Shown one piece after another: positions 1 through 64,000 of a DNA stretch of 64,000 bases. Made by a program: the position numbers and the translations under genes. This DNA comes from Candidatus Eiseniibacteriota bacterium (GTDB lineage: Bacteria; Eisenbacteria; RBG-16-71-46), in NCBI GenBank assembly GCA_016215625.1, contig JACRIW010000038.1:62001-126000 (forward strand). Direction: 5' to 3'. The notes under the pieces were generated by a model. The model had not been told where the DNA came from. It searched no databases and saw nothing but the letters and a program-made list of their open reading frames with translations. The number at the start of each line of letters is the position of its first letter. Positions within the stretch are counted from its first letter, which is position 1.

Positions 1-2
1 GC

Positions 3-1169
3 ATCAACGGCTCGGGCAAGCACTGCAACTGGTCCATGTCCACGGACCGCGGCGAGAACCTGCTCGATCCGGGCAAGACGCCGCACCAGAACCTGCGCTT
101 CCTCGCGTTCCTCGCCGTCTGCCTGAAGGCCGTGTACGACTCGTCGGTCGCGCTCCGCTTCTCGATCTCGGGCGCGAACAACGACCTTCGTCTCGGCGCG
201 AACGAGGCCCCTCCGGCGATCCTCAGCGTGTTCGTCGGCGACCAGCTCACGCAGATCATCGAGCGTGCGATGGCGGGCGAGGCATCGAAGGATCCCGAGC
301 ACTTCGTGCTCGAGATGGGCGTCGCGAAGCTGCCGGCGCTCGCGAAGGACAACACCGACCGCAACCGCACCTCGCCGTTCGCGTTCACGGGGAACAAGTT
401 CGAGTTCCGCGCCGTGGGCAGCTCGGCGAACACCGCGGTGCCCATGTCCGTCCTCAACGCCGCGGCCGCGTCGGCGCTCGCCGAGATGACCGCGCGCCTC
501 AAGAAGAAGCTCGACGCGAACCCCGGGCACCGCGACCAGGCCGTCGCCGAGCTGCTGCGCGAGGTGTTCACGGAGACCGCCGCCGTGCGCTTCGAGGGCA
601 ACGGCTACTCCGACGAGTGGAAGCACGAGGCGAAGAAGCGCGGACTGCCGAACCTCGTGGACACGCCCGCGGCGATCGCGGCGGTGCGCGAGAAGAAGGC
701 GCACCAGTTCCTCGTGGACACGGGCGTGCTTTCGGCCGTCGAGGTCGAGGCACGCATCAACGTGGCCATGGAGCGCTACCTGAAGCAGGTGACGCTCGAG
801 GCCGAGACGCTCGTCGAGATGGTCACCACGCAGGTCGTGCCCGCGGTCGAGCGCCAGCTCTCCGTCACGGCGTCCGCGTGGAAGGCCGTCACCGACGCCG
901 GCGTGGCGGCGAAGAACTCGCCTTACGCGTCGCGCGTCGCGGGCATCGCGAAGGGGCTGGACACGGTGCTCACCGGCTCCGCGAAGATCAGCGCGCTGCT
1001 CGGCGAGCTGTCGGGCGTGCACGACGAACTCGAGCACTGCAAGCGCCTGGGCGGCGAGATGCGTCCGCTCATGCAGTCCGTGCGCGAGGCGGCGGACGCG
1101 CTGGAGTCGCTCGTGGACGACGAGCTCTGGCCGCTGCCGAAGTACCGCGAGATGCTGTTCGTCAAGTAG
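3..1169 (+). CDS. glnN: Glutamine synthetase type III, C-terminal part (5' end outside window)
   Basis: This is the C-terminal 388 residues of a GlnN-type (GSIII) glutamine synthetase, which makes glutamine from glutamate, ammonia and ATP in the cytoplasm. The frame is open from base 3, so the real start lies outside the window and the ATG at 36 is internal. Motifs seen include NGSGKHCNWS, the SGANNDLRLGANEAPPAI active-site region and the Thr/Asn-rich NTDRNRTSPFAFTGNKFEFR segment, all typical of GSIII rather than GSI. The C-terminal helical extension (about residues 170-388) is also typical of GSIII, whose subunits are about 700 residues. A strong terminator follows, so this gene closes its transcription unit. 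Confidence 0.95.
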   Translation: MNGSGKHCNWSMSTDRGENLLDPGKTPHQNLRFLAFLAVCLKAVYDSSVALRFSISGANNDLRLGANEAPPAILSVFVGDQLTQIIERAMAGEASKDPEHFVLEMGVAKLPALAKDNTDRNRTSPFAFTGNKFEFRAVGSSANTAVPMSVLNAAAASALAEMTARLKKKLDANPGHRDQAVAELLREVFTETAAVRFEGNGYSDEWKHEAKKRGLPNLVDTPAAIAAVREKKAHQFLVDTGVLSAVEVEARINVAMERYLKQVTLEAETLVEMVTTQVVPAVERQLSVTASAWKAVTDAGVAAKNSPYASRVAGIAKGLDTVLTGSAKISALLGELSGVHDELEHCKRLGGEMRPLMQSVREAADALESLVDDELWPLPKYREMLFVK

Positions 1170-1183
1170 GGCCCGTTCGCATG

Positions 1184-1220
1184 CGAGGCCGCCGGAGCGA
1201 TCCGGCGGCCTCGTTTCGTT
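1184..1220 (+). terminator. Intrinsic terminator after glnN
   Basis: A perfect 13-bp stem (CGAGGCCGCCGGA / TCCGGCGGCCTCG) closes on a GCGA (GNRA-type) tetraloop and is followed by TTTCGTT. It lies 15 nt past the glnN stop and ends just before the pcrA promoter. Confidence 0.9.
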
Positions 1221-1248
1221 GGAGGGGGCAGGGGAGTTCGGCTAGATT
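1219..1248 (+). promoter_or_regulatory. Probable promoter of the pcrA-gatCAB unit
   Basis: TTGGAG, an 18-nt spacer and TAGATT form a sigma-70-like promoter. The predicted start is near 1255, leaving a leader of about 38 nt before the TTG start of pcrA. The same TAGATT form is seen before purD and lysS. Confidence 0.55.
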
Positions 1249-1292
1249 GCGTCCTCCTTCCGATCGGCACCCATCCTCCCCCGGAGCGACCG

Positions 1293-3629
1293 TTGGCCAC
1301 CGCCTACTCCCTCAACGAAGCGCAGCAGCAGGCCGTCGATCACGCGCAGGGCGCCGCGCTCGTCATCGCGGGCGCCGGCTCGGGCAAGACCCGCGTCCTC
1401 ACCGCGCGCATCGAGGCGCTGCTCGACCGCGGCGTGCCGCCGGAATCGATCCTCGCGTTCACGTTCACGAACCGCGCGGCGAAGGAGATGCGCGAGCGCA
1501 TCGAGAAGGCCGTCGGCCCGGACGCGAAGCGCCTCTGGGTCGGCACGTTCCACGCGACCGCCGTGCGGCTGCTGCGCCGCGAGTGCGCGACGCTCGGCCT
1601 GCCCGCGGGCTTCTCGATCTACGACCGCGAGGACCAGGAATCGCTCCTGCGCGGCATCCTCAAGGAGCTCGGGCTCTCGGACGCCGGCTTCAAGGTGGGC
1701 GTCGTGCTCGGACGCATCTCGGACTGCAAGAACGCGCTCGTCACGCCGGACGAATGCGAGCGCGCCGCGATGACGCCGTTCGACCGCTCGGTCGCGCAGT
1801 GCTACCGCAAGTACCAGGCGGGGCTGCGTGGCGCGGGGGCGCTCGACTTCGACGACCTGATCGCGGAATCCGTGCGGCTCTTCCTCGAGCACCCGGCGGC
1901 GGGCGAGCGCTGGAGCCGGCGCTTCTCGCAGATCCTCGTGGACGAGTACCAGGACACGAACCACGCGCAGTTCCGGCTCGTGCAGGCGCTCGCCGCCGCG
2001 CACGGCAACCTGTTCGTGGTGGGCGACGACGACCAGTCCATCTACGGCTGGCGCGGCGCCGACCTCGCGAACGTGCTCGACTTCGAGCGCGCGTTCCCGG
2101 GCGCGGTCACGATCCGGCTCGAGCAGAACTACCGTTCGACGCGCAACATCCTCGACGCCGCGAACGCCGTCGTCGCGAACAACCAGGCGCGCAAGGGCAA
2201 GACGCTGTGGTCGGAGCGCGAAGCGGGCGCGATGATCCGCTTCGCGCTGTGCGCGGACGAGGCCGACGAAGCGCGCCGCGTGCGGCGCTTCCTCGAGGCG
2301 AAGGTGTCGCTCGGGCGGCGGCTGCGCGACTGCGCGGTGCTGTACCGCACGAACGCCCAGTCGCGATCGCTCGAAACCGAGCTGCGCAGCGCCGGGATCG
2401 CGTACGAGATCGTCGGCGGCGTGTCGTTCTTCCAGCGCCGCGAAGTGAAGGACATGCTCGCGTACCTGCGGCTGCTCGTGAACCCGCAGGACACCGCGTC
2501 GTTCTACCGCATCTGGAACACGCCGCGCCGGGGCCTGGGTCCCGCCGTGCAGGCGCAGATCGAGGCGCGCATGGCGGCGGGCGTGCCCACGCCGCTCGAT
2601 GCGCTGCGCCAGCTGTCGAACGAAGGGGCGCTCAAGGGCGCGGCGAAGGCCGGTGCGCAGTCGCTGCTCGCGCTCTACGACGACCTGCGCGCGCATCCGG
2701 ACGAGCCGCTCGACCAGATGTTCATGCGGCTGCTCGAGAAGACCGCCTACCTCGCGCATCTCGAGGCGAACAGCGAGGACGACCTCGCCGACCGCCGCTC
2801 GAACGTCGAGGAACTCGGCGCTTCCGCCGCGGCCTTCGCGGCCGCGGGCCGGGGCGGGCTGCTCGAGTACCTGTCCGAGTGCTCGCTGCTCACCGACGCG
2901 GACCGCCTGAGCGAAACCACCGACCGCGTGCTCCTGCTCACCGCGCACAACGCGAAGGGGCTCGAGTTCGACGTCGTCACGGTCACGGGACTCGAAGAAG
3001 GACTGATGCCGCACGCGTCTTCGCTCGACGACCCGTCCGAGCTGGAAGAAGAGCGCCGCCTCTTCTACGTGGCGCTCACGCGCGCGCGCGACGAGGTCAT
3101 GCTCACGGCCGCCGCGTACCGGCGCCGCATCGACGGCGCGTGGGGCTCGCAGGTGTCGCGCTTCGTGGACGAGATCCCGCCGCACCTGCTCGAACGCGAG
3201 GAGGCGCAGTACCACAGCTGGAGCATGCCGCAGCGGCCCGCGAGCGGCCGCGCCGCGGGCGGACCCGCCGGCGCGCGCGGTGCGGGGGAGTCGCCGCAGC
3301 GCCGCACGTGGTCGAGCAGCGCGCGCGCGACGCGCTCGCGCGAAACGGAGGACCTCGGCGGCCGCACCTACCAGCAGGACGAGTTCTCGCAGATCTCGTT
3401 CGACGAGGAAGTGCCGGGCGTGGGACCGTCGCACGGCGTGAACGCCGCGGGCCGTGGCGAGACCGCGCGCCGCGCCGTGGGACGCCGCGTGCACCACGCG
3501 AAGTTCGGGCACGGCACCGTGCTCGAGGCCGAAGGGGAAGGTCCCGACATGAAACTCACCGTGCGTTTCACCGGTTCGATCAAGAAAGTGCTCGCACGCT
3601 TCGTCACCGGAGGCTCGGATGAAGATTGA
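1293..3629 (+). CDS. pcrA: ATP-dependent DNA helicase PcrA/UvrD
   Basis: This 778-residue SF1A 3'-5' DNA helicase acts in nucleotide-excision and replication-associated repair. Visible motifs are Walker A AGAGSGKT (26-33), Walker B LVDEYQDTN (about 215), GDDDQSIYGWRGA (about 243), QNYRST, and motif VI FYVALTRARDEV (about 590). The last 50 residues (VGRRVHHAKFGHGTVLEAEGEG...) look like the Tudor-like C-terminal domain through which PcrA binds RNA polymerase. The start is a TTG with CCGGAG a few bases upstream. The 3' end overlaps gatC by 11 nt, so the two are probably co-transcribed. Confidence 0.95.
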   Translation: MATAYSLNEAQQQAVDHAQGAALVIAGAGSGKTRVLTARIEALLDRGVPPESILAFTFTNRAAKEMRERIEKAVGPDAKRLWVGTFHATAVRLLRRECATLGLPAGFSIYDREDQESLLRGILKELGLSDAGFKVGVVLGRISDCKNALVTPDECERAAMTPFDRSVAQCYRKYQAGLRGAGALDFDDLIAESVRLFLEHPAAGERWSRRFSQILVDEYQDTNHAQFRLVQALAAAHGNLFVVGDDDQSIYGWRGADLANVLDFERAFPGAVTIRLEQNYRSTRNILDAANAVVANNQARKGKTLWSEREAGAMIRFALCADEADEARRVRRFLEAKVSLGRRLRDCAVLYRTNAQSRSLETELRSAGIAYEIVGGVSFFQRREVKDMLAYLRLLVNPQDTASFYRIWNTPRRGLGPAVQAQIEARMAAGVPTPLDALRQLSNEGALKGAAKAGAQSLLALYDDLRAHPDEPLDQMFMRLLEKTAYLAHLEANSEDDLADRRSNVEELGASAAAFAAAGRGGLLEYLSECSLLTDADRLSETTDRVLLLTAHNAKGLEFDVVTVTGLEEGLMPHASSLDDPSELEEERRLFYVALTRARDEVMLTAAAYRRRIDGAWGSQVSRFVDEIPPHLLEREEAQYHSWSMPQRPASGRAAGGPAGARGAGESPQRRTWSSSARATRSRETEDLGGRTYQQDEFSQISFDEEVPGVGPSHGVNAAGRGETARRAVGRRVHHAKFGHGTVLEAEGEGPDMKLTVRFTGSIKKVLARFVTGGSDED

Positions 3630-3918
3630 GCGCGCGGAAGTCGAGCGCATCGCCGCACTCGCGCGGCTCGAACTCGACGAGGCGCGGCTGGACGAGACGG
3701 CCGCGCAGCTCTCGAAGGTGCTCGACTTCGTCGCGGCGCTGGACACGCTCGACCTGGACGGCTGCGAGGTCAGCGTGCTCGCGCCCGAGGGCCTGCCGCT
3801 GCGCGAGGACGTGCCCGGCACGCGCGGGCTCGACCCGTTCGCCGCGACCGCGGGGGCGCCCGAGAGCGAGGACGGCTGCTTCGTGGTGCCGCCCGTCGTG
3901 GAGAACGTGAACCCGTGA
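3619..3918 (+). CDS. gatC: Glutamyl/aspartyl-tRNA amidotransferase subunit C
   Basis: This 99-residue GatC helps assemble the GatCAB amidotransferase, which converts Glu-tRNA(Gln) and/or Asp-tRNA(Asn) to the amidated forms. The N-terminal pattern VERIAALARLELDE..DETAAQLSKVLDFVAALDTLD is typical of the family, as is the PLREDVPG motif near residue 57. The ATG overlaps the end of pcrA and the 3' end overlaps the gatA GTG start by 4 nt. The gene order C-A-B supports the call. Confidence 0.95.
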   Translation: MKIERAEVERIAALARLELDEARLDETAAQLSKVLDFVAALDTLDLDGCEVSVLAPEGLPLREDVPGTRGLDPFAATAGAPESEDGCFVVPPVVENVNP

Positions 3919-5390
3919 GCACGCCGCTCTTCAAGCGTTCGGCCGCGTGGATCGCCGCGCAGGTGCGCGCGGGCGCGGTCACGCCCACCGAGGCGGTGGA
4001 CGCCGGCTGGGACGGCCCCGGCGCGCACTGGGAGCACGACGTGCACGCGGTCGTGCACACCGACCGCGAGGCGCGACAGTCGGGCGCCGACGCCGCGAGC
4101 ACGAAGGGCCCGCTCGCGGGCGTGCCCGTGCTCGTGAAGGACAACCTCTGCACGGTCGACTATCCGACCACGTGCTGCTCGCGCGTGCTCGCGGGCTGGC
4201 ACGCGCCGTACGACGCGACGGTCGTGGCGCGCCTGCGCGAAGCCGGCGCGGTGATCGTGGGCAAGGCGAACATGGACGAGTTCGCGATGGGCTCGTCCAC
4301 GGAGTTCAGCTGCTACGGCCCGACGCGCAATCCGTGGGACCTCTCACGCGTGAGCGGCGGTTCGAGCGGCGGCGCCGCGGCCGCGGTCGCGTACGGCCTC
4401 GTGCCGGTCGCGCTCGGCTCGGACACCGGCGGTTCGGTGCGCCAGCCCGCGGCCTTCTGCGGCGTGTACGGCCTCAAGCCCACGTATGGGCGGCTCTCGC
4501 GCTACGGGCTCGTCGCGTTCGGCAGCTCGCTCGACCAGGTCGGCGTCTTCGCGCGCCACGCGGGCGACGTCGCGCTCGTGTACGCCGCGCTCGCGGGGCA
4601 CGATCCGTACGACGCCACGTCGCGCCCGGACCCCGCGCCCGACGTGTCGGGGTGGGACACGGGCGTCGCGGGGCTGCGCTTCGGCTGGCCGGCGAACCTC
4701 TGGGCGCACGGCGTCGAGCCCGCGCTCGTGGACGCGCTCGAGCGCTCCGCCGCCGCGCTCGAACGCGCGGGCGCGGTGCGCGTGCCGGTCGAGCTGCTGC
4801 CCGGCGAGGCGGCCGTCGCGGCCTACTACCTGGTGGCGACCGCGGAGGCGAGCAGCAACCTCGCGCGTTTCGACGGCGTGCGTTACGGCCACCGCGCCGC
4901 GCGCGCGGCCGACGTGAAGTCGCTCTACGTGCGCAGCCGCAGCGAGGGTTTCGGCCCCGAGGTGCAGCGCCGCATCCTGCTCGGCACGTACGCGCTCTCG
5001 GCGGGCTACCACGACGCGTACTACCTGCGTGCGCAGAAGGCGCGCACGCGCTTCCGCGCCGACTACGCGCGCGCGTTCGCGCAGTGCGACTTCCTGCTGC
5101 TGCCCACGACACCGACGCTGCCGTTCAAGGTCGGCGAGAAGGTGGACGACCCGCTCGCGATGTACCTGAGCGACGTCTTCACGATCGGCGCGAACCTCGC
5201 GGGCATTCCGGGCTTGAGCGTGCCGATCGGCGTGACGGCGGAAGGACTGCCGACGGCGGTGCAGCTGCTCGGGCCCGAGGACGGCGAGCCCGTGCTGCTG
5301 CGCGCCGCGCGTGCGATCGAAGTGAACGGCGACGCCGCGAAGCTCCCGCGCACTCACGAAACGGAGGCGTCATGGCCTTCGAAGCGGTGA
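3915..5390 (+). CDS. gatA: Glutamyl/aspartyl-tRNA amidotransferase subunit A
   Basis: This 491-residue amidase-signature enzyme is the GatCAB subunit that releases ammonia from glutamine. The Lys-Ser-Ser triad is visible as VLVKDNLCT (Lys near 75), [14 protein letters not shown] (cis-Ser near 150) and [14 protein letters not shown] (nucleophile Ser near 174). The length matches the family. It starts at GTG inside the gatC stop (GTGA overlap) and its end overlaps gatB by 19 nt. Confidence 0.97.
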
Positions 5391-6811
5391 TCGGTCTCGA
5401 GTGCCACATCCAGCTGCGCACCCGCACGAAGATGTTCTGCGAGTGCGAGGTGGTGTTCGGTGACGAGCCGAACTCGCACGTGTGCCCGGTGTGTCTCGGG
5501 CTGCCCGGGGCGCTGCCGCGCCCGAACGGAGGCGCGATCGCCATGGCGCTGCGTCTCGGGATCGCGCTCGGCTGCGACGTGCGCCGCGACAGCGTCTTCG
5601 CGCGGAAGAACTACTTCTATCCGGACATGCCGAAGAACTACCAGATCACGCAGTACGACCGGCCACTGTTCGAGCACGGCGCGCTGCCTGTGACGATGGA
5701 CGGTGAGCCTCGGTCCTTCGAGCTGACGCGTATTCACGTCGAAGAAGACGCGGGCAAGTCGTTCCATCCCGAGCGCCACGGCGACCGCAGCCTGTCGCGC
5801 GTCGAGTTCAACCGCGCCGGTACACCGCTGCTCGAGCTCGTGACCGAGCCCGTGCTGCGCTCGCCGGCCGAGTGCGCGGCGTTCCTGACGGCGCTGCGCA
5901 AGCTCGTGCGCGCGCTCGGCATCTCCGACGGAGACATGGAGAAGGGCCAGCTGCGTTGCGACGCGAACGTGAGCCTGCGCCCGGAGGGCGCAAGTCTTCT
6001 CGGTGTGAAGACCGAGCTGAAGAACCTGAACACGATCAAGGGCGTCGAGCGCGGCGTGGAGGCCGAGATCGAGCGCCAGCGCCGCGCGCTGGAAGCCGGC
6101 GAGCGCATCGTGCAGGCGACGCTGCTCTACGACGCCGACCACGACAAGCTGCAGATCATGCGCACGAAGGAAGAGGCGCACGACTACCGCTACCTGCCCG
6201 ATCCCGACCTGCCGGTGCTGCGCGTGAGCGAATTCGAAATCGCGCACTGCCGCGAGACGTTGCCCGAGCTGCCGTGGGCGCGCGAGGCGCGCTTCGTGTC
6301 GCAGTACGGCCTGCCGGCGTACGACGCCGCGGTGCTCTGCGATGCGCGCGAGCTGGCGGACTACTACGAAGCGTGCGCGGAAGGGCTCGACCCCAAGTTC
6401 GTGAGCAACTGGCTCATGACCGAGGTGCTGCGGATCCTCAAGGAGAAGCAGTGGGAGATCGCGCGCTGGGTGGAGCAGGTGCCGCCCGCGCGGATGCGCG
6501 ACTTCCTCGCACGCGCCCAGAAGCGCGAACTCCCGGGGCCGCTCGCGAAGCAGTGCATCGGCTGGCTCGCGGACGAGCGCGGAAGCGTGGACGAGCTGCT
6601 GCAGCGCCACGGCGTCGAGGTGAAGGGCACGGCGGAGGCGCTGCGCCCGATCGTGCGGGCGGTGATCGCGGAGAACCCCGGGCCGGTCGCGGAGTATCGT
6701 TCGGGCAAGCAGGTGACGTTCGGGTTCCTCGTCGGCCAGGTGATGAAGAAGAGCGGCGGCCAGGCCGTGCCGCAGCTCGTGCAGCAGCTGCTGCGCGAGG
6801 AACTCGGCTGA
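5372..6811 (+). CDS. gatB: Glutamyl/aspartyl-tRNA amidotransferase subunit B
   Basis: This 479-residue GatB is the kinase and tRNA-binding subunit of GatCAB. The signature [18 protein letters not shown] starts at residue 5, followed by the zinc-type cysteines (CECEV, CPVCLG) and the DMPKNYQITQYDRP block. The C-terminal YqeY-like tail (about 330-479) is complete. The ATG at 5372, with GGAGG upstream (ACGGAGGCGTC), was chosen over the much longer open frame, which runs antisense-like through gatA. Confidence 0.97.
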   Translation: MAFEAVIGLECHIQLRTRTKMFCECEVVFGDEPNSHVCPVCLGLPGALPRPNGGAIAMALRLGIALGCDVRRDSVFARKNYFYPDMPKNYQITQYDRPLFEHGALPVTMDGEPRSFELTRIHVEEDAGKSFHPERHGDRSLSRVEFNRAGTPLLELVTEPVLRSPAECAAFLTALRKLVRALGISDGDMEKGQLRCDANVSLRPEGASLLGVKTELKNLNTIKGVERGVEAEIERQRRALEAGERIVQATLLYDADHDKLQIMRTKEEAHDYRYLPDPDLPVLRVSEFEIAHCRETLPELPWAREARFVSQYGLPAYDAAVLCDARELADYYEACAEGLDPKFVSNWLMTEVLRILKEKQWEIARWVEQVPPARMRDFLARAQKRELPGPLAKQCIGWLADERGSVDELLQRHGVEVKGTAEALRPIVRAVIAENPGPVAEYRSGKQVTFGFLVGQVMKKSGGQAVPQLVQQLLREELG

Positions 6812-6828
6812 ACCCACCGGAGGACGCC

Positions 6829-7485
6829 ATGGCGTTTCGCGCCGAGGTGCGTCGTGCGTTGTCGCAGAGCGTCGGACTGTCGCTGGCGCAGGCCTTCGCC
6901 GCGCCCAAAGTGACCGTGATCGTCGCGGACGCGGCCGTGTCGGAGCGCGACGTCGTCGCGTTGTCCGAGCTCGCCGAGGCGCTCGTGCGTGTGGGCACGT
7001 CCCGCGGGCGGTGCATGCTGCTCCTGTCGCATGCGGGACCGGCGGCCCCGGCGCCTGCCGTGAAATCCCACGCGAAGCAGCTGCGCGCCACGCTCGGCAT
7101 GCCGGTCGTCGTGCACGACACGACCGAGAAGTCGGACTGGATCCCGGGCGAACTGGACGGGGTGGGGGCGTGCGCGCTCGACGACGAACTGCGTGAGGCC
7201 GAGGCGATCGTGCTCGTCGGGCGGTGGAGCCGCCGGAAGGACGGCGCGGTGCATGGTGGCCCGGCGCTGCTGCTGCCGGGTCTCGCGGACCCGGCGACGC
7301 GGGCGCGCTGGTCCGCGCTCGCCGATGGCGGCGCCCGCGACGCCGCGACGCGCGCCGTGACCGCACTCGTGCCCGTGGACTACGCGCTGATCTGGGACGC
7401 GTCGGACCCGCCGCGCGTGCGCGCGGGCTCGGGCGCGGAGCTGTTCGCCGCGCTCGAAGCGGAAGGCTGGCCGCTTCCGGAGTGA
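6829..7485 (+). CDS. LarA N-terminal-domain-like protein of unknown function
   Basis: This 218-residue cytoplasmic protein starts at ATG with ACCGGAGG upstream. Its order of elements resembles the N-terminal half of the LarA (nickel-pincer lactate racemase) family: VTVIVADAAVSE, then a helix ending LLLSH, then VVVHDTTEKSDW, then a short REAEAIVLVGRW segment and a Gly/Leu-rich GGPALLLPGLADPATRARW loop. It lacks the C-terminal LarA domain, which would add about 200 residues, and several canonical His/Lys positions look altered, so racemase activity is unlikely. It lies between gatB and purD. The family call is from pattern only and could be wrong. Confidence 0.45.
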   Translation: MAFRAEVRRALSQSVGLSLAQAFAAPKVTVIVADAAVSERDVVALSELAEALVRVGTSRGRCMLLLSHAGPAAPAPAVKSHAKQLRATLGMPVVVHDTTEKSDWIPGELDGVGACALDDELREAEAIVLVGRWSRRKDGAVHGGPALLLPGLADPATRARWSALADGGARDAATRAVTALVPVDYALIWDASDPPRVRAGSGAELFAALEAEGWPLPE

Positions 7486-7490
7486 GCGCG

Positions 7491-7518
7491 CTGGCCGCGT
7501 GCGCGAGCGTCGGCTAGA
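7491..7518 (+). promoter_or_regulatory. Probable promoter of purD (leaderless architecture)
   Basis: GGCTAGATTG supplies a TAGATT -10 (7513-7518), with a weak -35 (CTGGCC) 16 nt upstream. The -10 ends only 8 nt before the purD ATG, so the transcript would start within a base or two of the start codon. No Shine-Dalgarno fits. Confidence 0.5.
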
Positions 7519-7526
7519 TTGCGCGC

Positions 7527-8852
7527 ATGGCGATCTCCCGCATTCTCGTCGTGGGTTCGGGCGGACGCGAGCACGCGCTCGCGTGGCGCCTCGCGCGTGA
7601 CGCGCACGCGCCTCGCTTGATCGTGACGCCCGGCAACGACGGCATGGCGCGCGCGTTAGAGCGCCTCGACGTGAGCGACACCGACGCGGCTGGCATCGTG
7701 CGTGCCGCGCGCGACGCGCGCGTGGACCTCGTGGTCGTCGGTCCGGAGTCCGCGCTCGCCGCCGGTGTGTCCGACGCGCTCGTGGAAGCCGGCACCCCGT
7801 GCTTCGGCGCATCGCGCGCCGCGGCGCGGCTCGAGTCGAGCAAGTGGTTCGCAAAGGAAGTCATGCGCGAGGCGGGCGTGCCGACCGCGCGCGCGTTCGC
7901 GTGCGAGAGCGAGACGGAAGCCTTCGCCGCGCTCGAGACGCTGGGCGCGCCGCACGTGGTGAAGGCCGACGGCCTCGCCGCGGGCAAGGGCGTGCTCGTC
8001 ACGTCCGATCTCGCCGAAGCGCGCGCGTTCGTGCGCGACTGTCTCGGCGGCGGGCGCTTCGGCGCACAGGCGCGCGTCGTGATCGAGGAGTTCCTCGTGG
8101 GCGAGGAGGCCTCGATCATCGCGATCTGCGACGGCGAGCGTCACGTGCTGCTGCCGCCCGCGCGGGACCACAAGCGCGCGTTCGACGGCGACGCCGGACC
8201 GAACACCGGCGGCATGGGCGCGGTGGCGCCGCCCACGGCCGTGGATGCCGAGGTCGAACGAATCACGAGCGAGCAGGTGGTGACTCCCATGCTGCGTGCG
8301 ATGGCGGCGCGCGGCACGCCGTATCGTGGCGCGCTCTACTGCGGCCTCATGCTGAAGCCGGTGGGCACGGCCGCAAGCGAGCGCGTGCGTGTGGTGGAGT
8401 TCAATGCCCGCTTCGGCGATCCGGAGACACAGGTCATGCTCCCGCTCGTCGAGGGTGATTTCGCGGCACTGCTCGCGAGCGCCGCCCGCGGCGCTCTGGA
8501 GCCGCGGCACATCGGGCGCGCGACGGGTGCCGCCGTCACGATCGCGCTCGTGGACGAAGGCTATCCCGAGCGCGCGCTCGGCACCGGCACGATCGAAGGG
8601 CTCGACGCGCTCGAAGGACGCGACGGCCTGTTCGTCTTCCACGCCGGCACACGGCGCGAAGGCGACGGCTGGCGCGTGAAGGGCGGCCGCGCGGCGTACG
8701 TGACCGCGACGGGCGAGGACGCCGCGACGGCGCGCGAGCGCGCGTACGCGGCGTGTGCGACACTCCGCGGCGCGCACTGGCGCATGCGGAGCGACATCGG
8801 CGCGGGACCGGGAGTCCCCGCCGCGACGCAGCACGGCATGGGAGGGCAGTGA
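7527..8852 (+). CDS. purD: Phosphoribosylamine-glycine ligase (GAR synthetase)
   Basis: This 441-residue ATP-grasp ligase performs the second step of purine synthesis. Visible elements are the N-terminal ILVVGSGGREHALAWRL, the ATP-grasp segment VVKADGLAAGKGVLV (about 148), KRAFDGDAGPNTGGMGA (about 218) and FNARFGDPETQ (about 292). The length is normal (about 420-440). It starts at an ATG with no ribosome-binding site, directly behind a -10 hexamer. purE follows after 4 nt. Confidence 0.97.
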   Translation: MAISRILVVGSGGREHALAWRLARDAHAPRLIVTPGNDGMARALERLDVSDTDAAGIVRAARDARVDLVVVGPESALAAGVSDALVEAGTPCFGASRAAARLESSKWFAKEVMREAGVPTARAFACESETEAFAALETLGAPHVVKADGLAAGKGVLVTSDLAEARAFVRDCLGGGRFGAQARVVIEEFLVGEEASIIAICDGERHVLLPPARDHKRAFDGDAGPNTGGMGAVAPPTAVDAEVERITSEQVVTPMLRAMAARGTPYRGALYCGLMLKPVGTAASERVRVVEFNARFGDPETQVMLPLVEGDFAALLASAARGALEPRHIGRATGAAVTIALVDEGYPERALGTGTIEGLDALEGRDGLFVFHAGTRREGDGWRVKGGRAAYVTATGEDAATARERAYAACATLRGAHWRMRSDIGAGPGVPAATQHGMGGQ

Positions 8853-8856
8853 CCCG

Positions 8857-9363
8857 ATGGCGACCCGAAAGACGAACACGAAGTCGAAGGCGCTCGTGGG
8901 CATCGTGATGGGCAGCGAGTCGGACCGGCCGGTGATGGAAGAGGCGGCGAAGGTGCTCGCCGACTTCGGCGTCGGTTCGGAAGTCGTGGTGCGTTCGGCG
9001 CACCGCACTCCGGACGCGGCGGCGAAATGGGCGCGCACCGCGCGCACGCGCGGACTGCGCGTGCTCATCGCGGGAGCCGGTGGCGCCGCGCACCTCGCCG
9101 GCGCGATGGCCGCGCACTCACGGCTTCCCGTGCTCGGCGTGCCGCTCGCCTCGTCCCCGCTCGGCGGTTTCGACGCGCTGCTCTCCACCGTGCAGATGCC
9201 GCCCGGCGTGCCGGTGGGCACGCTCGGCGTCGGCGGCTGGGGCGCGCGCAACGCCGCGCATCTGGCGCTCCGCATTCTCGCGGTCTCCGACGCGGCGCTC
9301 GCGCGCCGGCTCGAGGACCACGCCGCGGCGATGGCGCGCGGCGGCAGCCCGAAGAAGAAGTAG
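8857..9363 (+). CDS. purE: 5-(carboxyamino)imidazole ribonucleotide mutase
   Basis: This 168-residue class I PurE moves the carboxylate of N5-CAIR to give CAIR. Diagnostic stretches are MGSESDRPVMEEA, VRSAHRTPD and IAGAGGAAHLAGAMAAHS. The ATG at 8857 is preceded by GGGAGGGCAGTGACCCG and was chosen over the longer frame beginning inside purD. The start Met is followed by a basic, Thr/Lys-rich tail (ATRKTNTKSK). The partner purK is not in this window. Confidence 0.95.
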   Translation: MATRKTNTKSKALVGIVMGSESDRPVMEEAAKVLADFGVGSEVVVRSAHRTPDAAAKWARTARTRGLRVLIAGAGGAAHLAGAMAAHSRLPVLGVPLASSPLGGFDALLSTVQMPPGVPVGTLGVGGWGARNAAHLALRILAVSDAALARRLEDHAAAMARGGSPKKK

Positions 9364-9399
9364 TCGAACGAAGCGACGATTCCCGAGGAGAAACCGAAG

Positions 9400-10056
9400 A
9401 TGGACATCCTGCGCGTGGACACCGACCAGCCCGAACGCCGCACGCTCGACCACGCGGCGGAGGCCGTGCTGCGTGGCGGCGTCATCGCGTTCCCGACCGA
9501 CACCCTGTACGGGCTCGGTTGTTCGCTGTTCGACGTGTCCGCAGTCGACATGGTCGCGCGGCTCAAGCGCCGTCCCCCGAGCATGGCGGTGATCTCGTTG
9601 ATTCCCGACGCCGAGCAGGCGTGGGGACTCGCGGTCGCGATCTCGCCGCTCGCCGAGCGCCTGATGAAGGCGTACTGGCCCGGCCCGCTCTCGATCATCT
9701 TCCATGCGTCCGGACTCGTGCCCGAGCCCGTCCAGGGCAAGGGCGGCACGATCGCGCTGCGCTGCCCGAAGGACACGCTCTCGCACGCGCTGCTCGGGCG
9801 CATCGGCGGCCCGGTCGTCTCCTCGAGCGCGAACCTTTCCGGGCAGCCGCCCGCGGAGACCGCGGAAGAGGTCGTGAAGTATTTCGGGAACCAGCTCGAT
9901 CTCATCCTCGACGGCGGTCCGCGCCGCGGGGGACTGCCCTCCACGCTCGTGGACGTGACCGGCCCGAAGGCGAAGCTTCTTCGCCGCGGTGCGCTGGACG
10001 TGACATCGGTGCTCGGGGACTACGAAGACCTGACTTCTCCACGGGCCGGCGGTTGA
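9400..10056 (+). CDS. L-threonylcarbamoyladenylate synthase (Sua5/YwlC/TsaC family)
   Basis: This 218-residue YrdC-domain protein should make threonylcarbamoyl-AMP for the tRNA t6A37 modification. The family signature GGVIAFPTDTLYGLGCSLFD starts near residue 26. KRRPPSMAVISLI replaces the usual KxR.kPl.vl, and SSSANLSGQPP (about 145) is canonical. It is the short form without the C-terminal Sua5 domain. GAGGAGAAACCGAAG upstream provides a good ribosome-binding site. Confidence 0.9.
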   Translation: MDILRVDTDQPERRTLDHAAEAVLRGGVIAFPTDTLYGLGCSLFDVSAVDMVARLKRRPPSMAVISLIPDAEQAWGLAVAISPLAERLMKAYWPGPLSIIFHASGLVPEPVQGKGGTIALRCPKDTLSHALLGRIGGPVVSSSANLSGQPPAETAEEVVKYFGNQLDLILDGGPRRGGLPSTLVDVTGPKAKLLRRGALDVTSVLGDYEDLTSPRAGG

Positions 10057-10082
10057 CGGCCCGGAAACCGCACTCCTAGACT
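10053..10082 (+). promoter_or_regulatory. Promoter of the LMW phosphatase gene (leaderless architecture)
   Basis: TTGACG, an 18-nt spacer and TAGACT form a good promoter. The -10 ends 7 nt before the ATG at 10090, so transcription is predicted to start at or next to the start codon. The -35 overlaps the end of the preceding gene. Confidence 0.65.
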
Positions 10083-10089
10083 GCCCCGC

Positions 10090-10584
10090 ATGCCGCCTGA
10101 TGAGAACATCGTCCGCGTGCTGTTCGTCTGCACGGGCAACACCTGCCGGAGCCCCCTCGCGGCCGCCGCGCTCCTCGCCGAGCTCGGTGACGACGCCGCG
10201 CGAGCACAGGTGGTCTCGGCGGGCACGGCGGCTGCGGAAGGGCAGCCGGCCAGCGCGCTTTCGCGCGCGGTCGCGGAGGCCGAGGGCATCGACCTCTCGC
10301 GGCACCGGTCGCGCCGTGCGGTCGCTCCGCTCGTGCGCGCCGCGGATTTCGTGTTCGTGATGGAGCCGCTGCACCGGGTCGCGATCGAGGCGCTCGGCGC
10401 CCCTCGCGAACGGGTGCACCTGCTGAGCGAGTATCCGGCCCCCGGGGAGCCCGGGATGCCGGTGAGTGATCCATTCGGAGCGTCGAAAGAAGCCTATGAA
10501 GAGTGCTGGCGGCGCATCCGCCACCACGTCCGGCGTCTCACGCCGGCCGTGCGGCAGGCGCTGAACGCACGTAACGCCTCATAG
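10090..10584 (+). CDS. Low-molecular-weight protein-tyrosine/arginine phosphatase family
   Basis: This 164-residue LMW-PTP-fold protein carries the complete P-loop CTGNTCRS (nucleophile Cys14, Arg20) and the general-acid loop VSDPFGAS (Asp127). The closest well-known relatives are YwlE/Wzb-type phosphatases. YwlE removes phosphate from phosphoarginine, which is notable because mcsB lies in this window, but the sequence alone does not separate YwlE from tyrosine phosphatases. YwlE has a Thr in the CxGNTCRSP loop; here the loop is CTGNTCRSP, compatible with the arginine phosphatase type. No ribosome-binding site precedes the ATG. Confidence 0.85.
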
Positions 10585-10624
10585 AGAAACCGGAACGCGG
10601 CGTCCGCCGCACGAGGTAATCGCC

Positions 10625-11566
10625 ATGGCCATGAAGAAGAGCGACAAGATCTGGATGAACGGCACGTTCGTCCCGTGGGACGACGCGAAGGTCCACGTGC
10701 TGTCGCACGTCCTGCACTACGGCTCGAGCGTCTTCGAGGGCATCCGCGCCTACGAGACCAAGAATGGCCCGGCCATCTTCCGCCTCGGTGAGCACATCGA
10801 GCGCCTGATGATGTCGAGCAAGATCTACCGCATGGAAGTGCCGTACAGCGCGGAGCAGATCGAGACGGCGTGCCTCGAGACCGTCGCGGTGAACAACCTC
10901 AAGGAGTGCTACATCCGGCCGCTGGTGTACCGCGGCTACTCGCACGTGGGCGTGGATCCGCGCGGCACCCCGATCGAGGTGATGATCGCGGCGTACCCGT
11001 GGGGCAAGTACCTCGGCGAGGAAGCGCTCACGAAGGGCGCCTCGGTGAAGATCGGCACGTGGGCGCGCATGGCGCCGAACACGCTGCCCGCGATGGCGAA
11101 GGCCGGCGGCAACTACCTCAACTCGCAGCTGCTCAAGCTCGAGGCGGTCGAGGACGGTTACGACGAGGCGATCGCGCTCGACGTGCAGGGCTACGTGAGC
11201 GAAGGCTCGGGCGAGAACCTCTTCGCCGTGTACAAGAACGAGATCATCACCCCTCCGGTGAGCTCGAGCATCCTCTCGGGCATCACGCGCGACAGCGTCA
11301 TGCGCCTGGCGACGGACATGGGCTACAAGGTCCGCGAAGCCGTCATCCCGCGCGAGATGCTGTACATCGTGGACGAGCTGTTCTTCACCGGTACGGCCGT
11401 CGAAGTGACGCCGGTCTCGGCCGTCGACCGCATCAAGGTCGGCTCGGGCGAGCGCGGCCCGGTGACGAAGGCGCTGCAGGACGCGTTCTTCGGCATCGTG
11501 AAGGGCGACCTGCCGGACCGTTACGGCTGGCTGTCCATGGTGCCGCAGTCGGCCGCGAAGCGCTGA
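10625..11566 (+). CDS. ilvE: Branched-chain amino acid aminotransferase
   Basis: This 313-residue fold-type IV PLP enzyme transfers the amino group to the keto acids of Val, Leu and Ile. [17 protein letters not shown]-like ([16 protein letters not shown]) is near residue 28, the PLP lysine is Lys159 in [11 protein letters not shown], and the [11 protein letters not shown] and [12 protein letters not shown] motifs are intact. ATG start with GAGGTAATCGCC upstream. A 4-nt gap separates it from rpiB. Confidence 0.95.
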
Positions 11567-11570
11567 TCCG

Positions 11571-12029
11571 ATGAAGCTCGCGGTGGGCAGCGATCACGCC
11601 GGGTTCCCGCTCAAGGAACTCGTGAAGGCCGAGCTCGTGAAGCTCGGGCACGAGGTCGTGGACGTGGGCACGCACTCCGGCACGGAGTCCGTGGACTATC
11701 CCGACTTCTCCTTCGCCGTGGCCGAAGCGGTCGCGGCGAAGACGGCGGACCTCGGCGTGGTCGTCTGCGCCACCGGCATCGGCGCCAGCATCGCCGCCAA
11801 CAAGGTCGTGGGGGTGCGCGCCTCCGTCGTGACGAGCGACGAGACCGCGCGCCTGACCCGGCAGGACAACGATTCCAACGTGCTCGCCCTCGGGGCCAAG
11901 ACCGCACCCAGCGCCGAGGACGCATTGCGCTGGCTGCGCGTCTGGCTCGACACACCGTTCGCGGGAGGCCGCCACGAGCGGCGCGTGAACAAGATCCGCG
12001 ACTACGAGAGCCGCGCCTCACATCCTTGA
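11571..12029 (+). CDS. rpiB: Ribose-5-phosphate isomerase B
   Basis: This 152-residue RpiB interconverts ribose-5-P and ribulose-5-[13 protein letters not shown] at residue 5, the loop [15 protein letters not shown] (catalytic Cys66) and the C-terminal [13 protein letters not shown] are characteristic. It sits between ilvE and glyA with only a few bases on each side, consistent with one operon. Confidence 0.95.
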
Positions 12030-12040
12030 CGGAGATTCCC

Positions 12041-13315
12041 GTGTCCCATCTGCAGTCGCAGGATCCCGAAGTCGCGAAGGCCATCGCGGCCGAACGCGGC
12101 CGCCAGGGCAGTTTCCTCGAGCTGATCGCCTCCGAGAACTTCGTCAGCGACGCCGTGCTCGAGGCGCAGGGTTCGGTGCTCACGAACAAGTACGCCGAAG
12201 GCCTGCCGGGCAAGCGCTACTACGGCGGCTGCGAGTTCGTGGACGTCGCCGAGAACCTGGCGCGCGACCGCGTGAAGCAGCTCTTCGGCGCCGACCACGC
12301 CAACGTGCAGCCGCACTCCGGCGCCTCCGCCAACCTCGGCGCCTACTTCGCCGCTTCCGAACCCGGTGACGTGCTGCTCGGCATGAGCCTCGCGCACGGC
12401 GGCCACCTCACGCACGGCCACGCCGTGTCGGTGTCGGGCAAGCTCTGGAAGGCGTACCAGTACGGCGTGCGAGCGGAAGACGGCCGCATCGACTACGACG
12501 AGGTCGAGCGTCTCGCGAAGGAACACCGCCCGCGCATGCTCGTCGCGGGCGCGAGCGCCTATCCGCGCCAGATCGACTTCCCGCGCTTCGCGGCGATCGC
12601 GAAGGAAGTGGGGGCGATGCTCATGGTGGACATGGCGCACATCGCCGGGCTCGTCGCCGCGGGGCTGCACCCGAGCCCGGTGCCGTACGCCGACTTCGTG
12701 ATGAGCACGACGCACAAGACGCTGCGCGGCCCGCGCGGCGGCATCATCCTGTGCAGGGCCGAGCACGCCGAAAGACTGGACAAGTCGATCTTCCCGGGTA
12801 TGCAGGGCGGCCCGCTCATGCACGTCATCGCCGCGAAGGCCGTGTGCTTCGGCGAAGCGCTCACGCCCGGTTTCAAGGCCTACCAGCAGCGCGTCGTGGA
12901 CAACGCGCGCGTGCTTGGCGAAACGCTCGTGGCGAACGGCTACGACCTCGTTTCGGGCGGCACCGACAACCACCTGCTCCTCGTGGACCTGCGCAAGCGC
13001 GGGATGACGGGCAAGGTGGCCGAGGAGGCGCTGCACAAGGCCGAGATGACCGTGAACAAGAATGCCGTCCCGAACGACCCGCAGAAGCCGTGGGTCACGA
13101 GCGGCATCCGGATCGGCACGCCCGCGCTCACGACGCGCGGCATGGGTACCGACGAGATGAAGCTCATCGGCGGCTGGATGGCCCGGGTGCTCGACAAGCC
13201 GGGCGACGAGGCGGTCGCGAAGGAAGTGCGTTCGCAGGTGCTCGAGCTGACGGCGGGCTACCCGCTGTTCAGCTGGGAGCCGGTGCGCCGTGGCGCTCCG
13301 GCCCGTGCAAGCTGA
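12041..13315 (+). CDS. glyA: Serine hydroxymethyltransferase
   Basis: This 424-residue PLP enzyme interconverts serine and glycine and loads tetrahydrofolate with one-carbon units, feeding the purine genes around it. [10 protein letters not shown] (about 24), [19 protein letters not shown] and [13 protein letters not shown] (PLP Lys226) are intact. I chose the GTG at 12041 with GGAG 7 nt upstream over the TTG at 12026, which overlaps the rpiB stop and would add MTEIP. A strong hairpin follows the gene. Confidence 0.96.
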
Positions 13316-13344
13316 CGAGCGGACCACTCCAAGATGCAACGCGA

Positions 13345-13370
13345 AAGGGCGCCCCGCAGGGGGCGCCCTT
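13345..13370 (+). terminator. Terminator-like hairpin after glyA
   Basis: A perfect 11-bp inverted repeat (AAGGGCGCCCC / GGGGCGCCCTT) with a GCAG loop lies 30 nt past the glyA stop. The following CGTCTTCA is only weakly U-rich. Confidence 0.75.
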
Positions 13371-13403
13371 CGTCTTCACACCGCGTTGCCGAGTTTCGGC
13401 CGG

Positions 13404-13419
13404 TGGCACCGATGCTGCA
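13404..13419 (+). promoter_or_regulatory. Sigma-54-like -24/-12 promoter motif
   Basis: TGGCAC-N5-CTGCA matches the RpoN consensus TGGCAC-N5-TTGCA with one mismatch, and GG and GC are separated by the required 10 nt. It lies in the intergenic gap after the glyA hairpin, with a predicted start near 13430, about 50 nt before the 13479 gene. Confidence 0.4.
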
Positions 13420-13478
13420 GTCCCCGAAGGCGCCAGCAGGGGCAACGTCGCCCGTCCACACACCTCAGGGGCTGCATC

Positions 13479-13877
13479 GTGCAATCGACGTGGATCCATC
13501 GGGTCATTTCGCGCTTCGGGCCACTCTTCGTGCCGGGGCGAACGCTGCATCGCCGGGCGCTCCTGCTCGCGGCCGCCGGGGACGCGGTGGGGGCCGAGGC
13601 CGCCTTCGCGGCGGCCGCCGCGAGCTACCGCCGCACGTGGAACGTCGGCGCCCTCGCGCGACTGCGCGTGCACGAGCGCATGGTGCAGGCCCGCCTGGCC
13701 GGCGACCCGGCGCGTGAGGCCGAGATGCTCCTCGGCATCGTGCGCGGGCTGAACAAGCTCGACCAGCTCGAGTCGCTGGAGGAGCCGTTCGAGCTGCGCG
13801 ACGCGCGGGCCGTGCTGTCGGACTGGCTCGCGGACACGCGTTCCGGCGCACCGGAACTGCACGAGCACGCCGCGTAG
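13479..13877 (+). CDS. Hypothetical small helical protein
   Basis: This 132-residue protein is not recognised. The GTG at 13479 is preceded by CAGGGGCTGCATC; the longer ORF-track version would run through the glyA hairpin and is rejected. The sequence is Ala/Arg/Leu-rich and mostly helical, with AGDAVGAEAAFAAAAASYRRTWN and AREAEMLLGIVRGLNKLDQLESLEEP, a pattern reminiscent of a single TPR-like helical pair. No signal peptide or membrane segment is evident. It stands alone between glyA and moxR. Confidence 0.55.
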   Translation: MQSTWIHRVISRFGPLFVPGRTLHRRALLLAAAGDAVGAEAAFAAAAASYRRTWNVGALARLRVHERMVQARLAGDPAREAEMLLGIVRGLNKLDQLESLEEPFELRDARAVLSDWLADTRSGAPELHEHAA

Positions 13878-13911
13878 CCTCCCGGGCGGGGGAGGCCGGC
13901 CCGAGCCGCGC

Positions 13912-13939
13912 TGGACCGCTCGCGCGCCTTCGCTATACT
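13912..13939 (+). promoter_or_regulatory. Probable promoter of the moxR/bat operon
   Basis: TGGACC, a 16-nt spacer and TATACT form a good sigma-70-like promoter. The start would fall near 13946, giving a leader of about 54 nt to the moxR ATG. Confidence 0.65.
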
Positions 13940-13999
13940 GCCGCGCCGATCGCGGCCGATGTGGCCCGCGCCGAGTTCACCGTTTCCGGGAAGGAACGC

Positions 14000-14982
<983 letters not shown>

Positions 14983-14983
<1 letters not shown>

Positions 14984-15867
14984 TGGCGACCGCGGAACTG
15001 CTTCGCAAGGTCCGCCGCCTCGAGATCCGCAGCCGCCGCCTGGTCGAGGACCTGTTCTCGGGCAACTCCGAGAGCGTCTTCAAGGGGCGCGGTGTCGAGT
15101 TCGAGGAAGTGCGGCCCTACGTGCCCGGCGACGAGGTGCGCGACATCGACTGGAACGTGACGGCCCGCCTCGGCGCGCCGTACGTGAAGCGTTTCGTCGA
15201 GGAGCGCGAACTGACCGTGATGCTCGTCGTGGACATCTCGCGCTCGATGCACTTCGGCACTTCGGCGGTGGCCAAGCGCGAGCTGGCGGCGGAGCTGTGC
15301 GCGGTGCTCGGTTTCGCGGCGATGCGCAACAACGACCGGGTCGGGCTCGTGCTCGCGGGCGGCGACGTCGAGCACTTCGTGCGCCCCGCGCGCGGCCGCA
15401 CGCACCTGCTGCGCATGCTGCGCGACCTCCTGAACACGGAGCCCGAGACGCCCGGCACTCGGCTCGGGCACGCGGCGCGCTTCCTCACGCGCACGCTGCG
15501 CCGGCGCGGGCTCGTGTTCTGGATCTCGGACTTCGAGGACACGCTCGACCCGCGGGACTGGCGCGTGCTCTCGCGCCGCCACGAACTCACGGCGCTCGCG
15601 CTGCGCGACCCGCGCGACGAACAGCTGCCGCGTGCGGGCTGGGTGACGTTCGAGGACCTCGAATCCGGCGAGCGCCGGCTCGTGGACACGCACTCGGAAG
15701 CCGTGCGCCGCGCCTACCAGCAGCGCGCGCGCGAGCGTCGGCGCGCCGCCGACGCCGCGCTCGCGAAGGCGCAGTGTCCCGTGGTCGAGATCCGCACCGA
15801 CCGCCCCTACTTTCCGGCGCTCATGCGGCACTTCGGCTCGCGCCACATGCGCAAGGGTGTCGCGTGA
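14983..15867 (+). CDS. DUF58 domain protein of the MoxR/Bat locus
   Basis: This 294-residue DUF58 protein has a vWA-like fold. The hallmark GRGVEFEEVRPYVPGDEVRDIDWNVTAR lies near residue 28, and a metal-site-like VVDISRSMHFG (about 83) follows. LVFWISDFED is present further on. No transmembrane segment is evident, so it is probably cytoplasmic and acts with the MoxR ATPase. It overlaps moxR by 1 nt and the next gene by 4 nt. Confidence 0.9.
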
Positions 15868-16928
15868 GCACGCTCCTCGCGCTCGCGATCTCGACGCTGC
15901 TCGGGCTGTTCCCGCCCGGGCACGCCGACAAGGTCGAGGCGGGTCGTCACGACACGGTCCGGGTCGGGATGCCGGACTCGCTCCGGCGCGGCTCGCGCGC
16001 GAGCGTGGCGCTCGTCCGGCGTTTTCCCGCGCGCACGATGGTCGCGCCCGCGCCGGCGAAGCTCGGCCAGCAGCTCGTCTTCCGCGCCGCGGTGATCGTT
16101 CCCGCGGAAGCGAAGGTGCAGTTCGAGGTGCCGGAGCCCGGCGGGGACTTCACGTGGGGCAAGCCGGTCGCGTCCAAGCGCCGGCTCGTCTACGGCGCGC
16201 ACCTCGACCTGTACGGCGAATGGGCCGACAGCGTCTCGGTGGAGATCCCGCTGCAGGTGTTCGCGACGGGGCAGGTCGTCGTGCCCGGGGTCGGCGTTTC
16301 GATCGACCAGACGAAGCGCGGCGGGCAGAAGCTGCGCCTTCGCACGCCGGCCGTGCGATTGCTCGTCCTGCCGACCGTGACGGCGGCCGACAGCGCGCAG
16401 GGGCTCAAGCCCGTGCGCGGACCGCTCGGCGCACCCTGGTGGGAGCAGGTGCCGTGGACGCTGGTGTTCCTCGGCGTGCTCGCGCTCGCGGCGCTGGCTT
16501 TCGCGTTCCGCTGGTGGCGCTCGCGCGCTCGCAGACCGGCGAGCGCCGCACCCGCGGCGGCGGCGCGTGCGCCGGTGCACGACCCGTCCGCGGAGGCGCT
16601 CGCGGAGCTGGCGAAGCTGCGTGCGCGGCGCCTGCCGGAAGCGGGACTGTTCGGCGAGCATTCGGTCGCCCTCACGCGCATCCTGCGCCGATACCTCGAA
16701 GCGACGCTCGGCTCTCCGCGTCCCGGCGACACGAGCACGGAACTGCTCGCGCGCCTGGGCGGCGGCCAGCTCGATCCGTCGGACCTCGTGCGGCTGGAGC
16801 TGCTGCTCTCGCTCTGGGACCGCGTGAAGTTCGCGCGCGCCCCGCTCGACCGTTCCGAGGCCGAGCGCTGCGAGAGCGCGGTCGAGGCGCTCGTGCGCCG
16901 CGGCCCCGGCCGCAAGGAGGTCGCGTGA
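15864..16928 (+). CDS. DUF4381/BatD-like membrane protein
   Basis: This 354-residue protein has an N-terminal signal-like hydrophobic stretch (LLALAISTLLGLF), a periplasmic beta-rich region (about 30-185), one transmembrane helix (LVFLGVLALAALAFAFRWW, about 200-218) and a cytoplasmic helical tail with LRRYLEATLGSPRPGDTSTELLARLG. This order matches the small DUF4381/BatD-type proteins found between DUF58 and vWA genes of Bat loci. The start is a GTG overlapping the DUF58 stop (GTGA). The family name is inferred from topology and position. Confidence 0.7.
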   Translation: MSTLLALAISTLLGLFPPGHADKVEAGRHDTVRVGMPDSLRRGSRASVALVRRFPARTMVAPAPAKLGQQLVFRAAVIVPAEAKVQFEVPEPGGDFTWGKPVASKRRLVYGAHLDLYGEWADSVSVEIPLQVFATGQVVVPGVGVSIDQTKRGGQKLRLRTPAVRLLVLPTVTAADSAQGLKPVRGPLGAPWWEQVPWTLVFLGVLALAALAFAFRWWRSRARRPASAAPAAAARAPVHDPSAEALAELAKLRARRLPEAGLFGEHSVALTRILRRYLEATLGSPRPGDTSTELLARLGGGQLDPSDLVRLELLLSLWDRVKFARAPLDRSEAERCESAVEALVRRGPGRKEVA

Positions 16929-17869
16929 TCCGCTTCGAGACCCCGTGGCTCCTGCTCGCGCTGCTCCTGCTGCCCGCGCTCGCGCTGTGGCGCTGGCGCC
17001 GGCCGGGCACGCAACCGGCCGCGGTCCTCTGGGGCACGCTCGCGGGCTTCGGCCGGCCGGGCGCCATGGCGTGGCTCGTGCTCGGCGTGCGGCTGTTGCC
17101 GTGGATCGCGCTCGCGCTCGCGCTGCTCGCCGCCGCGCGCCCGCAGCGCGGCATGCAGCAGTCGGAGGTGGACTCGCGCGGTGTGGACATCGTGCTCGCG
17201 ATGGACGTGTCGCAGAGCATGGTGATCGAGCGCATGGGGCTGCGCTCGCGCATGGACGTCGCACTGGAGACGGCGCGCGACTTCGTGCGCGGCCGCCCGC
17301 ACGACCGGCTCGGCGTCGTCGGGTTCTCGGGCGTGGCGTACACGCTGTGCCCGCTCACGCTCGACCACGCCACGCTGCTCGAACTGCTCGCCGGCATCGA
17401 CGGGCGCCAGCCCACCGACGGCACCGCGATCGGCATGGGACTCGCGACGGCCGTGCAGCGCCTGCGCGACAGCCGCTCGCCGAGCAAGGTGATCGTGCTG
17501 CTCACCGACGGCGAGAACAACCGCGGCGCGATCGATCCGCGCACCGCGGCCGAACTCGCGCGCGCGATGGGTGTGAAGGTGTACACGGTGCTCGTCGGCC
17601 AGCAGGCGTCGGTGATCGGGGCGGGCGGCGACGTCGTCGCGCCGCTCGTCGAGATCGCCGAGCGGACGGGCGGACGGTTCTACTCGGCGGGCGACGCCGC
17701 GGCCCTCGGCGGGATCTACGCCGCCATCGACCGCCTGGAACGCGCGCCCATCCGCGCGGTCGTGTATCACGAGTACCAGGATCTCGGACCCGCGCTGCTG
17801 GCGATCGCGAGTGTGCTCATGGCCCTCTTCAGCCTGTCGAACGCCACCTGGGCGTTCCGGGCACCGTGA
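16925..17869 (+). CDS. BatA-like von Willebrand factor A membrane protein
   Basis: This 314-residue protein has two N-terminal transmembrane helices (WLLLALLLLPALALW; LGVRLLPWIALALALLAAA), a vWA domain and a C-terminal helix (LLAIASVLMALFSL). The MIDAS motif is DVSQS (in VLAMDVSQSM, about 101), with later TDGEN completing metal coordination. It belongs to the BatA family, associated with stress and oxygen tolerance. GTG start overlapping the preceding stop by 4 nt. Confidence 0.88.
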   Translation: MIRFETPWLLLALLLLPALALWRWRRPGTQPAAVLWGTLAGFGRPGAMAWLVLGVRLLPWIALALALLAAARPQRGMQQSEVDSRGVDIVLAMDVSQSMVIERMGLRSRMDVALETARDFVRGRPHDRLGVVGFSGVAYTLCPLTLDHATLLELLAGIDGRQPTDGTAIGMGLATAVQRLRDSRSPSKVIVLLTDGENNRGAIDPRTAAELARAMGVKVYTVLVGQQASVIGAGGDVVAPLVEIAERTGGRFYSAGDAAALGGIYAAIDRLERAPIRAVVYHEYQDLGPALLAIASVLMALFSLSNATWAFRAP

Positions 17870-17879
17870 GGGCGCGCGC

Positions 17880-19634
17880 ATGATCTTCACGAACCCGCAC
17901 TGGCTGTGGGCGCTCGCGCTGCTGCCGCTCGTGCTGTTCTTCGAGTGGCGCGCCGTGGTGCGCGCACGCCGGGCGACGATCGCGCTCGCCGGGCCGCGCG
18001 CGAACCATCCGCTCCTCGCGCAGGCGCTGCCGTGGTCGCGCCGCGCGGGACTCGCGCTGCGCACCGCGGCGATCGCGGCGCTGCTGCTCGGCGCCGCCGG
18101 CCCGCAGTGGGGGCGCGAGACGGTCAAGCACGAATCGCGCGGCTCCGACGTCATGTTCGTGCTCGACGTCTCCGCGAGCATGGACGCGCGCGACGTGCCG
18201 CCCTCGCGCATGGACGAGGCCCGGCGCGAAGCGCTGGGGCTGCTCGAGCGCATTCCCGGCAGCCGGGTCGGCGTCGTGCTGTTCGCGGGAGAGGCGGCAC
18301 GCGTGTGCCCGCTCACGCTCGACCATTCGGCGGTGCGGCTCGTGCTGGAGAGCACGAACAGCGCGGCGCTGAGCGAGCCCGGCACCGACCTGCGCGAAGG
18401 GCTCGAGCGCGCGCTCGGCGCCTTCGGCGCGGGCCGGCGTGAGGAGCAGGGGATCGTGCTGTGGACCGACGGAGAGGACCTCGAGGGCGGCTCGAAGGAC
18501 GTGATCGAGCGCATGCGCCGCAGCGGCGTGCGCGTGTTCGCCGTCGGTGTCGGCACGCCCGCGGGCGACGTGGTGCCGGAGTTCGACGAGGAAGGGCGCG
18601 CCGTGGACGTGAAGCGCGACGAGCGTGGCGAAGTGGTGCGCAGCAAGCTCGACGACGCGACGTTGCGCGAACTCGCGCGCGCCACGCACGGCGCCTATTT
18701 CGGCGCCGCGCGCGTCGGCGGGGAACTGCAGCGACTCGCCGGGCTCGTCGGTTCGCTCGCGCAGGCCCGGCGCGGCACCCGACTCGTCGAGCGTCCGGTG
18801 GCGCGCTTCGGCTGGTTCGCGCTGGCCGCCGCGGCGCTGCTGGCCGTGGACTTCGCGCGCGCGCGCAGCCGCCGCGCGGCGGCGGGCGCGGGGGCGGGCC
18901 CGGGGGCGAAGCGCGCCACGCAGAAGCAGGCACGGACCACCGTGGGGGCGGCCGCGGCGGTGTTGCTGCTGCTCGCGCCGTGGCCGGCGGCGCACGCGCA
19001 GAGTGCGTGGGCGCGAGGCGACCGGGCCTTCCGCGACGGCCGCTGGAGCGCGGCCGAGTCGCTGTACGCGCAGCGTGCGAAGCGGGGCGGGCCCGCCAAG
19101 GTCCGCGTCAATCTCGCGACCGCGCAGGCCATGAACGGGCGTGGCGAGGCGGCCGAACTCGCGCTCTCGCGGCTCGCCGCGGATTCCGGACGCGTGGGAC
19201 GCGCGGCGGGCTACAACCTCGGCACCGTGCTCGGCAAGCGCAAGGAGTACGACCGTGCGCTGCAGGAACTGCGGCGCGTGCTCGAACGAGACCCGAACGA
19301 CGCCGACGCGCGCTGGAACTACGAGATGCTCAAGCGCGAGAAGGAGAAGTCGGCCGGCCAGCAGTCGCCGAAGCCGGACGAACAGCAGCCCGACCCGCAG
19401 CCGCAACCCGCGGCCTCCGGTGCGAAGCAGCCGCAGGGGCAGGGCGCGGCGCCGCAGCCTCCTCCCGGCACGTCCCAGCCGCCGCCTCCGCAGCAGGGAC
19501 CGGGCGGGGCTGCCGGCATGACGAAGCAGCAGGCCGAGGCGCTGCTCGGATCGCTGCAGGAGCTCGAGCGCATCGACCGGCAGCGCGCCCAGCGAGCGCA
19601 GGGCGGCGGGCGCCGGAAGGGGAAGGACTGGTGA
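17880..19634 (+). CDS. BatB-BatC fusion: vWA membrane protein with TPR and Pro/Gln-rich tail
   Basis: This 584-residue protein joins two Bat components. The N-terminal half is BatB-like: two membrane helices, a vWA domain with MIDAS DVSAS (MFVLDVSASMD, about 95) and TDGEDLEGG, then a third helix ([17 protein letters not shown], about 320). A second hydrophobic segment ending AHAQS (about 360-378) looks like the signal peptide of a formerly separate BatC. Then follow TPR repeats (WARGDRAFRDGRWSAAESLY; GYNLGTVLGKRKEYDRALQELRRVL) and a Pro/Gln-rich region (about 495-550). The ATG lies 11 nt after batA. Confidence 0.85.
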   Translation: MIFTNPHWLWALALLPLVLFFEWRAVVRARRATIALAGPRANHPLLAQALPWSRRAGLALRTAAIAALLLGAAGPQWGRETVKHESRGSDVMFVLDVSASMDARDVPPSRMDEARREALGLLERIPGSRVGVVLFAGEAARVCPLTLDHSAVRLVLESTNSAALSEPGTDLREGLERALGAFGAGRREEQGIVLWTDGEDLEGGSKDVIERMRRSGVRVFAVGVGTPAGDVVPEFDEEGRAVDVKRDERGEVVRSKLDDATLRELARATHGAYFGAARVGGELQRLAGLVGSLAQARRGTRLVERPVARFGWFALAAAALLAVDFARARSRRAAAGAGAGPGAKRATQKQARTTVGAAAAVLLLLAPWPAAHAQSAWARGDRAFRDGRWSAAESLYAQRAKRGGPAKVRVNLATAQAMNGRGEAAELALSRLAADSGRVGRAAGYNLGTVLGKRKEYDRALQELRRVLERDPNDADARWNYEMLKREKEKSAGQQSPKPDEQQPDPQPQPAASGAKQPQGQGAAPQPPPGTSQPPPPQQGPGGAAGMTKQQAEALLGSLQELERIDRQRAQRAQGGGRRKGKDW

Positions 19635-21895
19635 GGGCGATCGCGACACTCGCATGGCACGGTGCCCTCGCGGTGGCGCTCGCGTGCGCGCTCGCCGCGG
19701 CTCCGGCCTCGGCGCAGACGCGGGTGAGCGCGGCGCTGCGCTCGACTTCGATCGAGCAGGGCGAGAGCACGCTGCTCACGATCACCGTGCAGGAGCCGCA
19801 GGGCACGCCCGAAGTCGCGCCGCTCGTGCTCGCGCGCGGGCTGGCGGGCGCCGGCCCCGCGGTCGCGCGCAACTACGCGCTCGTCAACGGCGTCAGCTCG
19901 AGCACCGTGCAGTACACCTACGAGCTTCGCGGTGACGATGCGGGGCGCTATTCGCTCGGACCGTTCCGCGTCCGCATGGCCGGGCGCGACTACGTCACCC
20001 GTCCGCTCGTGCTCGTCGTCCGCCGAGCGTCGGACCTGCCCGCGCGGCTGTACGTCGAGGTGCAGCCGCGCGAACCCTACGTGGGGCAGCTCGTGCAGGT
20101 GGCCGAGCGGCTCGTCCAGTTCGAGGAGCTGGGTGACGCGGGCGACAAGGCGCCACCGCCCATGCCGGGGTTCTGGGCCGAACGCTTCTCGGATCTCTTC
20201 GAGTATCGCGGGCGCATGGACGGCCGTCCCGTCGGGGTGGTGGAGAGCCGGGCGCGCATCTACCCGCTCGCCGCCGGGTACGCGACGATCGGCCGCGCGC
20301 ACATCGCGGTCTCGACCGGCGGCACGAGCGTGGACCCGCTCACCGGCCAGCTCGCGGGCGGCCGCATCCTCGTGCTCCACAGCGACTCGCTGACCGTGCG
20401 CGTGAAGCCGCTGCCGGAGGGCGCGCCCGCCGGGTTCGCGAAGGCGATCGGCGCGTTCGGCGTGAGCTGGGCGCTCGATCGCGGCCACGCCTCGCAGGAC
20501 CAGGCGCTGCAGTTGCAGCTCGACGTGCGCGGCATCGGCAACCTGCCGCTGCTGCCGACCCCGGCGATCGCACTCGAGGACTTCGAGGTGTTCGCGAGCA
20601 CGGTGGACGACAGTTTCGCCCCTCCGGGCGACCTCTCGGCCGGGCGCCGCCGCTTCCAGTGGACGCTCGTGCCGCGCCGCGCGGGGCTGTTGCGCGTGCC
20701 GCCCGTGCCGTTCGCATGGTTCGATCCCGCGGCGGGGAGCTATCGCTCCGCGCTGCTGCCGGAACTTTCGGTGGAAGTGCTCGCCGCCGCCGGTGCGACG
20801 GCGGCCGCGAGCGCGGCGGCGCTTCCTCCCGCGATCGCCGCGCAGCAGCCGCGCCCGGGCGCGCGCGGCGCGTGGGCGTGGGCATTCGCGCTCGCGGGAG
20901 CGTGCGTCGGCTTCGCGCTGCGCACGCTGCGCGGTGGCGAGGAGCGCGATCCGCTCGCGGCCGAGCGGGCGCGGCAGGGCGAGTTCCTGCGCGCGGTCGG
21001 CTTCGCGCGCGGCGGCGACTTCTGGCGCGCGGCGGACGAGGCCGTCACGTGGGCCGAAACGCACGGCCAGCAGGTGCTGCGCCTGCGCGAGGAGATCGCG
21101 GCCGCGCGCTACGGCGGGGCCGCACCGCCCGAGGACGGCGTGCGCGCTCGCGTGGTCGAGCGCGTCTCGGAGGCGCTGCCGCCGCTGCGCAAGGGCGTGC
21201 CCGCGCCCGTGCGCGCGGCCGTCGCGCTCGCGCTGGGACTCGTCCTCGTGTTTCTCGGCGCGCCCCGCGGCCCCGAGCCGCGGCAGGTGGCCGCGGCGCT
21301 GCGCGCCGACCAGTTCGCGCGCGAACATCGCATCGGCGACGCGGAGCAGGGTTGGCGCAACACCTGGCGTGAGGCGCCGGGGGATGCGGCGATCGCGGCC
21401 CGTCTCGCGCACGCGGCGCTGCAGCGCGGGGACGTGGGCGAGGCCGCGGTGTGGGTGATGCGCGGCCGGCGCGACGAGCCTCGGCAGGGCGGGCTCGATC
21501 AGGTGGCCGCGCGCGTGCGCGACGCGGGCGGCCTCGTCGGCGCGCCGGAGCAGCCGCTGCCGCTGCGCTCGCTCGAATGGGCGGCGATCGCGTTCGCGCT
21601 CGCGCTCGGCGCGGCGCTCGAGTGGCCGCGCCGCTGGAGCGTCGCCGCGCTCGGCCTGCTGGCGCTCGCGGCGGCCGGCGTGCCCGAGTGGGAGCACTTC
21701 GGCGAACGCTCCGGCCGCTGGGCCGTCGTCGTCCGCGCGACGCCGCTCGCCGGCGCGGACGTCGACCTCGAGGCGGGGCAGGTCGTGCGCACGCTCGGGC
21801 GGCGGGGCGCGCTCGCACACGTGCGCGCCGGCCACGGTCTCGCGGGAGACGTCCCGGCGGATGCGCTGCGCGATCCGGCGGAGCACGTGCGATGA
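19631..21895 (+). CDS. BatD-BatE fusion: oxygen-tolerance protein with TPR and SH3-like C-terminus
   Basis: This 754-residue protein starts at a GTG overlapping batBC by 4 nt. A signal peptide (ALAVALACALAAAPASAQ) leads into a BatD region of periplasmic beta domains (about 30-380; EQGESTLLTITVQE, PYVGQLVQVAERL). A transmembrane helix (WAWAFALAGACVGFALRTL, about 415) and a second near 530 follow. The C-terminal part has a TPR-like helical repeat (GDAAIAARLAHAALQRGDVGEAAVWVMRGRRDEP), two more helices and an SH3-like end (AVVVRATPLAGADVDLEAGQVVRTLGRRGALAHVRAGHG). That C-terminal order is BatE-like, so I read the gene as a BatD-BatE fusion. Confidence 0.8.
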   Translation: MRAIATLAWHGALAVALACALAAAPASAQTRVSAALRSTSIEQGESTLLTITVQEPQGTPEVAPLVLARGLAGAGPAVARNYALVNGVSSSTVQYTYELRGDDAGRYSLGPFRVRMAGRDYVTRPLVLVVRRASDLPARLYVEVQPREPYVGQLVQVAERLVQFEELGDAGDKAPPPMPGFWAERFSDLFEYRGRMDGRPVGVVESRARIYPLAAGYATIGRAHIAVSTGGTSVDPLTGQLAGGRILVLHSDSLTVRVKPLPEGAPAGFAKAIGAFGVSWALDRGHASQDQALQLQLDVRGIGNLPLLPTPAIALEDFEVFASTVDDSFAPPGDLSAGRRRFQWTLVPRRAGLLRVPPVPFAWFDPAAGSYRSALLPELSVEVLAAAGATAAASAAALPPAIAAQQPRPGARGAWAWAFALAGACVGFALRTLRGGEERDPLAAERARQGEFLRAVGFARGGDFWRAADEAVTWAETHGQQVLRLREEIAAARYGGAAPPEDGVRARVVERVSEALPPLRKGVPAPVRAAVALALGLVLVFLGAPRGPEPRQVAAALRADQFAREHRIGDAEQGWRNTWREAPGDAAIAARLAHAALQRGDVGEAAVWVMRGRRDEPRQGGLDQVAARVRDAGGLVGAPEQPLPLRSLEWAAIAFALALGAALEWPRRWSVAALGLLALAAAGVPEWEHFGERSGRWAVVVRATPLAGADVDLEAGQVVRTLGRRGALAHVRAGHGLAGDVPADALRDPAEHVR

Positions 21896-22449
21896 ACGCG
21901 CGCGCCCTGCTGCTCTTCGTCGCGCTGGCGTGGGCGTGGCAGCCGTTCGACGACGCGGTACGCGACGTCGTGCAGGCTTCGCGGCGGCCGTGGCTCGAAG
22001 CGCCGATGCATGCGGTCACGAACGGCGCTCGGCCGCTGCTGGTCGCGGGCGTGGTGGCGGGGATGCTTTCCGGCGCGGCCGGACGCGCGGCGGTGCTCGA
22101 GGCCGTGGTCGCGCTCGTGCCGGTCAATCTCACGGTCGAGGTCACCAAGTACGCGACGAACCGCGTGCGGCCCAACGGTGACCACAAGCGCCGCAACTCG
22201 GCGTTTCCCTCGAGTCATGCGGCCAACGCGTTCGCCGTGGCGGTGCTCCTCACCCGGCGCTGGAAGCGCGCCGCCGTACCCGCATTCGTGTTCGCGGCGC
22301 TCGTGGCGTACTCGCGCGTCTACCTCAACAAGCACTGGGCGGTGGACGTGATCGCGGGGGCGGCACTGGGAGCGGTTCTGGCGCACGTCACGATCACCGC
22401 GTGGCGGGCCCGGCTCGCGGCACGCGAAAGCGGGCGCGCCGCGGCCTGA
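21892..22449 (+). CDS. PAP2-family membrane phosphatase
   Basis: This 185-residue integral membrane protein carries all three acid-phosphatase motifs of the PAP2 superfamily: KYATNRVRP, PSSHAAN and SRVYLNKHWAVDVIAGA. It has four or five hydrophobic helices. Such enzymes dephosphorylate lipid phosphates, for example undecaprenyl pyrophosphate or phosphatidate; the substrate cannot be told here. It overlaps batDE by 4 nt and ends the operon. Confidence 0.88.
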   Translation: MNARALLLFVALAWAWQPFDDAVRDVVQASRRPWLEAPMHAVTNGARPLLVAGVVAGMLSGAAGRAAVLEAVVALVPVNLTVEVTKYATNRVRPNGDHKRRNSAFPSSHAANAFAVAVLLTRRWKRAAVPAFVFAALVAYSRVYLNKHWAVDVIAGAALGAVLAHVTITAWRARLAARESGRAAA

Positions 22450-22470
22450 AGCGGGGACGGGCCGGGACGG

Positions 22471-22510
22471 TTCCCGCGCGTGCGTCCGTGCTCCCGCGGG
22501 GAATCCTTTC
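22471..22510 (+). terminator. Possible terminator after the bat operon
   Basis: TTCCCGCG and CGCGGGGAA can pair with one bulged G around a 16-nt loop, followed by TCCTTTCTG. The hairpin is imperfect but lies 20 nt past the last stop. Confidence 0.4.
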
Positions 22511-22570
22511 TGTGACGATCGCTCGGGAGCGCGGGTGTACGCTGCGGCCGGTCGCGGGAGGGACTAGACC

Positions 22571-23035
22571 ATGGTGACGGCAGAACGGACTCCGGTCGCC
22601 GGTATCCCACTCGACGTCGTGGAACTGCGGCTCAAGCGCCGCGAATCGGCATGGACGCAGATGGTGACCACTGCTCACGCCATCGGTGCCGTCGCCGAAC
22701 CCGAAGTCGTGCTGGCCGCACTGGCGCACCGCGAACGCTGGGGCTCGACGGCCCTCGGCAAGGGCTGCGCCCTCGCCGGCATCCGCTCGTTCGGCGTGAG
22801 GCGAGCGCACCTCGTGCTCGGGCGCTCCGAACGCGGCGTCGACTGGGGCGCGGGGGACGACGGTCTCGTGCACCTCGTGGTCCTCGCACTCGCGCCACAC
22901 TCGCTCGCCGATTCCGCATACCTCGACGAGCTCGCGCGTCTCGCGCAGGCGCTGCGCCTCCAGAAGGTGCGCGCGAAGCTCGCCGACGCCGACCCCGCCA
23001 CCGCGCTGGCGCTGCTCGAGGGGAGGCCCGTGTGA
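22571..23035 (+). CDS. EIIA(Ntr)/PTS-IIA-type-2-like protein lacking the active-site histidine
   Basis: This 154-residue protein follows the PtsN/EIIA-2 fold order: AEPEVVLAALAHRERWGSTALGKGCALAGIRS, then VHLVVLALAPHSLADSAYLDELARLAQAL and LEG at the end. In canonical members the phosphorylated His sits in the motif IAIPHGK; here that stretch reads CALAGIR, with Gly near position 70. It could therefore be a regulator that senses something without phosphotransfer. The ATG has GGGAGGG upstream. It overlaps the Zn-ribbon gene by 4 nt. Confidence 0.7.
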   Translation: MVTAERTPVAGIPLDVVELRLKRRESAWTQMVTTAHAIGAVAEPEVVLAALAHRERWGSTALGKGCALAGIRSFGVRRAHLVLGRSERGVDWGAGDDGLVHLVVLALAPHSLADSAYLDELARLAQALRLQKVRAKLADADPATALALLEGRPV

Positions 23036-23373
23036 CCAGTTCGGCCGCGGTGCTCGTGCTGCAGGACCTCGACCAGCTGCTCGCGCTCGCCCGGGATCCG
23101 GAAGCGGTCGCGCGGATGAAGCGCATGGGCTTCCGGTTCGACGGTGCGGACGGGCTGCTCGCCGAACGGGCGCGCCTCGAACGGGACGTCGAACGGCGAT
23201 GGTGGCTGGCGTACGAGCGTTCGCACGCCCGCTACGGTCGCGGCCTGACCGCGGTGCAGGGCAAGGTGTGCCAGGGCTGCTTCGTCACCTTGCCCATCTC
23301 GGCCGCACCGCCGGCGGGCGAAGTCGCGCTGCACCAGTGCCAGAGCTGCGGACGGCTGCTCTTCTGGCGTTGA
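23032..23373 (+). CDS. Short C4-type zinc-ribbon protein
   Basis: This 113-residue protein has an N-terminal helical segment (LQDLDQLLALARDPEAVARM..., then an Arg/Glu-rich helix) and a C-terminal zinc ribbon made of CQGC and CQSC pairs around LPISAAPPAGEVALHQ. This matches the C-terminal zf-RING_7-like domain of the CT398/CdsZ-type zinc-ribbon proteins, but the long coiled coil of that family is shortened to about 60 residues. GTG start inside the preceding stop (GTGA). The role is unknown; translational coupling to the EIIA-like gene suggests a shared job. Confidence 0.7.
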   Translation: MTSSAAVLVLQDLDQLLALARDPEAVARMKRMGFRFDGADGLLAERARLERDVERRWWLAYERSHARYGRGLTAVQGKVCQGCFVTLPISAAPPAGEVALHQCQSCGRLLFWR

Positions 23374-23381
23374 GGCCGCTC

Positions 23382-23411
23382 TTGCGGGTCCGGCCCGCGA
23401 CGGGATAGCGT
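23382..23411 (+). promoter_or_regulatory. Probable promoter before the 23.4 kb small genes
   Basis: TTGCGG, an 18-nt spacer and TAGCGT match the local promoter form. Predicted transcription start is about 23418, next to an ATG at 23419. Confidence 0.45.
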
Positions 23412-23418
23412 GCGACGC

Positions 23419-23466
23419 ATGACGCGCACCGGGGTCCTGCAGGCCGGGAACGAGGGAGAGGCATGA
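23419..23466 (+). CDS. Possible 15-residue leader ORF
   Basis: ATG at 23419 opens MTRTGVLQAGNEGEA and stops in TGA, overlapping the next gene's ATG as ATGA. The ATG lies 8 nt after the -10, so it could be read as a leaderless start, coupling translation to the downstream gene. It may equally be chance. Confidence 0.25.
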   Translation: MTRTGVLQAGNEGEA

Positions 23467-23882
23467 ACGTACGACGTCTCGTGACGTGGGTGATGCTCGT
23501 GGCGTACGCCGGCGCGAACGGCTGCACCGCGCTGCGCGAGGTGCCGCGCGCGGAACTCGCGGCGAAGCCCGAGCGCAAGGGCGTGCACGTGCTCACGCGC
23601 GACAGCCTCGCGTACGACTTCGACTACGCCACGTTCGGCCCCGACTCGCTCACGGGTTATCGCGACCGCAACGATCTCGAGGGGGTCGTGACCGAGACCG
23701 CGGTGCATCGCATCGCGCTCGACGACGTCGAGCAGCTGCGCGCGCGCCGGATCGACTGGTATCGCACCGGCCTCGTCTACGGTGGCGCGCTCGTCGCGGT
23801 GGTCGCGGCGGGCCTCACGCTCACCGTGCTCAAGAAGGACGATCCCGTTCCCGTGAGCGGCGGCCCGCGCGGCACCGACTAG
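23463..23882 (+). CDS. Hypothetical small membrane protein or lipoprotein
   Basis: This 139-residue protein begins with a hydrophobic segment ending in Cys (TWVMLVAYAGANGC, Cys21), which may be a non-canonical lipobox (ANGC). A middle region (VHVLTRDSLAYDFDYATFGPDSLTGYR) has alternating polar/aromatic residues, and a transmembrane helix follows (GLVYGGALVAVVAAGLTLTVL, about 103-122). The Lys/Asp tail is short. The ribosome-binding site is CGAGGGAGAGGC. Function is not recognised. Its stop TAG overlaps the stop of the converging reverse-strand gene in a CTAG tetranucleotide. Confidence 0.6.
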   Translation: MNVRRLVTWVMLVAYAGANGCTALREVPRAELAAKPERKGVHVLTRDSLAYDFDYATFGPDSLTGYRDRNDLEGVVTETAVHRIALDDVEQLRARRIDWYRTGLVYGGALVAVVAAGLTLTVLKKDDPVPVSGGPRGTD

Positions 23883-24253
23883 TCCCGGCGTTCCCCCGGT
23901 AGCGCGGCGCCGAGCGCGGCGCCCAGCGCGTCGGCGGCCAGGTCCACGAGATCGAAGCGGTCGTGCCGTGCGTCGCGGACTTCCTTGAGCACGCCGGCCG
24001 AGAGCGACAGCGCGAAGGCTTCGCCGCGCGGCCGTCCCGCCGTGCGCGCCGCTCCCGCGAGCACGAACGACAGCGACGCGTGCTGCAGGCGGTCGCGTCG
24101 CACGAGGCCCGTCTGCCAGCGGCGGTCGGCCGCGGAGGGGAACGCGATCGTGCTGTCCGGGCGCGGACCTTCGGTTCCGGCCCACGCGGACGAGGACGCG
24201 CCCGCGCCGAGCAGCGCCGCGAGCACCCACGGGCGGATCGGGAGCATGTGCAT
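23879..24253 (-). CDS. Exported YfiM/DUF2279-like hypothetical protein
   Basis: This 124-residue reverse-strand protein starts MHMLPIRPWVLAALLGAGASSSAWA, a clear signal peptide. The ORF-track version adds about 50 upstream residues that cross the opposite promoter and is rejected; the ATG at 24247 is an equally good start. The mature part has DRLQHASLSFVLAGAAR and a conserved-looking Glu-Val-x-Asp segment (LKEVRDARHDRFDLVDLAADALGAALGA), the pattern of YfiM-type lipoproteins and DUF2279. Confidence in that family is moderate. It converges on the 23463 gene. Confidence 0.6.
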   Translation of the reverse strand: MHMLPIRPWVLAALLGAGASSSAWAGTEGPRPDSTIAFPSAADRRWQTGLVRRDRLQHASLSFVLAGAARTAGRPRGEAFALSLSAGVLKEVRDARHDRFDLVDLAADALGAALGAALPGERRD

Positions 24254-24320
24254 GCGCGCATGATGCCGCATGCACGCGCGATTCGCGCGGGCGAACTGGG
24301 CGCGGGAGGGGGTGCGGTGC

Positions 24321-24350
24321 TTGACACTCTTTCGAAGCCAAACGTATCCT
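24321..24350 (+). promoter_or_regulatory. Strong promoter of the polyprenyl synthase-rsfS-argS-pfkB unit
   Basis: Perfect TTGACA, an 18-nt spacer and TATCCT. The predicted start is near 24357, with a leader of about 42 nt containing CCTTTTTGTG. Confidence 0.75.
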
Positions 24351-24398
24351 GCGGCCCGCCTTTTTGTGTTCCATCCACTCCCACCCCTCGCGTCCTTC

Positions 24399-25391
24399 AT
24401 GACCGTCGACACCCAAATCCTCGCCGTGCAGCGGCCGGTCCGGCGTCAGCTGGACACGGTGCAGAAGCACCTGCGCGGCCTGTTCAAGACGCCCATCCCG
24501 ATCCTCAACGAGGTGGGCGGTCATGTGCTGGCGACGCGCGGCAAGAAGATCCGGCCGACGCTGCTCCTGCTCACGGCCGGACTGCGGGGGACGATCACGC
24601 CGGACGCCATCATCGGGGCGACGGTGGTCGAGCTGGTGCATGCGGCCGCGCTCATCCACGACGACTCCGTGGACCGCAGCCACCTGCGCCGCGGCATGCC
24701 GACCGTGAACGGGCTGTGGACGGACGAGATGGCGATCATCATGGGCGACTACCTGTTCGCCCAGTCCATGTCGCTGCTCGTCGAGCACAAGCTGAACGAG
24801 GCCATGGGTGTGCTCGCCCGCTGCGTGACCGATCTGTCGTGCGGTGAGGCGCTCGAGTTCCAGCACGCGTTCGATCTCGACGTGACCGAGGCGGAGTACG
24901 AGGAGCTGATCCGTGCCAAGACGGGTTCGCTCTTCGGCGCTTCGACCGAAGTCGGCGTGACGCTCTCGGTGACCGGCCGCGACATGAAGCGCCGGCTCGC
25001 GTTCCGGAGCTTCGGCGAGAAGGTCGGCGTCGCGTTCCAGATCGTGGACGACCTCTTCGACTACCTCAGCGAGCCCGAAGTCGCCGGCAAGCCGGTCGGC
25101 TACGACCTCGCCGAGGGCAAGGTCACCCTGCCGCTCATCGCGGCGCTCCGCCAGGCCACCGAAGCCGACCGCCGCAAGCTGCGCGCGCTGGCCGGCCGCA
25201 AGAAGTGGACGACGGGGCAGTGGTCGCAGCTGCGCGACCTGATCGAAAAGACGGGCGGCTTCGAGTACTCGCGCGTGCGCGCGCAGGCTCTCGCCGACGA
25301 GGCGCGCGGCGTGCTCGCGCGCGAGAAGCCCTCGCCCGCGCGCAAAGCGCTCGATGCGGCGATCGACTACGCCGTCAAGCGCGTCCATTAG
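24399..25391 (+). CDS. Polyprenyl diphosphate synthase (long-chain)
   Basis: This 330-residue trans-isoprenyl diphosphate synthase elongates farnesyl or geranyl diphosphate to the side chain of a quinone. The first Asp-rich motif is HDDSVDRSHLRRGMPTVN and the second QIVDDLFDYL, both magnesium sites. GKKIRPTLLLLTAG is the family N-terminal motif. Length and motif spacing fit octa-/heptaprenyl synthases (IspB/HepT). The ATG at 24399 was chosen because it follows the promoter and matches the family N-terminus. Confidence 0.92.
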   Translation: MTVDTQILAVQRPVRRQLDTVQKHLRGLFKTPIPILNEVGGHVLATRGKKIRPTLLLLTAGLRGTITPDAIIGATVVELVHAAALIHDDSVDRSHLRRGMPTVNGLWTDEMAIIMGDYLFAQSMSLLVEHKLNEAMGVLARCVTDLSCGEALEFQHAFDLDVTEAEYEELIRAKTGSLFGASTEVGVTLSVTGRDMKRRLAFRSFGEKVGVAFQIVDDLFDYLSEPEVAGKPVGYDLAEGKVTLPLIAALRQATEADRRKLRALAGRKKWTTGQWSQLRDLIEKTGGFEYSRVRAQALADEARGVLAREKPSPARKALDAAIDYAVKRVH

Positions 25392-25421
25392 GCGCCGCGG
25401 CCCTTCCACCGAGCCCAATCC

Positions 25422-25802
25422 ATGACCACGCGTCCGAAGTCCGCGTCCCAGACCCTGCCCGCCCTCACGCTCATGCGCATGGCGGCCGAGGCGGCGCAGA
25501 GCAAGAAGGCCGAGCAGATCGTCGGCCTCGACCTCACGTCGCTCGAGGGAGTGTCGGACTACTTCCTGATCTGCTCCGGCTCGAGCGAGCCGCAGGTGAA
25601 GGCGATCTCCGAGGCGATCGAGGAGAAGCTGCGCCTGGCGGGCGCGAAGTACTGGCACATCGAAGGACTCGAGAGCAAGCGCTGGGTGCTCATGGACTAC
25701 GTGGACGTGGTGGTGCACATCTTCCACGAGAAGACCCGCGAGTATTACCTGCTCGAGCGGCTGTGGGGCGACGCCGGGAGCGTGGACCTTGGTCTGGACT
25801 GA
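25422..25802 (+). CDS. rsfS: Ribosome silencing factor RsfS
   Basis: This 126-residue RsfS (Iojap family) binds L14 on the 50S subunit and blocks subunit joining in starvation. Typical stretches are KKAEQIVGLDLTSLEGVSDYFLICSGSSEPQVKAI, WHIEGLESKRWVLMDYVDVVVHIFHEKTREYY and LERLWGDA. The 3' end overlaps the argS start by 14 nt. Confidence 0.95.
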   Translation: MTTRPKSASQTLPALTLMRMAAEAAQSKKAEQIVGLDLTSLEGVSDYFLICSGSSEPQVKAISEAIEEKLRLAGAKYWHIEGLESKRWVLMDYVDVVVHIFHEKTREYYLLERLWGDAGSVDLGLD

Positions 25803-27525
25803 ACTGAGAGCGGCCGTCGCCGCGGCGCTGGACGCCGCCGGCCTCGCCACACCCGAGCGCCTCGCGCGGCTCGACTTCGCCATACCCCGCGATCCCGCTC
25901 ACGGCGACTGGACCACGAACTTCTGCATGCTCGTCGCGAAGGAAGCCGGCATGCCGCCGCGCGCGATCGCCGACGCGATCGTGAAGCACTTCCCGGCGGA
26001 CCACCCGGTGATCGGCGCGGTCGAAGTGGCGGGGGCGGGCTTCCTGAACTTCCGCTACCGCGACTCGTTCACGGCCTCGCTGCCCGCGCGCATCCTCGCG
26101 GAGGGTGAAGCGTTCGGGCGTTCGGACTTCGGCGCGGGCGAGAAGATCCTCGTCGAGTTCGTGAGCGCCAACCCGACCGGCCCGATGAACATCGTGAGCG
26201 CGCGCGCGGCCGCGGTCGGCGCGGCGATCGTCGCGGTGCTCAACGCCGCCGGCTGGGAAGCGGCCAGCGAGTTCTACGTCAACGACGCCGGCAACCAGGT
26301 GGACCTGCTCGGCGCCTCGCTGAAGGCGCGCTTCCGCGCGCGGATCGGCGAGGACGGCACGCTGCCCGAGGGCGGCTACCAGGGCGAGTACCTCGCGACG
26401 CTCGCGGCCGAACTCCCGGAGGCCGAGGCGCGCGCCGCGCTCGCGTCCGGCGACGCGGCGTGGTGGCGGGCGCAGGCCCTAGAACGAATGATCGCCTGGC
26501 AGCAGCGCGACCTCGCGCGCTACGGCGTGACGTTCGACCGCTGGTTCCGCGAGTCCACGCTGCACGAGTCCGGCGCGGTGGACGAGACGAAGCGCGCCCT
26601 CGACGCGCGCGGCGTGACGTACCAGTCGGTCAAGCCGCTCGGCGTGTCCGAGGCGGCGCAGGCGCGCGTGGACTCCGAGGAAGGCGCCTCCGCGGGCGAC
26701 GCCCCGGCCACGTGGCTCAAGACGCACGACCACGGCGACGACATGGACCGCGTGATCGTGCGCGCGGACGGCCGCCCGACCTACCTGCTGCCCGACATCG
26801 CCTACCCCCGGGACAAGCGCGCGCGCGGCTACCGCCGTGCGATCAACCTGTGGGGGCCGGACCATCACGCCTACGTGACGACGCTCACGTCGGCGCTCGC
26901 GGCGCTCGGCCTCGAGGACGACTTCCTCAAGGTGCAGATCGTGCAGTACGTGAAGCTCATGCAGGGCGACGAGGAAGTGAAGATGAGCAAGCGTCTCGGC
27001 CAGTTCGAGACGCTCGCCGACCTCGTCGACGAAGTGGGCGCCGACTGCGCGCGCTTCTTCTTCCTGCAGCTGTCGAGCAACGCGCACCTGAAGTTCGACA
27101 TGCAGAAGGCGAAGGAGAAGAACGACACGAATCCCGCCTACTACGTCCAGTACGCGCACGCGCGCTGCTGCTCGCCCGCCCGCAAGGGCGCCGAGCGCGG
27201 CCTCGCCGCGGAAACGGGCGCTCCGGGGCCGCTGACGGCCGCGGAGGAGGTGGCGCTCGTGCGCAAGCTCTCGACGTTCCCCGAAGTGGTGCGCGGCGCG
27301 GCGGCTGCGCGCGAACCGCACCGCGTGCCGACCTATCTCATGGAACTGTCGGCCGAACTTCACCGCTACTACCACAACTGCCCGGTGCTGAAGGCGGAGC
27401 CCGAGGTCGCGCGGCATCGGCTGCGCGTCCACGACGCCGTCCGGCAGGTGCTGCGCAACGGCCTCGCGCTCATGGGTGTGTCCGCGCCCGAGAGACTCGA
27501 ACGCGAGGAGGAGGCCGAATCATGA
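25789..27525 (+). CDS. argS: Arginyl-tRNA synthetase
   Basis: This 578-residue class I synthetase charges tRNA(Arg). The N-terminal Add1 domain precedes SANPTGPMNIVSARAAAVG; the usual HIGH tetrapeptide at this place reads NIVS (134-137). KMSKR (398-402) is a normal KMSKS loop. The DALR anticodon-binding domain with YLMELSAELHRYYHNCPVL ends the protein. The TTG at 25789, inside rsfS with GGGAG upstream, is the only plausible start. The pfkB gene overlaps by 4 nt. Confidence 0.94.
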   Translation: MVWTELRAAVAAALDAAGLATPERLARLDFAIPRDPAHGDWTTNFCMLVAKEAGMPPRAIADAIVKHFPADHPVIGAVEVAGAGFLNFRYRDSFTASLPARILAEGEAFGRSDFGAGEKILVEFVSANPTGPMNIVSARAAAVGAAIVAVLNAAGWEAASEFYVNDAGNQVDLLGASLKARFRARIGEDGTLPEGGYQGEYLATLAAELPEAEARAALASGDAAWWRAQALERMIAWQQRDLARYGVTFDRWFRESTLHESGAVDETKRALDARGVTYQSVKPLGVSEAAQARVDSEEGASAGDAPATWLKTHDHGDDMDRVIVRADGRPTYLLPDIAYPRDKRARGYRRAINLWGPDHHAYVTTLTSALAALGLEDDFLKVQIVQYVKLMQGDEEVKMSKRLGQFETLADLVDEVGADCARFFFLQLSSNAHLKFDMQKAKEKNDTNPAYYVQYAHARCCSPARKGAERGLAAETGAPGPLTAAEEVALVRKLSTFPEVVRGAAAAREPHRVPTYLMELSAELHRYYHNCPVLKAEPEVARHRLRVHDAVRQVLRNGLALMGVSAPERLEREEEAES

Positions 27526-28451
27526 CCGCACCGCATCGCATTCTCGTCGTCGGTTCCGTCGCGCTCGATTCCATCAAGACGCCCTACGGCGAGGTGGAGG
27601 ACGCGCTCGGCGGATCGGCGTCGTACTTCTCGTTCTCGGCGAGCCACTTCGCGCCCGTGTCCGTGGTCGCGGTCGTCGGCGACGACTTCCCGCAGGAGCA
27701 CCGCGACAAGTTCGACGCGCGCGGCGTGGACCTCTCGGGCCTCGAGACCGCGAAGGGCGGCACGTTCCGCTGGCGCGGCGAGTACATGGCCGAGCTCGGG
27801 CACGCGCACACGCTCGAGACCCAGCTCAACGTGTTCGCCGACTTCCATCCGAAGGTCGGCGCGAACCACCAGAAGGCGCCGTTCGTCTTCCTCGCGAACA
27901 TCGACCCCGAGCTGCAGCTCGAGGTGCTGTCGCAGATCAAGAAGCCCCTGCTCACGCTGTCCGACACCATGAACTACTGGATCGCGCGCAAACCCGACCG
28001 GGTGTTCGAGGTGCTGCGGCGCGTGGACGTGGCGCTCCTGAACGAGGAGGAGGCCCGCGCGCTCGCCGGCGAGACCCACCTCGCGAAGGCGGCCGAGAAG
28101 CTGCTCGAGCAGGGGGCGAACGCCGTGATCATCAAGAAGGGCGAGCACGGCGCGCTCTACCACTCGCGCGAGGAGCGCTTCATCACGCCGGCCTACCCGG
28201 TCACGGCGCTCTGCGACCCGACGGGCGCCGGCGACTCGTTCGCGGGCGGTTTCATCGGCATGCTCGCGCGCTTCGGGCGCACGGACGGCGAGGCGCTGCG
28301 CCAGGCGATGGCCTGCGGCACGGCCATGGCCTCGCTGGCGATCGAGTCGTTCAGCCCCGCCCGGCTGATCGAGACGGAGACGGCCGAGATCGAGGGACGC
28401 GTGCGGTCGCTGCACGGCATGGTGCACTACGACCTGTTCCCGATGTTCTGA
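27522..28451 (+). CDS. PfkB/ribokinase-family sugar or nucleoside kinase
   Basis: This 309-residue kinase has the PfkB N-terminal GSVALDSI..ALGGSASYFSFSASHF signature and the C-terminal catalytic motif DPTGAGDSFAGGFIGML (about 233), whose Asp is the base. Two other conserved-looking blocks (LSDTMNYWI; LNEEEARALAGE) match adenosine-kinase-like members. The substrate cannot be named. ATG start overlapping argS by 4 nt. Confidence 0.88.
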   Translation: MTAPHRILVVGSVALDSIKTPYGEVEDALGGSASYFSFSASHFAPVSVVAVVGDDFPQEHRDKFDARGVDLSGLETAKGGTFRWRGEYMAELGHAHTLETQLNVFADFHPKVGANHQKAPFVFLANIDPELQLEVLSQIKKPLLTLSDTMNYWIARKPDRVFEVLRRVDVALLNEEEARALAGETHLAKAAEKLLEQGANAVIIKKGEHGALYHSREERFITPAYPVTALCDPTGAGDSFAGGFIGMLARFGRTDGEALRQAMACGTAMASLAIESFSPARLIETETAEIEGRVRSLHGMVHYDLFPMF

Positions 28452-28469
28452 ACGCCCCACTGCAGGCGA

Positions 28470-28512
28470 ATGCCCCATCCGCATGTGACATCGGTCCTTG
28501 CGGATGGGGCAT
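28470..28512 (+). terminator. Long hairpin after pfkB
   Basis: A perfect 14-bp inverted repeat (ATGCCCCATCCGCA / TGCGGATGGGGCAT) encloses a 15-nt loop. It starts 18 nt past the stop. There is no T-run, and the right arm contains the -35 of the next promoter, so it may be regulatory as well as terminating. Confidence 0.65.
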
Positions 28513-28526
28513 CGTGCGTCTAGGCT
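28498..28526 (+). promoter_or_regulatory. Probable promoter of the 28571 gene
   Basis: TTGCGG, a 17-nt spacer and TAGGCT. The -35 lies within the right arm of the 28470-28512 hairpin. Leader about 38 nt. Confidence 0.5.
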
Positions 28527-28570
28527 GCCACGCAGCAGTTCCGCTTCGAGGGGGGAAGGATCTCATCGTC

Positions 28571-29338
28571 ATGAACGTCACCAGCACCACGCTCGCCTCG
28601 AAGGCCGAGGCCGCCATCCGGCGGCTCCGGGAGATCGAGGGCGTGAGCGTGCACGCGGATGGAGACGCCATCCGGGAAGTGCACGTCCTCACCAGTTCCG
28701 AGCGGCCCGCCAAGAACATCGTCCGCGACGTCCAGACCGTGCTGAAGACCCGGCTCGGCGTGACGATCGACCACCGTGTGGTCTCCGTCGCCCAGGCCAG
28801 CCCGGGCAGCGGGGCGGAGTTCGCCGCCGAACCCGAGCTCGCCGCCTCCGGCGCGCGTGCCGCAGCGCCCGCACCCGCGAGCGCCCCGGCCCCCGAGCCC
28901 GAGGTCGTGCGCGAGGAACGCATCCGTTTCGAGAGCGTCAACCTGTTCGTGTCCGGCCCGCGCACGCAGGCGCAGGTCGAGCTGCGCTGGAAGGGGCTGC
29001 CGCGCATCGGCAGCGCGTCGGGCTGGAGCGCCCGCGACGAGTCGCACCGCCTCGTCGCCCAGGCGACCGCCACGGCGGCGCAGGAGTTTCTCGCCGATCC
29101 CATGGCGATCGGCGTGCAGGGAGTGGAGTTCGTCGAGATCGGGCGGCATCGCACGGTGATCGTGATGCTGTCCCTGCTCGCGAACCGGCAGGAAAAAGTG
29201 GTGACGGGCAGCTGCCTCGTCGAGCAGGATACGCCGCAGGCGGTCGTCCTCGCGACGCTCGCCGCCCTGAACCGAGTGCTCGGCGGGTTGCGTGTGAAGG
29301 AACCCACCGAGTACGTGCTGCGCCCGACGACCAATTGA
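28571..29338 (+). CDS. Conserved-looking hypothetical protein, two-domain
   Basis: This 255-residue cytoplasmic protein is not recognised. An N-terminal domain of about 80 residues (IRRLREIEGVSVHADGDAIREVHVLT, then ERPAKNIVRDVQTVLKTRLGVTIDHRVVSVAQ) is joined by an Ala/Pro/Glu linker (about 90-118) to a C-terminal domain of about 135 residues. The latter ends ETP-like EQDTPQAVVLATLAALNRVLGGL, which recalls the repeating helix pattern of the LeuA regulatory domain, but this is weak. GGGGAAGGATCTCATCGTC precedes the ATG. A separate promoter and following hairpin make it a one-gene unit, next to the 16-residue micropeptide ORF. Confidence 0.65.
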   Translation: MNVTSTTLASKAEAAIRRLREIEGVSVHADGDAIREVHVLTSSERPAKNIVRDVQTVLKTRLGVTIDHRVVSVAQASPGSGAEFAAEPELAASGARAAAPAPASAPAPEPEVVREERIRFESVNLFVSGPRTQAQVELRWKGLPRIGSASGWSARDESHRLVAQATATAAQEFLADPMAIGVQGVEFVEIGRHRTVIVMLSLLANRQEKVVTGSCLVEQDTPQAVVLATLAALNRVLGGLRVKEPTEYVLRPTTN

Positions 29339-29343
29339 AAACC

Positions 29344-29364
29344 GCGCCGGCCTCGTGCCGGCGC
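29344..29364 (+). terminator. Hairpin after the 28571 gene
   Basis: A perfect 8-bp stem GCGCCGGC / GCCGGCGC with loop CTCGT lies 5 nt past the stop. There is no U-tract, so termination may be partial and the micropeptide region may be read through. Confidence 0.5.
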
Positions 29365-29399
29365 TCGAGACGACGAGACCGGCGACCCACACGGAGGCG

Positions 29400-29433
29400 A
29401 GCGAAGCGGAGCACACACCGACAGCGAAGCGGA
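29400..29433 (+). repeat. 11-bp direct repeat in the micropeptide leader
   Basis: AGCGAAGCGGA occurs at 29400-29410 and again at 29423-29433, 23 bases apart, in the otherwise non-coding leader before the 16-residue ORF. It may be a protein-binding or RNA element. Apart from this and the hairpins the 29339-29494 stretch holds nothing I recognise. Confidence 0.5.
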
Positions 29434-29478
29434 CCCATCTGCGGGACTCACGTACCCCTCGCAGAATCCCGATCCGAA

Positions 29479-29487
29479 AAGGAGGTG
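29479..29487 (+). promoter_or_regulatory. Consensus Shine-Dalgarno of the micropeptide ORF
   Basis: AAGGAGGTG is a nine-base match to the 16S 3' end, 7 nt before the ATG at 29495. It is the strongest ribosome-binding site in the window. Confidence 0.75.
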
Positions 29488-29494
29488 GGTCTCA

Positions 29495-29545
29495 ATGGAC
29501 TTCATCTACGAACTGATCGAGTTCCTCGGTCGCGCTGGCTGGTAA
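29495..29545 (+). CDS. 16-residue micropeptide
   Basis: ATG to TAA encodes MDFIYELIEFLGRAGW, too short for the ORF track. It follows a perfect Shine-Dalgarno at ideal spacing and is followed within 10 nt by a compact hairpin, so it looks like an independent translated unit rather than noise. The peptide is amphipathic and acidic with aromatic residues at both ends (Phe3, Tyr5, Phe10, Trp16) and one Arg. It could be a regulatory or membrane-associated peptide, or a secreted signal; no partner is proven. Its neighbours are the 255-residue hypothetical protein upstream and an HD-GYP gene downstream. Confidence 0.6.
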   Translation: MDFIYELIEFLGRAGW

Positions 29546-29554
29546 TGCACCGTA

Positions 29555-29579
29555 GGTCCTGATTCCAGGACCGGATTTC
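29555..29579 (+). terminator. Terminator-like hairpin after the micropeptide
   Basis: A perfect 7-bp stem GGTCCTG / CAGGACC with an ATTC tetraloop begins 9 nt past the TAA and is followed by GGATTTCT. Confidence 0.6.
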
Positions 29580-29644
29580 TCCGCAGTCGTCGCCGGTCTC
29601 TCGCTTTTCACGCCCCGTCACACGGCCCCCGGTATTCACCGACC

Positions 29645-30973
29645 TTGAGCGAAACGCCGTCCATCCGGCACCCGTTCCTGTTCCGCGCCTACTACGCCGC
29701 CGTCGTGCTCGGCGCCGTGGCGCTGGTGGCGTCGCAATTTCCCGCGGCCGCTCCCGTGCGCCCGGACCTGTGGGTCCTCGCGGGCGCCTTCGCCGTCCTC
29801 GCCGTGAGCGAGTGGAGCCCGATGGCGCTGCCGGGCGGGGGATTCGCCACCGCCAGCACGATCGTCGCGCTGCCGCTGCTCCTCGTCGTGGGCCCGTTCT
29901 GGGTGTCCGCCGTGGACGCCGCCGTCAACCTCGTCGTGCACGGCGTGCTGCGCCGCCGCGGGGCGGACCGCGTGCTGCACAACATGGCGATCTACACGCT
30001 CGGCTACTTCGCGACGGCCGCCGCGTTCACCACCACGGGCGGCACGCTCGGCGACGTGCGGTTCCCCGCGCACGCCTGGCCGTTGCTCGCGGCTTGCGCC
30101 ACCTACTTCGTCGTGAACTCGGGCTGCGTTTCGATCGTGATCGGGCTCACCGCGGGCCCGAGTCCGTGGCGCGTCTGGCAGCGCAACTTCCAGCAGGGGA
30201 TCCTGCACCACCTGTCGTTCGTGGCGCTCGGCGCGCTCGTGGCCGTGGTGTGGTTCGCGGCGGGACCGTGGGGCATCGGGCTCTTCGCCGTGCCGTTCCT
30301 CGTCTCGCGCTACTCGTTCCGCGTGCACCTCGAACTGCGCTCCGACCTCAAGGAGTTCGTGCGCGCGCTCACCGAGGTGCTCGAAGAGGTCGATCCGTAC
30401 ACGCGGCACCACTCGGTGCGCGTGTCGCAGTACGCCGTGCGCCTCGCGCGCGGGCTCAAGCGCCCCGAGTCCGAGGTGGACGAGATCGAGTACGCCGCGC
30501 TCGTGCACGACCTCGGCAAGATCGGTCCGCAGCACCAGTACATCCTGCAGAAGCCCGGCTCGCTCTCGCACGAGGAACAGCGCACGCTGCGCGCCCACCC
30601 CGCGGCCGGCGCCGAGATCGTCGCCAAGGTGCGCGCGCTGCGCCGCGCCTCGGAGATCGTGCTCTCGCACCACGAGCGTCCCGACGGGCTCGGCTACCCG
30701 TTCGGGCTGCGCTCGATCGACGTGCCGGTCGGCGCGCGCATCCTCAACGTCGCCGACGCGTTCGACGCGATGACCTCCGACCGCCCGTACCGCCGCGCGC
30801 TGCCGATGGACGCGGCGCTGCGCGAGCTCGAGCGCGGCGCGGGCACCCAGTTCGACGCGCAGGTGGTGAAGTGCCTGCTCGCGCTGCACCGCGTGGGCGA
30901 GTTCCCGCTCATCCCGAGCCCGAGCAGCGAGGACCTCCAGCTGCTGCGCCTCAAGACGAAGGTGGGAGGCTGA
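29645..30973 (+). CDS. Membrane-anchored HD-GYP domain protein
   Basis: This 442-residue protein has an N-terminal membrane region of about six or seven helices (YYAAVVLGAVALVASQF, TIVALPLLLVVGPFWVSAV and others, about 1-235) and a C-terminal HD-GYP phosphodiesterase domain. HHSVRVSQYAV, HDLGKIG, HHERPDGLGYPFGL and GARILNVADAFDAMTSDRPYRRAL give the metal-binding His/Asp residues and the GYP motif. Such proteins usually hydrolyse cyclic-di-GMP. The start is a TTG at 29645 without a Shine-Dalgarno. It overlaps purM by 1 nt (TGATG). Confidence 0.88.
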   Translation: MSETPSIRHPFLFRAYYAAVVLGAVALVASQFPAAAPVRPDLWVLAGAFAVLAVSEWSPMALPGGGFATASTIVALPLLLVVGPFWVSAVDAAVNLVVHGVLRRRGADRVLHNMAIYTLGYFATAAAFTTTGGTLGDVRFPAHAWPLLAACATYFVVNSGCVSIVIGLTAGPSPWRVWQRNFQQGILHHLSFVALGALVAVVWFAAGPWGIGLFAVPFLVSRYSFRVHLELRSDLKEFVRALTEVLEEVDPYTRHHSVRVSQYAVRLARGLKRPESEVDEIEYAALVHDLGKIGPQHQYILQKPGSLSHEEQRTLRAHPAAGAEIVAKVRALRRASEIVLSHHERPDGLGYPFGLRSIDVPVGARILNVADAFDAMTSDRPYRRALPMDAALRELERGAGTQFDAQVVKCLLALHRVGEFPLIPSPSSEDLQLLRLKTKVGG

Positions 30974-31989
30974 TGCGCTACTCGGACGCCGGCGTGGACA
31001 TCTCGCGTTCCGACGCGATCAAGGACGAAGTCGTCGCCGAGATCCGCAGCACCTGGGGCGAATCCGTGCGCCCGCTGGTCGGCGGGTTCGCGGGCGTGAT
31101 GCGCTATCCCGGCGCGGCCCCGATGGTGGCCGCGACGATGGACGGCGTCGGCACGAAGCTGCATCTCGCGATGCGCGCGGGCCGGCTGGACGACGCCGCG
31201 GCCGACCTCGTCTACCACGGCGCGAACGACCTGCTCGTGCACGGCGCGAAGCCGCTCGCGTTCCTCGACTACGTCGCGCAGGCGAAGCTGGACCCCGAGG
31301 CCGTGCTCGCGGTCGTGCGCGGGCTCTCGCGCGCCTGCCGCGAAGTGGGCGCCGCGCTGCTCGGCGGCGAGACCGCGGAGATGCCCGACACGTACCTGCC
31401 CGAGGTGATCGACGTCGCCGGCTGCATGCTCGGCGTCGTGGACGACGCCCTGCTGCTCGACGGCAGCCGCGTGCGCGCCGGGGACGCCGTGCTCGGGATC
31501 GCGGGCTCGGGACTGCACACGAACGGCTATTCGCTCGCGCGCAAGGTGCTCGCCGCGTCCGGCCTGGCGCTGACCGACGCGCTGCCGGGTGGCGCGGGCG
31601 AGAGCGTCGGCGAGGCGCTGCTGCAGCCGCACCGCTGGTACGGCCGCGCGCTGCTGCCGCTCGCCGCGGCGGGCCGCGTGCGCGCGATGGCGCACGTGAC
31701 CGGCGGCGGCATCTCGGGAAATCTCGTGCGCGTGCTGCCCGAAGGCTGCCGCGCGCACGTGCGCATGACCTGGCCCGAGCCCGCGGTGTTCCGCTGGCTG
31801 CGCGAGGCCGGCGGCGTGCCGATCGAGGATGCGCGCACCGCGCTCAACCTCGGCGTCGGCATGGTGGTGGTGACCGCGCCCGGCGACGAAGCCGGCGTGC
31901 TCGATAACCTGGCCGCCGCGGGCGAGACCGCCTGGCGGATCGGCGAGGTGGCCGCGGGAGAGCGCGGCGTGGAGTGGACGGCCCCCTGA
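30973..31989 (+). CDS. purM: Phosphoribosylformylglycinamidine cyclo-ligase (AIR synthetase)
   Basis: This 338-residue PurM closes the imidazole ring, converting FGAM to AIR with ATP. Characteristic blocks are YSDAGVDISRSDAIK, VAATMDGVGTKLHLA, LLGGETAEMPDTY and GSGLHTNGYSLAR. The length matches the family. Its ATG shares bases with the stop of the HD-GYP gene, so translation is coupled. Confidence 0.97.
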   Translation: MRYSDAGVDISRSDAIKDEVVAEIRSTWGESVRPLVGGFAGVMRYPGAAPMVAATMDGVGTKLHLAMRAGRLDDAAADLVYHGANDLLVHGAKPLAFLDYVAQAKLDPEAVLAVVRGLSRACREVGAALLGGETAEMPDTYLPEVIDVAGCMLGVVDDALLLDGSRVRAGDAVLGIAGSGLHTNGYSLARKVLAASGLALTDALPGGAGESVGEALLQPHRWYGRALLPLAAAGRVRAMAHVTGGGISGNLVRVLPEGCRAHVRMTWPEPAVFRWLREAGGVPIEDARTALNLGVGMVVVTAPGDEAGVLDNLAAAGETAWRIGEVAAGERGVEWTAP

Positions 31990-32011
31990 GTGGTGCACAC
32001 GCCCCCGAGGC

Positions 32012-33079
32012 GTGGAGGTGGCGGTGGAAGGGCGGACGGAACGGGGACGGGAGCGCGCGCGCCGGGGCGGCGCCGCGGGCGCCGGGAGCGCCGGGAGTTT
32101 CACGAGGCTCGAGCCCGTGGAGCTGGTGGGGGAATCGCCCGCCTGGCGCGAACTGGTCGAGCAGGTGCCGAAGGTGGCGCGCAGCGGGCTGCCCGTGCTG
32201 CTGCTCGGCGAGACCGGCACGGGCAAGGAACTCGTGGCGCGGGCCATCCATCTCGCGAGCGAGCGCTCCGGCGCGGAGTTCGTCGCGCACAACTGCGGGG
32301 CGACGCCGGACACCCTGATCGAGAGCGAACTGTTCGGGCACGTGCGCGGCTCGTTCACGGGTGCCTCGGGCGATCGCGAAGGGCTGTTCGACGCGGCGCA
32401 GGGCGGGACGCTGTTCCTCGACGAGATCGGGGACGCGAGCGCGCTGCTGCAGACGAAGCTGCTGCGCGTGCTGCAGGAGGGCGAGGCGCGCCGCGTGGGC
32501 GAGACGCGCGTGCGGCGCGTGGACGTGCGCGTCATCGCGGCCACGCACCGCGCGCTCGACAAGGTGGTGGGCGCCGGCGCGTTCCGCTCCGACCTGTACT
32601 TCCGGCTCGGCGCGGTGCGGCTGCGGCTGCCGGCGCTGCGCGAGCGCGGGCGCGACGTGCTGCTGCTCGCGCGCCACTTCCTCGCGCAGGCCGCGGCGCG
32701 CGAGCGCACGCACCCGCCGGCGCTGGAGCCGGGGCTCGCCGAGCGGCTGCTCACGTACCGCTGGCCGGGCAACGTGCGCGAGCTGGCGAACGCCTGCCAC
32801 TACGCGGTGCGCGTCGCGGGCGCGCGCCATCTCGTGAGCGAGGCGCACTGGCCGGAGACCCCGTTCGCCGAGAGCGTGGCGGAGCACGACGGCCTGCACG
32901 CCGAGACGCGGGCGCTCGAGGAGCGGCGGCTGCGCGAGGCGCTGCGGCGCACGCACGGCAACAAGACCCAGGCGGCGCGCGCGCTCGGGCTGAGCCGGCA
33001 GGGGCTGATCAAGAAACTCCAGCGCATGGGGCTCGCGCGCGTCCCGGCTTCGCTTGACGATGGCGAGGGCGCTGTCTAG
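32012..33079 (+). CDS. Sigma-54-dependent transcriptional activator without receiver domain
   Basis: This 355-residue bacterial enhancer-binding protein has a short Arg/Gly-rich N-terminus (1-30), a central AAA+ domain and a Fis-type HTH. Walker A is GETGTGKE (about 70), the sigma-54 contact loop reads GSFTGA (canonical GAFTGA), Walker B is GTLFLDEIGD, and the Arg-finger region RSDLYFRL follows. The C-terminal HTH is NKTQAARALGLSRQGLIKKLQRMGL. There is no response-regulator, GAF or PAS sensory domain. The GTG at 32012 is weakly supported; GTGs at 32018 or 32024 are possible. Confidence 0.9.
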   Translation: MEVAVEGRTERGRERARRGGAAGAGSAGSFTRLEPVELVGESPAWRELVEQVPKVARSGLPVLLLGETGTGKELVARAIHLASERSGAEFVAHNCGATPDTLIESELFGHVRGSFTGASGDREGLFDAAQGGTLFLDEIGDASALLQTKLLRVLQEGEARRVGETRVRRVDVRVIAATHRALDKVVGAGAFRSDLYFRLGAVRLRLPALRERGRDVLLLARHFLAQAAARERTHPPALEPGLAERLLTYRWPGNVRELANACHYAVRVAGARHLVSEAHWPETPFAESVAEHDGLHAETRALEERRLREALRRTHGNKTQAARALGLSRQGLIKKLQRMGLARVPASLDDGEGAV

Positions 33080-33082
33080 CGT
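33054..33082 (+). promoter_or_regulatory. Probable promoter of the Gfo/Idh-lnt unit
   Basis: TTGACG, a 17-nt spacer and TAGCGT, lying over the last codons of the sigma-54 activator. Leader about 77 nt. Confidence 0.6.
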
Positions 33083-33165
33083 GCGTGCGCACTCGGAAGG
33101 CGGGTCCATGGTGGGACCCCTCGCGCCGCACCGCGGCGCCGGAAGTGATCCACACGGGAGGTCGC

Positions 33166-34179
33166 GTGCCCAAGAAGGCTCTGAAGATCGGACTCATCGG
33201 CGTCGGCGCGGCCGCGCAGGTGAACCATATCCCCGCGCTCATGAAGATCGAGGGGCTCGAACTCGTGGCGCTCTGCGACCGCGATCCCGAGAAGGCCCAG
33301 CGTGTCGCGCAGAAGTTCGGTATCCCGCGCGCGGTCGGCCGCACCGAGGACCTGCTCGACGACGACACGATCGACGCGGTGGACATCTGCACCCCGAACT
33401 ACCTGCACGCGCCGATGGCGATCGCCGCGCTCGAATCGGGCAAGCACGTGCTGTGCGAGCGCCCGCTCGCGCGCAGCAGCGAGGAAGCCGCCGCGATGGT
33501 GAAGGCCGCGAAGAAGGCGGACCGGCATCTCATGTGCGCGGTGCAGCACCGCTTCCGTCCCGACGCGCAGTTGCTGCGCAAGTTCGTGGACAAGGGCGAC
33601 CTCGGCGACATCTTCCTCGCGAAGGCCGGCTGGCTGCGCCAGAAGACCGAGTGGGACTCGGACGAGTGGCGCCGCCAGAAGCGCGAGTCCGGCGGCGGCG
33701 TGGTGCTCGACCTCGGCTTCCAGATGCTCGACCTGTCGCTCTGGGTGCTCGGCTCGCACAAGGTGACCTCGGTCACGGCGAGCGTGCACCGCACGAAGAA
33801 GGGCGACGTCGAGGACAGCGCGACCGCGTTCTTCCGGCTCGAGTCGGGCGCGACGCTCACGCTCGAACTGTCGTGGGGCCTGCTCATGGAGAAGGACTTC
33901 GCCTACCTGAACCTGTTCGGTTCGGGCGGCGCGGCCCTGCTCAACCCGTTCCGTGTCCACAAGGGCATGCACGGCACGCTCGTCAACGTCACGCCCGCGC
34001 TCGAGACTCCGAAGAACCAGTACAAGCAGTCCATGGAGGCCCAGGTCGAGCACTTCGTCGAAACGCTGCGCACGGGCAAGAAGCCCATGGGCAGCGCGGA
34101 CGAGGTGCTGGCCGTGATGCAGCTGATGGACGCCGTGTACAAGAGCGCCGAGCTGGGCAAGGAGGTCAAGGTCGGGTGA
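33166..34179 (+). CDS. Gfo/Idh/MocA-family NAD(P)-dependent oxidoreductase
   Basis: This 337-residue protein has an N-terminal Rossmann fold (KIGLIGVGAAAQVNHIPAL, starting at residue 5) and the family C-terminal alpha/beta domain. The usual catalytic EKP motif reads CERPLA near residue 99, and GGVVLDLGFQMLDLSLWVLG supplies the conserved Asp/Gln region. The substrate is unknown; it probably acts on a sugar or a cyclitol. I chose the GTG at 33166 with GGGAGGTCGC upstream over the longer frame that crosses the promoter. The lnt start overlaps the stop by 4 nt. Confidence 0.85.
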   Translation: MPKKALKIGLIGVGAAAQVNHIPALMKIEGLELVALCDRDPEKAQRVAQKFGIPRAVGRTEDLLDDDTIDAVDICTPNYLHAPMAIAALESGKHVLCERPLARSSEEAAAMVKAAKKADRHLMCAVQHRFRPDAQLLRKFVDKGDLGDIFLAKAGWLRQKTEWDSDEWRRQKRESGGGVVLDLGFQMLDLSLWVLGSHKVTSVTASVHRTKKGDVEDSATAFFRLESGATLTLELSWGLLMEKDFAYLNLFGSGGAALLNPFRVHKGMHGTLVNVTPALETPKNQYKQSMEAQVEHFVETLRTGKKPMGSADEVLAVMQLMDAVYKSAELGKEVKVG

Positions 34180-35723
34180 GCCGTTCCCGATCGGACCTGT
34201 GGCTTTCCGCCGCGTCGGGCCTCGCGCTCGGCGCGGCGTTTCTTCCGTGGTCCGGCGGCGCGCTCGCGTGGGCCGCGTTCGTGCCGCTGCTCTTCGCGCT
34301 CGAACGCCGCGTCGCCGCGGGCGAGTCGCTCCGCGCGTGCTTCCGGCTCGGCTACGCGGGCGGGTTCGCGTTCTTCCTCGTCGGCACGCACTGGATCGGG
34401 CTGCTCTCCGACGTCGCGATGACGGTGCCCGTGCTCAAGTACGCGGGCTGGGTGCTCTCGGCCGCGTACCTCGGGCTCTTCTGGGGCGCGGCCGCGGCGG
34501 TGGCCGCATGGCTCGCGCGCCGCTCCGGTATCGCGGCACGGTGGACGTTCGCCGTGGCCCTGATGCTGATCGAGTGGGTGCGGGGCGCCGGCGACATCGG
34601 CTTCCCGTGGTTCCAGCCCGGGTACACGCAGTACGCGACGAGCGCGCTCGGGCTCGCCGCCGCGGGCGGCGTCTTCGCGGTGACGGCGTGGGTGCTGCTC
34701 GTGAACGCGTGCGTGCTCGGCGCGACGCGCGACCGCACGCCGCGCGACTTCGTGTGGCTCGCGCTCGTGCTCGCGGGCGGGCTCGGCGCGGGCGCGTGGC
34801 TGCGCGGTGCCCCGATCGCGACGGACGGAACGCGGCCGCGCGTCGCGCTCGTGCAGGGCAACATCCCCGGCGAGGAGAAGTGGTCGGGCCGGCACCAGGA
34901 GGAGATCCTCGCGCGCTTCCTCGCGCTCTCCGACAGCGCGTTCGCCGCGCCGCCGGAAGGCGGCGCCACGGCGAGGCCCGTGATGGTCGTGTGGCCCGAG
35001 ACCGCGACGGGTTCGTACCTGCGCAAGCAGCTCGCGCAGTCCATCGCGGTGGCGCGCTGGGCGTCTCGCACCGGCGCCGCGGTGTTCGCGGGCTACGCCG
35101 ACTACAGCTACGACGCGGACGGCAAGCCGCAGCCCTGGAACGCCGCGGGGATCTGGAATCCGGACGGCCGGTTGTCGCCCACCTACGCGAAGCGCCACCT
35201 CGTGCCCTTCGGTGAGCGCATGCCGTTCCAGTGGCTCGTGCCGGCGCTCGGCCGCGTGGATTTCGGCCAGGCCGAGTGGGCGCAGGGGACGGGGCCGGTC
35301 GTGTTCGACGGCCAGACGGGGAAGTTCTCCGCGCTCATCTGCTTCGAGTCCATCTTTCCCGAGCTCGCGCGCGCGGACGTGAACGCGGGTTCGCGCTGCC
35401 TCGTGATCGTGACGACCGACGAGTGGTTCGGGCGCAGCGCCGCGGTGTTCCAGCACGCGGCGATGGCGCGGTTCCGCGCGGTCGAGAACGGCGTGCCCGT
35501 GCTGCGCTGCGCGAACACCGGGCTCACGCAGGTCATCGACGCGCGCGGCGCCGTGGTCGCGGAGGCGCCCGCGTTCCGCGCGGCGGTGCTCACCGCCGCG
35601 GTGCCCCCGCCGCGCGAGGGCCGCACGCCCTATTCGCGCACGGGGGACTGGCCGGTCGCGGTCGCGGCGATCGCCGCCGTGGCGATCGCCGCGTCGCGAC
35701 GGGGCGTCAGTCGATCGGCTTGA
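34176..35723 (+). CDS. lnt: Apolipoprotein N-acyltransferase
   Basis: This 515-residue inner-membrane enzyme adds the third acyl chain to lipoproteins, which in diderms prepares them for Lol sorting. Six or more N-terminal transmembrane helices (about 8-215) precede a nitrilase-like domain. The catalytic triad is visible as WPETAT (Glu275), YAKRHLVPFGERMPF (Lys339) and ICFESIFPE (Cys389), matching E. coli spacing. GTG start overlapping the oxidoreductase. Its end overlaps the carbonic anhydrase gene by 17 nt tail to tail. Confidence 0.95.
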   Translation: MSRSRSDLWLSAASGLALGAAFLPWSGGALAWAAFVPLLFALERRVAAGESLRACFRLGYAGGFAFFLVGTHWIGLLSDVAMTVPVLKYAGWVLSAAYLGLFWGAAAAVAAWLARRSGIAARWTFAVALMLIEWVRGAGDIGFPWFQPGYTQYATSALGLAAAGGVFAVTAWVLLVNACVLGATRDRTPRDFVWLALVLAGGLGAGAWLRGAPIATDGTRPRVALVQGNIPGEEKWSGRHQEEILARFLALSDSAFAAPPEGGATARPVMVVWPETATGSYLRKQLAQSIAVARWASRTGAAVFAGYADYSYDADGKPQPWNAAGIWNPDGRLSPTYAKRHLVPFGERMPFQWLVPALGRVDFGQAEWAQGTGPVVFDGQTGKFSALICFESIFPELARADVNAGSRCLVIVTTDEWFGRSAAVFQHAAMARFRAVENGVPVLRCANTGLTQVIDARGAVVAEAPAFRAAVLTAAVPPPREGRTPYSRTGDWPVAVAAIAAVAIAASRRGVSRSA

Positions 35724-36543
35724 CCTCGCCGGACGCGAGATCGTAGTACGCCGTCACGATGCGCAGGTGGCCCTTCTCGACGGCGTCGCGGAGGATGGCG
35801 CTGTTCGCGAGGATCTGCGCCGCCGAGTGACGGGCGTTCGCGCGCACCCCGCGCTCCACGAGTTCCGCACCCTCGAAGCAGGACGTGAGCTTCTGCACCG
35901 TGGGCCGGATCTCCTGCACGAGCGCGACGAGGTTCTGCGACGGCAGCTCGTCGTTGCTGCAGGCCGCCTTCACCGCGCCGCACGAGCCGTGCCCGAGCAC
36001 GACGATCAGTTTCGCGTGCAGGTGCTCGACCGCGTACTCCATCGAGCCGAGCACGATCGGGTCGACGATGTTGCCGGCCGTGCGCACGACGAACAGGTCG
36101 CCGAGCGACTGGTCGAACAGCAGCTCGGGGCCGACGCGGCTGTCGGCGCACGCGAGCACGATCGCGTCCGGGTGCTGGCCGCCGACGAGCGCCGCGCGCT
36201 GCGCGACGACGCCGCGCGTGCGCGTGCGGCCGCTCACGAAGCGGCGGTTGCCCGCGAGCAGCCGCGCCCACACGTCGGCGTCGCCTTCGTCGGGATGTCC
36301 CGCCGGCGCGGCGTGCGCGGCGGCGCCGGGAGCGGCGTGACCGGAGGCCGGAGCGCCGTGACCGGACGCGGGCTCGGTGGCGGTCGCCGAGCCGAGCTGC
36401 GTGGCGACGCGCTGCTGGATGCGCTGCTTGGTTTCGATCGCACGGTGCACCTGGTCCGGCGTGGTCTCCGCGTGCGGAGCGATCGGCGCCTGGGCCAGGG
36501 CGAGGGCCGCGAGCACGGCGACGAGCAGGGGAATGCGCTTCAT
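35707..36543 (-). CDS. Exported beta-carbonic anhydrase
   Basis: This 278-residue reverse-strand protein starts MKRIPLLVAVLAALALAQAPIAPHA, a signal peptide. A His/Ala/Pro/Gly-rich linker (GHGAPASGHAAPGAAAHAAPAGHPDEGD, about 58-85) leads into a beta-carbonic anhydrase domain. Zinc ligands are CADSR and the GHGSCGA His/Cys pair, and the Arg-Thr-Ala-Gly-Asn loop (VVRTAGNIVD) is intact. It should hydrate CO2 in the periplasm or outside. GAGGAGTCGCC precedes the ATG at 36543. The longer ORF-track start is rejected because it runs through the divergent asd promoter. Confidence 0.92.
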   Translation of the reverse strand: MKRIPLLVAVLAALALAQAPIAPHAETTPDQVHRAIETKQRIQQRVATQLGSATATEPASGHGAPASGHAAPGAAAHAAPAGHPDEGDADVWARLLAGNRRFVSGRTRTRGVVAQRAALVGGQHPDAIVLACADSRVGPELLFDQSLGDLFVVRTAGNIVDPIVLGSMEYAVEHLHAKLIVVLGHGSCGAVKAACSNDELPSQNLVALVQEIRPTVQKLTSCFEGAELVERGVRANARHSAAQILANSAILRDAVEKGHLRIVTAYYDLASGEVKPID

Positions 36544-36662
36544 GGCGACTCCTCGTGGGACGGACGTATTCAGGGGGCCTGGCGCGCGGGGCACCGGCGG
36601 CCGCCGGCGCGCACACCTCGACGCCTCCCAGTTTCGGCAGCGAAGGCGCGGGCTTGAGAGCG

Positions 36663-36692
36663 TTGACACCCGCCGCGAGCGGCGACTATCTT
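36663..36692 (+). promoter_or_regulatory. Strong promoter of the asd-truA-htrA-pur unit
   Basis: Perfect TTGACA, an 18-nt spacer and TATCTT. It lies in the 262-base divergent gap between the carbonic anhydrase gene and asd. The leader to the asd GTG is about 107 nt. I saw no riboswitch-like fold in it. Confidence 0.75.
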
Positions 36693-36805
36693 GCGGCCTC
36701 GCTTCGTGTTCACGCTTTCCGCCATGCGGAGCGCCGGGCCCTCCGGCATCCGTTGCCCGTCCCTGGCCCCGTCCGCGCCGTGACGCCGACCACCGGGAGA
36801 CTCTC

Positions 36806-37822
36806 GTGCCACGCATCGTTGCCATTCTGGGAGCGACCGGACAGGTCGGTCGCACCATGCTCGCGCTTCTCGAGGAGCGCGCCTTCCCGTGCGACGGCGT
36901 GAAGCTGCTCGCCAGCCCTTCGAGCGCCGGACGCACGCTCACGTTCCGCGGCGCCGAGGTCCCCGTCGAGCCGGTCGGACCGGGAGCGTTCGACGGTTGC
37001 GAGTTCGCGCTCTTCGGCGTGAAGAACCCGATCGCGCAGCAGTGGTCCGGCCCCGCGCGCGAAGCGGGCGCCACGGTGATCGACAACAGCAGCGCCTACC
37101 GCTACGTGGACGACGTGCCGCTCGTCGTGCCGGAGGTGAACGGCGCGCTGCTCGCCGCGCGCCCGACGCTGATCGCGAACCCGAACTGCTCGGCGGCGCC
37201 GGTGGTGCTCGCGCTCGCCGCGCTGCGGCCGCTCGGCACGCTGAAGAAGCTGCTCGTCTCGACCTACCAGTCGGTCTCCGGCGCCGGCAGCGCCGCGCTC
37301 GACGACCTCGAGGCCGGCGTGAAGGCGGGGTGGGGCGGCGCGACGCCGCCGCGGCTCGCGGACGGCCGGCCGCCCTTCGCGTTCAACTGCATCCCGCACA
37401 TCGACCGCTTCGAGGACAACGGCTACACGCGCGAGGAGATGAAGGTCGTGTGGGAGACCCGCAAGATCCTCGGCCTGCCGGACCTGCCCGTCACCGTGAC
37501 CGCCGTGCGCGTGCCCGTGCGCATCGGGCACAGCGCCGCGGTGCACGCGTGGTTCGACCGGCCGGTCTCGCCCGACGATGCGCGCGCGGCGTGGGCCGCG
37601 TTCCCCGGCATCGAGGTGCAGGACGATCCCGCGCACCTGCGCTACCCGTTGCCGCTCGACGTCGCGGGCCGCGATCCGGTCGTGGTCGGGCGCGCGCGCG
37701 TGGACCTCATGGAGCCGAACGGGCTCGCGTTCTTCTACGTGTCGGACAACCTGCGCAAGGGCGCGGCCCTCAACGCCGTCCAGATCGCGGAAGCCTGCCT
37801 GGCGGCCCGGAAGCACTCGTGA
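36806..37822 (+). CDS. asd: Aspartate-semialdehyde dehydrogenase
   Basis: This 338-residue NADP enzyme makes aspartate semialdehyde for lysine/diaminopimelate, threonine and methionine. GATGQVGRTMLALLEER (residue 9) is the nucleotide site, NPNCSAAPVVLAL carries the catalytic Cys128, STYQSVSGAG and VRVPVRIGHSAAVHAWF follow. Length and motif order match the family. GTG start with GGGAGA upstream. truA overlaps by 4 nt. Confidence 0.95.
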   Translation: MPRIVAILGATGQVGRTMLALLEERAFPCDGVKLLASPSSAGRTLTFRGAEVPVEPVGPGAFDGCEFALFGVKNPIAQQWSGPAREAGATVIDNSSAYRYVDDVPLVVPEVNGALLAARPTLIANPNCSAAPVVLALAALRPLGTLKKLLVSTYQSVSGAGSAALDDLEAGVKAGWGGATPPRLADGRPPFAFNCIPHIDRFEDNGYTREEMKVVWETRKILGLPDLPVTVTAVRVPVRIGHSAAVHAWFDRPVSPDDARAAWAAFPGIEVQDDPAHLRYPLPLDVAGRDPVVVGRARVDLMEPNGLAFFYVSDNLRKGAALNAVQIAEACLAARKHS

Positions 37823-38601
37823 TCGAAGCACGCACGTTCCGCCTGACGGTCGCGTACGACGGAACGGATTTCCACGGCTGGCAGCGCCAGCCGGAGCTGC
37901 GCACCGTGCAGGGTGAACTGGAGCGCGCGTTGAACGAAGTGCTGGGAGACGATGCCGCGCCGCTCGAGACGGGCGGCGGGCCGGTCACCGTGAACGGCGC
38001 CGGGCGCACCGACGCCGGCGTGCACGCGCGCGGGCAGGTCGCCTCGTTCCGCGCGCGCACGGTGTATCCCGGGCACGCGATCGGACCCATGGCGCAGAAG
38101 CGCCTGCCGCGCGACGTGCGCATCGTGCGCTCGGAGGAGGCCGCGCCGGGGTTCCACGCGCGCCACAGCGCGCGGGCGCGGCGCTACGAGTACCGCATGC
38201 TCGACCAGCACGATCCGATGTTCGGGCGCTTCGCGTGGTTCCCCGCGCGGCGCTACTCGGGCGACGGGCTCGAGCGCTCGGCCACCGCGCTCGCGGGCGT
38301 GCACGACTGCACGAGCGTGGGCGCGAAGGGCAGTTCGCCCGTGTCGCCCGTGTGCCGGATCGATCACGCGGTGTGGCGGCGCTGGGAGCGCGGCTGGCTG
38401 TTCGACGTGCAGGCCGACCATTTCCTGTACCACATGGTGCGCAATCTCGTGGGCACCGCGCTGTGGGTGAGCAACGACGCGGATCCCGCGGGCCGCATGG
38501 CGGCGATCCTCGCGTCGCGCCGCCGGAGCGACGCGGGGCCGACGGTGTCGCCCCGGGGGCTGAGCCTCGAGGGCGTGACGTACGAAGGGGAGGAGTCGTG
38601 A
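37819..38601 (+). CDS. truA: tRNA pseudouridine(38-40) synthase
   Basis: This 260-residue TruA modifies uridines 38-40 of tRNA anticodon stem-loops. AYDGTDFHGWQRQPELRTVQGELE starts near residue 11, the catalytic Asp65 is in GAGRTDAGVHARGQ, and FHARHSARARRYEY and HMVRNLVGTAL are intact. Overlaps asd by 4 nt (GTGA) and abuts htrA. Confidence 0.95.
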   Translation: MIEARTFRLTVAYDGTDFHGWQRQPELRTVQGELERALNEVLGDDAAPLETGGGPVTVNGAGRTDAGVHARGQVASFRARTVYPGHAIGPMAQKRLPRDVRIVRSEEAAPGFHARHSARARRYEYRMLDQHDPMFGRFAWFPARRYSGDGLERSATALAGVHDCTSVGAKGSSPVSPVCRIDHAVWRRWERGWLFDVQADHFLYHMVRNLVGTALWVSNDADPAGRMAAILASRRRSDAGPTVSPRGLSLEGVTYEGEES

Positions 38602-38603
38602 GC

Positions 38604-39749
38604 ATGAAACGCATGGCGGTGTTGGGAGTGTTCGCGGGCGGCCTGCTGCTCGGTGCCGTGGTGATGGCGGCCGTGGGCGGCGGCGCGAATCGCGACGGCG
38701 CGCCCCGGCGCGCGAAGCCCGTGGCGATCGACGACTCGCGGCGCACGGCGATCGTCACCGCGGCCGAGCGCGTGAGCCCGGCCGTCGTCTCCGTGAGCGT
38801 CGTGACGACGCGCGTGGTGCGCAGCGACCCGTTCGGTGGCGCGTTCCACGACGAGTTCTTCGACCGGTTCTTCCCGCGCAACGAGTACCGCCAGAAGGTG
38901 CCGGGGCTCGGCTCGGGCGTGATCGTGGACGCGAGCGGGCTCGTGCTCACGAACTCGCACGTCGTGCGCGGCGCCGACGAGATCAAGGTGAACCTGCCCG
39001 ACGGGCGGCAGTTCCCGGCGAAGCTGCTCGGGGATTCCGAGGTGTACGACCTCGCGGTGCTGCGCATCGAGGGAGACAAGCTTCCCGTCGCGCCGATGGG
39101 CGACTCCGACGCGCTGCTCGTCGGGGAGTGGGCGATCGCGATCGGCAACCCGTTCGGCTTCCTGCTCGACGGTTCGGAGCCCACGGTGACCGCCGGCGTG
39201 GTGAGCGCGACGAAGCGCGACATCAAGGGCGAGGCGACCGAATCGGGGATCTACAAGAACATGATCCAGACCGACGCGGCCATCAATCCCGGCAACAGCG
39301 GCGGCGCGCTCGTGAACGGCATGGGCGAGCTGATCGGCATCAACACGTTCATCCTCACGCAGGGCGGCGGTTCGATCGGCCTCGGCTTCGCGATCCCGAT
39401 CAACATGGCGAAGAAAATCCTCGACGAGATCCGCCAGTACGGGCGCGTGCGCTCGGCGTGGCCCGGCATGCAGGTGCAGCAGGTGACCGAGATGATGGCG
39501 CGCCGGCTCGGCTGGACGGACGCCTCCGGTCTCGTGGTCTCGCGCGTGGACCCGCGCGGACCGGCCGCGCGCGCGGGCGTGCAGGTGGGCGACCGCATCC
39601 GCACCGTGAACGGCCGCGTGACCGACGACGTGGACGACGCGCAGAGCGGCATCTACGGCGCGCAGGTCGGGGACGTGCTCGCGCTCGAGGTCGAGCGCGA
39701 CGGGAAACGGCTCAAGTTCCGCATCGTCCTCGAGGAGGCGCCGCGCTGA
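38604..39749 (+). CDS. HtrA/DegP-family periplasmic serine protease
   Basis: This 381-residue S1C protease has an N-terminal signal anchor (MAVLGVFAGGLLLGAVVMAAV), a trypsin-like domain and one PDZ domain (about 280-381). The triad is TNSHVV (His119), YDLAVL (Asp149) and NPGNSGGAL (Ser232). The single PDZ resembles DegS or short HtrA proteins. It would handle misfolded envelope proteins. The ATG at 38604 has AGGAG 8 nt upstream; the GTG at 38598 is less likely. Confidence 0.93.
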   Translation: MKRMAVLGVFAGGLLLGAVVMAAVGGGANRDGAPRRAKPVAIDDSRRTAIVTAAERVSPAVVSVSVVTTRVVRSDPFGGAFHDEFFDRFFPRNEYRQKVPGLGSGVIVDASGLVLTNSHVVRGADEIKVNLPDGRQFPAKLLGDSEVYDLAVLRIEGDKLPVAPMGDSDALLVGEWAIAIGNPFGFLLDGSEPTVTAGVVSATKRDIKGEATESGIYKNMIQTDAAINPGNSGGALVNGMGELIGINTFILTQGGGSIGLGFAIPINMAKKILDEIRQYGRVRSAWPGMQVQQVTEMMARRLGWTDASGLVVSRVDPRGPAARAGVQVGDRIRTVNGRVTDDVDDAQSGIYGAQVGDVLALEVERDGKRLKFRIVLEEAPR

Positions 39750-39750
39750 C

Positions 39751-41052
39751 ATGATCGACCGCTATTGCCGGCCCGAGATGGCCGCGCTCTGGAGCGACGC
39801 GCAGCGCCTCGCCACGTGGCTCGACGTCGAGCTCGCGGCGACCGAAGCGCGCGAGAAGCGCGGGGACGTGCCCGCGGGCACGACGGAACGCATCCGCTCG
39901 CGCGCGCGCGTGAACCCGGCGCGCATGCTCGAGATCGAAGCCGAGGTGCACCACGACGTCATCGCGTTCCTCTCGATGATCGCGGAGACGGCGGGCGACG
40001 ACGCGCGTCACCTGCACGCCGGCATGACGTCGAGCGATCTCGTGGACACCGCGCTCGCGCTGCAGCTGCAGCGCGCGGGGCGCGTGCTCGCGACCGAGGT
40101 GCACCGCCTGCGGCGCGCCGCGTGGGCGCTCGCGCAGCGTCACCGGCGCACGCCGATGGTGGGCCGCAGCCACGGCGTGCACGCCGAGCCCATCACCTTC
40201 GGGCTCAAGGCGCTGATCTGGTCCGAGGAGCTCGGGCGCGGGCTCGACCGCCTGCAGGCCGCGCTCGCGGGCTGCGCGGTGGGCAAGTTCAGCGGCGCGG
40301 TCGGCACGCTCGTGCACCTCGACGCCGAGATCGAGGAGACGGCGCTGCGCGCGCTCGGGCTCGAGCCCGAGCCGGTCGCCAACCAGGTCGTGCAGCGCGA
40401 CCGGCACGCGGCGCTGCTGTGCGCGATCGCCGTGCTCGGAGGCACGCTGGAGAAGATCGCGCTCGAGGTCCGGCACCTCATGCGCACGGAAGTGCGCGAG
40501 GCCGAGGAGCCGTTCACGGAGAAGCAGAAGGGCTCCTCGGCGATGCCGCACAAGCGCAATCCCGTGCGCTGCGAGCGCGTGTGCGGCATGGCGCGCCTGC
40601 TGCGCGGCTACGCGCTGGCGGGGCTCGAGAACCAGGCGCTCTGGCACGAGCGCGACATCAGCCACTCGTCGGTCGAGCGTGTCGCGTTCGCGGACGCGTT
40701 CCTCGTGGCGCACTTCATGACGCACGACCTGTGCTGGGTGCTCGAGGGACTGCGCGTGAACGAGGGGCGCATGCTCGCCAACCTCGAGTCGGGCGGCGGC
40801 CTCGTGCATTCACAGCGCGTGCTGCTCGCGCTCACCGAGTCCGGGCTCGCACGCGACGACGCCTACCGGATCGTGAAGCGCCACGCGCTCGCCGCCGCCG
40901 ACGGCGGCACGCCGTTCCGCGACGGGCTCGCGGGCGACCCGGAGGTGAGCGCGCGGCTCGACGCCGCGACGCTCGCCGGATGTTTCGAACTGTCCCACTA
41001 CCTGCGCAGCGTGGACGCGATCTTCGCGCGCGCCGAGGAACCCCTCGCATGA
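39751..41052 (+). CDS. purB: Adenylosuccinate lyase
   Basis: This 433-residue fumarase-superfamily lyase splits SAICAR and adenylosuccinate. TSSDLVDTALALQL, RSHGVHAEPITFG (catalytic His region) and the flexible signature loop GSSAMPHKRNPVRCER (about 262) are intact. It starts 2 nt after the htrA stop. purL overlaps its end by 4 nt. Confidence 0.97.
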   Translation: MIDRYCRPEMAALWSDAQRLATWLDVELAATEAREKRGDVPAGTTERIRSRARVNPARMLEIEAEVHHDVIAFLSMIAETAGDDARHLHAGMTSSDLVDTALALQLQRAGRVLATEVHRLRRAAWALAQRHRRTPMVGRSHGVHAEPITFGLKALIWSEELGRGLDRLQAALAGCAVGKFSGAVGTLVHLDAEIEETALRALGLEPEPVANQVVQRDRHAALLCAIAVLGGTLEKIALEVRHLMRTEVREAEEPFTEKQKGSSAMPHKRNPVRCERVCGMARLLRGYALAGLENQALWHERDISHSSVERVAFADAFLVAHFMTHDLCWVLEGLRVNEGRMLANLESGGGLVHSQRVLLALTESGLARDDAYRIVKRHALAAADGGTPFRDGLAGDPEVSARLDAATLAGCFELSHYLRSVDAIFARAEEPLA

Positions 41053-43400
41053 CGACGCTCACCGCCGCCACCGGCGCCTGGACCACGGACGAGTCGCGCG
41101 ACCCGGCCGCCGTCTCGCGCGCGCTGCGGGCGCGCGGCGTCGCACTCGAGGCGGAGGAGGTCACGCTGCTCGAACGGCTGCTCGGCCGCCCGCCGCGCTG
41201 GGCCGAGGCCGTGCTGTTCGGCATCCTCTGGAGCGAGCACTGCTCGTACAAGTCCACGCGTCACCTGCTCAAGCGCCTGCCCACGCGCGCGCCGCAGGTC
41301 GTGATCGGGCCGGGCGAGGACGCGGGCGTCGTGTCGCTTCCGGCGCCGTGCGACGACCTCGTGCTCGTGCTCGGGCACGAGAGCCACAACCATCCGAGCC
41401 AGGTGCTGCCGGTCGAGGGCGCCGCCACGGGCATCGGCGGCATCGTGCGCGACATCGTGTGCATGGGTGCGGAGGTGGTGGGCGTGATGGACTCGCTGCG
41501 CTTCGGCGACCCCGCCGGTTCCGTGCACGCGCGCGACGTCATGCGCGGCGTGGTGCAGGGCATCGCGGACTACGGCAATGCGCTCGGCGTGCCGAACCTG
41601 GGCGGCGACACGGTGTTCGACTCGGGCTACGACACGAACTGCCTCGTGAACGCCATGGCCATCGGGCTCGCGCCCGCGGACGGCGTGCTGCGGAGCCGAG
41701 TGCCGCAGGGGCCGGGGCCGTGGGTGTTCGTGCTGGTGGGCAAGCCGACCGACGAGAGCGGCTTCGGCGGCGCGGCGTTCGCCTCGGGCGAACTCGGCGC
41801 CGACGACCAGCGCGGGGCCGTGCAGCTGCCGGACCCGTTCCTCAAACGCGTGCTCAACGTCGCGACCTACGAGGTGTTCCGCCGGGTGCGCGCGGCCGGC
41901 GTGCCGTGCGGCTTCAAGGACCTCGGCGCGGGCGGCATCGCCTGCGCGACGAGCGAACTGGCCGCGGCCGGCGGATGCGGCGCGGAGATCCGCCTCGACG
42001 ACGCGCACCGCGTCGCGCGGCCGCTGCCGCCCGAGGTGCTGCTCTGCGCGGAGACGCAGGAGCGCTACTGCTGGGTCGTGCCCGAGGCGTTCGCGCCCGA
42101 GCTCGTGCGGCTCTACGAGGAGGAGTTCGCGCTCGGCCAGGTGATGCCCGGCGCAGGCGCGCGCGTGATCGGCCGCGCGATTCCCGAGAAGCGCTACCGC
42201 GTCGAGTGGCAGGGCGAAGTCCTCGTGGACTGCGAGGTGGACGCGATCACCACCGGCCGCAAGGCCGAGCGTCCTTCGCGGCCGCGCGTGCGCGCCGAGG
42301 CGAAGCCGCGCCGGCGCCGGGCCGCCGATGTGCGCGGCGCGCTGCTCACGCTGCTCGGCGGCGAACATCTCGGCTCGCGCGAATACCTCTACCGGCACTA
42401 CGACTCCGAGGTGCAGGGCCGCACGTGGCTGCGCCCCGGCGAGGGCGACGCGGCCGTGCTGCGCGCGCACCCCGAGCGCCCGCTCGGGCTCGCATTCGCG
42501 GTCGGCGGGAATCCGCACTGGTGCGCCGGCGATCCCGATCTCGGCGCCCGGCACGCGGTGGCCGAGGCGGCGCGCAACTGCGCCGTGGTCGGCGCGCGTC
42601 CCTGGGCGCTCACGGACTGCCTCAACTTCGGGCATCCCGAGGATCCGGAGGTGATGGGCGACCTCGAGGCGAGCCTCGACGGTCTCGCCGCCGCGGCGCA
42701 CGCGCTCGGGGGTCTCGCCGCGCCGGGCTCGCCGCTTCCTTACGTGAGCGGCAACGTCTCGCTCTACAACCAGGTCGGGCGCGACGCGATCCCGCCCTCG
42801 CCGATCGTGATGTGCGCGGGCGTGCTCGACGACGCGGGGCAGGCGCTGGGACTCGCGCCCACGAGCGCGGGGCACGTGATCGTGCTCGTGGGCGAGCCGC
42901 GCGAGGGGCTCGAGGGTTCGACCTACCGCCGCGAAGTGCTGCGCGAGCGCGGCGGCCCGCCGCCGCCGCTGTCGCTCGAACACGAAGCGCGCCTGCAGGC
43001 CTTCGCGGTCGAAGTGGCGCGCGGGCGCTGGGCCGCCGCGGCGCACGACGTCTCGGACGGCGGTCTCGGCGTGGCGCTCGCCGAGATGCTGCTCGCCGCG
43101 GCGCCGGAGGCGAACCTCGGCATGGACGCGCAGCTCGACGTGCTCGGCGTGGAGCCCGCGGTGGCGCTCTTCTGCGAGCGCCCCGCGATCGTGTACGCGC
43201 TGCCCTTCGAGCGGCTGCCGCGCTTCTCGCAGGCGGCGCGCGACCACGCACTGCAGACCTGGCCGATCGGCTCGGTGAGCGCGCACGGCCAGCTCCGGAT
43301 GCTGCTGCCCGGCGAGCAGCGCGTGGCGTGGACGGTCGCCGAACTTCGCGACGCATCCCAGCGCGCGCTGGCGCGGCGCTGGAACGAGGAGGGCGCGTGA
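41049..43400 (+). CDS. purL: Phosphoribosylformylglycinamidine synthase subunit PurL
   Basis: This 783-residue small-type PurL is the ATPase subunit that amidates FGAR to FGAM. Motifs include WSEHCSYKSTRHLLKRLP, GHESHNHPSQVLPVEGAATGIGGI, GDTVFDSGYDTN-type GGDTVFDS, and KDLGAGGIACATSELA. This PurL needs separate PurQ and PurS partners: purQ follows immediately, and a PurS-like gene sits after it. ATG start within the purB stop (ATGA). Confidence 0.97.
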   Translation: MTTLTAATGAWTTDESRDPAAVSRALRARGVALEAEEVTLLERLLGRPPRWAEAVLFGILWSEHCSYKSTRHLLKRLPTRAPQVVIGPGEDAGVVSLPAPCDDLVLVLGHESHNHPSQVLPVEGAATGIGGIVRDIVCMGAEVVGVMDSLRFGDPAGSVHARDVMRGVVQGIADYGNALGVPNLGGDTVFDSGYDTNCLVNAMAIGLAPADGVLRSRVPQGPGPWVFVLVGKPTDESGFGGAAFASGELGADDQRGAVQLPDPFLKRVLNVATYEVFRRVRAAGVPCGFKDLGAGGIACATSELAAAGGCGAEIRLDDAHRVARPLPPEVLLCAETQERYCWVVPEAFAPELVRLYEEEFALGQVMPGAGARVIGRAIPEKRYRVEWQGEVLVDCEVDAITTGRKAERPSRPRVRAEAKPRRRRAADVRGALLTLLGGEHLGSREYLYRHYDSEVQGRTWLRPGEGDAAVLRAHPERPLGLAFAVGGNPHWCAGDPDLGARHAVAEAARNCAVVGARPWALTDCLNFGHPEDPEVMGDLEASLDGLAAAAHALGGLAAPGSPLPYVSGNVSLYNQVGRDAIPPSPIVMCAGVLDDAGQALGLAPTSAGHVIVLVGEPREGLEGSTYRREVLRERGGPPPPLSLEHEARLQAFAVEVARGRWAAAAHDVSDGGLGVALAEMLLAAAPEANLGMDAQLDVLGVEPAVALFCERPAIVYALPFERLPRFSQAARDHALQTWPIGSVSAHGQLRMLLPGEQRVAWTVAELRDASQRALARRWNEEGA

Positions 43401-44218
43401 GCACGCACGTGGTGGCGGTGATGCAGTTCCCGGGCGTGAACTGCGAGGCCGAAACGCTCCGCGCGCTCGCGCGGGCGGGGCTCGAGGGCGAAGTCTTCCG
43501 GTGGACGCGCCCGGCTTCGGAACTCGGCCGGTACGGGGCGTTCGTGTTGCCGGGGGGCTTTTCGTACCAGGATCGCGTGCGCGCCGGCGCGCTCGCCGCG
43601 CGCGACCCGCTGCTCGGCGCGCTCGCCGAGCTGGCGGACGAGGGCCGGCCGGTGCTCGGCATCTGCAACGGCGCACAGGTCCTCGTCGAGGCCGGGCTCG
43701 TGCCGGGGCGCGGCAAGGTCGAGCTCGCGCTCGCTCGCAACCGCATGCCGCGCCGCTCCGGGTACTACTCGCGCTGGGTGTACTGCCGGGTCGAGCCGTC
43801 GCCGTGCGTGTTCACGCGCGCCCTGCCGCCCGGCACGCTCGTGCCGCTGCCGGTGGCGCACGGCGAGGGGCGCTTCACGGCGTCCTCGCGCACGGCGATG
43901 CCGAGACTGCTCGCCGCGGGGCAGGTGCCGTTGCGCTATGCGAGCGCCGCGGGCGAGCTGGCCGAGGAGTTCCCGGCGCTGCCCAACGGGGCGGAGCTTT
44001 CGGCCGCGGGCGTGTGCAACGCGGCGGGCAACGTGCTCGCGATGATGCCGCACCCCGAGCGCGCGCTGGAGCTCGGCGCGCTCGCGCGCGGCGTCGCGGG
44101 CGCGTGGAGCGAGCGGCGGCTGGCCTGCGTGCAGGGCGGGGGCGATCTCGCGCGCGAGGACGGCCCGGGAGCGGTGTTCTTCCGCGGCCTCGCCGCGCAC
44201 CTGATGGAGGCCGTGTGA
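43397..44218 (+). CDS. purQ: Phosphoribosylformylglycinamidine synthase subunit PurQ
   Basis: This 273-residue class I glutamine amidotransferase supplies ammonia to PurL. FPGVNCEAE, PGGFSYQDRVRAGA, the nucleophile in GICNGAQ (Cys90) and MMPHPER (His219) identify it. It is somewhat longer than the usual 220-230 residues because of a C-terminal extension of about 40 residues. GTG start overlapping purL by 4 nt. Confidence 0.96.
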   Translation: MSTHVVAVMQFPGVNCEAETLRALARAGLEGEVFRWTRPASELGRYGAFVLPGGFSYQDRVRAGALAARDPLLGALAELADEGRPVLGICNGAQVLVEAGLVPGRGKVELALARNRMPRRSGYYSRWVYCRVEPSPCVFTRALPPGTLVPLPVAHGEGRFTASSRTAMPRLLAAGQVPLRYASAAGELAEEFPALPNGAELSAAGVCNAAGNVLAMMPHPERALELGALARGVAGAWSERRLACVQGGGDLAREDGPGAVFFRGLAAHLMEAV

Positions 44219-44808
44219 GCACGCTCGTGAAGGAGTGCGCGCTGCTGTTCGTCGAGCTGCGGGCCGCCGATCCGGAGGCGACCTCCGCGTTGCAGGTCGC
44301 CCGTGCGCACCTCGTCGAGGGGGCGGCGCTCGTGGGGCTGCGGCGCTGGCGTGTGTTCGAGCTGCGCGGTGAACTGCCGGATCCGCCCGAGCTCGAGGCG
44401 CGCGTGCATCGTTCGACCCAGTTCTACAACCCCGCCAAGGAACGCGGTACGCTCCTCGCCGAAGGACACGGCGGATCGCCCGCGGCGGCGGACGAGGCGC
44501 TCGTGCTCGTGTTCGACCGCGGCGGAGAGCGCCGGCCGGCGGCGGAACGCTGGTGGCGCCACGACGGCGGCGCGAAGGTCGAGGTGCGCGAGGGCACGGC
44601 GTGGGCGCTCCGCTTCGAGGGCGGGCCGGCGTCGGCGGCGCAGGTCGAGGGCGTGGCCGTGACGAAGTCTCGTGCGAGCGGACTGCTCTGCAATCCCCAT
44701 TCACAGGAGTGGCGGTGGCTGCCGGCCGGTGAGCGGCCGCCTCTGGACTGGATCTCACGCAGGAAGACCGCCCGCGCGGGACGCGGGCCGGGAGGGAATG
44801 CGCCATGA
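44215..44808 (+). CDS. PurS-like candidate in the purL-purQ-purF cluster
   Basis: This 197-residue protein is not a clear family member. Its first 75 residues follow the PurS layout: a beta strand (CALLFVELRAADPEA), a helix (ALQVARAHLVEGAA), a strand (LRRWRVFELRGEL, compare VRVGKxxEL) and a helix ending in YNPAKERGTLL where PurS has LLANPVIEDY. A second, divergent half ends with a comparable LLCNPHSQEWRWL. The gene lies exactly where PurS is expected, with 4-nt overlaps on both sides. I infer a fused or duplicated PurS; a different adaptor is possible. Confidence 0.5.
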   Translation: MSTLVKECALLFVELRAADPEATSALQVARAHLVEGAALVGLRRWRVFELRGELPDPPELEARVHRSTQFYNPAKERGTLLAEGHGGSPAAADEALVLVFDRGGERRPAAERWWRHDGGAKVEVREGTAWALRFEGGPASAAQVEGVAVTKSRASGLLCNPHSQEWRWLPAGERPPLDWISRRKTARAGRGPGGNAP

Positions 44809-46244
44809 CGAGCTGGTCCCCGGACAAGTGCTGGAACGAGGAGTGCGGCGTGTTCGCGGTGGTGGGTGTGCCGCGCGCGTCGGAGATCACCGCGCTCGGG
44901 CTGCACGCGCTGCAGCACCGCGGCCAGGAAGCGACCGGCATCGTCTCGTGCGACGACCGCGGCGACTTCCACGTGCGCAAGGGCATCGGCCTCGTGTCCG
45001 ACGTGTACGACTCGGGCAACCTGAACGACCTGCCCGGGCAGCTCGCGATCGGCCACAACCGCTATTCGACCGCGGGCGGCCTGACGCTCGAGAACACGCA
45101 GCCGCTGCGCGTCGTGTACCGCGGCGGCCCGCTCGCGCTCGCGCACAACGGCAACCTCACGAATGCCGCGGCGGTGCGCCAGTCGCTCGAGGAATCGGGC
45201 TCGATCTTCCAGACGACGCTCGACACGGAAGTGTTCCTGCACCTCGTCGCGCTCGCGCCCACCGACGACGTCGAGGCCGCGCTCACCGAGGCCGCGCGCA
45301 CGGTCACCGGCGCGTACTCGATCGTGGTGCTCGCGCGCGGCAAAGTGATCGCGCTGCGCGACCCGCACGGGTTCCGTCCGCTCTGCGTGGGACGGCTCGG
45401 TGACGGCTACGTCGTGGCGAGCGAGACGTGCGCACTCGATCTCGTCGGGGCCGACTTCATCCGCGAGGTCGAGCCGGGCGAGATGATCACGATCGATCCG
45501 CAGGGCATGCGCGCGCGCCGCGCCGTGCCGGCAGCCGAGCCCGCACAGCACTGCATCTTCGAGCACATCTACTTCTCGCGGCCCGACAGCCGCGTCTTCG
45601 GCGCGACCGTCGACCAGGTGCGCCGCAAGCTCGGGCACCAGCTCGCGCGCGAGCATCCCGTGGACGCGGACGTCGTGATCGCGGTGCCGGACTCGAGCAA
45701 CTCGATCGCGCTCGGCTTCGCCGAGGAGTCGGGCACGCGTTTCGAACTGGGGCTCATCCGCAACCACTACGTCGGCCGGACGTTCATCCAGCCGCAGCAG
45801 GCCGGGCGCGATTTCGGCGTGCGCGTGAAGTTCAATCCCGTGCGCGAGGTGCTCGACGGCAAGCGCGTCGTGGTCGTGGACGACTCGATCGTGCGCGGCA
45901 CGACGAGCCGCAAGCTCGTGCGGCTCCTGCGTCGCTCGGGCGCGCGCGAGGTGCACTTCCGGGTCGGGTCGCCGCCGGTCACGCATCCGTGCTTCTACGG
46001 CATCGACACGCCGAGCCGGCGCGAACTGATCGGCGCGCTCAAGACGGTCGAGGAGATCCGCGAATACCTCGGCGTGGATTCGCTCGGCTACCTGTCGCTC
46101 GACGGCATGCTCGCGTGCGAGAGCGAGCCGCGGCGCTTCTGCCGGGCGTGCTTCGACGGGCGCTATCCGGTCGCGGTCGAGGCGGGGGCGGGCAAGCTGG
46201 CGATCGAGCAGCTGCGGCGCACGCCGTCCGGCTCGGGCTCCTGA
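44805..46244 (+). CDS. purF: Amidophosphoribosyltransferase
   Basis: This 479-residue enzyme starts purine synthesis by converting PRPP and glutamine to phosphoribosylamine. ECGVFAVVG places the N-terminal nucleophile at Cys14, implying propeptide cleavage. The PRPP site is VVVDDSIVRGTTSRK. Cysteines in QHCIFEHIYFSRPDS, HPCFYGID and FCRACF occupy the positions of the Fe-S ligands in the B. subtilis-type enzyme, suggesting the oxygen-sensitive form. ATG overlapping the preceding stop by 4 nt. Confidence 0.96.
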   Translation: MTSWSPDKCWNEECGVFAVVGVPRASEITALGLHALQHRGQEATGIVSCDDRGDFHVRKGIGLVSDVYDSGNLNDLPGQLAIGHNRYSTAGGLTLENTQPLRVVYRGGPLALAHNGNLTNAAAVRQSLEESGSIFQTTLDTEVFLHLVALAPTDDVEAALTEAARTVTGAYSIVVLARGKVIALRDPHGFRPLCVGRLGDGYVVASETCALDLVGADFIREVEPGEMITIDPQGMRARRAVPAAEPAQHCIFEHIYFSRPDSRVFGATVDQVRRKLGHQLAREHPVDADVVIAVPDSSNSIALGFAEESGTRFELGLIRNHYVGRTFIQPQQAGRDFGVRVKFNPVREVLDGKRVVVVDDSIVRGTTSRKLVRLLRRSGAREVHFRVGSPPVTHPCFYGIDTPSRRELIGALKTVEEIREYLGVDSLGYLSLDGMLACESEPRRFCRACFDGRYPVAVEAGAGKLAIEQLRRTPSGSGS

Positions 46245-46276
46245 GCGGTCGCGGCGGTTCCGGCGGTGCCGGCGCG

Positions 46277-46306
46277 TTGACAGCCTCGCGGGACGCTCCC
46301 TAGATT
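46277..46306 (+). promoter_or_regulatory. Strong promoter of the lysS-lol unit
   Basis: Perfect TTGACA, an 18-nt spacer and TAGATT, just before a leader of about 55 nt. It is the clearest example of the promoter form seen repeatedly in the window. Confidence 0.75.
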
Positions 46307-46367
46307 CGCGCATACCGCGCGCCGCGAGGGACGCGCCGCGCACCACTTCATCGCCCGGAAAGCCCCC

Positions 46368-47915
46368 ATGTCGCTCCAGTTGCTGATGGACCAGCGCCGC
46401 GCCCGCATCGCGGAGTGGCGCGCGATCGGCGTCGAGCCGTACGCCTACCGCTACGACGTGACCCACTTCGCGACCGACCTGCTCGCCCGCGGCGAAGCCG
46501 TGACGACGGAGTACGGGGACGTCGTGCGCATCGCCGGGCGGCTGGTCACGAAGCGCGGTCAGGGCAAGGCGGGCTTCGCGCACCTGCTCGACAAGACGGG
46601 ACGCATCCAGGTCTACGCGAAGAGCGACCTGATGGGTGAGCAGTACCGGCGCTTCGAGCTCGCGCAGGTCGGGGACTGGCTCGGCATCGAGGGCGCGCTG
46701 TTCCGGACGCGCACCGGCGAGATCACCGTGCGCGCCGACAAGATCGAGCTGCTCGCGAAGTCCATCCGTCCGCTGCCCGAGAAGTGGCACGGGCTGACCG
46801 ATCCCGAGACGCGCTTCCGCCAGCGCTACGCCGACCTCTTCACCAACGTCGAGGTGCGCGAGATCTTCCGCCGCCGCGCGAAGCTGACGAGCGGCATCCG
46901 CGCGTTCCTCGACGCGCGCGACTACCTCGAAGTCGAGACGCCCGTGCTGCAGCCGCTCTACGGCGGCGCGTTCGCGCGGCCGTTCGTGACGAAGCACAAC
47001 GCGCTCGACATCGATCTCTACCTGCGCATCTCGAACGAGCTGTACCTCAAGCGGCTGATCGTCGGCGGCCTCGACCGCGTGTACGAGTTCTCGCGCGACT
47101 TCCGCAACGAGGGCATGGACCGGTCGCACAATCCCGAGTTCACGCTGCTCGAGTTCTACCAGGCGTTCGCGGACATCCACGACATGATGGAGCTCACGCA
47201 GGCGATGGTCTGCGACGCGCTCCAGAACGCGTGCGGCACGTTGAAGATCCCGTACCAGGGCCGCACGCTCGACTTCACGCCCCCGTGGCCGCGCGTCTCG
47301 ATGCTCGACTCGGTCTCCGAAAAGGTGGGCGAGTCCGTGCACGCGCTCGACGAAGCCGTGCTGCGCCGGCACTGCGAGAAGCACGGCCTGCACGCCCGCG
47401 AGGGCACCGGCGCGGGCGGCATGCTCGACGAGCTGTTCTCGGCGCTCGTCCAGCCCGAGCTGCAGAACGCGGCGTTCGTCGTCGACTTCCCGGTCGTGAC
47501 CTCGCCGCTCGCGCGCGTGAGCCGCACGAACCCGGCGGTCGTCGAACGCTTCGAACTGTTCGCCGCGGGCATGGAGCTGGCCAACGCGTTCAGCGAGCAG
47601 AACGACCCGGACGCGCAGCAGCGGGCGTTCGAGGCCCAGCTCGAGGCGAAGGCGCGCGGGGATGAAGAGGCGCAGGTGATGGACGAGGACTACCTGCGTG
47701 CGCTGCAGTACGGCATGCCGCCGACCGGCGGCGTCGGCATCGGCATCGACCGCCTCGTGATGCTCGCGACCGACTCGCGCAGCATCCGCGACGTCGTGCT
47801 GTTCCCGCAGCTGCGTCCCGAGGAAGGTCGGCCGGTCGCGGACGACCGCGACGAGGAGCCGGAGGCGCCGGAGGCGCCGGAAGCACCGAAGGCTCCGGAG
47901 CCGCCGAAGGCGTGA
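46368..47915 (+). CDS. lysS: Class II lysyl-tRNA synthetase with acidic Pro/Ala tail
   Basis: This 515-residue class II LysRS charges tRNA(Lys). An OB-fold N-terminal domain (about 40-140) precedes the catalytic core: FLDARDYLEVETPVLQPLYGGAFARPF (motif 1), EFSRDFRNEGMDRSHNPEFTLLEFYQAFAD (motif 2) and GGVGIGIDRLVM (motif 3). The last 25 residues, a repetitive EAPEAPEAPKAPEPPKA stretch, are not part of the enzyme family. ATG start. The lol permease GTG overlaps the stop by 4 nt. Confidence 0.95.
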   Translation: MSLQLLMDQRRARIAEWRAIGVEPYAYRYDVTHFATDLLARGEAVTTEYGDVVRIAGRLVTKRGQGKAGFAHLLDKTGRIQVYAKSDLMGEQYRRFELAQVGDWLGIEGALFRTRTGEITVRADKIELLAKSIRPLPEKWHGLTDPETRFRQRYADLFTNVEVREIFRRRAKLTSGIRAFLDARDYLEVETPVLQPLYGGAFARPFVTKHNALDIDLYLRISNELYLKRLIVGGLDRVYEFSRDFRNEGMDRSHNPEFTLLEFYQAFADIHDMMELTQAMVCDALQNACGTLKIPYQGRTLDFTPPWPRVSMLDSVSEKVGESVHALDEAVLRRHCEKHGLHAREGTGAGGMLDELFSALVQPELQNAAFVVDFPVVTSPLARVSRTNPAVVERFELFAAGMELANAFSEQNDPDAQQRAFEAQLEAKARGDEEAQVMDEDYLRALQYGMPPTGGVGIGIDRLVMLATDSRSIRDVVLFPQLRPEEGRPVADDRDEEPEAPEAPEAPKAPEPPKA

Positions 47916-49150
47916 AGCTCCCCCTGTGGATCGCGGCGCGCTACCTGCGCAGCCGGCCGAGGACGGGCTTCATCACGCTGCTCACGGGCATCTCCATCGC
48001 GGGCGTCGCGGTCGGCGTGACCGCGCTGCTCACCGTGCTCGCGGTCATGAACGGCTTCGAGAGCGAGGTGCAGACGCGCATCTCCGGGACCGACGCGCAC
48101 GTCGTGCTGCTCGGCGAGAACACGTCGGGCGTCCCGAACGGCGAGTCGCTCGCCGCGAAGCTCGCGGCGCAGCCGGGCGTCGAAGGCGTCGCCGCCTTCA
48201 CGTACGCGAAGGCGATGGCGTTCCGCGATGGCGCGTCCGAGGGCATGGTCGTCAAGGGCGTGGACCTCGCGGCCGAGCGCACGGTGACCACGATCGGCCG
48301 GCACATCGTGCCGGCGCTCGATTCGATTCCCGCCGTCACGCTGGGAGGTGAGCCCGGCATCGTGCTCGGATCGGAGCTCGCGGCGCGGCTCGGCGCGGGC
48401 ATCGGCGACGTCGTGCTGCTCGCGACGCTGCAGGGGGACGCGAACTCGGCGTTCGGCTATGCGCCCAAGCTGCGGCCGTTCCGCGTCGTGGGGCAGTTCA
48501 CCTCCGGGCTCTACAACTACGACTCGAGCCTCGGCTTCACGTCGATCGCGACGTCGCAGAAGTTCTTCGACCTCGGCCAGAACGTCACCGGTGTCGAGGT
48601 GAAGCTCACCGACATGTTCACCGCGCCCGAGGCGGCCGTGCGGCTGCTGCGCGCCGCGGACCAGGCGGGGCTGCGCGCGAACAACTGGATCGAGCTGAAC
48701 CGGAACCTGTTCACGTGGATGAAGCTCGAGAAGGCGGTCATGTTCGTCATCCTCGGGCTCATCGTGCTCGTCGCGGCGTTCAACATCGTGAGCACGCTGT
48801 TCATGGTCGTGCTCGAGAAGCGCCGCGACATCGGCGTGCTCAAGTCGCTCGGCGCCACCCCGGAGGTCGTCCTGCAGATCTTCCTCGTCGAAGGTTTGCT
48901 CATCGGCGGGCTCGGGACGCTCGCGGGCACGATCCTCGGGGCGGGCCTCATCTACGTCCTGAAGCGCTGGCCGTTCGTCCACCTGCCCGGGGACGTGTAC
49001 TTCATCGAAACACTTCCGGTGCGTCCTGAAGCAGGGGACTTCGCCGCCGTCATTCTGGCCGCCATCGCCCTGTGTCTGGCCGCCGCCTGGTATCCGGCCT
49101 GGCAGGCGTCCCGGCTCGACCCGGTCGCGGCCATCCGCCGGCAGACCTGA
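47912..49150 (+). CDS. Lipoprotein-releasing ABC transporter permease (LolC/LolE family)
   Basis: This 412-residue permease has four transmembrane segments: one at about 19-45 (FITLLTGISIAGVAVGVTALLTVLAVM) and three at about 270-405. A large periplasmic MacB-like domain with VLLGENTSG and TTIGRHIVPA lies between the first and second. The protein pairs with LolD to extract acylated lipoproteins from the inner membrane. Only one permease gene is here, so the complex may be a LolF-type homodimer. GTG start overlapping lysS. Confidence 0.92.
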   Translation: MKLPLWIAARYLRSRPRTGFITLLTGISIAGVAVGVTALLTVLAVMNGFESEVQTRISGTDAHVVLLGENTSGVPNGESLAAKLAAQPGVEGVAAFTYAKAMAFRDGASEGMVVKGVDLAAERTVTTIGRHIVPALDSIPAVTLGGEPGIVLGSELAARLGAGIGDVVLLATLQGDANSAFGYAPKLRPFRVVGQFTSGLYNYDSSLGFTSIATSQKFFDLGQNVTGVEVKLTDMFTAPEAAVRLLRAADQAGLRANNWIELNRNLFTWMKLEKAVMFVILGLIVLVAAFNIVSTLFMVVLEKRRDIGVLKSLGATPEVVLQIFLVEGLLIGGLGTLAGTILGAGLIYVLKRWPFVHLPGDVYFIETLPVRPEAGDFAAVILAAIALCLAAAWYPAWQASRLDPVAAIRRQT

Positions 49151-49176
49151 GAACCCTTCGCAAGTGAGGCGCTCAA

Positions 49177-49881
<705 letters not shown>

Positions 49882-49895
49882 TCGAGAGGGAACGG

Positions 49896-50438
49896 ATGCT
49901 CTGCCAGATCTGCGGGAAGAACCCCGCGACGGTGCACTTCACGGAGATCCACGACAACAAGATGTCGGAGATCCACGTGTGCGAACGTTGCGCCGAGGAG
50001 AAGGGCATGGCCGCGTCCGCCTCGCAGCACAAGTTCGAGATCGCGGACCTGCTCGCCGGCATGGTGGACGCGATGACGCGCACGGACGAAGAGCGCGTCG
50101 GCCACGTGCAGTGCCCTCGGTGCGGCCTGCAGTATTCGAGCTTCAAGGAAACCGGCCGTCTCGGCTGCTCGGAGTGCTACGCCGCGTTCCAGTTCCAGCT
50201 GCGGCCGCTGCTGCGCCGCATCCACGGCGACACGCGTCACCGCGGCAAGACGCCCGCGCACGGCAGCGCCGGCGCCGAGCGCTCGCGCCAGATCCAGCGC
50301 CTGCACGACGATCTGCAGCGCGCGGTCGAGAGCGAGGAGTTCGAGAAGGCGGCGCAGATCCGCGACGAGATCCGCAAGCTCGAGGCCGAGCTTCAGGCCG
50401 AGCGAGCGTCCACCCCGAGCGTGGAGCGTCCGTCGTGA
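49896..50438 (+). CDS. mcsA: McsA-type zinc-binding activator with UVR motif
   Basis: This 180-residue protein has two zinc-ribbon pairs (CQICGKNPATVHFTEI..CERC at 3-30; CPRCGLQYSSFKETGRLGCSECY at about 76-97) and a C-terminal UVR motif (LQRAVESEEFEKAAQIRDEIRKLE). McsA activates the arginine kinase McsB and helps ClpC. The order mcsA-mcsB-clpC supports the call. GAGAGGGAACGG precedes the ATG. Confidence 0.93.
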   Translation: MLCQICGKNPATVHFTEIHDNKMSEIHVCERCAEEKGMAASASQHKFEIADLLAGMVDAMTRTDEERVGHVQCPRCGLQYSSFKETGRLGCSECYAAFQFQLRPLLRRIHGDTRHRGKTPAHGSAGAERSRQIQRLHDDLQRAVESEEFEKAAQIRDEIRKLEAELQAERASTPSVERPS

Positions 50439-51526
50439 GCGCGACCCCGCGCGACTTCGCGCAGCTGTTCGACACGACCAGCCCGTGGCTCACGGGTTCC
50501 GGTCCGCACTCCGAAATGGTGCTTTCCACGCGCATCCGTCTCGCGCGCAATCTTTCCGAGGTGCCGTTCACGCACCGCGCCCGCGAGGAGCAGCTCTACG
50601 GCGTGCTCGCCTCGGTGTCGGCGGCGGCGCAGAGCTCGCGTTCGTTCCACGACGGGCTGCTGCTCCGCATGAACGAGTGCTCGCCGATCGAGCGCCAGGT
50701 GCTCGTCGAGCGCCACCTCGTGAGCCACGAACTCGGTGACGGCGCCCGGCCGCGCGGCATCCTCGTCGCGCCCGACCAGCGCCTGAGCCTCATGATCAAC
50801 GAAGAGGACCATCTCCGGCTGCAGTCGCTGACACCCGGCTTCCAGCTCGCGGAAGCCTGGTCGCTCGCCGACCGCGCGGACGACGAACTCAACCAGTCGC
50901 TCGAGTTCGCGTTCTCGGAGGAGATCGGCTACCTCACGAGCTGCCCGACGAACGCCGGCACCGGCCTGCGCGCGTCGGTGCTCATCCACCTGCCCGCGCT
51001 CGTGCTTCTCGAGGAGATCCAGCGCGTCCTCAAGAGCATCATGCAGGTCGGACTCAACGTGCGCGGCCTGTACGGCGAGCACAGCGAGGTGATGGGCAAC
51101 CTGTTCCAGATCTCGAACCAGACCACGCTCGGCCGCAGCGAGCGCGACTCCATCGACAGCCTCGAGCGCGTCACGCGCCAGATCATCGAGACCGAGGAGC
51201 GCGCGCGCGAGCGCATGCTGCGCGACGCCCGCGTGCAGATCGAGGACAAGGTGTGGCGTGCGTACGGCACGCTGCGCTACTGCCGTTCGATCCACGCCCG
51301 TGAGGTCATCAATCTCTGCTCCGCCGTGCGTCTCGGCGTCGCGATGGAACTGCCGGGCCTGTGCCCGCTGCGCACGCTGAACGAACTGCTCGTGCTCACG
51401 CAGCCGGCGCACCTGCAGCGCATCCACGGAGCCGAACTTTCGCCCGCCGATCGCAACATCGTCCGCGCCCAGCTCGTGCGCGAGCGGCTCGCCGCCGCCG
51501 ACCACGGGACCGGGACGAATCCTTAG
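50435..51526 (+). CDS. mcsB: Protein-arginine kinase McsB
   Basis: This 363-residue phosphagen-kinase-fold enzyme phosphorylates arginines on proteins and so tags them for ClpC. LSTRIRLARNLSEVPF (ATP-binding Arg), INEEDHLRLQ (catalytic Glu) and FSEEIGYLTSCPTNAGTGLRASV are all present, as is the C-terminal helical domain with its Arg-rich LERVTRQIIETEERARERM. GTG start inside the mcsA stop (GTGA). The upstream CtsR regulator seen in Firmicutes is absent. Confidence 0.95.
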   Translation: MSATPRDFAQLFDTTSPWLTGSGPHSEMVLSTRIRLARNLSEVPFTHRAREEQLYGVLASVSAAAQSSRSFHDGLLLRMNECSPIERQVLVERHLVSHELGDGARPRGILVAPDQRLSLMINEEDHLRLQSLTPGFQLAEAWSLADRADDELNQSLEFAFSEEIGYLTSCPTNAGTGLRASVLIHLPALVLLEEIQRVLKSIMQVGLNVRGLYGEHSEVMGNLFQISNQTTLGRSERDSIDSLERVTRQIIETEERARERMLRDARVQIEDKVWRAYGTLRYCRSIHAREVINLCSAVRLGVAMELPGLCPLRTLNELLVLTQPAHLQRIHGAELSPADRNIVRAQLVRERLAAADHGTGTNP

Positions 51527-51576
51527 GGACAAGGAGGAAGGCCTTCGCCGCGTCGTGCGGCGGAGCCGAGCACACC

Positions 51577-54048
<2,472 letters not shown>

Positions 54049-54066
54049 TTCCGGACGCTTCACGAG

Positions 54067-54097
54067 ACGCCGGGGTCCTTCGGGACCCCGGCGTTTT
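54067..54097 (+). terminator. Intrinsic terminator after clpC with UUCG tetraloop
   Basis: A 12-bp perfect stem (ACGCCGGGGTCC / GGACCCCGGCGT) closes on TTCG, a very stable tetraloop, and runs into TTTT. Confidence 0.92.
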
Positions 54098-54175
54098 CGC
54101 GTCCGGGGAAGGGGAACGCCGGTCAAGCTTCGGTGTAGGAACGACTACGGCCCGGCGGCGGGGGCTCCCCGTGGC

Positions 54176-54203
54176 TGGACATTGGGGCCTCGCTGGCTAT
54201 GAT
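54176..54203 (+). promoter_or_regulatory. Strong promoter of the bamA-lpx unit
   Basis: TGGACA, a 16-nt spacer and TATGAT. Transcription should start near 54210, giving a leader of about 120 nt to the bamA start. Confidence 0.75.
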
Positions 54204-54328
54204 TCGGCCGAGACTCCCCGATGACCCAAGGCCACCCCGACTCCGGCTCGCGCGCGCAGGGACGCGAAGACGCGGCGTGGCAGGACGGATTCCTGTGCCG
54301 TGGCCCGAGGGCCCAAGGAGCTGATCGA

Positions 54329-56728
54329 GTGCCTCTTCGCCTGACCCGGTGGGTCCCGCGCTTCTGCGGGTTCGCCGCCATCCTTCTCGCAGTGCTGTTC
54401 TCGTCGTTCGGGATCGCGTGGGCGCAGGACGGGGCCGACGCGCGACCGGGCGCCCCCGCCGTCGGCCGCATCTTCGTGACGGGCAACGTCCACGTCGACA
54501 GCGCGCGCATCGTCCGGACGTTCGACGTGCCCCCGGGCACGCGCTTCTCGTCCGACCTCGTCCGCCGCGGCACGCGCAAGCTCACCGCGCTCGGACTCTT
54601 CAGCAACGTCCAGCTGCTCAAGAACGAGCACGACGGGGTGGTGGACCTCACCATCGTCGTGACCGAACGGCCGCGCCTGGCCGCGGTGCGCTTCTCGGGC
54701 AACAAGAAGCGCGAGGACGTGGACCTCGAGAAGAAGCTCTTCCTGCACGCGGGCGAGACGTTTTCGTTCGTGCAGGCGAACCTGCAGGTGGACTCGCTCG
54801 CCGAGTACTACCGCAGCGAAGGCTTCCCGCGCGCGAAGATCACCGCGAAGGCGGACACGTTGTTCGACCGCAACGAGGTGAACCTCACGTTCGAGATCGT
54901 CGAGGGCGAGAAACTGCGCATCGGCGACATCGTCTTCGAGGGGCGCACGGCGTTCCCCGCGAAGCGCCTGCGCAAGGCCATGAAGACCAAGACGAAGGGA
55001 CTCTTCGGCGGCGGCGAGCTGAAGGACGAGACCTTCGCCGAGGACCGGGAGAAGCTCGAGACCTGGTACCAGAACCACGGCTACCGGGACATGCAGGTCG
55101 CGGGCTTCGAGGTCGTGCCGGGCGCGGACCCGAAGCGCGTCACGCTCAAGGTGACCTTGTCCGAGGGCCGGCCGTACACGTTCGGCACCTCGCGCTGGGA
55201 AGGGGCGCGCACGCTCGACTCGACGTTCCTCGCGCGCGCCTGGAAGGACCGCAAGGCGGCCCCGTACGACCGCTCGCGCGTCGAACGCGCCCGCGGTGAC
55301 GTGCTGGGCGAATACGCCGAGCACGGCCTGCTCTACGTGGACATGGAGCCCGAAGAGACGGTGCGCGACTCGATCGTGGACGTGACGTTCCGCGTGCGCG
55401 AGGGGTCGCCCTCCTTCGTGCGGCGCGTGACCATCCTCGGCAACAAGGGCACCCGCGAGCACGTGCTGCGCCGCGAGCTCGACGTGCACGAAGGCGACCG
55501 CTTCCGCCGTTCGGCGCTGATCCGCAGCCAGGGCGACATGATGCGGCTCCAGCTGTTCGAGGAAGTGATGCCGGACATCTCGCCGGCCGAGAGCACCGAC
55601 GTCGACGTGATCTTCCGCGTGAAGGAGAAGCAGGTCGGCACGGCGTCCGCCGGCGCGGGCTACACGGGCGAGGCCGGCCTCACGGGCTTCCTCGAGCTCG
55701 GTCACAGCAACGTGCTCGGCAACGGCCAGTCGCTCGCGCTGCACCTCGAGCGCGGCGGCCGCAGCGACCGCCGGCGCGAGGACTACTCGCTCAGCTTCAC
55801 CGAGCCGTGGTTCCGGGATTCCCCGACGCTGCTCGGCTATTCCGTCTACAGCACCACGCGCGAGCTGCTCGAGTACGACCAGCGGCGCCGCGGCGGTTCC
55901 GTGCGCATCGGCCGGCCGTTGCCGTGGCCCGACTACTCGCGCGGATCGGTCTCGTACACGCTCGAGAACATGCGCATCACGAACGTGGACTCGAGCCTGA
56001 CGATCGCGGGCGTGAGCACGAACACCGACCTGCTCACGAGCACGCTCGAGTTCAACTTCATGCGCAACAGCACGGACAACCCGTTCTACCCGACGCGCGG
56101 CACCCGCTTCACGGCGAGCGAGGAGTTCACGGGCGGGCCGTTCGGCGGCGAGCTGCACTACTTCCGCCATCGTTACGAGGGCCGGGTCTACACGCGCAGC
56201 GCCCTCAAGAGCGTCACGAGCATGCTGCGCCTGCGGCTCGGCAGCGTCGGGCAGTACACGTGGCGCAGCGACGTGATTCCCGACTACGCGCGCTTCCGGC
56301 TCGGCGGCGGCAACACGCTCGACCCCCTGCGCGGCTACCAGGACTACCAGGTCGTGCCGAACCGCGGGTACTACTGGAGCCGGTACAACCGCATCATCTC
56401 GAGTTCGACCGGCGCGGACTCCACGATCCGTGACTCCTCGTACGTGCGCAGCCGCTATCCCGGCGGGCGCTACATGGCGTTGTTCACCCTCGAGCAGCAG
56501 TTCCCGATCGTCCACCCGCTGCACGCGCTGCTGTTCGTGGACGCGGGCAACACGTGGGACGAGCTGAAGTTCGTCAAGCCCCGTGATTTCAAGGTCGGCG
56601 CCGGCTTCGGCCTGCGGATGGAGATCCCCATCCTCGGCAACGTCGGGTTCGACTACGGCTATGGCTTCCACCGCGACGACGGGCCGAAATGGCAGGGACA
56701 CTTCCTGCTCGGCAACGTCGGGTTCTGA
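54329..56728 (+). CDS. bamA: Outer-membrane protein assembly factor BamA
   Basis: This 799-residue BamA inserts beta-barrel proteins into the outer membrane. A signal peptide (RFCGFAAILLAVLFSSFGIAWAQ) precedes five POTRA repeats (about 45-420; e.g. GRIFVTGNVHVDSARIVRTF, VTILGNKGTREHVLRREL) and a 16-strand barrel domain (about 420-799) ending ...FLLGNVGF with the aromatic C-terminus. The GTG at 54329 has AAGGAG 8 nt upstream and is preferred to the ATG at 54221, which would add a 36-residue non-family stretch. Confidence 0.96.
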   Translation: MPLRLTRWVPRFCGFAAILLAVLFSSFGIAWAQDGADARPGAPAVGRIFVTGNVHVDSARIVRTFDVPPGTRFSSDLVRRGTRKLTALGLFSNVQLLKNEHDGVVDLTIVVTERPRLAAVRFSGNKKREDVDLEKKLFLHAGETFSFVQANLQVDSLAEYYRSEGFPRAKITAKADTLFDRNEVNLTFEIVEGEKLRIGDIVFEGRTAFPAKRLRKAMKTKTKGLFGGGELKDETFAEDREKLETWYQNHGYRDMQVAGFEVVPGADPKRVTLKVTLSEGRPYTFGTSRWEGARTLDSTFLARAWKDRKAAPYDRSRVERARGDVLGEYAEHGLLYVDMEPEETVRDSIVDVTFRVREGSPSFVRRVTILGNKGTREHVLRRELDVHEGDRFRRSALIRSQGDMMRLQLFEEVMPDISPAESTDVDVIFRVKEKQVGTASAGAGYTGEAGLTGFLELGHSNVLGNGQSLALHLERGGRSDRRREDYSLSFTEPWFRDSPTLLGYSVYSTTRELLEYDQRRRGGSVRIGRPLPWPDYSRGSVSYTLENMRITNVDSSLTIAGVSTNTDLLTSTLEFNFMRNSTDNPFYPTRGTRFTASEEFTGGPFGGELHYFRHRYEGRVYTRSALKSVTSMLRLRLGSVGQYTWRSDVIPDYARFRLGGGNTLDPLRGYQDYQVVPNRGYYWSRYNRIISSSTGADSTIRDSSYVRSRYPGGRYMALFTLEQQFPIVHPLHALLFVDAGNTWDELKFVKPRDFKVGAGFGLRMEIPILGNVGFDYGYGFHRDDGPKWQGHFLLGNVGF

Positions 56729-56737
56729 CGAGGTCGC

Positions 56738-57280
56738 ATGCGATTTCCCGCCCGAGTGCTCGCCTTCGCCTGTGCGCTGTTGACGGCCGCCACCGCGGTC
56801 TTCGCGGCCGACCTGTCCGTGGGTTACATCGACTCGTCCCGCATCTTCATGGAGTACAAGGACGCGCAGGACGCCCAGCAGCGCTTCGACCGCCAGGTGC
56901 AGGGCTGGCGCGACGAGGCCACCGAGAAGGAGAAGGTGGTCACGCAGTTGCGCGCGGAACTGCGCGACCAGGGCCCGATCCTTTCGGCGCTCAAGCGGCA
57001 GGAGAAGGAGACGGCGCTGCAGCGCGCCGTGACGGAGTACGAGAACTTCATCCAGGAGATCTGGGGGCCGAACGGCCGTGCGTCGCAGGAGAACGAGCGC
57101 GCGACGGGCGAGGTGGTCCAGCAGATTCGCGCGGCCGTGGAGAAGGTCGCGGGGCAGAAGGGCCTGACGATGGTGTTCGATTCCACCAGCGGCGTGCTCG
57201 TGTACGCCGACCGTACGCTCGACATCACCGCGGACGTGCTCGCCGAACTCGCGGCGCGCACCGCGGGCACGACACGCTAG
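56738..57280 (+). CDS. Periplasmic chaperone Skp/OmpH family
   Basis: This 180-residue Skp/OmpH protein holds unfolded outer-membrane proteins on the way to BamA. A signal peptide (VLAFACALLTAATAVFAA) precedes LSVGYIDSSRIFMEYKDAQDAQQRF and a long coiled coil (about 45-130). Sited between bamA and lpxD as in many diderms. ATG 9 nt after bamA. Confidence 0.93.
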   Translation: MRFPARVLAFACALLTAATAVFAADLSVGYIDSSRIFMEYKDAQDAQQRFDRQVQGWRDEATEKEKVVTQLRAELRDQGPILSALKRQEKETALQRAVTEYENFIQEIWGPNGRASQENERATGEVVQQIRAAVEKVAGQKGLTMVFDSTSGVLVYADRTLDITADVLAELAARTAGTTR

Positions 57281-57292
57281 GAGCGTCCCCCC

Positions 57293-58345
57293 ATGCAGAC
57301 GCGCACGCTGGCCGAGCTGGCCGAGGAGCTGGGCGGCACCGTCGTGGGCGATCCCGCGACCGTCGTCAAGGGCGTCGCCGGGATCCGTGAGGCCCAGTCC
57401 GGCGACATCACGTTCATCGCGAACTCGCGCTACGACGCCTACCTGCACGAGACGAAGGCTTCCGCCGTGATCTGCGGGCGCGAGACCCGGGAATCCACCG
57501 TGCCGCTGCTGCAGGTGGACAACCCGTACCTCGCGTTCCAGAAGGTCGTGAAGCACTTCCGGCCGGAGCTGTACAAGCCGCTCGCCGGCGTGCATCCGAG
57601 CGCGGTGGTCTCGCCCGCCGCGACGCTCGGCACGAACGTCTCGGTCGGCGCGCACTGCGTCGTCGAGGCGGGCGCCAAGGTCGGCGCGAACACGGTCCTC
57701 ATGCCGGGCTGCTACGTCGGCGTGCAGGCCGCGATCGGGGACGACTGCATGATCTATCCGCGCGTCGTGATCCGCGAGGAATGCGTGATCGGCGACCGCT
57801 GCATCATTCATCCGGGCGCGGTCATCGGCGCCGACGGGTTCGGGTTCGCCTTCGACTCGGGGCGCTACCACAAGGTGCCGCAGGTGGGCACCGTGATCGT
57901 GGGCAACGACGTCGAGATCGGTGCGAACGCGACCATCGATCGCGCGACCACGCACGCGACGCGGATCGGCGACGGCACGAAGATCGACAACCTCGTCCAG
58001 ATCGGCCACAACGTCGTGACCGGCCAGCACTGCATCGTGGTGGCGCAGGTCGGCATCTCGGGCAGCACGGAGCTCGAGGACTACGTCACGATCGGCGGCC
58101 AGGCCGGTGTCATCGGTCACGTGCGGCTCGGCAAGGGCTCCATGATCGGCGGGCAGAGCGGCGTGACGAAATCCGTTCCGCCCGGTGCGAAGGTTTCGGG
58201 GTATCCGGCGATCGCGCTGGGCATCTGGCGGCGCATGAACGCCTACATCCAGCGGCTTCCGCAGCTCTTCGATCGCACGAAGCAGATCGAGGAGCGGCTG
58301 GACCGCCTCGAGCAGAACACCCAGGAAGGGGAGACGGTGCGTTGA
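57293..58345 (+). CDS. lpxD: UDP-3-O-acylglucosamine N-acyltransferase
   Basis: This 350-residue left-handed beta-helix enzyme adds the amide-linked acyl chain in lipid A synthesis. The N-terminal LpxD domain (TLAELAEELGGTVVGDP, IREAQSGDITFIANSRY) precedes hexapeptide repeats (about 100-300), with FGFAFDSGRYHKVPQVG and IDRATTHATRIGDGTKIDNLVQIGHNV typical of the family. Next start overlaps its stop by 4 nt (TTGA). Confidence 0.97.
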   Translation: MQTRTLAELAEELGGTVVGDPATVVKGVAGIREAQSGDITFIANSRYDAYLHETKASAVICGRETRESTVPLLQVDNPYLAFQKVVKHFRPELYKPLAGVHPSAVVSPAATLGTNVSVGAHCVVEAGAKVGANTVLMPGCYVGVQAAIGDDCMIYPRVVIREECVIGDRCIIHPGAVIGADGFGFAFDSGRYHKVPQVGTVIVGNDVEIGANATIDRATTHATRIGDGTKIDNLVQIGHNVVTGQHCIVVAQVGISGSTELEDYVTIGGQAGVIGHVRLGKGSMIGGQSGVTKSVPPGAKVSGYPAIALGIWRRMNAYIQRLPQLFDRTKQIEERLDRLEQNTQEGETVR

Positions 58346-59664
58346 AAGGTCGCATGCAGCGGACGATCGCCGGGCCGGCGCAGATCGAGGGCGTCGGCCT
58401 GCACACGGGTGAGAAGGGGATCATGAAGTTCCTGCCGGCTCCGGCCGGCCACGGCGTGCGGTTCGTGCGCGTGGACCTGCCGGGAAGCCCCGAGGTGCAG
58501 GTGCGTCCCGAGAACGCGCACTTCGATCCGGGCGCCGGACGGCGCACGATCCTCCAGCAGGACGGCGTGCAGATCCACACGATGGAGCACGTGCTGTCGG
58601 CCGTCGCCGGCATCGGCATCGACAACCTGCGCATCGAGGTCTCGAGCATGGAAGTGCCCGAGGGGCACGACGGCTCGGCGGCCCCGATCGCGCGTGCGCT
58701 CATGTCGGCGGGCGTCGTGGACCAGGACAAGCCGGTGCGTCATCTCAAGGTGACGAAGCCGGTGAGCTGGTCGCACAAGGGCGTCGAGCTTTCGGCCGTG
58801 CCGTACCGCGGCTGCAAGCTGACCTTCACGATCGAGTACGACCACCCGCTCATCGGCGTGCAGGAACTCTCGGTGGACGTCACGCCCGAGGTCTACCTCG
58901 AGCAGATCGCTCCGGCGCGCACGTTCGTGCTCGAGCGCGACCTCGAGGTCCTGCGCGAGGCCGGCTGGATCAAGGGCGGCCGGCTCGAGAGCGCGATCGT
59001 CGTCGGCGCGGACCGCGTGCTCAACGAGGAGCCCCTGCGCTTCCCGGACGAGTTCGTGCGTCACAAGATCCTCGACCTGCTCGGCGACCTGTTCATCCTC
59101 GGCGGCCCGCTCCTCGGGCACGTGACGGCGAAGCGTTCCGGCCATCACGGCCACGTCGAGTTCGTGAAGCACCTCAAGGAGACGCTGCCGCTTCCCGGGC
59201 GGCGCCCCGGCGGGCCGCCCGACGAGTGGGACATCACGTCCATCATGGACATCCTTCCGCACCGCTATCCGTTCCTGCTCGTGGACCGGATCACGTCGCT
59301 CGAGGAAGGGCAGTCCATCGAGGGCTACAAGAACGTCACGATCAACGAGCCGTTCTTCCAGGGTCACTTCCCGGGGCAGCCGGTGATGCCCGGCGTGCTC
59401 ATCATCGAGGCCATGGCGCAGTGCGGCGGGCTGCTCATGCTGAACTCGGTGGACGACCCGAACGACAAGCTCATGTTCTTCATGGGCATCGACGGCGCAC
59501 GCTTCCGCGTGCCCGTGACGCCGGGCGACCAGCTGCGGTTCAAGCTCACGCTGCTGAAGCTGCGCGGGCGCACCTCGAAGATGCGCGGCGAGGCCTACGT
59601 GGACGGTCAGCTCGTGGCCGAGGCCGAGCTCATGGCCTCGATCGTCGATCGGCGGCAGTCGTGA
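58342..59664 (+). CDS. lpxC-fabZ: LpxC-FabZ bifunctional fusion: UDP-3-O-acyl-GlcNAc deacetylase / beta-hydroxyacyl-ACP dehydratase
   Basis: This 440-residue protein joins two enzymes. Residues 1-290 are LpxC, the zinc deacetylase that commits UDP-GlcNAc to lipid A; zinc ligands fit MEHVLSAVAG (His83) and HKILDLLGD (His241, Asp245). Residues about 292-440 are FabZ, the dehydratase of fatty-acid elongation, with LPHRYPFLL (His307) and IIEAMAQ (Glu356). The linker is a short Pro/Gly stretch (RRPGGPPDEWD). The TTG at 58342 overlaps lpxD by 4 nt; the internal ATG at 58354 gives almost the same protein. The fusion is known from Bacteroidetes and relatives. Confidence 0.96.
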   Translation: MKGRMQRTIAGPAQIEGVGLHTGEKGIMKFLPAPAGHGVRFVRVDLPGSPEVQVRPENAHFDPGAGRRTILQQDGVQIHTMEHVLSAVAGIGIDNLRIEVSSMEVPEGHDGSAAPIARALMSAGVVDQDKPVRHLKVTKPVSWSHKGVELSAVPYRGCKLTFTIEYDHPLIGVQELSVDVTPEVYLEQIAPARTFVLERDLEVLREAGWIKGGRLESAIVVGADRVLNEEPLRFPDEFVRHKILDLLGDLFILGGPLLGHVTAKRSGHHGHVEFVKHLKETLPLPGRRPGGPPDEWDITSIMDILPHRYPFLLVDRITSLEEGQSIEGYKNVTINEPFFQGHFPGQPVMPGVLIIEAMAQCGGLLMLNSVDDPNDKLMFFMGIDGARFRVPVTPGDQLRFKLTLLKLRGRTSKMRGEAYVDGQLVAEAELMASIVDRRQS

Positions 59665-60437
59665 GCGCGCAGGTCCATCCGGCCGCGTTCGTCGAGAAGG
59701 GCGCGCGGCTGGGCGAGGGCGTCGTGGTCGGTCCCGGTGCGGTGATCGGTCCGCACGTCGTGATCGGCGAGGGCACGCGCGTCGACTCGCACGCGCTCGT
59801 GACCGGCTGGACCACGATCGGTCGCCACTGCCACATCCACCACGGCGCCGTGCTCGGCTCGCCGCCGCAGGACCTCAAATACACGAGCGAGCCGTCCTTC
59901 CTCGTGGTCGGCGACCACACGGTCTGCCGCGAGTACATGACCGCGAACCTCGCGACCGAGCCGGGCTTCACGACGCGCATCGGCAGCCACTGCCTGCTCA
60001 TGGCGTACTCGCACGTCGCGCACAACTGCCACGTCGGCGACCGCGTGATCCTCGCGAACGCCGTCCAGATGGCGGGCTACGTGAACGTGGACGACTGGGC
60101 GATCGTCGGCGGTGGCACCGTCGTGCACCAGTTCACGCGCATCGGCCGGCACGCCATGATCGGCGGCGGCTCACGCGTCTCGCAGGACGTCGTGCCGTTC
60201 GTCAAGACGGCCGGCAGCCCGCCGCGCAACGCGGGCATGAACACGATCGGGCTCTCGCGACGCGGCTTCTCGAAGGACGTGTGCGACGCGCTCGACCGCT
60301 GCTACCGGATCTTCTTCCGGAGCGGCGCGACCGCGGCGAAGGCCGTGGCCGACATCCGCGCGGAACTCCCCGGGCTGCCCGACGTGGAGCACTTCGTGCG
60401 TTTCTGCGAAACATCCGTGCGCGGTGTGACGCGCTAG
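59661..60437 (+). CDS. lpxA: UDP-N-acetylglucosamine O-acyltransferase
   Basis: This 258-residue hexapeptide-repeat enzyme performs the first step of lipid A synthesis. The repeat helix (about 1-190) precedes the C-terminal helical domain (NTIGLSRRGFSKDVCDALDRCYRIFF). The catalytic His is in SHVAHNCHVGD (His121). HHGAVLGSPPQDLKYTSEPSFL is characteristic. GTG start overlapping fabZ by 4 nt. Confidence 0.97.
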   Translation: MSAQVHPAAFVEKGARLGEGVVVGPGAVIGPHVVIGEGTRVDSHALVTGWTTIGRHCHIHHGAVLGSPPQDLKYTSEPSFLVVGDHTVCREYMTANLATEPGFTTRIGSHCLLMAYSHVAHNCHVGDRVILANAVQMAGYVNVDDWAIVGGGTVVHQFTRIGRHAMIGGGSRVSQDVVPFVKTAGSPPRNAGMNTIGLSRRGFSKDVCDALDRCYRIFFRSGATAAKAVADIRAELPGLPDVEHFVRFCETSVRGVTR

Positions 60438-60446
60438 GGAGGCGGC

Positions 60447-61430
60447 ATGGAAGCGGTTCGCGCCGGTGTGTGGGGCGTCGGGGTGTGGGGAGAGAAGCAC
60501 GCGCGGGTCTATTCGAGCGTGCCCGAGGCGTCGTTCGTCGGCGTCTACGACCAGTCGCCCGAACGCGCGAAGGCGGTGGCCGCGCAGTACGGCGGGCGAG
60601 CGTTCGAGACGCCGGAGGCGCTGCTCGCCGAGTGCGAGGCCGTTTCGGTCGCGACGCCGACGGTGGCGCACCGGGACGCGACCGAACGTGCGCTCGCGGC
60701 GGGCTGCCACGTGCTCGTCGAGAAGCCGATGGCCGTCACGGTCGCCGACTGCGACGCGATGATCGCCGCGGCCGCGGCCGCGAAGCGCACGCTCCAGGTC
60801 GGGCAGGTCGAGCGCTTCAATCCCGCGCTGCTTGCGGCGAAGCCGTTCGTGAAGCGCCCGAAGTTCATCGAAGGGCACCGCATGGCCGCGTTCCAGCCGC
60901 GCTCGCTCGACATCGACGTGGTCGGCGACCTCATGATCCACGACATCGACGCGGTGCTCTACCTCACGGGCCGCACGCCCTCGCAGATCTCCGCGGTCGG
61001 CGTGGCCGTGCTGTCGGGCAACGAGGACATCGCGAACGCCCGCCTCGAGTTCGAGGACGGCTGCGTCGCGAACCTGACCGCGAGCCGCGTGTCGGTCGAA
61101 CGCCTCCGGCGGATCCGCTTCTTCCAGCAGGACGCGTACGTGTCGGTGGACCTGTTCGACAAGTCCGGCGAGGCGTTCGTGATCAAGGACCCGGGCTCCT
61201 TCAAGCCGGGACAGGCCGACCCCTTCGCGCTGCTCGCAGGCATCGAGCGCACGAAGCTCGACGTGCCCGCGGGCGAGCCGCTCACGTTCGAACTGCAGGC
61301 GTTCCTGCGTTCGCTGCGCGGTGCGGGCGAGGGCGCGGCTTCGGCGCGCGCCGGACGGGACGCGCTCTTCGTCGCCGAAGAAGTGCGCGAAGCCATGCGG
61401 CGCCGGGCGCTGCAATGGGCGGGGCGCTGA
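60447..61430 (+). CDS. GnnA-like Gfo/Idh oxidoreductase in the lpx cluster
   Basis: This 327-residue NAD-dependent oxidoreductase has a Rossmann motif (GVWGVGVWGEKHARVY), the catalytic VEKPMAV (about 92), VGQVERFNPAL and GDLMIHDIDAVLYL. It resembles GnnA, which oxidises the 3-OH of UDP-GlcNAc so that GnnB can add an amino group, giving lipid A with a GlcN3N unit and only amide-linked chains. gnnA normally neighbours lpxA and lpxB, as here. No GnnB aminotransferase is next to it, so the role is inferred. AGGGAGGCGGC precedes the ATG. Confidence 0.75.
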   Translation: MEAVRAGVWGVGVWGEKHARVYSSVPEASFVGVYDQSPERAKAVAAQYGGRAFETPEALLAECEAVSVATPTVAHRDATERALAAGCHVLVEKPMAVTVADCDAMIAAAAAAKRTLQVGQVERFNPALLAAKPFVKRPKFIEGHRMAAFQPRSLDIDVVGDLMIHDIDAVLYLTGRTPSQISAVGVAVLSGNEDIANARLEFEDGCVANLTASRVSVERLRRIRFFQQDAYVSVDLFDKSGEAFVIKDPGSFKPGQADPFALLAGIERTKLDVPAGEPLTFELQAFLRSLRGAGEGAASARAGRDALFVAEEVREAMRRRALQWAGR

Positions 61431-62569
61431 CGCAGCCCGCCGGAGCCCCGCCGCGCCGCATCCTGATCGTGGCCGGGGAGGCGTCCGGCGATCATCACGC
61501 GGCCGCGCTCGTGCGCGAACTGCGCGCGCGCGCCGCGGTGGACGTCTGCGGCGTCGCCGGACCGCGCATGCGCGCCGAAGGCGTGCGGGCGATCGTGCCG
61601 CAGGAGAGCCTCGCCGTGATCGGCTTTTCGGGCGTGCTCGCGAAGCTGCCCGAGCTCTTCGCCGCGCGCGGGGCGATCCTGCGCGAGATGCGGTCGTTCG
61701 CGCCGCACGTGGTCGTGCTCGTGGACTATCCGGGATTCAACCTGCGGCTGGGACCGCAGCTGAAGCGTTTCGGCGCGAAGCTGTTCCATTACATCGCGCC
61801 ACAGGTGTGGGCGTGGCATCCGGAGCGCGCGGCCGAGATGGCCGCGTGGGTGGACCGGCTCGCCGTCGTGTTCCCGTTCGAGGAGGCGATCTTCCGCGAC
61901 GCGGGCGTGGACACGCGCTTCGTCGGGCACCCGCTGCTCGACGCGCTCGAGCCCGAAGTGGACGAGCGCACGCTGCGCGCCGAGCTCGGCATCGGCGCGG
62001 ACGCGCCGATCGTCGGGCTGCTGCCCGGCAGCCGGCGGGGCGAACTGGGGCACCACCTCGCGCCGATGCTCGAAGCCGCGCGCGTGCTCGTCGCCCGGGT
62101 GCCGAAGGCCGTGCCTGTGGTCGCGCTCGCGGAAGGCTTCAGCACGTCGGAGAAGGCGTTCGCGCGTTTCCCCGAGGTGAAGGCGCTGCGCGGCCGCACG
62201 CGCGCGATCCAGAAGTGCGCGGCGTGCTGCGCGGTCGCCTCGGGCACCGCGACGCTCGAGACCGCGCTCTTCGGCACCCCGCTCGCCATCGTCTACCGCG
62301 TGAACGCGCTCAACTGGGCGATCGCACGGCGCGTCGTGAAGCTGCCGCGCATCGGCCTGCCGAACATCGTCGCCGGCGCCGAGGTCGCACCGGAGCTGCT
62401 GCAGGCGGACTTCACGCCCGCGCGCCTCGCGGACCTGCTGGGCGGCTGGCTCGAACGCCCTGCGGAACTGGCCGCCCGCCGCGCCGCGCTCGCCGTGGTG
62501 CGCGAACGGCTCGGGGGCCCCGGCGCTTCCGCGCGCACCGCCGAGGCGGTGCTGGAGCTGATCGCGTGA
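61415..62569 (+). CDS. lpxB: Lipid-A-disaccharide synthase
   Basis: This 384-residue GT19 glycosyltransferase condenses UDP-diacylglucosamine with lipid X. VAGEASGDHHAAALVRELR (about 19), PQESLAVIGFSGVLAKLPEL, LVDYPGFNLRL, YIAPQVWAWHPERAAEM and LPGSRRGELGHHLAPM identify it. ATG overlapping the GnnA-like gene by 16 nt. Confidence 0.97.
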   Translation: MGGALTQPAGAPPRRILIVAGEASGDHHAAALVRELRARAAVDVCGVAGPRMRAEGVRAIVPQESLAVIGFSGVLAKLPELFAARGAILREMRSFAPHVVVLVDYPGFNLRLGPQLKRFGAKLFHYIAPQVWAWHPERAAEMAAWVDRLAVVFPFEEAIFRDAGVDTRFVGHPLLDALEPEVDERTLRAELGIGADAPIVGLLPGSRRGELGHHLAPMLEAARVLVARVPKAVPVVALAEGFSTSEKAFARFPEVKALRGRTRAIQKCAACCAVASGTATLETALFGTPLAIVYRVNALNWAIARRVVKLPRIGLPNIVAGAEVAPELLQADFTPARLADLLGGWLERPAELAARRAALAVVRERLGGPGASARTAEAVLELIA

Positions 62570-63225
62570 GCCGCGGCGGGTATCCGTGGTGGCTCGAGCC
62601 CGCGGCCGCGGCCGGGGCGTTCGTGCTGAGGCTGCTCGGGCGCACGTGGCGCGTGGACCAGCGCGACGATCCCGAGTTCGTGCGCGCGCGCGACTCGGGC
62701 GAGGCGTTCGTGTACGCGTTCTGGCATGCACGGCTCCTGCCGCTCGCGTTCACGCACCGCCACGAAGGCATCGTGGTGCTCGTCAGCCGGCACCGCGACG
62801 GCCAGCTCATCACACGCGTGATCGAGCACCTGGGTTTCCGCACCGCGCGCGGCTCGAGCACGCGCGGAGGCGAGGCCGGTGTGCGCGAGATGCTCGCGGC
62901 CGGCGGGCGCGGTGAGGCCATCGCCATCACCCCGGACGGCCCGCGCGGCCCGGCGGAGGAATTGAAGGACGGACTCGTGTACGTGGCCCAACGGCTCGGA
63001 CGGCGCATCGTGCCGATCGGGACGTCGTCGGCCTCGTCCTGGGTGTTCCGATCGTGGGACCGATTCCGCGTCCCGCGGCCGTTCGCGCGCGTCGCGATCC
63101 GGCACGCGGCGCCGCTGAAGGCCCGGCTCGAGGGCGAGAGCGACGAGGAGGCGCGTGCGCGCGTGCAGGCGGCGCTCGACGAAGTCACGCGTGAAGTCCG
63201 CGGCCGCAGCGGGGAGGGCGCATGA
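62566..63225 (+). CDS. DUF374-type lysophospholipid acyltransferase family protein
   Basis: This 219-residue protein has the DUF374 pattern: EAFVYAFWHARLLPLAF, VLVSRHRDGQLITRVIEHLGF, GSSTRGGEAG, and ITPDGPRGPAEELKDGLVYVAQ. It is expected to be membrane-associated and to add an acyl chain to a lipid, probably to lipid A given its position between lpxB and waaA, where LpxL/LpxM-like work is needed. The exact acceptor is not shown. GTG start overlapping lpxB by 4 nt. Confidence 0.85.
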   Translation: MSRGGYPWWLEPAAAAGAFVLRLLGRTWRVDQRDDPEFVRARDSGEAFVYAFWHARLLPLAFTHRHEGIVVLVSRHRDGQLITRVIEHLGFRTARGSSTRGGEAGVREMLAAGGRGEAIAITPDGPRGPAEELKDGLVYVAQRLGRRIVPIGTSSASSWVFRSWDRFRVPRPFARVAIRHAAPLKARLEGESDEEARARVQAALDEVTREVRGRSGEGA

Positions 63226-64000
63226 GCCTCGCGTGGACCGCGTACCGCGTGCTCGCGCCCGTGCTCGGCGCCGTCGCGCCGTCGGCCGGCATGTTCGCAT
63301 CGCCGAACGAGCAGCCGTTCTGGAAGGAGCGCATGGGCGCGGCGTCGCTGCCCGGCGGGTGCCACGCCTGGGTGCATGCGGCGTCGCTCGGCGAGGCCGC
63401 GGCGGTGCCGCCGCTGCTGCGCGAACTGCGCCGCAGCGTGCCGGACGCGCGGTTCTGGCTCACCGCGACCTCGCGCGGCGGCCGCGCGAAACTGCGGCAG
63501 ATCGAGCGCACCGTGTCCCTCGCGCCGATCGACTCGCCGCAGGCCGTGCGCCGCTTCGTGGAAGGCGTCGCGCCGGAACGGCTGCTGCTCGTCGAGACCG
63601 AACTGTGGCCGCACTGGCTGTTGCGCGCGCGCGCCGAGGAGATCCCGGTCGCGGTCGTGAGCGCGCGGCTCAGCGAGCGATCGGTCGGGCGCTATCGCGG
63701 GTTGGGGGCCGGCATGCGCGAACTGGTCGGCGGTCTCGCCGCCGTGCTCTGCCAGACCGAAGAGGACCGGCGGCGCTGGCTCGAGATCGGTGCGGCGCGC
63801 GACCGCGTGCGCGTGGTGGGCAACCTCAAGAGCGACGGATTGCCCGAGCCCGCGGCCGATCGGGCCACGGCACGCGCCGCGATGGGCGCCGAGCCGGCGC
63901 GGCCGCTGTTCGTGCTCGGCAGCCTGCGTCCGGGAGAAGGCCGCCAGCTCGCGCGCGCGTGGATGGCGCTGCCCGAGGACGTGCGTGCGGGGTGGACGGT
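63222..64000 (+). CDS. waaA: 3-deoxy-D-manno-octulosonic acid transferase (Kdo transferase), 5' part
   Basis: The first 259 residues of WaaA (KdtA) run off the window end and so are missing from the ORF track. This GT30 enzyme adds Kdo to lipid IVA. WVHAASLGEAAAVPPLLREL carries the catalytic-base Glu (about 58), and LLLVETELWPHWLLRARAEEIPVAVVSARLSERS and CQTEEDRRRWLEIGA..VVGNLKSD are hallmark stretches. The ATG overlaps the acyltransferase by 4 nt and has GGGGAGGGCGC upstream. Confidence 0.95.
   Translation, partial: MSLAWTAYRVLAPVLGAVAPSAGMFASPNEQPFWKERMGAASLPGGCHAWVHAASLGEAAAVPPLLRELRRSVPDARFWLTATSRGGRAKLRQIERTVSLAPIDSPQAVRRFVEGVAPERLLLVETELWPHWLLRARAEEIPVAVVSARLSERSVGRYRGLGAGMRELVGGLAAVLCQTEEDRRRWLEIGAARDRVRVVGNLKSDGLPEPAADRATARAAMGAEPARPLFVLGSLRPGEGRQLARAWMALPEDVRAGWT

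Follow-up and report, generated by a model that had tools for sequence, protein, structure and literature searches.

A probable gnnA gene without an adjacent gnnB in an Eisenbacteria lpx cluster and a candidate aminotransferase partner in trans

The closest described counterpart of the gene considered here is GnnA of Acidithiobacillus ferrooxidans, which is represented by two structures, 7bvj and 7bvk, both titled as the UDP-N-acetylglucosamine 3-dehydrogenase GnnA of this species. GnnA initiates the exchange of an oxygen for a nitrogen in the sugar of lipid A, the anchor in the bacterial outer membrane. According to what Sweet et al. reportedly described in 2004, gnnB adjoins gnnA in A. ferrooxidans. 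Other bacteria depart from this arrangement. The gnnA and gnnB of Mesorhizobium loti lie apart from each other (PMC5644692), and M. loti is among the species listed with GlcN3N, as is the lipid A of Legionella pneumophila (PMC8036547). Hybrid GlcN/GlcN3N backbones are also known, from Capnocytophaga (PMC3342949). Since Legionella and M. loti also lack the adjacency, an adjoining gnnB is not taken here as a defining property of GnnA. Herein, a stretch of 64,000 nucleotides from the genome of an uncultured Eisenbacteria lineage (the window) is described, whose gnnA, unlike that of A. ferrooxidans, has no gnnB beside it.

The lpx cluster and the identity of its gnnA

The genes of the cluster are arranged in the window as follows.

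54221-56728, forward strand: bamA-like outer-membrane assembly gene, head of the conserved cluster, placed by synteny across the class
56738-57280, forward strand: skp-like periplasmic chaperone gene, placed by synteny
57293-58345, forward strand: lpxD, second N-acyltransferase (NF002060, 414 bits; TIGR01853, 364 bits)
58354-59664, forward strand: lpxC/fabZ fusion, deacetylase and 3-hydroxyacyl-ACP dehydratase in a single open reading frame (TIGR00325 and TIGR01750 above cut-off; PRK13188 at 464.4 bits, just short of its cut-off of 465)
59661-60437, forward strand: lpxA, acyl-ACP--UDP-sugar acyltransferase, GTG start at 59661 (NF003657, 333 bits; TIGR01852, 311 bits)
60447-61430, forward strand: very probably gnnA, UDP-GlcNAc 3-dehydrogenase of 327 residues with the Gfo/Idh/MocA fold (7bvj best by sequence and fold; 74 of 94 conserved positions)
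61415-62569, forward strand: lpxB, lipid-A-disaccharide synthase (TIGR00215, 273 bits; PF02684)
62566-63225, forward strand: DUF374 protein (PF04028, 98 bits), presumably an LpxJ-like acyltransferase that acts late on lipid A
63222-63998, forward strand: kdtA, Kdo transferase, truncated by the window end (PRK05749 models, at most 153 bits over the part present)

The names bamA and skp are presumptive, having been assigned from the typical gene order. The gnnA frame starts with an ATG just downstream of AGGGAGG, 9 bases past the lpxA stop, and its end overlaps lpxB by 16 bases; the open reading frame that an earlier note on this DNA had placed between lpxA and lpxB is thus real. The order bamA-skp-lpxD-lpxC/fabZ-lpxA-gnnA-lpxB-(DUF374)-kdtA is conserved in the class of the window and partly beyond, and because it is kept so widely, the position of gnnA between lpxA and lpxB is not due to chance. 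No aminotransferase frame, and thus no gnnB adjacent to gnnA, was found in the lpx cluster of the window, as the same note had observed.

The product of gnnA belongs to the Pfam family GFO_IDH_MocA. Its best sequence match in the PDB is 7bvj (E 1.3e-57, followed by the next family at 4.7e-19), with about 39% identity over the full length, and the two proteins share the EKP lysine and the RSLDIDV..DLMIHD motif; 7bvj is likewise the top PDB match of a Geobacteraceae GnnA that adjoins gnnB. The window protein was modelled with AlphaFold2 (pLDDT 93.8), and a fold search with this model placed 7bvj and 7bvk on top (E 3.7e-36, TMq 0.87-0.88), the next enzyme appearing at 5e-23. When 94 positions conserved to at least 93% in 30 gnnB-paired GnnAs plus 7bvj were used as reference, the window protein and 7bvj each kept 74, in contrast with 44 for the WbpB-like paralogue of the same genome and 33-34 for two other paralogues, and by these residue counts the window protein belongs with the gnnB-paired GnnAs and is set off from other Gfo/Idh enzymes. 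G10/G12/G15, K93 (the EKP lysine), D161, H165 and R214 are invariant across 21 sequences, and the NAD-binding Rossmann motif GxGxxG, the EKP lysine and DLMIHD are all conserved in the window protein. The VEKP and VGQVERFNP motifs, on which the assignment to GnnA had originally been based together with the gene position, are both present, at positions that are well conserved in the GnnA family. A conservative change of V206 to L is the only consistent difference between the relatives of the window and the gnnB-paired GnnAs; with this single change and 74 of 94 positions kept, there is no sign of an altered function.

The protein is therefore taken as an orthologue of GnnA on the grounds of its sequence and fold, its conserved residues and the place of its gene in the operon, and the gene at 60447-61430 is very probably gnnA; as far as its sequence indicates, it would encode the ordinary GnnA of an uncultured lineage, a known enzyme with no functional change. 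The model NF040723 for UDP-GlcNAc 3-dehydrogenase of the archaeal type was rejected as a discriminator, because it fails to separate GnnA from the WbpB-like paralogue. Its cut-off of 450 bits is missed by the window protein (167.7 bits) and also by a gnnB-paired GnnA of Geobacteraceae (231.7 bits), so that bacterial GnnA lies outside the scope of this model. Elsewhere in the window, the segment 33175-33594 gives a further match of the Gfo/Idh type, with 33% over 136 residues.

The LpxA of the window keeps the active-site histidines, and the loop that reads TIHRGT in Escherichia coli is TANLAT here, one residue shorter. The LpxA sequence failed as a read-out of acceptor choice, as no position separating the acceptor types (GlcNAc vs GlcNAc3N) was found in the comparison; the structure of the Leptospira LpxA was not among the matches listed. 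LpxI (PF06230) was not found in the genome of the window by a search that detected the Caulobacter positive control. In a Nitrospirota locus (L130:7050-7889), an extra frame of 279 residues, reading like LpxI by eye, lies between lpxA and gnnA, and Myxococcota and Thermodesulfobacteriota loci have lpxA-gnnA gaps of a similar size as well (about 0.8-1.1 kb).

Distribution of lone gnnA genes

The missing gnnB, to which the earlier note had drawn attention, proved not to be an oddity. Among 137 sampled loci, of which the 80 named ones are the best matches listed to the A. ferrooxidans GnnA and are biased toward that enzyme, the order lpxA-gnnA-lpxB without gnnB was seen in 55, spread over the class of the window and seven named phyla, and lpxA-gnnA-gnnB-lpxB in 7. 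An adjacent gnnB occurs in 30 of the sampled loci, every one of them from Pseudomonadota or Thermodesulfobacteriota; outside these two phyla, the lone gnnA was the only arrangement seen among the sampled loci. The gnnB-less cluster is kept in the family of the window, in its class and in other phyla. A tree of 119 GnnA rows, quickly built from a sample with the above bias, with many open forks and a root that is not known, gathers all 30 gnnB-adjacent rows inside one clade of 62 rows (support 99), and the remaining 57 rows, including the window, which lies outside that clade of paired members, are all lone. A search of the open literature yielded no paper on gnnA standing alone in these phyla.

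An Ectothiorhodospiraceae locus carries two lpxA genes (7120-7992 and 11963-12859), one by gnnA-gnnB and the other in an ordinary lpx cluster, and may give rise to a hybrid lipid A. The apparent loss of gnnA from several genomes was put down to likely assembly gaps, because lpxA lies at a contig end (G011, G038, G045) or is missing too (G014, G025).

A candidate partner in trans and the competing readings

The genome of the window contains three long DegT genes, two of which score as ArnB/PseC-like enzymes of the 4-aminotransferase type (351-376 bits with the ArnB model). The third, on the minus strand of contig C1 at about 9209-10333, is the sole 3-amino-type DegT of the genome and the one candidate yielded by the search for a GnnB-type PLP aminotransferase that had been proposed earlier. 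It shares 53% identity with an operon GnnB of Geobacteraceae and keeps 91 of 109 GnnB-conserved positions, compared with 85 in WbpE, 79 in QdtB and 60-66 in the two other DegTs of the genome. It also carries Q290 and Y315 (own numbering), which are typical of operon GnnBs (Q in 29 of 29, Y in 28 of 29), whereas QdtB-type enzymes have L or T and H at these sites and the 4-aminotransferase-like DegTs have L and H or N; in WbpE-type enzymes, the Q is mostly shared and the 315 site is variable. In all three trees, the C1 DegT was placed not inside the operon-GnnB clade but in a clade separate from both operon GnnB and WbpE, composed of DegTs mostly from lone-gnnA genomes (support 97 and 98 in two trees, 94 in the third). 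The C1 DegT is thus a good candidate for GnnB, and the partner of GnnA is very probably encoded in trans. The earlier note had left two alternatives, a GnnB encoded elsewhere or a sugar modified in a different manner. The former is favoured by the C1 DegT and by the precedents of Legionella and M. loti, and the latter found no support, as only V206 to L separates the relatives of the window from the gnnB-paired GnnAs.

As to the substrate, the pairing of the enzymes, the use of the amino sugar by LpxA and the structure of the lipid A, we infer a pathway that we hold to be likely, in which GnnA and a trans-encoded GnnB-type aminotransferase make UDP-GlcNAc3N and the chains at position 3 of the lipid A are amide-linked. 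GnnA would oxidise the 3-hydroxyl of UDP-GlcNAc with NAD+, and the resulting 3-keto sugar would be turned into UDP-GlcNAc3N by the C1 GnnB-type PLP aminotransferase. LpxA would then put a 3-hydroxyacyl chain onto the 3-amino group, after which LpxC, LpxD and LpxB would proceed as usual, and the finished lipid A would contain 2,3-diamino-2,3-dideoxyglucose and carry its chains in amide linkage.

The C1 DegT is encoded in a trio with a Gfo/Idh dehydrogenase and a QdtC-like acetyltransferase (L043:9209-12179, on C1 of G000). Nearly every genome sampled from the family keeps these three genes together, and the trio is also found in Zixibacteria, so that the DegT may mainly serve its Wbp/Qdt-like neighbours and another 3-acetamido sugar. 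The acetyltransferase and the conservation of the trio would fit a true GnnA that relies on some other aminotransferase, with the C1 DegT restricted to its own trio. We consider this unlikely, because the other two long DegTs of the genome look like 4-aminotransferases and because in another family of the same class (f5) a GnnB-type DegT stands alone with no trio partners nearby, in the one locus scanned near a deoxyhypusine-synthase-like gene and beside housekeeping-type neighbours.

That the oxidoreductase works without any GnnB, producing a 3-keto or 3-epimerised UDP-sugar or acting on another sugar, with a lipid A that is different or unchanged, appears improbable. It would agree with the 57 GnnA rows outside the proteobacterial and desulfobacterial clade, in which gnnB is never adjacent, and with a few gnnA genomes that have no clear GnnB-type gene. 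One of these (G166, 94% complete), with gnnA beside lpxB at C26:43390-44322 (L325), gave no GnnB-type match at 1e-70, and another (G029, 88% complete) has only a 4-aminotransferase-like DegT. Against it, all gnnA-bearing relatives that are at least 90% complete hold a DegT matching GnnB below 1e-80, the one conservative change is the only residue signature that separates lone from paired enzymes, and Legionella combines a lone gnnA with GlcN3N. Its extension to many phyla, in which the GnnA of the lpx operon would feed 3-keto or 3-epimerised UDP-GlcNAc to LpxA or another enzyme and generate an undescribed lipid A sugar, is given very little credence. The co-occurrence statistics for gnnA and GnnB-type genes are weak. 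In a phylum with patchy gnnA, GnnB-like genes defined by E-value were present in 6 of 7 gnnA genomes and 11 of 17 others (p 0.31), and this test was set aside as uninformative, such genes being common. At the level of clades, the counts were 5 of 7 and 5 of 17 (p 0.075, relatedness uncorrected), and with the WbpE-type clade included in a post hoc grouping, 6 of 7 and 5 of 17 (p 0.018, relatedness again uncorrected). Zixibacteria were dropped as a test, because both genes are near-universal there (78 of 84 genomes have gnnA, and 83 of 84 have a DegT that matches strongly, below 1e-98) and offer no contrast.

A mixed or conditional route, in which only part of the pool passes through GnnA and the trans aminotransferase and the lipid A becomes a GlcN/GlcN3N hybrid like that of Capnocytophaga, is highly improbable: a shared off-operon aminotransferase would permit such an uncoupled supply, but the locus of the window has one lpxA (counted in that locus) and Capnocytophaga has two.

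Implications and comparison with known systems

With a lone gnnA spread so widely, GlcN3N lipid A may well be common among several of the uncultured phyla. If the pathway through UDP-GlcNAc3N is right, a diamino-type lipid A with alkali-resistant amide-linked chains would be normal in the class of the window, Zixibacteria and other large uncultured groups, rather than a speciality of some Pseudomonadota. In annotation, it would be better to search for gnnB off the operon than to assume an odd sugar.

The candidate GnnB of the window genome resides in a trio comparable to the WbpB/WbpD/WbpE and QdtB/QdtC pathways, which draw on the same enzyme superfamilies. As for the arrangement of gnnA, M. 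loti resembles the window in the separation of gnnA from gnnB, although the M. loti gnnA also lies away from lpxA and lpxB. Two Legionella loci share with the window a gnnA beside lpxB without an adjacent gnnB, and a Bdellovibrionota locus shares the full order lpxA-gnnA-lpxB without gnnB; in both groups, a GnnB/WbpE-type gene is encoded elsewhere, the best one of Legionella in the order lapB-DegT-pyrF. The aminotransferases of Legionella and Bdellovibrionota fall in the WbpE clade, whereas the C1 DegT of the window genome belongs to another.
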